Assembly: GCF_019139535.1 (NCBI RefSeq)
Contig: NZ_CP077073.1
Location: 3,128,501 to 3,192,500, forward strand
Origin: Pseudomonas muyukensis
Lineage (GTDB): Bacteria > Pseudomonadota > Gammaproteobacteria > Pseudomonadales > Pseudomonadaceae
Direction: 5' to 3'
Length of the DNA: 64,000 bases
Shown here in pieces: positions 1 through 64,000 of this stretch. Both the position numbers and the translations under genes were made by a program. The stretch's first letter is position 1; the number at the start of each line of letters is the position of its first letter. The notes under the pieces are model-generated. The model did not search any database, was not told where the DNA came from, and worked only from the letters and a program-made list of their open reading frames with translations.

Positions 1-1470
1 GGCAACATGCAGTGGATGGGCCGCCTCCTGTTCGACTGCCTGGTGTACCAGGCCGAGGACGGCAGCCTCACGCCGTGGCTGGCGAAAAGCTGGGACATCA
101 GCGCCGATGGCCTGACCTACACCTTCCACCTGCGTGACGACGTCACCTTCAGCGACGGCGAACGCTTCGACGCCGAAGCGGTACGGGTCAACCTCGAGCA
201 CATGCGCGACCCCAGGACCAAGTCGCCGCTCGCCGCTGCCTATATCGCGCCCTACCTGCAGGGCCGGGTGGTCGATGAATACACCTTCCAGGCCAGCTTG
301 CGCACGCCCTATGCGCCGTTTCTCGATGTGCTGTCGCAAGCCTGGCTGGGAATGATCTCGCCACGGCAGATCCGCGAGGCGCCCGCGACCATCGCCAGCC
401 AGCCGATCGGCACCGGGCCGTTCGTGCTGACCGGCTGGGTGCGCGACCAGCGCGCCAGTTTCGCCCGCCGCCCGGGCTACCACTGGGCGCCACCGGCGAT
501 CAACCACCAGGGCGAGGCTTACCTCGATGGCATCGAACTGAGCTACGTGCCCGAGGCGATGATCCGCTACACCTCGTTGGCAGCGGCCGACAGCGACATG
601 GCCCTGGACGCCCCGGCGCAGAATGCTGCGGCGATCCGTGCCAACCCGCGGCTGACCCTGCGCAACCGCATCCGCAAGGGCAACCCGGCGCGTAGCATCA
701 CCTTCAACGTCGAGCGCGTGCCGTTCGATGACCTGCGGGTGCGCCAGGCCGTGGCCAAGGCCATCGACCGCGACGGCCTGGCCTGGATTTCCGGCTTTGG
801 TGAATACCTGGCCAAGGGCGATTTTCTCGCCGTGAATACCCCAGGCTACGACCCGGTGGCGCGCGATGCATTGGCCTTCGACCCGACTGAGTCGGCGCGC
901 CTGCTCGATGCCGCCGGCTGGACCGGGCGCGATGCCGAGGGTTATCGCACCCGCAACGGCCAGCGCCTCGGGGCAACCTTGCTGACCTACGACAACCCGG
1001 CGTTCCCGGCCAATGTCTCGGTGGCGGCCCAGGCGGACCTGCGCAAGGTCGGCTTCGACCTGCGCATCGAGCTGCTGCCGATCAGCAAGGTCATGGAGCT
1101 GCGCTACCGCGGCAACTTCGATGCCCTCGGCGGCGGCTACTGGCACACCAACACCGCCGACGGCCTGTACATCCTCTACCACAGCCAGTCGATCCCCAGC
1201 GCCAGGATGATCGGCCAGAACGTCGGCCACTTCCGTGATGCCAGCCTCGACCAGCTGCTTGGCCAAGCCCGCGCCAGCACCGACCCGGCGCAACGCCGGG
1301 TGCTGTATCGCCAAGCCCAGCAGCGCCTGGGCGAGACCGTGCCGGCCGTGCCCTCGGTGGAAAGCCAGATGCTCCTGGCCTACCGCAACGCAGTCGGCGG
1401 CGTGCTGTTCGACGGCTCGCACAACGTCCCCCTGTTCACCAGCGTGTGGCTGGCGAAGGCACAACCATGA
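1..1470 (+). CDS. Peptide/opine-type ABC transporter substrate-binding protein (5' end outside window)
   Basis: Periplasmic solute-binding component of a family 5 (DppA/OppA-like) importer. The reading frame is open from base 1, so the true start and the signal peptide lie upstream. The 487 residues from the first visible Met start inside the family core, at the segment resembling 'LFDCLVYQAEDGSLTPWLAKSW', and run to the usual C-terminal region. Family members are about 520-540 residues, so only some 35-50 residues seem to be missing. The stop TGA overlaps the ATG of the permease gene (ATGA at 1467-1470), which indicates translational coupling. The neighbouring oxidoreductases suggest an organosulfur or similar small organic ligand rather than peptides; this is inference, because the ligand cannot be read from the sequence. 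Confidence 0.9.
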   Translation, partial: GNMQWMGRLLFDCLVYQAEDGSLTPWLAKSWDISADGLTYTFHLRDDVTFSDGERFDAEAVRVNLEHMRDPRTKSPLAAAYIAPYLQGRVVDEYTFQASLRTPYAPFLDVLSQAWLGMISPRQIREAPATIASQPIGTGPFVLTGWVRDQRASFARRPGYHWAPPAINHQGEAYLDGIELSYVPEAMIRYTSLAAADSDMALDAPAQNAAAIRANPRLTLRNRIRKGNPARSITFNVERVPFDDLRVRQAVAKAIDRDGLAWISGFGEYLAKGDFLAVNTPGYDPVARDALAFDPTESARLLDAAGWTGRDAEGYRTRNGQRLGATLLTYDNPAFPANVSVAAQADLRKVGFDLRIELLPISKVMELRYRGNFDALGGGYWHTNTADGLYILYHSQSIPSARMIGQNVGHFRDASLDQLLGQARASTDPAQRRVLYRQAQQRLGETVPAVPSVESQMLLAYRNAVGGVLFDGSHNVPLFTSVWLAKAQP

Positions 1471-2399
1471 AGTTGTTCACCACCTTGCTGCGCCGCCTGC
1501 GTGACGGCGTGATCGTGCTGTGGGCGGCGGCCAGCCTGACCTTCCTCGGCATGCAGCACAGCGGTGGCGACACCGCCCTGGCGATTCTCGGCGGCCCGGA
1601 TGCCATGCCCAGCGAAGCGCTGCTGGCCCAGGTGCGCGCCGAATACGGCCTCGACCAACCGCTGTGGGTACAGTACGGCCATTACCTGCTGCGCCTGGCC
1701 AGGGGTGAGTTGGGCGAGTCGTACCGGCTGCGCATCCCGGTTGGCCAGGCGATTGCCGAACAGGCCGGCGCGACCCTGGCCCTGGCCAGCAGCGCGGCCG
1801 TGCTGGCGGTGCTGCTGGCGCTGGCCTCGGCGCTGCTCACCGCCAACCGTGGGCGGCGCTTGCGGGCGCTGGTGTCAGGCATCGAGCTGGTGTTGTCGTC
1901 GGCGCCCAACTTCGTGATCGGCACCGTGCTGCTGCTGGCCTTCGCCTTCTACTTCCATGTGCTGCCGCCCTCCGGTTCAAGCGGCTGGCGCTCGCTGATA
2001 TTACCGAGCCTGGCCCTGGCGCTGCCGATCGCGGCAGTGCTGGCCCAGGTGCTGCGCCAGTCGCTGGAGCAGGTGCTGGAGCAACCCTTCATCACCCAGG
2101 CCCGCGCCCGCGGCATGGGTGACACCGCCGTGCGCCTGCGCCATGCCCTGCGCCACGCCCTGGTGCCGCTGGTGACCCTGGCCGGCTACGTGTTCGCCAG
2201 CCTGCTCGGCGGTGCCGTGGTGCTCGAACTGTTGTTCGGCCGCCAGGGCATCGGCCGGCTGATGCTCGACGCCACCGCCACCAAGGACGTGCCGCTGGTG
2301 CTCGGCGTGACCCTGCTGGCCGCAGCCCTCTACGTGCTGGTCAACCTGCTGGTGGACCTGGCGACCCAGGCCATCGACCCGCGCACCGCGCGCCCCTGA
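1467..2399 (+). CDS. ABC transporter permease, DppB-like
   Basis: Inner-membrane permease (310 aa) of the same importer. The start is set at the ATG at 1467, which overlaps the upstream stop; the GTG at 1446 would give only a 7-residue extension inside the preceding gene. The N-terminal membrane segment, the periplasmic stretch with a 'GLDQPLWVQYGHYLL' block and the long hydrophobic segments that follow are typical of DppB. The cytoplasmic EAA-type loop is visible as 'QARARGMGDTAVRLRHALRH', followed by 'ALVPLVTLAGY'. It should pair with the DppC-like permease at 5081. Unusually, two oxidoreductase genes separate the two permease genes, which suggests that import and oxidation of the ligand are co-expressed. 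Confidence 0.93.
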   Translation: MKLFTTLLRRLRDGVIVLWAAASLTFLGMQHSGGDTALAILGGPDAMPSEALLAQVRAEYGLDQPLWVQYGHYLLRLARGELGESYRLRIPVGQAIAEQAGATLALASSAAVLAVLLALASALLTANRGRRLRALVSGIELVLSSAPNFVIGTVLLLAFAFYFHVLPPSGSSGWRSLILPSLALALPIAAVLAQVLRQSLEQVLEQPFITQARARGMGDTAVRLRHALRHALVPLVTLAGYVFASLLGGAVVLELLFGRQGIGRLMLDATATKDVPLVLGVTLLAAALYVLVNLLVDLATQAIDPRTARP

Positions 2400-2420
2400 A
2401 TTCACCATGAAGGAGTCGTC

Positions 2421-3665
2421 ATGAGTCAAACCCCGATTACCGACGCTGAACTGGACGCGCGTTTTGCGCCGCTCTACGCGCGCATAGCCGAAGGCGCGGT
2501 GGCCCGCGAGCAGCAGCGCACCTTGGCCCATGAACCGGTGGCCTGGCTGCGCGAAGCCGGCCTGGGCGCCCTGCGCGTGCCACGCAGCCACGGCGGCCTA
2601 GGCGCAACCTTGCCCCAGCTGCTGCGCCAGCTGGTGCACCTGGGCCAGGCCGACGCCAACCTGCCGCAGATCTTGCGCGCCCACTTCGGCTTTGTCGAAG
2701 GGCGCCTGTCGTCCAACGACGCCGCTTCCCAGGACTACTGGTTCGCCCGCGTGGTGGTCGGTGAGCTGTGGGGCGCGGCCATGGCCGAGCGCACCGACAG
2801 CACCGGCAATACCGTGCAGCTCACCGAAGGCGAGGGCGGTTTTCGCCTGGACGGTGAGAAGTACTACTGCACCGGCACCCTCTACGCCGACTGGGTCGCG
2901 GCGGTGGCCAACCACGGCGAGGACTTGGTCAGCCTGGCGGTGCCGACCCGTGCGCCGGGGGTGGAACGGGTCGATGACTGGGATGGCTTCGGCCAGCGCC
3001 TGACCGGCAGCGGTACCACGCGCTTTACCCAGGTGAAGGTTCAGCCGGAGCACCTGTTACGCCGCTTCGCCAAAGGCGAGTTGCGCGCCGAGTCGTACCT
3101 CACGGCGTTCTACCAGGCCGTGCACCTGGCGACGCTGGCGGGCATCAGCCGTGCGGTGCTGGCCGATGCCGTGGCCTTCGTCCAGGGCCGCACCCGCGCC
3201 TTCGGCGTACCGGGGCAAGCGCAACCGGCTGCCGACCCCTTGGTGCAGGCGGTGGTCGGTCGACTGTCGAGCCTGGCGTTCGCCGCCGAGGCCCAGGTGG
3301 CCGCCGTGGGCCAGAGCCTGCAGGTGGTGTTCGAAGCGGGGCAGCAAGGCGAGGTGCCCGAGCAGCTGTACACCGACGCCGAAATCCACGCCTTCCAGGC
3401 CCAGCAAATCGTCCTGGCGCAAGTGCTGCAAGCCAGCACCTTGCTGTTCGAGGTCGGCGGCGCCTCGGCCACCAGCAACACCCGGCGCCTCGACCGCCAC
3501 TGGCGCAACGCCCGCACCCTGGCCTCGCACAACCCGGCGATCTACCGCGAGCAGGCGCTGGGCGACTACTACCTCAACGGCATCAGTCCGGCCCAGGCCT
3601 GGCGCGCCCGCCACGCGGCGGCCAGCCAAGGGCAGGGCAGTGGCGACGAAGCCAGCGCAGTCTGA
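2421..3665 (+). CDS. Acyl-CoA dehydrogenase-fold flavin oxidoreductase, SfnB/DszC type
   Basis: A 414-residue protein of the acyl-CoA dehydrogenase fold, in the branch that contains SfnB and DszC-like reduced-flavin monooxygenases of sulfur acquisition. The visible markers are the N-terminal helical part with 'GLGALRVPRSHGG', the central beta domain with 'KYYCTGTLYADWV', and the C-terminal 'VGGASATSNTRRLDRHWRNA' region followed by a 'HNP...YREQALGDYYLNG' tail, which is typical of this branch and not of fatty-acid dehydrogenases. A strong ribosome binding site (AAGGAG) precedes the ATG. The FMN monooxygenase follows after 14 bp. The likely role is oxygenation of an organosulfur compound using reduced flavin. 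The substrate is unknown and the assignment rests on family and context. Confidence 0.85.
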   Translation: MSQTPITDAELDARFAPLYARIAEGAVAREQQRTLAHEPVAWLREAGLGALRVPRSHGGLGATLPQLLRQLVHLGQADANLPQILRAHFGFVEGRLSSNDAASQDYWFARVVVGELWGAAMAERTDSTGNTVQLTEGEGGFRLDGEKYYCTGTLYADWVAAVANHGEDLVSLAVPTRAPGVERVDDWDGFGQRLTGSGTTRFTQVKVQPEHLLRRFAKGELRAESYLTAFYQAVHLATLAGISRAVLADAVAFVQGRTRAFGVPGQAQPAADPLVQAVVGRLSSLAFAAEAQVAAVGQSLQVVFEAGQQGEVPEQLYTDAEIHAFQAQQIVLAQVLQASTLLFEVGGASATSNTRRLDRHWRNARTLASHNPAIYREQALGDYYLNGISPAQAWRARHAAASQGQGSGDEASAV

Positions 3666-3679
3666 TCAGGAGAGCCTGC

Positions 3680-5029
3680 ATGAGCAGCAAACAGATGAGC
3701 CTGGGCATGAACATCCTCGGCTTTGGCTCGCATGCCGGCGCCTGGCGCCAGGGCGAGGCGGCACTCGATGCCTATATCGACGTCAACTACTACCGCGACA
3801 TCGCGCGCATTTGCGAGCGCGGCTGCCTGGATGCGATCTTCCTCGCCGACGGCCCGGCGCTGCCGCCGGATGTGTCCGCGCAACCGGGCGGGCGCCTGGA
3901 ACCGACCGTGCTGCTCACCGCCGTGGCCGCCGCCACCGAGCGCATCGGCGTGATCGCCACCTGTTCCAGCACCTACAACGAACCGTTCAACCTGGCCCGG
4001 CGCATCGCTTCGCTGGACCATATCAGCGGCGGTCGGGCGGCCTGGAACCTGGTCACCAATGCCGGTGACGCGGCGGCGCAGAACTTCGGCCTGGCCGGCG
4101 CGCCCTTGCACCTGGACCGCTACGGACGTGCCGAAGAGTTCGTCGACGTGACCCTGAAGCTGTGGGACAGCTGGGAAGACGACGCGATCATCGGCGACCG
4201 CGCCGGCGGCCGCTTCGCCGACCCGCGCAAGGTCCACACCCTGGACTTCCAGGGCAAGCACTTTCAGGTCAAGGGCCCGCTGAACCTGCCGCGCTCGCCC
4301 CAGGGCCGGCCGGTGCTGGTCCAGGCCGGTTCCTCCGAAGGCGGCAAAGCCCTCGGCTCACGCTATGCCGACGCGATCTTCACCACCCAGACCACCCTGG
4401 CTGACGGCCAGGCGTTCTACCGCGAGATGAAGGCACGTGCGAAGGCCTGGGGGCGTGACCCGCAGCACCTGAAGATCATGCCCGGCCTGTCGACCGTGAT
4501 CGGCAGCACCGAGGCCGAGGCCCATGCGCGTTTCGACGCGCTCAATGCCTGGCAGGGCGAGCATGGCCTGTTGCAGCAGGTGGCGGGGCGCATCGGCATC
4601 GACGCTCGCGAGCTGGACCCGGACGCGCCGTTGCCCTGGGATCGGATTGGCGCGGTGGCGGATTTCGAGCGCGGTTCGCACGGGTTTCTGCAAGCCCAGC
4701 TGAACCTGGCACGCAGCGAGAACCTGAGCATTCGCCAACTGTCGCGGCGGATCCTGGTCGGCCATCGCCTGGCGGTCGGCACACCCGAGCAGGTCGCCGA
4801 CACCCTGGCCGAGTGGTTCCTGGCCGGGGCCGGGGATGGCTTCAACATCATGCCCGACATGTTCCCGTCGGGCGCGCGGGTGTTCGTCGAGGAAGTGGTG
4901 CCGCTGCTGCACAAGCGCGGACTCTTCCGCACCGCGTACACCGGCACCACCCTGCGCGAGCACCTGGGCTTGCCCAAGGCCGTGAACCAGTTCGCCGCCG
5001 CGCGTAGCGCAAACCGCGATTCCCTGTAG
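3680..5029 (+). CDS. FMN-dependent monooxygenase, NtaA/SnaA/DszA family
   Basis: A 449-residue bacterial-luciferase-like (LLM) flavin monooxygenase of the nitrilotriacetate/DszA group, which uses FMNH2 from a separate reductase. Family signs are 'GFGSHAGAWR' near the N-terminus (about 13-22), 'GCLDAIFLADGPAL', the 'RRIASLDHISGGRAAWNLVT' block (about 110-130), 'PVLVQAGSSEGGKALGSRYA' (about 213-232) and the C-terminal 'GAGDGFNIMPDMFP' segment. An AGGAG site lies upstream of the ATG. The pairing with an SfnB/DszC-type enzyme resembles the two oxidative steps of sulfone or thiophene desulfurisation (DszC then DszA), but no flavin reductase gene is seen in the window. The stop codon lies inside a REP-like element. 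Confidence 0.9.
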   Translation: MSSKQMSLGMNILGFGSHAGAWRQGEAALDAYIDVNYYRDIARICERGCLDAIFLADGPALPPDVSAQPGGRLEPTVLLTAVAAATERIGVIATCSSTYNEPFNLARRIASLDHISGGRAAWNLVTNAGDAAAQNFGLAGAPLHLDRYGRAEEFVDVTLKLWDSWEDDAIIGDRAGGRFADPRKVHTLDFQGKHFQVKGPLNLPRSPQGRPVLVQAGSSEGGKALGSRYADAIFTTQTTLADGQAFYREMKARAKAWGRDPQHLKIMPGLSTVIGSTEAEAHARFDALNAWQGEHGLLQQVAGRIGIDARELDPDAPLPWDRIGAVADFERGSHGFLQAQLNLARSENLSIRQLSRRILVGHRLAVGTPEQVADTLAEWFLAGAGDGFNIMPDMFPSGARVFVEEVVPLLHKRGLFRTAYTGTTLREHLGLPKAVNQFAAARSANRDSL

Positions 5030-5056
5030 GAGCGGATTGATCCGCGCTGAGGCCGG
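5023..5056. repeat. REP-like palindromic element
   Basis: A short element whose reverse complement begins CCGGCCTC and ends CCGCTCCTACAGG, with a GCGGAT/ATCCGC inner stem. This matches the P. putida 35-bp REP family in outline. It overlaps the stop codon of the monooxygenase gene and lies in the 51-bp gap before the DppC-like permease gene, the only gap over 25 bp in the visible operon. It could stabilise the upstream mRNA or attract gyrase/IHF-type binding; the sequence does not show which. Confidence 0.7.
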
Positions 5057-5080
5057 CAAAGGCGCCAAAAAAGGACAATC

Positions 5081-5929
5081 ATGAACGCGATTGCACTGAC
5101 ACCCACCACCCTGACCCGCAACTGGCAGCTTCGCCCTGGCATCACGCTGGCCTGGCTCATCCTGGCCCTGATCCTGCTGGCCGTAGCCTTGCCCAACGGG
5201 CTCTCGCCAACCGACCCCCTGGCCGCCGACGCCCGCCTGGCCTACCTCCCACCCAACGCCACCTTCTGGCTCGGCACCGACGAAAACGGCCGCGACGTCC
5301 TCAGCCGCCTGATCCACGGCACCCGCCCATCGCTCTACATCGGCCTGGCCGCCACCCTGGTCGGCCTCGGCCTGGGCACCTCGCTCGGCCTGCTCGCCGG
5401 CTTGGCCCCCGCCTGGCTGGACAACCTGCTGATGCGCGCCGTCGATGTGCTGCTGGCGTTCCCCGACCTGCTGCTGGCGCTGGTCATCATCACCCTGTTC
5501 GGCCAAGGCACCAGCAACCTGATCCTCGCTGTCGGCATCGCTTCTGTACCACGCTACGCTCGCCTGGTCCGCGCCCAAGCCCTGACCATCCGCCACGCCG
5601 GCTTCGTCGAGGCCGCCGTCACACTGGGCCGCAGACGCTCGGCGGTGCTGCTGGCCCACGTGCTGCCCAACGCCGTGCAGCCGGTGCTGATCCTGGCCTG
5701 CATCGGCCTGGGCGGCGCCATCACCGCCGCCGCCGCGCTGAGTTTCCTCGGCTTCGGCGCGCCACCGCCCGCGCCCGAGTGGGGCGCGATGATGGCCGTG
5801 GCGCGCAACTTCATGGCCAACGCGCCCTGGCTGATGGCCTGGCCGGCGCTGGCGATCACCCTGACCGTCATTTCCATCACCGTCATCGGCCGCGACTGGC
5901 TGCGCCGTAGCGAGGGCAGAAACCCATGA
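5081..5929 (+). CDS. ABC transporter permease, DppC-like
   Basis: Second permease (282 aa) of the importer. The N-terminal OppC-type membrane segment (about residues 23-38) is followed by the diagnostic 'WLGTDENGRDVLSRLIHGTR' block (about 66-85). The EAA loop reads 'EAAVTLGRRRSAVLLAHVLPN' in one stretch near residues 182-202. The C-terminal 'LSFLGFGAPPPAPEWGAMM' segment is conserved in DppC proteins. Its stop overlaps the ATG of the ATPase gene (ATGA at 5926-5929), so it is translationally coupled to the energising subunit. Confidence 0.94.
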   Translation: MNAIALTPTTLTRNWQLRPGITLAWLILALILLAVALPNGLSPTDPLAADARLAYLPPNATFWLGTDENGRDVLSRLIHGTRPSLYIGLAATLVGLGLGTSLGLLAGLAPAWLDNLLMRAVDVLLAFPDLLLALVIITLFGQGTSNLILAVGIASVPRYARLVRAQALTIRHAGFVEAAVTLGRRRSAVLLAHVLPNAVQPVLILACIGLGGAITAAAALSFLGFGAPPPAPEWGAMMAVARNFMANAPWLMAWPALAITLTVISITVIGRDWLRRSEGRNP

Positions 5930-7575
5930 GCATCTTCGAACAGCACCCAGCCCCCTTGGTGGACATCCGCGACCTGCGCGTAAGCTTCAACGGCGTGCCG
6001 GTGGTACACGGCGTCGACCTGCATCTGCACGCCGGGCAGTGCCTGGCACTGGTGGGCGAATCCGGCTCGGGCAAGAGCGTGACGGCACGCACCCTGGTTG
6101 GCCTGACCGGCGCCGGCGCCCAGGTGCAGGCCCAGCGCCTGGCGTTTGCCGGGCAGGACCTGCGCCGGCTTGGCGAGACGGACTGGCAGCGCTTGCGCGG
6201 TGGGCGCATCGGCTTCGTCATGCAGGATGCGCTGGGTTCGCTCGACCCGCTGCGCAGGGTTGGCGCCGAGATCGAAGAGCCGCTGCTGTTGCACACCGAC
6301 CTGGCCGCTGAACAGCGTCGCTTGCGCGTGCTCGAACTGCTGCGCCAGGTCGGCGTGCCCGAGCCCGAAGTTCGCGCCCGGCAATACCCGTGGCAGTTGT
6401 CCGGCGGCCTGCGCCAGCGCGCCCTGATCGCCTCGGCCATCGCCTGCCAGCCGCGCCTGTTGATCGCCGACGAGCCCACCACCGCGCTGGACGCCACGGT
6501 GCAGGCGCAGATCCTCGACCTGCTGGAGCACCTGCGCGCCCGCGACAACAGCCTGCTGATGGTCAGCCACGACCTGGCGGTGGTGGCGCGCCTGGCCGAC
6601 CGGGTGGCGGTGATGCGCCATGGCGTGGTGGTGGAGCAGGGCACGGTCGAACAGATCCTGCAGGACCCGCAGGAGCCTTACACCCAAGGCCTGCTGAGCG
6701 CAGCGCGGGCGGTGCATGTTCAGCGTCCGTCGGTCCCGGCGCTTGCGCTGGTGGAGGCGGTTGTCGACGAGCAACCGGTGGTGCTGGAGGCGCGTGGCCT
6801 GCACAAGGCGTTCGTTGGGCCGGACGGCCAGGCGCGTCAGGTGCTGAACGACGTGTCGTTGCAGTTGCGTGCCGGGCAGACCCTTGGCGTGGTCGGTGAG
6901 TCCGGCTCTGGCAAGAGCACGTTGGGCCGCATCCTGCTGGGGCTGGAGCGGGCGGAGCAGGGCAGTGTGCACTTGGCCGGGCAGGACTGGCTGGCGCTGT
7001 CCGCCGCGCAGCAGCGTCAGGCCCGGCAGGGCATTCAGGTGGTGTTCCAGGACCCGCTGGCCTCGTTCGACCCGCGCTACACCGTGCTGCGGGTGCTGGC
7101 CGAAGCGCTGGCCCAGGCCGGCGTGCCGCGTGGGTTGCGGCGTACCGAGGCGGCTGCGTTGCTGGAGCGGGTGCAGTTGCCGGTGGGGCTGCTCGACCGC
7201 CGTCCGCTGGAATTGTCGGGTGGGCAACGCCAGCGCATCGCGATTGCCCGGGCGCTGGCGATGAAACCGCGGGTGCTGGTGCTGGATGAACCGGTGTCGG
7301 CGCTGGATGTGTCGGTGCAGGCGCGGATTCTGGCCCTGCTCGCCGAGCTCAAGGCCGAGTTGAACCTGGCTTGCCTGTTCATTTCCCATGACCTGGGGGT
7401 GGTCGAGCAGGTCAGCGACCAGGTGCTGGTGATGCAGGGTGGCCGGGTGGTGGAGCAAGGCGCCGCGCGCCAGGTGCTGGGCCAGCCGCGGCACGCCTAT
7501 ACCCGGGCATTGCTGGATGCCGTGCCGCACCTGCCAGCGGCGCGGCCGGCGTGGGCCTGGCGGCTTGCGCTGTGA
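5926..7575 (+). CDS. Fused double ATPase of a peptide-type ABC importer (DppD-DppF fusion)
   Basis: One 549-residue chain carries both nucleotide-binding domains, as in GsiA-type fusions. Domain 1 (about 8-260) has Walker A 'GESGSGKS' (about 44-51), signature 'LSGGLRQRALIASA' and Walker B 'RLLIADEPT'. Domain 2 (about 285-540) has Walker A 'GESGSGKST', signature 'LSGGQRQRIAIARAL', Walker B 'VLVLDEPVSALD' and the H-loop in 'FISHDLGVVEQ'. Both sites look catalytically complete, apart from the common GGL for GGQ change in signature 1. It ends the importer operon and faces the sigma54 activator gene, with 43 bp between them and no convincing terminator. Confidence 0.95.
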   Translation: MSIFEQHPAPLVDIRDLRVSFNGVPVVHGVDLHLHAGQCLALVGESGSGKSVTARTLVGLTGAGAQVQAQRLAFAGQDLRRLGETDWQRLRGGRIGFVMQDALGSLDPLRRVGAEIEEPLLLHTDLAAEQRRLRVLELLRQVGVPEPEVRARQYPWQLSGGLRQRALIASAIACQPRLLIADEPTTALDATVQAQILDLLEHLRARDNSLLMVSHDLAVVARLADRVAVMRHGVVVEQGTVEQILQDPQEPYTQGLLSAARAVHVQRPSVPALALVEAVVDEQPVVLEARGLHKAFVGPDGQARQVLNDVSLQLRAGQTLGVVGESGSGKSTLGRILLGLERAEQGSVHLAGQDWLALSAAQQRQARQGIQVVFQDPLASFDPRYTVLRVLAEALAQAGVPRGLRRTEAAALLERVQLPVGLLDRRPLELSGGQRQRIAIARALAMKPRVLVLDEPVSALDVSVQARILALLAELKAELNLACLFISHDLGVVEQVSDQVLVMQGGRVVEQGAARQVLGQPRHAYTRALLDAVPHLPAARPAWAWRLAL

Positions 7576-7618
7576 CGGTGACGGGGCACGCTTGCAGGCG
7601 AGGCGGCGCCAGCCGGGG

Positions 7619-8719
<1,101 letters not shown>

Positions 8720-8840
8720 GAACGGTCCTCAGCAATAGAAAGAAGCGGCGGGGACTTTGCGGGTGCAATCGTCTTGGCGAGGGTTGGGGTGTTGCGCTGC
8801 GGACAGTTGGCGAGGGAGTGGGCGGCTGCGCAGTAGGGCG

Positions 8841-8869
8841 GTTATAAACGGGCTCGAGTTGGTTGAAAA
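8841..8869 (-). promoter_or_regulatory. Candidate sigma70 promoter of the SfnR-like gene
   Basis: On the minus strand, TTTTCA (8869-8864) is followed after 17 bp by TATAAC (8846-8841), in an AT-rich patch about 120 bp before the start codon. The match to consensus is moderate at -35 and good at -10. It is called from spacing and composition only. Confidence 0.35.
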
Positions 8870-8870
8870 T

Positions 8871-8894
8871 GAATAAAAAACGATATGTTTATTC
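8871..8894. promoter_or_regulatory. Inverted repeat GAATAAA-N10-TTTATTC
   Basis: A perfect 7-bp inverted repeat with a 10-base spacer, in the only AT-rich patch between the SfnR-like gene and xtlB. It lies just upstream of the candidate minus-strand promoter, where an activator would bind. CysB controls sfnR expression in P. putida, so a LysR-type site is possible, but the repeat does not prove any particular regulator. Confidence 0.4.
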
Positions 8895-9091
8895 TATTTG
8901 TTGATAGCACGCTGTCCGGCATCTGCGCTGTCGGGGGGCTTGCACACCTGTGGCAAACACCTGCCAGCCCCGGTCCGGCCAGCCCCGGCCAAGCTCCAGA
9001 GGCTTTGTCCCCCCTTCCCATGTCAGCCGTCTGTCGCCCAATCCATTAGCGTTCCGAGCATTTCCGATTGGCAAAAGCAGGATGCTTACCG

Positions 9092-34542
<25,451 letters not shown>

Positions 34543-34546
<4 letters not shown>

Positions 34547-37500
34547 GCATCAACCAACTACTGGCCACCCTGGCCGCCCACGATGTCCAACTGGCGCTCA
34601 AGGACGGCCAGCTGGCAGTCCAGGGCAACCGCCAGGCGCTGAGCGACGCCAACCTGGTGGCCCAGCTGCGCGAGCACAAGCCGGCGCTGCTGGCCTTGCT
34701 GGCCAGCGGCGAGTACGTGGCCAGCCGCCACGGCGCGGTGGTGGTGCCGGACAACCGTATCCCGGCCGACTGCACGCGCATCACCCCCGAGCTGCTCAGC
34801 CTGGTCGAGCTCGACCAGGCCAGCCTCGACCGCCTGGTGGCCGCCGTGCCTGGCGGCGCGGCCAATGTGCAGGACATCTACCCGTTGCTGCCATTGCAGC
34901 AGGGCATGCTGTTCCACCACGCCAGCGCCGGCGAGCACGACCCCTATGTGATGCAGGCGCGCTTCGTGTTCGCCGACGAATCGCGGGTGCAGGCCTTTGC
35001 CGAGGCCTTGCAGGGGGTGATCGACCGCCACGATATCCTGCGCACCTCGGTGCACTGGAAGGAGGTCGAGACCCCGCTGCAGGTGGTCTGGCGCCAGGCT
35101 CGCCTGCGGGTCATCCAGCTGGCGCCCGGACAAGCGCCCGAGAGCGGCTTCGACCTGGCCCAGGCGCCGCTGATTCGCCTGCAATGCCAGGCGCCGGACA
35201 GCGCTGGGCGCATCGGCGCGATCTTGCAGTTCCACCACCTGGCCATGGACCACAGCGCCCTGGAGGTGGTACGCCACGAAATGCTCGCCTACCTGCTGGG
35301 CGACACCACGCAACTGGGCCGCCCGGTGCCGTTTCGCAACCATGTCGCCCAGGCCCTGCTGGGCGTCGGCGAGGCCGAGCACGAGGCGTTCTTCCGCGAT
35401 ATGCTCGGCGCCATCGAGGTGCCGACCTTGGCCTATGGCCTGGCCGACGTGCAGGGCGACGGCGCGGCGCTCAACGAGCATGCCCTGGACCTCGACCTGG
35501 CGCTGTGCCAGGCGCTGCGCGGCCAGGCCCGGGCCCAGGGGGTCAGTGTCGCCAGCCTGTTCCACCTGGCCTGGGCACGGGTGCTGGGCGGCCTCACCGG
35601 GCAGCAGCAGGTGGTCTTCGGCACGGTGCTGATGGGCCGGCTGCTGGGCGCCGAGGCCACCGACCGGGCCTTGGGCATCTTCATCAACACCTTGCCGCTG
35701 CGGGTGGACCTGGACGGTGCCGACCTGGGGGCGGCGATCAAGGCCACCCACCAGCGCCTGAGCACCCTGATGCGCCACGAGCACGCGCCGTTGGCCCTGG
35801 CCCAGCGTTGCAGCGGCGTGGCCGCGCCGACGCCGCTGTTCAACGCCTTGCTCAACTACCGCCACAGCGCGGCCTCCGGCGCCGAGGACGTGCGCCGGGC
35901 CGGCTGGGCCGGCATCGAGATCGTCCATGCCGCCGAGGCCACCAACTACCCGCTGACCCTGAGCGTCGACGATTTCGGCGAGGCGTTCCGCCTGACCCTG
36001 CTGGCCAGCCCCGAGGTGCCGGCGCAGCGGGTCTGTGCCTACCTCGAGCACACCCTGCGCAGCCTGCTGGCGGCCCTGGCCCAGGGCGGCAGCGCGGCGG
36101 TAGGGGCGCTGCCGATGCTGCCGGCCAGCGAGCGTGCCGAGCTGCTCGAAGGCTTCAACCAGACGCCGGGCGGGGCGACCACCCCGGGCACGCTGCACGC
36201 ACGCATCGAGGCCGTGGCCCAGGCTCATCCCCAGGCCAGCGCCGCCACCTGCCAGGGGCAGACGCTGAGCTACGCCGAGCTGAACAGCCGCGCCAACGCC
36301 CTGGCCCATCACCTGATCGGCCTGGGCGTGCGCGCCGATGACCGGGTCGCGGTGCTGGCCCGGCGCGGCCTGGACACCCTGGTCGGGCTGCTGGCCGTGC
36401 TCAAGGCCGGCGCCGGCTATGTGCCGGTGGACCCGGCCCATCCCGACGAGCGCGTGCACTACCTGCTGGCCGACAGCGCCCCGGTGGTGGTGTTGACCCA
36501 GCATGCCCTGCGTTCGCGCCTGGGGCCGTTGGACGTGCCGGTGCTGGCCCTCGACCAGGCCGACTGGCCGGCCCGCGCGGACGATCCCCAGGTTAGCGGG
36601 CTGCACGCCGGGCACCTGGCCTATGTGATCTACACCTCCGGCTCCACCGGCCAGCCGAAAGGGGTGATGGTCGAGCACCGTACCCTGAACAACCTGGTGG
36701 ACTGGCACTGCCGCGCCTTCGACCTGTGCCTGGGCCGGCACACCTCGAGCCTGGCCGGTTTCGGTTTCGATGCCATGGCCTGGGAGCTCTGGCCGGCGCT
36801 GGCCAGCGGCGCGCTGCTGCACCTGGCGCCGCCTGGCGAAGGCCATGAGGACCTCGACGCCATGCTCGCCTGGTGGCGCGCACAGCCGCTGGACGTGAGC
36901 TTCCTGCCGACCCCGGTGGCGGAGTATGCCTTCAGCCACCAGCTGGGCCACCCGACCCTACGCACCCTGCTGATCGGCGGCGACCGCCTGCGCCAGTTCA
37001 ACCGCACCCAGACCTTCGCCGTGGTCAACAACTATGGCCCCACCGAGACCACCGTGGTGGCCAGCTCCGGGCTGGTCGCGGCCGAGGGCGCGCTGCACAT
37101 CGGCAGGCCGGTGGACAACGCCCGGCTGTACGTGCTCGATGCCAACCTGCAGCCGCTGCCCCTGGGCGTGCCGGGCGAGCTGTACATCGGTGGCGCCGGG
37201 GTGGCCCGGGGCTACCTGAACCGCCCCGCGCTGACCGCCGAACGCTTCCTTGACGACCCGTTCGACCCAGGCCTCGGCGCGCGCATGTACCGCACCGGCG
37301 ACCTGGTGCGCTGGCTGGCCGACGGCACCCTGGACTACCTGGGGCGCAACGACGACCAGGTGAAGATCCGCGGCGTGCGCATCGAGCTGGGCGAGATCGA
37401 AAGCCGCCTCGCCAGCCTGCCGGGGATCAACGAGGCGGTGGTGCTGGCCCGCGAGGACCAGCCCGGCCAGCCACGCCTGGTCGCCTACTTCACCCCGCAG

Positions 37501-37920
37501 GCGGGCGTCGAGGCGCCGCAGCCCGAGCAACTGCGCGGGCAACTGCTGGCCCACCTGCCGGAATACATGGTGCCGCTGGCCTTCGTGCTGCTGGCGGCCT
37601 TGCCGCTGACCGCCAACGGCAAGCTCGACCGCCGTGCCTTGCCGGCACCGCAGCGTTCGGCGCTGTTCGAACAGGCCTACGTGGCCCCCGAGGGCGAGCT
37701 GGAAACCGCCCTGGCCGGGCTATGGGCCGAGCTGCTGCAGGTGGAGCGGGTCGGCCGGCATGATCACTTCTTCGCCCTGGGCGGGCACTCGCTGCTGGCC
37801 ATGCGCATGGTCTCCCAGGTGCGCCTGCGCCTGGGCGTGGAGCTGGCCTTGGCCGAGCTGTTCGCCAATGCCGAGCTGGCGGCGGTCGCCCAGGTGCTGG
37901 CCGGGGCCGGGCGCAGCACG
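34543..37920 (+). other. XtlC module 1 (residue 11): dual C/E - A(Leu) - T
   Basis: Residues 1-1126. The dual-type motif is 'FHHASAGEHD', with Ala for the usual Leu after the second His; the active site is HHLAMDH. The pocket reads D-A-W-F-L-G-N-V-V (Leu). The T-domain motif FFALGGHS precedes a non-epimerizing C domain. Confidence 0.83.
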
Positions 37921-40900
37921 CTGCCGGTAATCGTGCCGGTGGCCCGCGACCAGGCGCTGCCGTTGTCGTTCGCCCAGCAGCGGCTGTGGTTCCTGGCCCA
38001 GCTCGAAGGGGGCAACCAGGCCTACAACGTGCCCCTGGCTCTGGGCCTGCGCGGCGAGCTCAACGTCGATGCGCTGGAGCGCGCGCTGCTGTGCATCGTC
38101 GCGCGCCATGAAACCCTGCGCAGCCGCTTCGTGGCGCGCGGCGACAGCGCCGAGGTCGAGCTGCTGGGCACGCCACAGGCGGGCTGGCTGCGGCGCCAGG
38201 TCCTGGCTGCCGATGCCCTGGGCGCCTGGTTGCAGGACGAGGCCTTGGCGCCGTTCGACCTGGTGGCCGGGCCGCCAGTGCGTGCCAACCTGCTGCAACT
38301 GGGCGAACAGCAGCATGTGCTGGTACTCACCGTGCACCATATCGCCGCCGATGGCTGGTCCCTGGGCGTGCTCACCGGCGAGCTCGGCGCGCTGTACCCG
38401 GCCTTGCGCGCCGGCCACGCCGACCCGCTGCCGGCGCTGGCGATCCAGTACGGCGACTACGCCGTGTGGCAGCGCCGCTGGCTGGCTGGCGAGCAGTTGC
38501 AGCGCCAGGCTGATTACTGGCGCGAGGCGCTGGACGGCGCGCCGACCCTGCTGAGCCTGCCCTGCGACCGGCCGCGCCCGGCCCGCCAGGACTTCAGCGG
38601 CGCCAGCCTGGCGCTGCGCCTGGACGAGCGTCTGGGCGCCGGCCTGCGCGCCCTGGCCCAGCGTCACCAAGCCACCTTGTACATGGTGCTGCTGGGCGCT
38701 TGGGCCACGACCCTGGCGCGCTTGGCCGGGCAGCCGGAGGTGGTGGTCGGTTGCCCGGTGGCCGGGCGCGGCAGTGCCGAGCTGGAGCCGCTGGTGGGGT
38801 TGTTCGTCAACACCCTGGCGGTGCGTGTCGACACCACTGCGGCGCCCAGCACCGAGGCCTTGCTCGGCCAGGTCAAGGCCCGCCTGCTGCAAGCCCAGGC
38901 GCACCAGGACCTGCCGTTCGAGCAGGTGGTGGAGATCGTGCGCCCGGCGCGCAGCCTGGCGCATACCCCGCTGTTCCAGACCACCCTGAACTGGCAGGCC
39001 GGCGCCGCTGCCGCGCTGAGCCTGGAAGGCGTGCAACTGGAGGCGGTGGCGCAGACCAACCAGGTGGCCAAGTTCGACTTGTCGCTGAGCCTGGGCGAGC
39101 AGGGCGAGGCGCTGGTCGGCAGCCTGGAATACGCCACGGCGTTGTTCGACGAAGCACGCGTGCAGCGTATCGCCGGCTACTTCCAGACCCTGCTGCAAGC
39201 CATGCTGGCCAACGACCAGCAAGCGCTGGCCGAGGTGGCGCTGGTCGGCGAGGCCGAACGCCAGCGCCTGCTGCACGGCTTGAACAACAGCCGCCGGCTG
39301 TTGCCCCAGGGGCAGACCGTGCATGGCCTGATCGAAACCCAGGCGGCCCGCGCCGGGCAGGCCGTTGCCGCGGTGGTCGACGGGCAGTCGCTGAGCTATG
39401 GCGAGTTGAATGCCCGGGCCAACGCCCTGGCCCACCACCTGATCGCCCAGGGCGTGCGGCCCGACCAGCGGGTGGCGGTGGTCGCCCGCCGCGGCCTGGA
39501 CACCCTGGTGGCGCTGCTGGCCGTGCTCAAGGCCGGCGCCGGCTATGTGCCGGTGGACCCGGCGCACCCGGACGAGCGCCTGCGCTACCTGCTTGCCGAC
39601 AGCGCCCCGACGGTGGTGCTGGCCCAGCAGGCGCTGGGCGAGCGCCTGCAAGGCCTGAGCGTGCCGCTGCTGGCCCTGGACCGCCCGGACTGGCCGGCGC
39701 GGGCCGACAACCCGCGCGTCGCGGGGCTGGGGGTGAACCAGCTGGCCTACGTGATCTACACCTCAGGCTCCACCGGCGAGCCCAAGGGGGTGATGGTCGA
39801 GCACCAGAGCTTGGCCAACCTGGTGCATTGGCACTGCAAGGCCTTCGAGCTGGGCGCCGGCGACCACACCGCCAGCGTCGCCGGTTTCGGCTTCGACGCC
39901 ATGGCCTGGGAAGTGTGGCCGGCGCTGTGCGCCGGTGCCGTGCTGCACCTGCCGCCGGCCACGCTGGGCAACGAGCAGCTCGACGCGCTGCTGGCCTGGT
40001 GGCTGGAGCAGCCGCTGAAAGTGGCCTTCCTGCCGACCCCAGTGGCCGAGTACGCCTTCGCCCAGGGGCTGCGCCACCCGACCCTGCGCACCTTGCTGAT
40101 CGGTGGTGATCGCCTGCGCCAGTTCCACAGCGACCCCGGCTGCGTGGTGGTCAACAACTACGGCCCCACCGAGGCCACGGTGGTTGCCAGCTCCGGGCTG
40201 GTGGTGCCCGGCGGCACCCTGGACATCGGCCGGCCGATCGCCAATGCCCGCCTGTACCTGCTGGACGAAGCGCGCCAGCTGGTGCCGATGGGCAGCACCG
40301 GCGAGCTGTACGTCGGCGGTGCCGGGGTGGCGCGCGGTTACCTGCACCGCGCCGAACTGACCGCCGAGCGTTTTCTCGACGACCCGTTCAGCGAGGTGCC
40401 CGGGGCGCGCATGTACCGTACCGGCGACCTGGCCCGCTGGAACGCCGATGGCACCCTGGATTACCAGGGGCGTAACGACGACCAGGTGAAGATTCGCGGC
40501 CTGCGCATCGAGCTGGGCGAGATCGAGGCGCAGTTGCTGCGCTTGCCGGGCATCGACGAGGCACTGGTGCTGGCCCGCGAGGAGGCGCCAGGCCAGCCAC
40601 GGCTGCTGGCCTGGTTCATCGCCCAGGGCGAGGCGCCATCAGCCGCCGAGCTGCGTGCCAGCCTGGCCGAGCACCTGCCGGCCTACATGCTGCCGGCGGC
40701 GCTGGTGCGCCTGGACAGTTGGCCGTTGACCGCCAATGGCAAGGTCGACCGCCGCGCGCTGCCGATGCCGGAGCGCGAGGCCCTGGCCAGCCAGGCCCAC
40801 GAAGCGCCTGAAGGCGCGTTGGAATGCGCCCTGGCTGAACTCTGGGCCGAGCTGTTGCAGGTCGAGCAGGTCGGTCGCCACGACCGCTTCTTCGAACTGG

Positions 40901-43900
40901 GCGGCCATTCACTGCTGGCCATGCGCATGGTCGGCCAGTTGCGCCAGCGCCTGGGCCTGGAGCTGGGCCTTGGCCAGCTGTTCGCCGACGACCGCCTGCT
41001 GGCGCTGGCCGCCGCGCTGCAAGGCGCGGCATCCAGCACCTTGCCGGCCATCGAGGCGGCGCCGCGCGGTCAGTCGCAACCGCTGTCGTTCGCCCAGCAG
41101 CGCCTGTGGTTCCTGGCGCAGATGGACGATGCCAGCGCCGCCTACCATATTCCCCTGGGCCTGGAACTGCGCGGGCCGCTCGACCGGCCGGCGCTGGAGC
41201 GCGCGCTGGCGCGCATCGTCGAGCGCCACGAGAGCCTGCGCAGCCACTTTGCCCAGGAGGGCGCCGAAGCGCGGGTGCGCGTAGCCCCCGGCAACGGCGG
41301 CTTCAGCCTCGGCTGGCACGACCTGCGCGGCCAGGGCCAGGCCTTGGCGGGGCTGCTGCGCGAAGAGGCGCTGCTGCCGTTCGACCTGGCGCACCAGTTG
41401 CCGATCCGCGGCCGCTTGCTGTGCCTGGACAGCGAGCGCCATGCGCTGCTGCTGACCCTGCACCATATCGTCGCCGATGGCGGGTCGATGGGCGTGTTCA
41501 CCCAGGAGCTGGCGGCGCTGTACCAGGCCTTCAGCTCCGGCTTGGCCGACCCGCTGCCGGCGCTGGCGATCCAGTACGGCGACTACGCCATCTGGCAACG
41601 CCGCTGGCTGGCCGGCGACGAGCTGCAACGCCAGGCCGAATACTGGCGCCAGGCCCTGGCCGCTGCGCCGCTGCTGCTGACCTTGCCCAGCGACCGGCCG
41701 CGCCCGGCGCGCCAGGACTATCAGGGCGAGCGGGTCGAGGTGCGCCTGGACCGGCGCCTGAGCGCCGAGCTCAAGGCGCTGTGCCAACGCCACGCGATTA
41801 CCCCGTTCATGCTGTTCGGCGCCGCCTGGGCGGTGCTGCTGGCGCGGCTGTCGGGCCAGGCCGAGGTGGTCATCGGCACCCCGGTGGCCAACCGCAGGCA
41901 TGCCGAGGTCGAGGGCCTGATCGGCCTGTTCGTCAACGCCCTGGCCCTGCGCATCGACACCGCCGGCAGCCCCGATGTGGCGGCGCTGCTGGCCCGGGTC
42001 AAGGCCTGCGTGAGCCAGGCCCAGGACCACCAGGACATCCCCTTCGAGCAGGTGGTCGAGCTGCTGCAACCTCCGCGTAGCCTGGCCCATACCCCGCTGT
42101 ACCAAGTGTCGCTGGCCTGGAATGGCGCGCCGGGCGAGGCGCTGCGCCTGGGCGAGCTGCAACTGGCGCCGCTGGGCACGCCCCAGGCCATCGCCAAGTT
42201 CGACCTGACCCTGAGCCTGGGCGAGACCGCTGATGGCTTTGCCGGCGCGCTGGAGTACGCCACCGCGCTGTTCGACCGCGCCACCATCGAGCGCCATGTC
42301 GGTTACCTGGAGCAACTGCTCTGGGCCTTCGCCGGCAGCGACCAGGCCGTGCCGGCGCGGGTCGAGCTGCTCAGCGCCAGCGAACGCCGCCAGGAGCTGG
42401 TCAGCTGCAACGCCAGCGAGCTGGTGGGCGGCCTGCAACAACCGCTGCAGGCACTGTTCGAAGCCCAGGTGGTGCGTGCGCCCCAGGCCATCGCGGTGCA
42501 GGCCGAGGACGGCCAGCTGAGCTACCAGCAGCTCAACGAGGCGGCCAACCGCCTGGCCCATGAACTGATCGCCCGCGGCGTGCAGCCCGACAGCCGGGTG
42601 GCGGTCTGCCTGGCCCGCGGGCCGCAGCTGCTGGTCGGTCTGCTCGCCGTGCTCAAGGCCGGTGGCGCCTATGTGCCGCTGGACCCGGGCTACCCGGACG
42701 AGCGCCTGGCCTACATGCTCGCCGACAGCGCCCCGCTGGCATTGCTGGTGGACGCCAGCAGCCGTGGGCGCTTCGCCGCCAGCCTGCTGCCCCGACTGGA
42801 CCTCGACCAGCCGAGCTGGGCCATGCGGCCGCCGCACAACCCGCAGGTCAAGGGCCTTGGCGCGCGCCAGTTGGCCTATGTGATCTACACCTCCGGCTCC
42901 ACCGGCACGCCCAAGGGGGTGATGGTCGAGCACCGCAGCCTGTGCAACCTGGTGCACTGGAGTTCGCGGCTGATCGCGCCGAGCGCCGAAGGCGCGCTGC
43001 TGCACAAGACCCCGGTGAGCTTCGATGCCTCGGTGTGGGAGCTGTTCTGGCCGCTGTGCGCCGGCCTGCGCCTGGTGCTGGCGCGGCCCGACGGGCAGCG
43101 CGACCCGGCCTACCTGGCCGAGGTCATCCAGCGCCGCCGGGTTGGCGTGGTGCAGTTCGTGCCGGCGTTGTTGCAGCAGTTCCTGGCCCTGGAGGCCAGC
43201 GCGGCCTGCGACAGCCTCACCGATATCGTCTGCGGTGGCGGCGAGCTGACCTCGGCCTTGCTGCAACAGTTGCGCGCGCGCCTGCCCAAGGTGCGCTTGC
43301 ACAACGTCTACGGGCCGACCGAGACCACCGTCGATTGCAGTGTCTGGACCCTGGAACCGAGCCAGCCGCTGCCGGCCGGCGCACCGCCGATTGGCCGGCC
43401 GATCGCCAACACCCGCCTGTATGTGCTCGACGCTCAGGGCCTGCCGGTGCCCCGTGGCGTGGTTGGCGAGCTGTACATCGCCGGCGTGGGGGTTGCCCGT
43501 GGCTACCTGGGCTTGCCTGAGCTGGACGCCGAGCGTTTCGCCGACAGCCCGTTCGTGCTGGGCGAACGCATTTACCGCAGCGGCGACCTGGTGCGGCGCC
43601 GCGCCGATGGCGAACTGGAGTTCCTCGGCCGCAACGACTTCCAGGTCAAGCTGCACGGCCTGCGCATCGAGCTGGGCGAGATCGAGGCCTGCCTGGCCCG
43701 CCACGGCGCGGTGCGCGAGGTGGCGGTGCTGCTGCGTGGCGAGCGCCTGGTAGCCTGGCTGACCCTGCGTGAAGGGGCCAGCGCGCCGGGTATCGAGGCG
43801 CTGCGCAAGCACGCCCTGGCGCAGTTGCCGGACTACATGGTGCCGGCGGCCTACGTGACGTTGCCGGCCATGCCGCTGAGCGCCAACGGCAAGCTCGACC

Positions 43901-46900
43901 GCCAGGCCCTGCCGGAGCCGGGCGCCGAGGCGGTGCTCAGCCGTGCCTACGAGGCGCCACGGGGCGAGGCCGAAATCCAGCTGGCGGCGCTGTGGGCCGA
44001 GCTGCTCAACGTGCCGCGGGTAGGGCGCCACGACCACTTCTTCGAACTCGGTGGCCACTCGCTGCTGGCGGTGACCCTGATCGCCCGCCTGCGCGCCCAG
44101 GGGCTGCAGGCGGATATCCGCGTGCTGTTCGCCGAACCGACCCTGGCCGCCCTGGCTGCGACCCTTGGCCATGGCGCCGGGCCGCAGGTGCCGGCCAACC
44201 GGATCGCCGCCGACTGCCAGCACATCACCCCGCAACTGCTGCCATTGGTGCAACTGGAGCAGGCCGCCATCGACGGCATCGTCGCCCAGGTACCCGGTGG
44301 CGCCGCCAATGTCCAGGACATCTACCCGCTGGGGCCGCTGCAAGCGGGCATCCTCTACCACCACCTGGCCAGCGAGGGCGACGACCCGTACCTGTTGCAG
44401 GCGCGCTTCGCCGTGGCCGACCGTGGACGCTTGCTGGCCCTGCACCAGGCGCTGGAGCAGGTGATCGCCCGCCACGACATCCTGCGCAGCGCACTGGCCT
44501 GGGAGGGCCTGGCGCAGCCGCTGCAGGTGGTCTGGCGGCAGGCGCCATTGCCGCTGGTGGAGGTTGCCGATGACCAGAGCCCGGCCTTGCGCCTGGACCT
44601 GACCTGCGCGCCGCTGCTGCGCCTTCAGTACAGCCAGCACCGGCAAACTGGGGCGATCACCGCGACCCTGCTGTTCCACCACCTGGTGATGGATCACGTT
44701 GCCCAGGATGTGCTGCGCGCCGAACTGCAAGCCTGCCTGCTGGGCCAGCAACACCAGCTGCCGGCGCCGGTGCCGTACCGCAACTACATCGCCCAGGTGC
44801 TGCAAGGCGCGGGCGAGGCGCAGCACGAGGCGTTCTTCCGCGAACAGCTGGGTGACATCGACGAGCCGACCTTGCCCTACGGCGCCCAGGCGCAGCCGCA
44901 CCCGGATGGCCTGGCCGAGGCGCAGCACTGGTTGCCGGCCGGCATGGCCCTGCGCGTGCGCGAACAGGCGCGCCAGCTGGGGGTGGGCGCCGCCAGCCTG
45001 ATGCACCTGGCCTGGGGCCTGGTGCTGGGGCAATTGTCCGGGCGCACCAGCGTGGTGTTCGGCACCGTGCTGCTGGGGCGCCTGCACGGCGGCGAAGGCA
45101 TCGAACGGGCGCTGGGGGTGTTCATCAACACCTTGCCGCTGCGCCTGGACGTTGGCCTGCTGCCGGTGCGCGAGGCGCTGCTCGACACCCACCGGCGGCT
45201 GACCGGCCTGCTGGTGCACGAGCACGCCCAGTTGGCCCTGGCCCAGCGCTGCAGCGCGCTGCCAGCCGGGGCGCCGCTGTTCAGCGCCTTGCTCAACTAC
45301 CGCCACAGCGCCAGCGCGCTGGCAGGCGATACGGCGGCGGGGCAGGCCTGGGCCGGCATCGAGCTGCTGCACGCCGAGGAACGCAGCAACTACCCGCTGG
45401 CGTTGAGCATCGATGACCTGGGCGAGGCGTTCAGCCTGAGCGCCCAGTGTGCGCCGGGGATCGATGCGCAGCGCCTGTGCGCTTACTTCGAGCAAGCCTT
45501 GGCTGGGCTGCTCGAGGCGTTGGCGCACGACCCCGAGCAGGGCATGGAAGGTATCAGCATCGTGCCGGACGCGGAGCGTCAGCGCCTGGTCGGCGACTAT
45601 AACGCCACCGCCCGCGACTACCCCCGCGAGCTGCCGGTGCAGCGCCTGTTCGAACAGCGCGTGGCCCGTCACCCGCTGGCCCTGGCCGCGGTGCACGATG
45701 AGCGCCAGCTGAGCTATGGCGAACTCAACGAGCAGGCCAACCGCCTGGCCCACTGGCTGATCGGCGAGGGGCTCAAGCCCGGCGAGCATGTGGCGATCCT
45801 GCTGCCGCGCTCGCTGACCCTGCTGGTGGCGCAACTGGCGGTGCTCAAGTGCGCCGCGATCTATGTGCCGCTGGACAGCAACGCCCCGGCCGAGCGCCAG
45901 GCGTTCATGGCCCAGGACTGCCAGGCCGTGGCGCTGCTGACCCTCGCCAGCATGGCCGGCGATTGCGCGGTGCGGCGCATCGACCTGGACTGCCTGGCGT
46001 TGGACGACCAGCCGGGGCACAACCCGGGCCTGGCCGTGGACGCCGGCGCGGTGGCCTATGTGATGTACACCTCCGGCTCCACCGGTACACCGAAAGGGGT
46101 GCGCGTGGCCCACCGCGGTATTGCCCGGCTGGTGCTGAACAACGGCTACGCCGACTTCAACGCCGAGGATCGCCTGGCCTTTGTCGCCAACCCGGCGTTC
46201 GACGCCGCCACCATGGATGTCTGGGGCGCGTTGCTCAACGGCGGGCAGGTGCTGGTGATCGACCAGCAGACCCTGCTGGAGCCCGCGCAGTTCGGCGCGG
46301 CGCTGCGTGATGGCGGCGCCAGCGTGCTGTTCGTCACCACGGCGCTGTTCAACCAGTACGTGCAGCTGATTCCCGAGGCCCTGGCCGGGCTGCGCATCCT
46401 GCTGTGCGGCGGCGAGCGTGGCGAGCCGGGGGCGTTCCGTGCCTTGCTGGCGCAGGCGCCGGGCTTGCGCCTGGTGCATTGCTACGGGCCTACCGAGACC
46501 ACCACCTACGCCACCACCCATGCGGTCACCACGCTGGCGCCGGGCGCCGAGCATGTACCGATCGGCCGGCCCATCGGCAACACCACGGTGTATGTGCTCG
46601 ACCCGCAGGGCCGGGTGGTGCCCGAGGGCGTGACCGGCGAGCTGTACATCGGCGGCGACGGCGTGGCGCTGGGCTACCTGAACCGCCCGCAACTGAGCGC
46701 CGAGCGCTTTGTCGACGACCCCTTCGCCCAGCATGCCGGCGCGCGCCTGTACCGGACCGGCGACCTGGCCCGCTGGCGCGCCGATGGCCTGCTGGAGTGC
46801 CTGGGCCGCAGCGACGACCAGGTCAAGATCCGCGGCTTTCGTATCGAGCTGGGCGAGATCGAGCAGCAACTGGCCCAGTGTCCGGGGCTGGACGAGGTGG

Positions 46901-49089
46901 TGGTCATGGCCTTGCGCCTGGAACAGGGACCGTTGCGCCTGGTGGCCTGGTTCACCCGCCACGACCCGGCCCTGGACGGCCCGGCGCTGCGCGCCTTCCT
47001 GCGCGAGCGCCTGCCCGAGTACATGCTGCCGGCGGCGTTTGTCGCCTTGCCGGCGCTGCCGTTGACCAACAACGGCAAGGTCGACCGCAAGGCCCTGCCG
47101 CTGCCCGGTGCGCAGGACCTGGCGGTGGCCGCCTTCGAGGCGCCGCTGGGCGAGCGGGAGCAGGCCCTGGCCGCGCTGTGGGCGCAGGTGCTGGAGGTCG
47201 AGCGGGTCGGGCGCCATGACAGCTTCTTCGAGCTGGGCGGGCATTCGCTGCTGGCGATCCGCCTGGTCAGCGCCATGGAGCACGCGGGGCTGTGCACCAC
47301 CCTGGCGGAGCTGTTCCAGTACCCCAGCGTGGCCGCCCTGGGCGAACGCCTGGGCCAGCGCGCGGCACCGCAGCAGGACCCCAGCCTGGTCACCGTGCGA
47401 GCCAGCGGCAGCGGCCCGGCGTTGTTCCTGATCCATGAGTTCAGCGGCCTGGACCTGTACTTCCCGGTACTGGGCCGGCATATCCCCGGCGACTTCCCGA
47501 TCTACGGCCTGCCCGGCGTGCCCGTCGGCGAGGCGCAACTGCAGACCCTGGAATGCCTGGCGGCGCGCCTGGTGCAACGGCTGCGCGCGGTACAGCCGCA
47601 AGGCCCGTACCGCCTGGCCGGCTGGTCGTTCGGCGGGGTGCTGGCCTTTGAAGTGGCCGCCCAGTTGCTGGGCGCCGACCAGGCGGTGGCCTTCGTCGGC
47701 CTGATCGACACCTACGTGCCGCGCCTGAGCGACCAGGGCAAGGCGCGCTGGCACGGCCCGCACCTGGCCGAGGCGCAACTGCTGCTGCATTGCCGCGAGC
47801 ACTGGCGCGCCCAGGGCGCGGCGGGGGCCGCGCAGTTGGCCGACGTCGAGGCGCTGGAGCCGGGGGCGCTGGCCTTCGACGCCTTGCTCGGCCATTGCCG
47901 GGCGCGCCAGTTGCTGGTACCGGGCCTGGCCCAGGCCAGCGATGCGCAACTGCGGCACTTCTTCGCCCGGCATGTCGCCCACGGCCATGCCCTGGCGCAT
48001 TACCACCTGGCGCCATTGCCGATACCGCTGCACCTGTTCCAGGCCGAACTGCGCACCGGCGCCATCGCCTGCGACAGCCCGACCCTGGGCTGGGCCGAGG
48101 CGTTGCCGGGGCAGGTGCTGCATTGCCACGGCGTGCCGGGCGATCACCAGAGCATGGTGCAGGAGCCGCAGGTGGCGGTGCTCGGCCAGGCCATCGGCCA
48201 GGCCCTGGCCGCCGCCCAGGCCCCGGCCTTGCCGGCGCACCAGCCGTTGCTGGCGATCCAGAGCGGCAGCCCGGGGCATGTCCCGGTGTTCTGCGTGCCG
48301 GGCGCCGGCGACAGCGTCACCAGTTTCATCGGCCTGGCCGAGGCGCTGGGCCCGGACTGGCCGGTGCTGGGCTTGCAGGCCCGGGGCCTGGCCGCCGGCG
48401 AGGTGCCGCACTGCGAGGTGGAGGCCGCCGCCGAGTGCCATCTGCAAGCCATCGAGGCGTTCCACCCCGACGGGCCGTTGAACCTGGTCGGGCATTCGTT
48501 CGGCGGCTGGGTCGCCCATGCCCTGGCCCTGCGCCTGCAGGCCAAGGGCCGCGAGGTACGCTCGCTGACCCTGATCGACAGCGAGGCGCCGGGTGGCGCT
48601 GGCAGTTGCGCCAAGCCGCACACCTTTACCGCGGCCCTGCAGCGGCTGGTGGCGTCGTTGCAGCTGTCTACCGGCAAGTCGCTGGGCATCGATGCGCAAG
48701 CCTTTGCCGAGGCCGATGACCAGGCGCAGCTGGCGCAGTTGCATGCGGCGATGGTGCGCATCGGCCTGATGCCGGCGCGCTCCACGGCGCAGGCGTTGGC
48801 CGGGGTGACCCGCACCTTCGCCACGGCGCTGCGCACGGTGTATCGGCCAGTGGCGGGTTTCAATGGCCTGGCGCGCCTGGTGCTGGTGGCCGACCCGAGC
48901 CTGGACGCCGCCGGCAACCAGCGCGAGCAGGTGGCGATGCAGGAGGGCTGGCGGCAGTTGCTGCCGCAATTGGAGGTATGGCAGGGGCCGGGCAACCACT
49001 TCAGCATCCTCAAGGTGCCGGATGTGTTCAGCCTGGCGGCGTGGTGGCATGACGGCCAGGCCCTGGCCGCCAAGGCGGGATTGAACTGA
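34543..49089 (+). CDS. xtlC: Four-module terminal synthetase XtlC with tandem thioesterases (residues 11-14)
   Basis: A 4848-residue protein that completes and releases the lipopeptide. The start is the GTG at 34543, overlapping the xtlB stop by four bases (GTGA), with GGAG 8-9 bases upstream. Residues 1-56 are a TubC-like docking domain ('LREHKPALLALL'). Four C-A-T modules follow with adenylation codes Leu, Leu, Gln and Ile. Two type I thioesterases end the chain (about 4282-4566 and 4567-4848), with nucleophile motifs GWSFGG (Ser4362) and GHSFGG (Ser4652). Modules 2 and 3 have ordinary L-type condensation domains ('LSFAQQRLWFLAQ', HHxxADG); modules 1 and 4 are dual type. Tandem thioesterases are usual in Pseudomonas cyclic lipopeptide synthetases and would join the Ile14 carboxylate to Ser7. 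Confidence 0.93.
37921..41040 (+). other. XtlC module 2 (residue 12): L-type C - A(Leu) - T
   Basis: Residues 1127-2166. The C domain begins 'LSFAQQRLWFLAQ' and has HHIAADG, the ordinary L-peptidyl acceptor type, so residue 11 should stay L. The pocket reads D-A-W-F-L-G-N-V-V (Leu). Confidence 0.86.
41041..44187 (+). other. XtlC module 3 (residue 13): L-type C - A(Gln) - T
   Basis: Residues 2167-3215. The C domain is of ordinary L type with HHIVADG, so residue 12 should stay L. The pocket reads D-A-W-Q-V-G-V-V-D (Gln). Confidence 0.86.
44188..47385 (+). other. XtlC module 4 (residue 14): dual C/E - A(Ile) - T
   Basis: Residues 3216-4281. The dual-type motif is 'HHLASEGDD' and the active site is HHLVMDH, so residue 13 is predicted D. 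The pocket reads D-A-M-F-L-G-C-T-Y, an Ile-type code distinct from the Val code of XtlB. Xantholysin B carries Val here, so some relaxation of specificity is known in the family. Confidence 0.8.
47386..49089 (+). other. Tandem thioesterases of XtlC (TE1 and TE2)
   Basis: TE1 runs from about 47386 to 48240 and TE2 from about 48241 to 49089. TE1 has GWSFGG, an Asp in 'GLIDTYVP' and a late His in 'GDHQSM'. TE2 has GHSFGG, an Asp in 'LIDSEAPGG' and a late His in 'GPGNHFSILK'. Both triads look complete. In the arthrofactin synthetase the first thioesterase matters more for release; the division of work here cannot be read from sequence. Confidence 0.88.
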
Positions 49090-49097
49090 GGCCGGGC

Positions 49098-49170
49098 GAG
49101 GGCAGTGCCCTCGAGGATGAATGTCTGTAGGAGCGGCCTTGTGTCGCGAAAGGGCCGCAACGCGGCCCCC
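49098..49170. repeat. Small hairpin plus REP-like element between xtlC and macA
   Basis: A perfect hairpin, GAGGGC-AGT-GCCCTC (49098-49112), is followed by a Pseudomonas REP-type element beginning CTGTAGGAGCGGCC (from about 49124) with nested GCGGCC/GGCCGC arms to about 49170. There is no T-run, so it is not a standard Rho-independent terminator. It fills the 105-bp gap between the synthetase and exporter genes and may set their relative mRNA levels. Confidence 0.65.
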
Positions 49171-49194
49171 CTCTTCGATCAGTAGTAGGCACTC

Positions 49195-50349
49195 ATGGAA
49201 AACAGCAAGTTTCGCAAGATCACCCTCGGCGCCGCGGCGGCCCTGGTCGCCGGCATCGTGCTGTACGCCGTGCAGGCCCCGGCCAAGGCACCGCAGTACA
49301 TCACCGCCCGTGTCGAGCGTGGCGATATCGAGAACGCGGTGCTGGCCACCGGTACCTTGGAGGGCATCCGCCAGGTGGACGTCGGCGCCCAGGTGTCCGG
49401 GCAGTTGAAGTCGCTCAAGGTCAAGCTCGGCGACAAGGTCAGCGAAGGCCAGTGGCTGGCCGAGATCGACCCGCTGGTGCCGCAGAACACCCTGCGCCAG
49501 GCCGAGGTCGACGCCGAGAAGCTGCAGGCCGAGCGCCGTTCGGCGCAGGCCAAGCTCAAGCAGGCCAAGCGGGTCTACCAGCGCTATGACCTGCTCCAGG
49601 CCGACGAGTCGATCTCGCGCCAGGATTTCGAGAACGCCGAGTCGGAGTTCGAGGTGCAGCAAGCCAACCTGCGTTCGCTGGATGCGCAGATCAAGAGCGC
49701 CCAGGTGCAGATCGACACGGCCCGGGTCAACCTCGGCTACACCCGCATCGTCGCGCCGATCGATGGCCATGTGGTGGGCATCGTCACCCAGGAAGGCCAG
49801 ACGGTGATCTCCAACCAGCTGGCGCCGGTGATCCTCAAGCTGGCCGACCTCGACACCATGACCATCAAGGCCCAGGTGTCCGAGGCCGACGTGATCCACA
49901 TCAGCCCCGGCCAGCAGGTGTACTTCACCATCCTCGGCGACGACCAGCGTTACTACGCCAAGCTGCGCGGCACGGAGCCGGCGCCGCAGAACTACCTGGA
50001 GAGCAGCGACAAGAACAGCGGCGCGGCCAAGCAGGCCAGCGCGGTGTTCTACAACGCGCTGTTCGAGGTGCCCAACCCCGAGCATCGCCTGCGTATCTCG
50101 ATGACCGCCCAGGTGCGCATCGTCCTCGACACCGCCCAGGGCGTGCTCACCGTGCCGGTGGCGGCGCTGGGCCCGCGCGAGGCCGACGGCAGCTTCCCGG
50201 TGCGGGTGCTCGACAGCAAGGGCTTCGCCCAGGTGCGCAAGGTCCAGGCGGGGATCAACAACAACGTCAAGGTGCAGGTCAAGGACGGCCTGGCCGAGGG
50301 CGACCGGGTGGTGATTGGCGAACCGGTGTCGGGCGAGGCGGGGGCATGA
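49195..50349 (+). CDS. macA: MacA-like periplasmic adaptor protein of lipopeptide export
   Basis: A 384-residue membrane-fusion protein. One N-terminal membrane anchor (about 9-25) is followed by the barrel-sandwich half-motif 'VGAQVSGQLKSLKVKLGDKV', an alpha-helical hairpin (about 95-180) and the second half-motif 'TRIVAPIDGHVVGI'. The C-terminal beta and membrane-proximal domains end with 'DGLAEGDRVVIG'. The stop overlaps the ATG of macB (ATGA at 50346). In related Pseudomonas lipopeptide clusters MacA links the MacB ATPase to an outer-membrane channel, here probably the NodT-type protein at 53334-54761. Confidence 0.95.
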   Translation: MENSKFRKITLGAAAALVAGIVLYAVQAPAKAPQYITARVERGDIENAVLATGTLEGIRQVDVGAQVSGQLKSLKVKLGDKVSEGQWLAEIDPLVPQNTLRQAEVDAEKLQAERRSAQAKLKQAKRVYQRYDLLQADESISRQDFENAESEFEVQQANLRSLDAQIKSAQVQIDTARVNLGYTRIVAPIDGHVVGIVTQEGQTVISNQLAPVILKLADLDTMTIKAQVSEADVIHISPGQQVYFTILGDDQRYYAKLRGTEPAPQNYLESSDKNSGAAKQASAVFYNALFEVPNPEHRLRISMTAQVRIVLDTAQGVLTVPVAALGPREADGSFPVRVLDSKGFAQVRKVQAGINNNVKVQVKDGLAEGDRVVIGEPVSGEAGA

Positions 50350-52355
50350 GCATGAACTTGAATGTCGAGCTGGCGCCGCAGCGCGCGGTGCCGGCGGGCA
50401 GCGCGCAACCGCTGCTGCATCTGCAAGGGGTCAGCCGCAGCTTCAGGGCCGGTGACCGCGAATTCCTGGCGCTCAAGGGCATCGACCTGCAGATCCAGGC
50501 CGGCGAACTGGTGGCGATCATCGGTGCCTCGGGCTCGGGCAAGTCGACCCTGATGAACATCCTCGGTTGCCTGGACCACGCCAGCGCCGGCAGCTACCAG
50601 GTCAGCGGCCAGGAAACCCGTGAGCTCGACGACGATGCCCTGGCGGCGCTGCGCCGCGACCATTTCGGCTTCATCTTCCAGCGCTACCACCTGCTGCCGC
50701 ACCTGGATGCCCTGCGCAACGTGGAAATCCCGGCGGTGTATGCCGGCATGCCCCAGGGCGGGCGCCACCAGCGGGCCCGCGAGCTGCTCACGCGCCTGGG
50801 CCTGGACGGCCACCTGGCGCATCGGCCCAGCCAGCTGTCGGGCGGGCAGCAGCAACGGGTGAGTATCTGCCGGGCGTTGATGAACGGCGGCGAGGTGATC
50901 CTCGCCGACGAGCCCACCGGTGCCCTGGACACCGCCAGTGGCAAGGAGGTGATGAACATCCTGCTGGAGCTGCACGGCGCCGGGCACACGGTGATCCTGG
51001 TGACCCACGACCCCAAGGTGGCGGCCCATGCCGAGCGCATCATCGAGGTCAGCGACGGGCAGATCGTCAGCGACCGACGCAGCGTGCGCGAGGTGCCGGC
51101 GCCGGCAGGCGCCGGGCAAGCGCCCCGCGAGGCCGCGCCGCGGCGCCTGGTGGCCAGCCTCGGGCTGTTCCGCGAGGCTTTCAAGATGGCCTGGATCGCC
51201 CTGGTGTCGCACCGCATGCGCACCTTGCTGACCATGCTCGGGATCATCATCGGCATCACCTCGGTGGTGTCGATCTCGGCCATCGGCGAAGGCGCCAAGG
51301 GCTATGTGCTCAAGGACATCCAGGCGATCGGCAGCAACACCATCGACATCTATTCGGGCACCAGCTTCGGCGACAGCCGGGCCAAGGCCATCGAGACCCT
51401 GGTACCGGCCGATGTCAGCGCGCTGAACGAACTCTACTACGTCGACAGCGCCACCCCGGTGATCGGCCAGAGCTCGCTGGTGCGCTACCGCAACATCGAC
51501 GCCGACGTGCAGCTCAACGGTGTCAGCGAGCAGTACTTCCAGGTGCGCAATATCCCCCTGGCCGCAGGGATCGTCTTCAGCGCCGACGACGCACGGCGCC
51601 AGGCGCAGGTGGTGGTGATCGACCACAACACCCGCAAGCGCCTGTTCGGCGCCGGGGTCAACCCGCTGGGGCAGGTGATCCTGGTGGGCAAGCTGCCGTG
51701 CACGGTGATCGGCGTGACCGCCGAGAACAAGAACCTGTTCGTCGCCGGCAACACGCTCAACGTGTGGATGCCCTACGAGACCGCGGCCGGGCGGGTGCTC
51801 GGCCAGCGCCACCTGGACAGCATCAGCGTGCGGATCAAGGACGGCATGCCGAGCAAGCGGGTGGAGGAGGAGGTCAACAAGCTGATGCTGCAGCGCCACG
51901 GTACCAAGGACTTCTTCACCAACAACCTCGACAGCATCATGCAGACGGTGCAGAAGACCAGCCGCTCGCTGACCTTGCTGTTGTCGCTGATCGCGGTGAT
52001 TTCGCTGGTGGTGGGCGGGATCGGGGTGATGAACATCATGCTGGTGTCGGTCACCGAACGGACCCGCGAGATTGGCATTCGCATGGCGGTGGGGGCGCGG
52101 CAGTCGGATATTCGCCAGCAGTTTCTGGTGGAAGCGGTGATGGTCTGCCTGATGGGCGGGGTGGTGGGGATCGCGTTGTCGTATGGGATTGGCTACCTGT
52201 TCGCGTTGTTCGTCAAGCAGTGGGAGATGGTGTTTTCGCTGGGCTCGATCGTCACGGCCTTTGTCTGTTCGACATTGATCGGGATCTTGTTCGGCTTTGT
52301 GCCTGCGCGCAACGCGGCGCGGCTGGACCCTATCGAGGCGCTGGCGCGGGATTAG
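50346..52355 (+). CDS. macB: MacB-like ABC exporter (ATPase-permease)
   Basis: A 669-residue inner-membrane protein with an N-terminal ATPase and a C-terminal four-helix permease. Walker A is 'GASGSGKSTLMNI' (about 58-70), the signature is 'LSGGQQQRVSICRAL' (about 163-177) and Walker B is 'VILADEPTGALD'. The first membrane helix lies in 'LTMLGIIIGITSVVSIS' (about 293-309), followed by a large periplasmic domain (about 320-530) and three C-terminal helices. The end, 'PARNAARLDPIEALARD', is the usual MacB tail. It is translationally coupled to macA and expected to export the mature lipopeptide from the periplasmic side. Confidence 0.96.
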   Translation: MSMNLNVELAPQRAVPAGSAQPLLHLQGVSRSFRAGDREFLALKGIDLQIQAGELVAIIGASGSGKSTLMNILGCLDHASAGSYQVSGQETRELDDDALAALRRDHFGFIFQRYHLLPHLDALRNVEIPAVYAGMPQGGRHQRARELLTRLGLDGHLAHRPSQLSGGQQQRVSICRALMNGGEVILADEPTGALDTASGKEVMNILLELHGAGHTVILVTHDPKVAAHAERIIEVSDGQIVSDRRSVREVPAPAGAGQAPREAAPRRLVASLGLFREAFKMAWIALVSHRMRTLLTMLGIIIGITSVVSISAIGEGAKGYVLKDIQAIGSNTIDIYSGTSFGDSRAKAIETLVPADVSALNELYYVDSATPVIGQSSLVRYRNIDADVQLNGVSEQYFQVRNIPLAAGIVFSADDARRQAQVVVIDHNTRKRLFGAGVNPLGQVILVGKLPCTVIGVTAENKNLFVAGNTLNVWMPYETAAGRVLGQRHLDSISVRIKDGMPSKRVEEEVNKLMLQRHGTKDFFTNNLDSIMQTVQKTSRSLTLLLSLIAVISLVVGGIGVMNIMLVSVTERTREIGIRMAVGARQSDIRQQFLVEAVMVCLMGGVVGIALSYGIGYLFALFVKQWEMVFSLGSIVTAFVCSTLIGILFGFVPARNAARLDPIEALARD

Positions 52356-52611
52356 CAACGGGCGCAGGGCGCAAGATAGGTGGGGCGGCGGCAACTCCTG
52401 GGCAAAAACCGCGTCGAGCGCACCAGGCTGACAACCATGGCCTCTCAGGCATGGCCACGTTGCAACGAATGTGGGCGCGGTTTCATAGGCGCTGCTTCGC
52501 TAACGGCGGACAGCTTCGAACGCCAACACCCGCCATGCCGCGCCCACCCCCCTTCCCGCCAGCCCCGGCGATCGCCAATAATTCCCCCTCACCACCACCA
52601 GGCCCGCGCCC

Positions 52612-53364
52612 ATGTCCCGCCCGATCATCCTGCCGCTCGCCGAGAACTATCGCCACGGCGAGCACATCGCCCCGCACTGCCACGACCGGGCCCAGCTGAT
52701 CCATGCCATCAGCGGGGTGATCACGGTCAACGCCCGCGAGGGCAGCTGGGTGGTGCCGCCAGGGCGCGGGGTGTGGGTCCCGGCGGCGGCCGAGCACGAG
52801 TTGCGCATGGCCGGGGTGGTGCGCATGCGCACGCTGTTCGTCGACCCCGCCGCGCGCCCCGACCTGCCACGCCAATGCCAGGTGATCGAGATCTCGGCGC
52901 TGCTGCGCGAGCTGATCGTGCGGGCCATGGACATTGGCCCGCAACACCCGGCGCAAGGGCCCGAGGCGCGAATCATGCAACTGATCCTCGATGAGATCCG
53001 CGTGCTGCCGGTGTTCGCCCTGCATGTGCCCAGCCCGCGTTCGGCGCAGCTGCAAGCCCTGTGCGACGCCTTGCGCCAAGCCCCGGCCGACGCCTGGAGC
53101 CTGGCCCGCGCCGCGGCCTACAGTGGCCTGAACCCGCGGACCCTGACCCGCGCCTTCCAGCGCGAGACCGGCCTGAGCCTGGTGCAATGGCTGCGGCGCA
53201 TGCGCCTGTTGGCCAGCCTCGATGCCCTGGCGGCCGGGCAATCGGTGCTGGCAGTGGCGCTGGACCTGGGCTACGACAGCCCCAGCGCGTTCAGCGCGAT
53301 GTTCCGCCGCACCCTGGGGGTGTCGCCCTCGGTCTATTTCGGCAGGGCCGCCGAGCGCTGGTAA
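52612..53364 (+). CDS. AraC-family regulator with N-terminal cupin domain
   Basis: A 250-residue regulator. The N-terminal half has a cupin-type sensor ('[16 protein letters not shown]', about 22-37, then '[17 protein letters not shown]'). The C-terminal 100 residues hold two helix-turn-helix units with '[20 protein letters not shown]' and '[19 protein letters not shown]'. The layout resembles NimR/YeaM-type local regulators. The ATG follows a weak ribosome binding site. It lies 256 bp after macB, in a gap where no gene or clear terminator was seen, and its 3' end overlaps the convergent outer-membrane channel gene by 31 bp. I do not know of an AraC-type gene with an established role in xantholysin clusters, so its targets are open. 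Confidence 0.88.
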
Positions 53365-54761
53365 GCCAGCGCCGACGCCTGCTGCCAGCCACCACCCAGC
53401 GCGGCATACAGGTTGACCTCGGCCAGCAGTTGGGCCAGGCGGTCGCTGATCAAGCCTTGCTGGGCGCTGAACAGCGAACGCTGCGCGTCGAGAAAGGTCA
53501 GGCTGCTGTCGATGCCGTTGCGGTAGCGGTTTTGCGCCAGGTCGTGGTAGCGCTGGCTGGCCGCCACCAGGTCGCGCTGGGCCTGCAACTGATGCTGGTA
53601 GGTGCTGCGCGCGGTGAGGCCGTCGGCGACTTCCTGGAACGCGGTCTGGATCGATTTCTCGTAGCGCGCCACCTGCATGTCCTTCTGCAGCTTGGCGTAG
53701 TCGAGGCTGGCGCGCAGGCTGCCGGCGTTGAACAGCGGCAGGTTGATCTGCGGCTGGAACAGCCAGCTGCCGGAGCCGGCGTCGAACAAGTCGGCGAGCT
53801 GGCGGCTGCTGCTGCCGGCATTGGCGGTCAGGCTGATGCTTGGGAAGAACGCCGCCCGCGCCGCGCCGATGTTGGCGTTGGCCGCCTGCAACTGGTACTC
53901 CGCCTGGCGGATGTCGGGGCGCCGCTGCAGCAGGTCGGCGGGCAGCCCGGCGGGCAGGCGGGCGATCTGTTCGTCGGCCAGGGCCATGGCCGGCAGGTCG
54001 TCGCGTACCGCGACGCCGACCAGGCGCTCGAGCTGGTTGAGGTCCTGGGCGGCCAGGCGGGTGTAGCGGGCTACCGCGGCGCGGGTGCTGTCGACGCGGG
54101 TGGTGGCCTGGATCTGGTCGAGCGCCGACAGCGTGCCGGTGCGGCGCTGGCGCTGGGTCAGGCGCAGGCTTTGCTCGTCGGCTTGCAAGGTCTGCTGTGA
54201 CAGTGCCAGCAGCTCCTGGTCGGCACGCCAGGTGAGGTAGGCACCGGCAACGCTGGTGATCAGGCTCAGCTCGGCGCTGCGCCGGGCCTCGTCGGTGGCC
54301 AGGTAGTTGAGCAGCGCCTGGTCGCTGAGGCTGCGCAGGCGGCCGAACAGGTCGAGCTCATAGGCGCTGATGCCAAGGGTGGCCGATTGCTGGCTGCTGA
54401 TCATGCCGTCGGCCCCGGTGCGTCGGCGCGGCAGGTACTGGCGAGTGCCCTGGGCGTTGGCGGAGACCTTCGGCAGCAACTCGGCGCGCTGGATACGGTA
54501 CTGGGCGCGGTAGGCCTCGACGTTGAGCACGGCCACCCGCAGGTCGCGGTTGTTGGCCATGGCACTGGCCAGCAACTGGCGCAGGGCGGGGTCGTGGAAC
54601 ACCGCCTGCCAGTCGCGCGGCAGTGCCGAGGCGGCGGCGTCCTGGTAGGCGGCGCCGGCGGGGTACTGGCCGGGCGCGGGCGAAGCCGGGCGCTGGTAGT
54701 CCGGCGCCAGGGTACAGCCGGCCAACAGGGTGGCCAGCAGGGGCAAGGTGATTCGCGGCAT
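53334..54761 (-). CDS. NodT-family outer-membrane channel lipoprotein
   Basis: A 475-residue TolC/OprM-like lipoprotein. The signal peptide ends in a lipobox 'LLAG' before Cys16, followed by 'TLAPDYQRP', typical of this family. Two repeated outer-membrane-factor halves are visible: '[19 protein letters not shown]' in the first and '[20 protein letters not shown]' in the second. It is the likely third part of the MacAB export route; nodT-like genes accompany xantholysin, entolysin and related synthetase genes. It lies 15 bp downstream of the LuxR-type gene on the same strand, so the two are probably co-transcribed. Confidence 0.94.
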
Positions 54762-54776
54762 GACGGGTCTCGGCGG

Positions 54777-55544
54777 TCAGCGCCCGGCCAGCCAGCGCGC
54801 CAGGCCGTGACGGCCACTGACACCCAGCTTGGCCGTGGCGCGCTTGAGGTAGGTTTCGATCGAGCTGTTCTTGACGTGCAGGCGCAGCGCCAGTTGCGGC
54901 ACGGTGTCGCCGGTCAGCAGCCCGATGCAGACCTCCTGCTCGCGGCTGGACAGGCGAATGGCCTCCTGTTCGAGGCGGTCGGCAAACAGTTGGCGCAGGG
55001 TGCCCGCTTCATCGGGCAGGAGTTGCCCAGGCCGGCGCTGGCCGCCCGCCTGGAGCAGCTGCGCGTGGTGTTCGACCAGCGGCAGCAGGGTGTCCGACAA
55101 GGTCTTGAGCAATGACAGCTCGGCCAGGGAGAACCCGCGCTGGGTCGGCTGGCGAAAGCAGCAGATCACCCAGCGGCGGTTGCCGCTGCGCGAGACCAGC
55201 TTGCACTGGTGGGCATCGCCTTGGGCGCCTACCGGGGTGTTGATCTGGATCAGCAGCGGATCTTCCATGCGCATGATGCTCTGCAGCAACGGATGGCGCA
55301 GCGGCCGCGTGTTGACGGCCTGGGGATGGCCGGCGCTACCCAGCACCTTGACCGCCTGGATGCGGGTCTGTTGGCTGTCGAGGGTCCATTCGCTGAGGTC
55401 GAGCCGATGCATCGGTACCAGGTCGCCAACCAGCTCGAACATCTGCTCGGCGAAGGTGCTGTCGCCGGTGCTGGCGACCAGCGCGCCCAGCTGCAGGTAC
55501 AGCAGCGGGTCGTGGCGGTGTGCGGGGCTGTCGGTCAGCTTCAT
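54777..55544 (-). CDS. xtlR: LuxR-family regulator of lipopeptide synthesis (XtlR-like)
   Basis: A 255-residue regulator with a C-terminal GerE-type helix-turn-helix (about 190-250: 'LSSREQEVCIGLLTGDTV', then 'SSIETYLKRATAKLGVSGRH'). The N-terminal part has no recognisable acyl-homoserine-lactone binding domain, as is usual for lipopeptide-linked LuxR proteins. The start is placed at the ATG at 55544-55542, after a good AAGGAAG site and at the family length. The frame is open for 82 more codons upstream, but those are not needed and look non-coding. It is divergent from xtlA, the arrangement seen for cognate regulators of this lipopeptide group. Confidence 0.88.
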   Translation of the reverse strand: MKLTDSPAHRHDPLLYLQLGALVASTGDSTFAEQMFELVGDLVPMHRLDLSEWTLDSQQTRIQAVKVLGSAGHPQAVNTRPLRHPLLQSIMRMEDPLLIQINTPVGAQGDAHQCKLVSRSGNRRWVICCFRQPTQRGFSLAELSLLKTLSDTLLPLVEHHAQLLQAGGQRRPGQLLPDEAGTLRQLFADRLEQEAIRLSSREQEVCIGLLTGDTVPQLALRLHVKNSSIETYLKRATAKLGVSGRHGLARWLAGR

Positions 55545-55994
55545 GTGCTTTCTTCCTTGATTCGCTAACGCTGCGGGTGGGGCTCGCGGGCGCTTCCTCT
55601 CTGCGGGGCGGGTTTGGCGGTATTGAATAGCAGGCTCCAAGCCTGCGTCTGTAATGGAAACCGGGGACAGCAAATGCCATTTTTCGCGTTGGGAAAAGGC
55701 GTCAGGTTTGCCGTTGACCGGGCACTTGCCTGTCGGTTTGTCGGACAATTGGCGCCAGAAAGCCACTGGATCGCCGGCAATGGCCACCACACGCGCTGCG
55801 GGTAGGGCGCGGCGGACGTTGCAGGGTGGTCAATGTCCTACAAAAAAATCAGTGCGTTGGTTCGACGGTTTAGGCGATGAGCAGGGGACGCCGGTGACAT
55901 CGAGTGCCGCGCTGTCCGGGTTTGTCGGGCCATACAGGCGCCCCGGGGCGATGCTTGAATACGCGGACGACCCCGTTTCAAGGATGAAGTCCCC
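55545..55994. other. Divergent regulatory region between xtlR and xtlA
   Basis: 450 bp without a supported gene, expected to hold both promoters and the regulator's site. A perfect inverted repeat lies at 55630-55646. An A-run follows CTAC near 55842. TTGACC at 55714-55719 has no acceptable -10 at 16-18 bp, so no promoter is assigned. The phrase 'accggggacagcaaatgcc' near 55660 resembles sequence often seen beside REP-associated transposase remnants, a weak impression only. The xtlA ribosome binding site (AAGGA) is at about 55979. Confidence 0.6.
55630..55646. promoter_or_regulatory. Perfect inverted repeat GCAGGCT-CCA-AGCCTGC
   Basis: A 17-bp dyad with 7-bp arms and a 3-base centre, 86 bp upstream of the xtlR start and about 350 bp upstream of xtlA. 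The size fits a dimeric regulator site such as a LuxR box, but it does not match the classic lux-box consensus and could be a transcript hairpin. Confidence 0.4.
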
Positions 55995-58900
55995 ATGTTC
56001 GCCGCCGACAGCTTTGCCCTGACCTGCGCCCAGCGCGACATCTGGCTGGACCAGTTGAGCCATGGCGACTCTCCGCTGTACAACATCGGCGGCTACGTCG
56101 AACTGGCAGGGACGCTCGACCCGGCCCGGCTGCGCCAGGCCCTGGCCCACCTGGTGCACGTGCATGATGCGCTGCGCTGCGTGCTGGTCGACGACCCGGC
56201 CGGCAGTGGCCTGCCGCGCCAGCGCTTCGTCGACGCTCTGGTGGTGCCCCTGGACGAGCACGACGTGCGCGGCGAAGACGACCCGCCTGCCGCCGCGCAA
56301 CGCCTGATCAAGGCGCAGATGCGCCAGGCGTTCACCCTCGACCAGGGCCCATTGCTGCGGGTGGCGCTGATCCGCCTGGGCGACCAGCATTATCGGCTGG
56401 CTGCCCAGGCCCATCACCTGATCCTCGATGGCTGGGGCTTCGAGCAGTTCTTCCTGCAACTGGGGCAGTACTACGGGCTGCTCGAGCAGGGCCTGGCGTT
56501 GCCGGTTGCAGCGCCTTCCTACCGCGCGTACATCGACGAAGACCACGCCTACCAGGGCTCGCTGCGCGAGCAGCGCGACCGTGACTACTGGTTGGCGCAA
56601 TACCGCCAGCTGCCCGACGCCTTGCTGCGCCCGCGCGAACGCGCGGCGCCCGGGGCCTCGCCCAGCCAGGCCTGCGAGCAGCCGTTCGATGGGCAACTGC
56701 TGGCGCGCATGCAACAGCTGGCCAGCGCGCAGCAGGCCTCGGTGTTGCACGTGCTGTTGGCCGCGCTGCATGTCTGCTTCACCCGCAGTGCCCAGCGCGA
56801 CGACTGGGTGGTGGGGCTGCCGCTGCGTAACCGCGGCGGCGCCCGGCACAAGGCGACGCTCGGGCTGTTCGCCCAGGTCAGCGCGCTGCGCATGGATTTC
56901 GGCCGCGAACTGAGCTTCGCCGCCTTGGTTCGTGCCATTGCCGACACACTGCGCCGCGACCTGCGCCACCAGCGCCTGCCGGTGAGTGAACTCAACCGCG
57001 CCTTGGGCCTGCTGCGCGAGGAGCGCGCGCAACTGTTCGAAGTGACGGTGTCCTACGAGGAGGAGGGCAGCGACTTGCGCTATGGCGCCTTGCCGGCGCA
57101 TACGGTGAAGGTCAGCAACGACCACGAACCCACGCCGTTGTCGTTGTACCTGCGCAGCAACCGCCACAACGGCAAGGCCTGGCTGCACCTGGTGCACAAC
57201 CTGGCCTGGCTGGACCGCGACGAGGTGCAGGCCCTGGGCGAACGCCTGCTGTGGGTGCTGGCCCAAGGGGTGGCGCAGCCGCAGCGCAGGGTCGAGGCCT
57301 TCGACATCCTGTTGCCGGCCGAGCAGCAGTTGCTCGAACAATGGAACGCTACCGCCACCCAGCCCCCGGCGCAGTGCCTGGTGCACCGCCGCATCGAAGC
57401 CCAGGCCGCCCGCCAGGCGGATGCCGTGGCCGCCCGGCAGCAGGGCCGCCAGCTGACCTACGGCGCCCTCAACCAGCAGGCCAACGCCCTTGCCGCGCAA
57501 CTGATCGAGCTGGGCGTGGGGCCCGAGCTGCGGGTGGCGGTGATGGCCCGGCGCGGGCTCGACACCCTGGTTGGCCTGCTGGCCGTGCTCAAGGCCGGCG
57601 GCGCCTACGTGCCCATCGACCCGGCGCATCCGCGCGAGCGCCTGGACTACCTGTTGCAGGACTGCGCGCCGCAGGTACTGCTGACCCAGTCCGACCTGCG
57701 CCAACGCCTGGGCGCTTGCGCGCTGCCGGTGATCGAGCTGGACCGCCTGGAGCAGACCGCGTCGGCGCTGAGCAACCCCGAGGTGGCGGGCCTGTCTGGT
57801 GCCAGCCTGGTCTATGTGATCTACACCTCAGGCTCCACCGGCCAGCCCAAGGGCGTGATGGTCGAGCAGCGCATGCTCGCCAACCTGGTGGATTGGCACT
57901 GCGAGGCCTTTGATGTGCGGCCCGGCAGCCATGTCTCGAGCCTGGCCGGTTTCGGTTTCGATGCCATGGCTTGGGAAATCTGGCCAGCGCTGTGCGCTGG
58001 CGCGACCCTGCACCTGGCGCCGGTGGGCGAGGGCAGCGAGGATATCGACGGGCTGCTGCGCTGGTGGCGCGCCCAGCCGTTGCAGGTGAGTTTCCTGCCC
58101 ACCCCGGTGGCCGAGCACGCCTTCGCCCAGGGCCAGCCGCACCCGACCCTGCGCACCTTGCTGGTGGGCGGTGACCGCTTGCGGCGCCTGGGCCGTGAAC
58201 GCGGCTATCAGGTGGTCAACAACTATGGGCCGACCGAGGCGACGGTGGTGGCCAGCTCGGGGCGGGTCGAGGCCGGGGCGCCGCTGCACATCGGCGGCGC
58301 CATCGCCAACACCCGCTTGTATGTGCTCGATGAGCGCCAGCGCCTGCTGCCGATCGGTGCTGTCGGCGAGCTCTACATCGGCGGGCTGGGGGTTGCCCGG
58401 GGCTACCTGAACCGGCCCGGGCTGAGCGCCGAGCGCTTCATCGACGACCCGTTCGCCAGCCAGGCCGAGGCACGCCTTTATCGCACCGGCGACCTGGTGC
58501 GCTGGCGCGCCGACGGCACCTTGGATTACCTGGGGCGCAACGATGACCAGGTGAAGATCCGCGGCGTGCGGGTGGAACTGGGCGAGATCGAAGCCGCCCT
58601 GGCCAGCCACGAGGCGGTGCGCGAGGCGGTAGTGCTGCTGCGTGACGGGCAACTGGTGGCCTGGTTCCTCGACGCCGGGCCCACCAGCCCGCTGGCCTTG
58701 CACGCGCACTTGCGGGCCAGGCTGCCTGCGGCCCTGTTGCCATCGGCCTATGTGGCCGTGGCCAGCTGGCCGCTCACCGCCAATGGCAAGCTTGATCGTC
58801 GCGCCTTGCCGGCGCCGACCCTGGACGCCCAGTTGCGCCGCGCCCACGAGCCGCCCCAAGGGCCGCTCGAACAGCGCCTGGCGGCGCTGTGGGTCGAGCT

Positions 58901-59081
58901 GTTGCAGGTCGAGCGAGTCGGCCGCCAGGACCATTTCTTCGAGCTGGGCGGCCATTCGCTGCTGGCGGTGCAGTTGATCGAGCGCATGCGCCAGCAGGGC
59001 CTGCAGGTCGAGGCCCAGGTGCTGTTTGGCCAGCCGACCCTGGCCAGCCTGGCAGCCGCCGTCGCCACGGAACAGGCCCAG
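55995..59081 (+). other. XtlA module 1 (residue 1): starter C - A(Leu) - T
   Basis: Residues 1-1029. The starter-type C domain has HHLILDG. The pocket reads D-A-W-F-L-G-N-V-V (Leu). The T-domain motif is 'FFELGGHSLLAV'. Confidence 0.87.
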
Positions 59082-62000
59082 GTGATACCGGCCAACCGGG
59101 TGCCACCGGGCTGCGCGCGGATAACCCCCGAAATGCTGGCCCTGGCGCGCTTGGACCAGGCCGCCATCGAGGGTATCGTCGCCACGGTGCCCGGCGGTGC
59201 GGCCAATGTGCAGGAGATCTATCCGCTGGCCCCGCTGCAGGAGGGCTTGCTCTACCACCACCTCACCGAGGCCTGCGACCCCTATCAGCAGGACGCCTTG
59301 TTCAGCTTCGCCCGCCGCGAGGACCTGGATGCCTTCAGCCGGGCGCTGGAGCAGGTGATCGCCCGTCACGACATCCTGCGCACGAGCCTGGCCTGGGAGG
59401 GCCTGGAGCAACCGCAGCAGGTGGTGTGGCGCCAGGCCAGCCTGCCTCTGAGCGTGCTCGAGGCAGGGCCTGGGGATGCCTTGACGGCGTTGCGCGCCGA
59501 GGGCCGGGCACTGGACTTGCGCGTGGCACCGATGATGGCGCTGGCCTGTGTCGAGGCCCAGGGCCGTTGGCTGGGTTTGCTGCGTTTCCACCACCTGGTC
59601 AATGACGCGGTGTCGGTGCAGGTGCTGCTCCATGAACTGCGGGCGCTGATGCTCGGCCAGGCGGATGCCTTGCCTGCGCCTGTGGCGTACCGCAACTATG
59701 TCGCCCGTAGCCGCGACCCGGCCCGCCAGGCCAGCCACGAGGCGTTCTTCAACGCCAGCCTGGCCGGTGTCGAGGCCCCGGCGCGGCTAGCGGGGATGGG
59801 CGAGGGCGGGACGCCGGACAGCCGCGCGGTCACGCTCGCGGCGCCGCTCGCCGCCAGGCTGCGGCGCTTGGCCCGCGCCCAGGATGTCGGCCTGGGCAGC
59901 CTGCTGCACCTGGCCTGGGCCCAGGTGCTGGGGGCCTTGGGCGGGCGTGACGAGGTGGTATTCGGCAGCGTGCTGCTGGGCCGGGTGATGGCTGGCGAGG
60001 GTGCCGACCGGGCACTGGGCATGTTCATCAACAGCCTGCCGCTGCGGGTGAGGCTGGGCGGATGCAGTGTTGGCCAGGCGCTGGCGGCGACCCATGCGCA
60101 ACTGGCCGCCTTGCTGGCCCATGAGGATGCGCCCCGAGTGCTGGCCCAGCGTTGCAGTGGTTTGCCGGCTGGGGTGGCATTGTTCGACAGCCTGCTCAAT
60201 TACCGCCATGGCCCGGCTGTCGAGTGCCTGGCGTTGCCGGGCGTGACGCTGGAAGAGGCCAGCGAGGTGCACAGCCACCCGCTGGTACTGACCGTGGACG
60301 ATGACGGCGACACCCTGCGCCTGGCCGTGCGCGCCCCCCGCGAACTGGGCGCGGCGCGGGTGCTGGGGCATGTCGAGTGCGCATTGCAGGCCTTGGCCGC
60401 GGCGCTGGCGGACGACCCGGCACTGGCATTGGACAGCCTGAGCACCTTGCCCGACGATGAACGCCGCTACTTGCTGGACACGCTGAATGACACCGAGGTG
60501 GCGCTGGACCCTGGCTGCCCGCACCTGCCTGCCCTGTTCGCCGCCCAGGTGCGGCGCACGCCGGATGCCGTGGCAGTGCAGGGCGAGGACGCTCAGCTCA
60601 GCTACCGCGAGCTGGACGCCCAGGCCAACCGTCTGGCCCATCACCTGATCGGCCTGGGCGTCGGGCCGGACCTGCGGGTCGCGGTGTGCCTCGAGCGCGG
60701 TGCGCAGCTGCTGATCGGCCTGCTGGGCGTGCTCAAGGCCGGCGGCGCCTATGTGCCGCTAGACCCCGGCTACCCCGATGAACGCCTGCACTACATGCTG
60801 GCCGACAGCGCGCCCGTGGCCTTGCTGGTGCATGGCGCCACCCGAGGCTTGTGGGTAGACGTGGCCACGCCACGGGTCGACCTCGACCTCGCCGATTGGC
60901 AGGCTCACCCTGCGCAGGCCCCGGCGCTCGAGGCGCTGGCCGGCGAGCACCTGGCCTATGTGATGTACACCTCGGGCTCCACCGGCACGCCCAAAGGGGT
61001 GATGGTCGCGCACCGCGGGCTGTGCAACCTGATGCACTGGGGCTCGAGCCTGTGCCCGCCGCAGCCCGACGGCGCCTTGCTGCAACGGGCGCCATTTAGC
61101 TTCGACGGTTCGGTATGGGAGCTGTTCTGGCCCCTGTGCGCCGGCCTGCGCCTGGTGCTGGCGCGCCCTGACGGTCACCGCGACCCCGAGTACCTGGTGC
61201 AGCTGATCCAGGCCCGGCGGGTGAGCATCGTCAAGTTCGTCCCAGCCCTGCTGCATGCCTTCCTCGATGCCCCAGGGGTGGCGCAGTGCAGCAGCCTGAC
61301 CGACATCTTCTGCGGTGGCGGCGAGCTGACCCTGGCCCTGGCCCGGCGCGTGCGCGAGCGTTTGCCGCGGGTGCGCCTGCATAACGTCTACGGCCCCACC
61401 GAGGCCACCGTCGACAGCACCGCCTGGACCCTCGAGGCGGATGCGCCGCTGCCCCTCAGCGCGCCGCCGATTGGCCGGGCGATCGGCAACACCCGCCTGT
61501 ACGTGCTCGACGCCCAGGACCGTCCGGTGCCGCTGGGTTGCAGCGGCGAGCTGCATATTGGCGGTATCGGCGTGGCCCGGGGCTACCTGGGCTTGCCGGC
61601 GCTGCAGGCGGCGCGCTTTATCGCCAGCCCGTTCGTGGCGGGGGACCGGCTGTATCGCAGCGGAGACCTGGTGCGCTACCGCGCCGATGGCGAGCTGGAG
61701 TTCCTTGGACGCAATGATTTCCAGGTCAAGCTCAACGGGCTGCGGATCGAACCGGGCGAGCTCGAGGCGCTGCTGGTGGCCCATCCGGCGCTGGAGCAGG
61801 CCGTGGTGCTGGTGCGCGACGAGCGCCTGGTGGCCTATGTAACCTGCCGCGAGGGGCAGGTGGCGCCAGCGCTGGAGGCACTGCGCAGCCACTTGCTGGC
61901 GCGCGTGCCGGCCTACATGGTGCCGTCGGCCTATGTGGTGCTTGGCGCGTTGCCGCTGAGCGCCAATGGCAAGGTCGACCGCAATGCCTTGCCGGCGCCC

Positions 62001-62318
62001 GGGGTACAGGCCCTGATCAGCCGCGCCTATGCCGCGCCACGGGATGCGCTGGAGCGCACGCTGGCGCAGATCTGGACCGAGGTGCTCAAGGTCGAGCAGG
62101 TAGGGCGCGACGACAACTTCTTCGAGTTGGGCGGGCATTCGTTGCTGGCGGTCAACCTGGTGGCGCGCATGCGTCAGGCGGGGTTGCATGCCGATGCGCG
62201 CCTGTTGTTCAGCCAGCCGACCCTGGCGGGCTTGGCGGCGCATACCCAGCGCCAGGCGCGGCAGGTGGAGATTCCGCGCTCGACGGTGCCAGGGTTGGCC
62301 GGGCGGCGGCGAATCTGA
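55995..62318 (+). CDS. xtlA: Two-module lipo-initiating synthetase XtlA (residues 1-2)
   Basis: A 2107-residue synthetase that starts the lipopeptide. Residues 1 to about 430 are a starter condensation domain ('LTCAQRDIWLDQLSHGDSPL', active site HHLILDG) that joins a 3-hydroxy fatty acid to Leu1. Order: Cstart, A (about 450-960), T (near 980), dual C/E (about 1045-1470), A (about 1490-1995), T (near 2041). It has no N-terminal docking domain and no thioesterase, consistent with being first in the chain. Adenylation codes read Leu then Glu. A clear AAGGA site precedes the ATG. It lies divergent to xtlR and about 7 kb downstream of xtlC; the order of action is XtlA, XtlB, XtlC, not the gene order. 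Confidence 0.93.
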   Translation: MFAADSFALTCAQRDIWLDQLSHGDSPLYNIGGYVELAGTLDPARLRQALAHLVHVHDALRCVLVDDPAGSGLPRQRFVDALVVPLDEHDVRGEDDPPAAAQRLIKAQMRQAFTLDQGPLLRVALIRLGDQHYRLAAQAHHLILDGWGFEQFFLQLGQYYGLLEQGLALPVAAPSYRAYIDEDHAYQGSLREQRDRDYWLAQYRQLPDALLRPRERAAPGASPSQACEQPFDGQLLARMQQLASAQQASVLHVLLAALHVCFTRSAQRDDWVVGLPLRNRGGARHKATLGLFAQVSALRMDFGRELSFAALVRAIADTLRRDLRHQRLPVSELNRALGLLREERAQLFEVTVSYEEEGSDLRYGALPAHTVKVSNDHEPTPLSLYLRSNRHNGKAWLHLVHNLAWLDRDEVQALGERLLWVLAQGVAQPQRRVEAFDILLPAEQQLLEQWNATATQPPAQCLVHRRIEAQAARQADAVAARQQGRQLTYGALNQQANALAAQLIELGVGPELRVAVMARRGLDTLVGLLAVLKAGGAYVPIDPAHPRERLDYLLQDCAPQVLLTQSDLRQRLGACALPVIELDRLEQTASALSNPEVAGLSGASLVYVIYTSGSTGQPKGVMVEQRMLANLVDWHCEAFDVRPGSHVSSLAGFGFDAMAWEIWPALCAGATLHLAPVGEGSEDIDGLLRWWRAQPLQVSFLPTPVAEHAFAQGQPHPTLRTLLVGGDRLRRLGRERGYQVVNNYGPTEATVVASSGRVEAGAPLHIGGAIANTRLYVLDERQRLLPIGAVGELYIGGLGVARGYLNRPGLSAERFIDDPFASQAEARLYRTGDLVRWRADGTLDYLGRNDDQVKIRGVRVELGEIEAALASHEAVREAVVLLRDGQLVAWFLDAGPTSPLALHAHLRARLPAALLPSAYVAVASWPLTANGKLDRRALPAPTLDAQLRRAHEPPQGPLEQRLAALWVELLQVERVGRQDHFFELGGHSLLAVQLIERMRQQGLQVEAQVLFGQPTLASLAAAVATEQAQVIPANRVPPGCARITPEMLALARLDQAAIEGIVATVPGGAANVQEIYPLAPLQEGLLYHHLTEACDPYQQDALFSFARREDLDAFSRALEQVIARHDILRTSLAWEGLEQPQQVVWRQASLPLSVLEAGPGDALTALRAEGRALDLRVAPMMALACVEAQGRWLGLLRFHHLVNDAVSVQVLLHELRALMLGQADALPAPVAYRNYVARSRDPARQASHEAFFNASLAGVEAPARLAGMGEGGTPDSRAVTLAAPLAARLRRLARAQDVGLGSLLHLAWAQVLGALGGRDEVVFGSVLLGRVMAGEGADRALGMFINSLPLRVRLGGCSVGQALAATHAQLAALLAHEDAPRVLAQRCSGLPAGVALFDSLLNYRHGPAVECLALPGVTLEEASEVHSHPLVLTVDDDGDTLRLAVRAPRELGAARVLGHVECALQALAAALADDPALALDSLSTLPDDERRYLLDTLNDTEVALDPGCPHLPALFAAQVRRTPDAVAVQGEDAQLSYRELDAQANRLAHHLIGLGVGPDLRVAVCLERGAQLLIGLLGVLKAGGAYVPLDPGYPDERLHYMLADSAPVALLVHGATRGLWVDVATPRVDLDLADWQAHPAQAPALEALAGEHLAYVMYTSGSTGTPKGVMVAHRGLCNLMHWGSSLCPPQPDGALLQRAPFSFDGSVWELFWPLCAGLRLVLARPDGHRDPEYLVQLIQARRVSIVKFVPALLHAFLDAPGVAQCSSLTDIFCGGGELTLALARRVRERLPRVRLHNVYGPTEATVDSTAWTLEADAPLPLSAPPIGRAIGNTRLYVLDAQDRPVPLGCSGELHIGGIGVARGYLGLPALQAARFIASPFVAGDRLYRSGDLVRYRADGELEFLGRNDFQVKLNGLRIEPGELEALLVAHPALEQAVVLVRDERLVAYVTCREGQVAPALEALRSHLLARVPAYMVPSAYVVLGALPLSANGKVDRNALPAPGVQALISRAYAAPRDALERTLAQIWTEVLKVEQVGRDDNFFELGGHSLLAVNLVARMRQAGLHADARLLFSQPTLAGLAAHTQRQARQVEIPRSTVPGLAGRRRI
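59082..62318 (+). other. XtlA module 2 (residue 2): dual C/E - A(Glu) - T
   Basis: Residues 1030-2107. The dual-type motif 'HHLTEACD' is one residue shorter than elsewhere, and the active site HHLVNDA departs from DH/DG at the last position. The pocket reads D-G-W-K-F-G-V-V-D. It differs from the Gln modules at three positions (Gly for Ala236, Lys for Gln278, Phe for Val299). The Lys could pair with a Glu side-chain carboxylate, fitting Glu at position 2. Confidence 0.8.
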
Positions 62319-62427
62319 GGGGGCGGGCAGTTTCCAGGCGCCAGGGCGCTCGCGCGCAGCATGCCTTGCGCCGAGCCCCCGGTAGGCCCTCTATTGCAGG
62401 TGGCCCAGGCCCTGCATCCGCCAGGCC

Positions 62428-63525
62428 TCAGGCCTTTTGCAAAACAGGGTAATCGGTATACCCCTCGGCCCCATTGGCATAATCGAACTGTGCCCGATGC
62501 GGGTTCAGCGGCGCCTGCTGCTGCAACCGCTCGACCAGGTCAGGGTTGGCGATGAACGCGCGGCCGAAGGCCACGGCATCGATCAAGCCGCGTTCGAGCA
62601 ACCCCTCGGCCTTGTCCGCGGTATAGGCCCCCGCCGCGACGATCACCCCCGGATAGGCCGCGCGAATCGCCGCGCGGAATTCGTCGCGCAGCGGCTTGCC
62701 ACCGGCCCAGTCCGGTTCGGACAAGTGCAGGTAGGCCAGGTTGCGCTTGGCCAGCTCGCCGATCAGGTACAGGCCCGCAGCCTCCTGGTCCTCGCCATTG
62801 TCGATGCCGTTGAAGCCGCCCAGCGGGAAGATGCGGATACCCACGCGATCGGCGCTCCACTGGGCAATGGCGGCATCCACCGCTTCGAGCACGATGCGCG
62901 CGCGGTTCTCGACACTGCCCCCGTAGCGGTCCTCGCGGGTGTTGGCACTGGGGGTGAGGAACTGGTGCAGCAGGTAGCCGTGGGCGGCGTGCAGCTCGAT
63001 GAAGTCGAAACCCGCCTCGCGGGCATTGGCCGCGGCCTGGCCGAAGTCGGCGACGATGCCGGCGATCTCGGCCGCGCTCAAGGCGCGTGGGGTCGAGGTT
63101 TCGACCCGGATCACATTGCGGTTTTCGTCTCGCAGGCTGGTGCGGGCATTGGCCGCCAGCGCCGACGGCGCCACCGGTGCCTGGCCCTCGGGCTGCAACG
63201 AGGTGTGCGAGACCCGGCCGGTGTGCCACACCTGCACGGCGCTGTGGCCGCCCTCGGCATGGATGCCGTCGTTGACCCGGCGCCAGCCGGCAATCTGTTC
63301 GGCGGTGTGGATGCCTGGCGAGCCGGAATAGCCCTTGGCCTGGAACGAGATCTGCGTGGCCTCGCTGATGATCAGCCCGGCACTGGCGCGCTGACGGTAG
63401 TACTCGGCCATCAGCGGTGTGGGAATGTCGCCTGGCTCCTGGCTGCGCAGGCGGGTCAGCGGCGCCATGAACACCCGGTTGGGCAGGGTGAGCGGGCCAA
63501 GTTGCAGGGGTTCGAACAATTTCAT
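62428..63525 (-). CDS. Old-yellow-enzyme family alkene reductase (NemA-like)
   Basis: A 365-residue FMN enzyme that reduces activated C=C bonds, such as those of N-ethylmaleimide and enones, using NAD(P)H. It has the N-terminal '[15 protein letters not shown]' FMN-binding segment, the active-site pair in '[14 protein letters not shown]' (about 182-195), '[14 protein letters not shown]' and the C-terminal phosphate-binding '[19 protein letters not shown]'. The length is normal. It converges on xtlA across a 109-bp gap. No strong ribosome binding site is visible before its ATG. There is no sign that it belongs to the lipopeptide pathway. Confidence 0.94.
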
Positions 63526-63661
63526 GGAAGCACCGTTTCAAGGAGGATTCGATGCCGCGCACGATACCGAGGTGATTGGGGAAAGGGGGGACCGGGTGAC
63601 TGGCACAACGGGCGCCAATGGGGATTAGCGGGTGCATACAGCCGCTCATCACTGGCCTGTA

Positions 63662-63691
63662 TTGACTTGCCAGCCGGGCCCAGGCTACTTT
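63662..63691 (+). promoter_or_regulatory. Candidate sigma70 promoter of the ilvA leader transcript
   Basis: TTGACT (63662-63667), an 18-base spacer and TACTTT (63686-63691). Transcription would start near 63697-63699, at or next to the leader-peptide ATG (63700). A TGTATT further upstream (63656) is an alternative -10 without a good -35. Confidence 0.5.
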
Positions 63692-63699
63692 TCCACCCC

Positions 63700-63765
63700 A
63701 TGAACACACGCCTGCAGTGCCGCGCCCCAAGCATTATTACCGCCATTATCGGATTGGCGGGCTAG
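63700..63765 (+). CDS. Putative Ile-containing leader peptide of ilvA
   Basis: A 21-codon reading frame ending 'SIITAIIGLAG', with four Ile codons (63733-63738 and 63745-63750) out of 21, placed before mutually exclusive hairpins and a terminator upstream of ilvA. This is the layout of an amino-acid attenuator peptide, responding to charged tRNA-Ile. No Shine-Dalgarno sequence precedes the ATG ('ttttccacccc'), and the best promoter would start the RNA within about 2-3 bases of it, so translation may be leaderless. The function is inferred from layout, and the small size means chance cannot be fully excluded. Confidence 0.7.
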   Translation: MNTRLQCRAPSIITAIIGLAG

Positions 63766-63805
63766 CGCACACATGCACGAAACCCGCCCTGGAGGCGGGT
63801 TTTTT
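63740..63805 (+). terminator. Attenuator: alternative hairpins and Rho-independent terminator before ilvA
   Basis: Region 1 CCGCC (63740-63744) can pair with region 2 GGCGG (63756-63760). Region 2 GGCGGG (63756-63761) can also pair with region 3 CCCGCC (63783-63788). Region 3 with flanking bases (AACCCGCC, 63781-63788) pairs over a 5-base loop with region 4 (GGCGGGTT, 63794-63801), followed by six T (63800-63805). The 3:4 stem is the terminator. Ribosome stalling at the Ile codons covers region 1 and favours the 2:3 antiterminator; a ribosome at the TAG (63763) covers region 2 and favours termination. Confidence 0.8.
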
Positions 63806-63811
63806 CTCTCT

Positions 63812-63843
63812 GACTCCTGGGCCCTTGAAAACAACCAGGAGTC
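63812..63843 (+). promoter_or_regulatory. Hairpin sequestering the ilvA ribosome binding site
   Basis: GACTCCTGG (63812-63820) is perfectly complementary to CCAGGAGTC (63835-63843), with a 14-base loop. The second arm contains the ilvA Shine-Dalgarno AGGAG (63837-63841), 6 bases before the ATG. When folded, the hairpin should block translation initiation, a possible second control layer after the attenuator. No ligand pocket was recognised. Confidence 0.65.
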
Positions 63844-63847
63844 ATCG

Positions 63848-64000
63848 ATGACCAGCCTCAGCCTTCCCTCGCGTACCCCCGTAACACCGCAACAACTGCT
63901 GTCCGAGCAGGTGCGGCGGATTCTCTCGGCGCCGGTGTACGACCTGGCCATCGAAACCCCGCTGCAAGGCGCCCCGGCGCTGTCGGCCAGCCTGGGCAAC
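63848..64000 (+). CDS. ilvA: Threonine ammonia-lyase IlvA, N-terminal fragment (3' end outside window)
   Basis: The first 51 codons of a PLP-dependent threonine deaminase, which makes 2-oxobutanoate from threonine as the first step of isoleucine synthesis. 'VRRILSAPVYDLAIETPLQ' matches the start of biosynthetic IlvA proteins, whose PLP lysine would lie beyond the window. The chain has about 15-20 extra residues before that block compared with the E. coli-type start. The start is the ATG after AGGAG. An in-frame ATG at 63773 would add 25 codons through the terminator and hairpin; it has no ribosome binding site and is disfavoured. Expression is probably controlled by the leader upstream. Confidence 0.88.
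   Translation, partial: MTSLSLPSRTPVTPQQLLSEQVRRILSAPVYDLAIETPLQGAPALSASLGN

Follow-up and report, generated by a model that had tools for sequence, protein, structure and literature searches.

A predicted leaderless isoleucine attenuator and a separate ribosome-site hairpin in the leader of a second Pseudomonas ilvA

The region at the 3′ end of the window (the whole stretch of 64,000 nucleotides of Pseudomonas muyukensis DNA that was analysed) is probably the leader of an isoleucine-regulated second Pseudomonas ilvA, in which a leaderless attenuator is followed by an independent translational lock on the Shine-Dalgarno (SD) sequence. The features are given in Table 1. The original prediction had placed here a 21-codon open reading frame (ORF) with the run Ile-Ile-Thr-Ala-Ile-Ile, and three mutually exclusive pairings followed by six T. 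All of these are present, and stem 1:2 has one A-U pair more than was first described. Reading of the sequence places the Ile codons at 63733-738 and 63745-750. The leader ATG lies 8 nt after the -10 and has no SD. A hairpin with the ilvA AGGAG had been described with 9 pairs; the AGGAG is at 63837-841, and the stem has 10 perfect pairs (63811-820/63835-844). The fold of the whole leader (63700-63860) has -59 kcal/mol (z -3.23), which was equalled by 0 of 200 shuffles. The ilvA product is a biosynthetic threonine ammonia-lyase of 520 aa (full ORF at L001:1749-3311), which matches NCBIfam PRK12483 with 978.5 bits (cut-off 801) and TIGR01124 with 773.8 (cut-off 411.3). A candidate in-frame N-terminal extension of ilvA runs from 63773. 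Upstream of the leader are a large ORF (55995-62318, + strand), which by eye is non-ribosomal peptide synthetase-like, and a divergent ORF (62428-63525, - strand), which by eye is NADH:flavin oxidoreductase-like.

Table 1. Layout of the ilvA leader at the 3′ end of the window, in window positions.
Feature	Position	Strand	Details
Promoter	63662..63691	+	-35 TTGACT 63662-667, 18-nt spacer, -10 TACTTT 63686-691
Leader peptide ORF, predicted leaderless	63700..63765	+	21 codons, MNTRLQCRAPSIITAIIGLAG, then stop
Stem 1:2	63740..63760	+	arms 63740-45/63755-60; 5′ arm inside Thr-Ala-Ile codons
Antiterminator 2:3	63756..63788	+	arms 63756-61/63783-88
Intrinsic terminator 3:4 and U tract	63779..63805	+	arms 63781-88/63794-801; TTTTTT 63800-805
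Rfam RF00624 match (Pseudomonas sRNA P9)	63730..63803	+	88.8 bits, E 2.5e-19
SD-sequestering hairpin	63811..63844	+	10 bp, 14-nt loop
ilvA start	63848..64000	+	ATG 63848-850; ORF runs past window end

The attenuator part of this region is already catalogued, as RF00624, but it is filed as an sRNA (an RNA gene). The match of the window to this model is full-length and far exceeds the gathering cut-off of 43 bits. It stops at the terminator, and the leader ATG, the promoter and the SD hairpin all lie outside it. The scores of other Rfam leader models were far below their cut-offs (Thr_leader, 20.7 against 55 bits; Leu_leader, 17.9 against 50; Phe_leader, 17.7 against 55). RF00624 was detected in 149 of 199 genomes of the genus (142 above the cut-off) and in 89 of 198 genomes of the family, which represent 8 of 19 genera; 83 of these family genomes were above the cut-off, and by our own count from the listing they belong to 6 genera. 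The 14 control genomes gave 0 matches. The sequence ATTATTACC has four more sites in the genome, none of which is leader-like by eye. Livny et al. (2006) reportedly detected P9 in P. aeruginosa by northern blotting and located it upstream of threonine dehydratase; we know of no function for it. If the report is right, the blotted RNA would be the expected terminated leader.

The leader ATG stands in a nearly constant position relative to a putative promoter. The layout TTGA[CT]-N17/18-TANNNT-N6/8-ATG was found in 195 of 199 distinct upstream sequences, and a slightly wider promoter-ATG pattern in 3 of 3980 base-shuffled ones. A C immediately precedes the ATG in 192 of the 195 fitting upstreams; those that miss the layout are L055, L062 and two sister leaders (L065 and L066; sister leaders are described below). 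In the family set, all 42 non-sister loci have the same layout and none of the 5 sister loci does. An SD-like 4-mer at -20 to -4 of the leader ATG was found in 8 of the 199 upstreams. The -10 of the window itself is poor (3/6 against TATAAT), and it has no entry in the consensus promoter scan. Because the leader ATG is located 6-8 nt past the -10 and almost never has an SD, a leaderless leader mRNA is predicted. In other words, the first transcribed base should be the A of the leader ATG or one a few bases away, and the leader peptide would probably be read from a leaderless mRNA. The geometry had been said to fit the textbook mechanism exactly; regions 1-4 and the Ile codons do fit, but the probable leaderless leader peptide had been missed.

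The codons of the leader peptide are conserved. A run of two or three codons for Ile, then Thr (Ser once), then Ala, Val or Ser, and then Ile is found in 219 of 222 leaders; the three other leaders include L065 and L066. Because the locus search pattern and the P9 model contain these codons, their conservation is in part selection. Full complementarity was found in nearly all of the 119 distinct cores (1:2 with 6 bp, 117; 2:3, 119; 3:4, 118). The Ile codons and the stem pairings, whose loss in close relatives had been named as a refutation, are thus kept, with this selection on the codon side. Compensatory changes, which had also been expected, were found to a limited extent: double changes occur in 3 of 14 predicted pairs of the attenuator stems, several of them within two sister leaders, and the covariation in the SD stem is modest. 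The attenuator arms are nearly invariant inside the genus, which leaves hardly any room for covariation. Attenuation by isoleucine is supported by layout and conservation, whereas the codon-based locus search and the few covarying positions temper this support.

When the leader was masked as a mimic of a stalled ribosome and the RNA ended at region 3, stem 2:3 formed in 168 of 169 leaders. When the whole downstream RNA was included, the equilibrium fold of 125 of the 169 leaders was the terminator again. Therefore, antitermination must be kinetic, as the switch is in known attenuators. From the layout, we infer the following. With plentiful Ile-tRNA, the ribosome would reach the stop codon and cover region 2, the 3:4 terminator would form, and a P9 RNA of about 106 nt would be released. 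With scarce Ile-tRNA, a ribosome stalled at the Ile codons would cover region 1, stem 2:3 would form, and RNA polymerase would read through.

P9 might instead be mainly a trans-acting sRNA, whose location before ilvA is secondary. Rfam classes P9 as a gene, and a precedent is described in excerpts of PMC7298713: in the S. meliloti trpL system (rnTrpL/peTrpL), the leader RNA begins with the start codon (ATG) of its own ORF and is released as an sRNA, and this leaderless trp attenuator RNA and its peptide act in trans. However, the reading frame, the Ile codons, the alternative stems and the link to the second ilvA all suit attenuation, and we consider a mainly trans-acting role unlikely. A role in trans is compatible with attenuation, so that both could hold. 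The S. meliloti leader uses Trp codons in place of Ile, and the excerpts mention no SD lock of trpE.

We now return to the attenuator reading and its second layer. The burial of the ribosome binding site, as originally predicted, is supported by the folds of the relatives: the SD core lies in a stem of the minimum-energy fold in 165 of 171 distinct short genus spacers (two sister leaders included) and is paired in 41 of 42 family-set loci (39 of 40 distinct spacers). In the pooled spacers, 22 of which are hand-picked family spacers, it is paired in 184 of 191. Neither the P9 model nor the locus search pattern includes the SD hairpin. For the genus set, 224 loci were parsed; L001 and L002 had been left out beforehand, and L067-L071 and L135 misfit the pattern (L067 and L069 were later read as sister leaders). 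The spacer counts derive from 221 loci with a start, which give 185 distinct spacers. The family set comprises 49 loci (L233-L281), of which L251 and L252 were unparsed, 5 sister leaders were set aside and 42 were counted. In the window, the fold of 63803-63851 has -18.5 kcal/mol (z -3.55), and 1 of 200 shuffles was as good.

Stems of this kind are concentrated behind P9-type leaders. A perfect SD stem of at least 6 bp was found at 129 of 186 distinct starts after these leaders (two sister leaders included) against 4 of 167 other gene starts, which are mechanically picked ORFs, some perhaps spurious. None of the 21 starts of the housekeeping gene ilvA1 had such a stem (at many of them a clear SD is lacking), compared with 133 of 185 starts after P9-type leaders. 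A genome scan with the loose pattern CTCCNGG..CCNGGAG gave 26 places: 19 copies of another repeat, 6 scattered places and the ilvA hairpin. The 19 copies belong to a dispersed repeat, CTCCGGGTTCCCTCACTCCGGCCTTGCTCCCGGGAG and near copies.

Covariation in the SD stem was measured in two MAFFT alignments of chosen representatives. Pairing in the 38-row alignment was 80.3% against 78.3% after shuffling (3 of 500 shuffles as high), and in the 60-row alignment it was 80.6% against 79.1% (4/500; score, 6/500). In the latter, double changes were reached by 55/500 shuffles, which is not significant alone, and further pair types by 106/500; pairs 21:60, 23:58 and 28:53 are unformed in 24, 24 and 30 of the 60 rows, respectively. 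RNAalifold kept just 4 core pairs of the 38-row alignment. The covariation is modest because the SD fixes the core. The pair adjoining the core (n=191 pool) is T-A in 83, A-T in 40, G-C in 8 and C-G in 1, and is unpaired in 59. All 14 insert-bearing spacers (92-189 nt) keep the SD paired with the same 5′ arm. Loop inserts, several of them REP-like by eye, were observed in L039, L050, L080, L133, L159, L160, L174, L180 and L181, and further ones in L197, L198, L210, L222 and L230; they form a natural insertion experiment, in which the stem is spared. In L105 the arms of the hairpin are shifted, and L062 has a different arm.

The inverted repeat at 63811-63844 is also a good dyad, as would be expected if it were a DNA operator or an mRNA-stability element and not an SD lock. 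However, the arms are separated by anything from a short loop to over 100 nt, the flanking pairs swap T-A for A-T, and the SD within the 3′ arm belongs in each case to the first ORF, be it ilvA, a SnoaL-like ORF or a second mini-ORF. These properties make an operator or stability element improbable. A conserved SD hairpin, as judged from the sequences, is strongly supported.

The next question is whether the attenuator works this lock. The mean unpaired probability of the SD was 0.03 in the free state versus 0.06 with 2:3 enforced (n=169), and in the window it was 0.0 in both states. A gain of more than 0.3 under enforced 2:3 was observed in 6 of 169 leaders. The SD hairpin, which lies outside regions 1-4, formed in 163 of 169 leaders masked up to the stall. 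Because SD accessibility is nearly unchanged by 2:3, the attenuator apparently does not control the lock, and the folding model predicts that antitermination would not open it.

No described combination of an attenuator with an SD-sequestering hairpin before a Pseudomonas ilvA had been known to the original prediction; that the combination as such is undescribed is not supported. Excerpts of PMC6851288 and PMC12288461 describe transcription attenuation plus an SD-sequestering hairpin in the B. subtilis tlrB (yxjB) and trp leaders. There, one signal (a tylosin-stalled ribosome or Trp-TRAP) drives both layers, whereas the Pseudomonas hairpin is predicted to be separate. By the tlrB precedent (PMC6851288), the Pseudomonas lock might not be independent, so that the stalled leader ribosome or the antiterminator opens it too. 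The six leaders that gain accessibility would agree with this, but the values in the window, the small change of the mean and the hairpin that forms with the leader masked make it very unlikely. A tlrB-type coupling, in which the stalled ribosome also blocks the SD hairpin, did not emerge from the predicted accessibility.

Two candidate openers were compared by eye. An anti-lock between GGAG of the terminator loop and the CUCC arm of the hairpin was rejected, since the loop sequence differs among the aligned leaders (CTGGA, CTAGA, CTCGA, CAAGA and others) while the arm shows no matching changes. Pairing of the U tract with an A-rich hairpin loop is made less likely by the mini-ORF clade, whose loops are not A-rich. 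The lack of a known opener is a difficulty for a lock as strong as -18.5 kcal/mol, which could silence the gene. Perhaps the hairpin only tunes initiation, by standby-type loading, and has no regulatory opener. No opener was found, and the pyrimidine-rich stretch ahead of the hairpin could be a standby site. However, a stable hairpin is kept across genera and would be costly if it merely lowered the expression of an already attenuated gene. We take this possibility seriously although we lean away from it. For the independent lock that we prefer, the readthrough mRNA would fold the separate hairpin, a structure for which conservation speaks strongly, over the first SD past the terminator. In either state of the attenuator, the hairpin would keep ilvA, or a short ORF to which ilvA is coupled, poorly translated. 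It would keep a spare isozyme off and need an opener of its own, or else set a low ceiling.

The distribution of ilvA copies bears on this isozyme. In all 19 P9-negative genomes examined (of 50 negatives), there is a single ilvA (E <= 1e-60) of the housekeeping ilvA1 type; rpiA adjoins it in 13 of the 19, and the fetched stretches of the 19 contain no P9 core. A P9-positive control genome has two ilvA copies. Since P9 is absent where ilvA is single, the double brake would therefore belong to the spare isozyme.

Within the genus, the ORF directly behind the lock is ilvA, except at 41 loci (35 distinct sequences), where it is a second mini-ORF, which has 26-40 codons with the stop counted. The ATGA at its end overlaps the next start in 41/41, and where the sequence was read on, this start is that of ilvA. 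The Ile content of the mini-ORF is 14.1% against 3.2% in base-shuffled sequences (at most 5.6%), and 33 of the 35 distinct sequences have Ile as their second codon. The Ile-rich mini-ORF is carried by L003-L012, L016-L018, L020, L025, L028, L091, L098, L117, L142, L165, L170-L172 and others. The carriers include P. viridiflava, P. congelans, P. amygdali, P. tremae and P. caricapapayae, which we take to be P. syringae relatives. Eight pairs of mini-ORFs showed 18 synonymous against 32 non-synonymous codon changes, which gives no hint that purifying selection acts on the peptide. Translational attenuation within the mini-ORF was considered and rejected: in 34 distinct leaders, the mean accessibility of the ilvA SD was 0.33 without a ribosome, 0.34 when one stood at codon 3 and 0.42 when it stood at codon 15, which is no clear switch. 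In other genera, the gene behind the lock is either ilvA or a SnoaL/DUF4440-like ORF with ilvA after it; this ORF overlaps ilvA in L255 and L272. From these overlaps, the locked site seems to be handed on to ilvA by translational coupling.

Sister leaders with Ile-Ile-Thr-Thr were observed in L065, L066, L067, L069 and L275-L279. They precede SnoaL/DUF4440-like or AAA_33 genes and have the same kind of terminator; several, not all, have the SD hairpin. They may respond to Thr besides Ile. Across the order, which we take to be Pseudomonadales in GTDB, the RF00624 signal is weak: it was found in 26 of 194 genomes, 8 of them above the cut-off, and 3 of these 8 are outside the family. Twelve such loci were read. 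In nine, a small P-loop NTPase follows a leader of the kind MKLNLTQKTARIIIIIP, two are not leader-like, and in L325 a threonine dehydratase follows a different mini-ORF. A pattern search of the other families found 17 of 390 genomes and 11 of 142 genera. From its 18 loci, 15 were parsed; 14 have a leaderless-type promoter, as scored by a looser pattern without a shuffle control, and 10 have a paired SD core. RIIIIIP-type leaders, in which as many as five Ile codons precede the stop, were observed in L315-L322, L326 and L328-L343. The P-loop NTPase after RIIIIIP leaders has a below-cut-off match to the NCBIfam family 'DNA topology modulation protein' and no Pfam match. Related layouts, as recognised by sequence, occur before other genes in other families of the order.

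We tentatively raise a wider idea, which we hold with less confidence than doubt. There may be an order-wide class in which a leaderless Ile attenuator and an independently regulated lock on the first ORF precede ilvA2, SnoaL-like/ilvA or P-loop NTPase genes. One clade might have a third layer, a lock-gated Ile-rich mini-ORF coupled to ilvA, and the released P9 RNA would perhaps serve as a tiny mRNA or function in trans.

The enteric ilv, thr, leu and trp attenuators are built from regulatory codons, regions 1-4, an intrinsic terminator and a cognate downstream gene. The ilvA2 leader shares all four with them, but differs in that it is predicted to be leaderless and has an extra SD hairpin. 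Leaderless leader peptides occur in Actinobacteria. Leader peptides before ilvB and other genes of C. glutamicum are described in excerpts of PMC3890552. Among the matches listed from CC-licensed literature, where short names such as P9 are unsearchable and absence weighs little, no Pseudomonas ilvA attenuator, no function of P9 and no leaderless Pseudomonas attenuator was described. The main text of PMC8297930 does not contain PA1326, threonine, isoleucine or leader peptide; that of PMC2965389 does not contain ilvA, ilvG, threonine or isoleucine; and that of PMC3460626 does not contain leaderless, leader peptide or ilvA. In excerpts of PMC5542712, ilvA2 is just a putative target of another sRNA. 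Thus the kind of element, an amino-acid attenuator, is known; what is probably new is the probable leaderless leader, the independent lock and the Ile-rich coupled ORF of one clade. Both the sensing of isoleucine and the function of the lock are deduced from sequence.

If this is true, the catalogued sRNA P9 becomes an isoleucine attenuator and probably a leaderless mRNA, and a gammaproteobacterial example would be added to the leaderless leader peptides of S. meliloti trp and Actinobacteria. The finding poses the question of what opens a strong, conserved lock on a ribosome site that is seemingly untouched by the attenuator. It also suggests a route by which a duplicate biosynthetic enzyme may stay silent.
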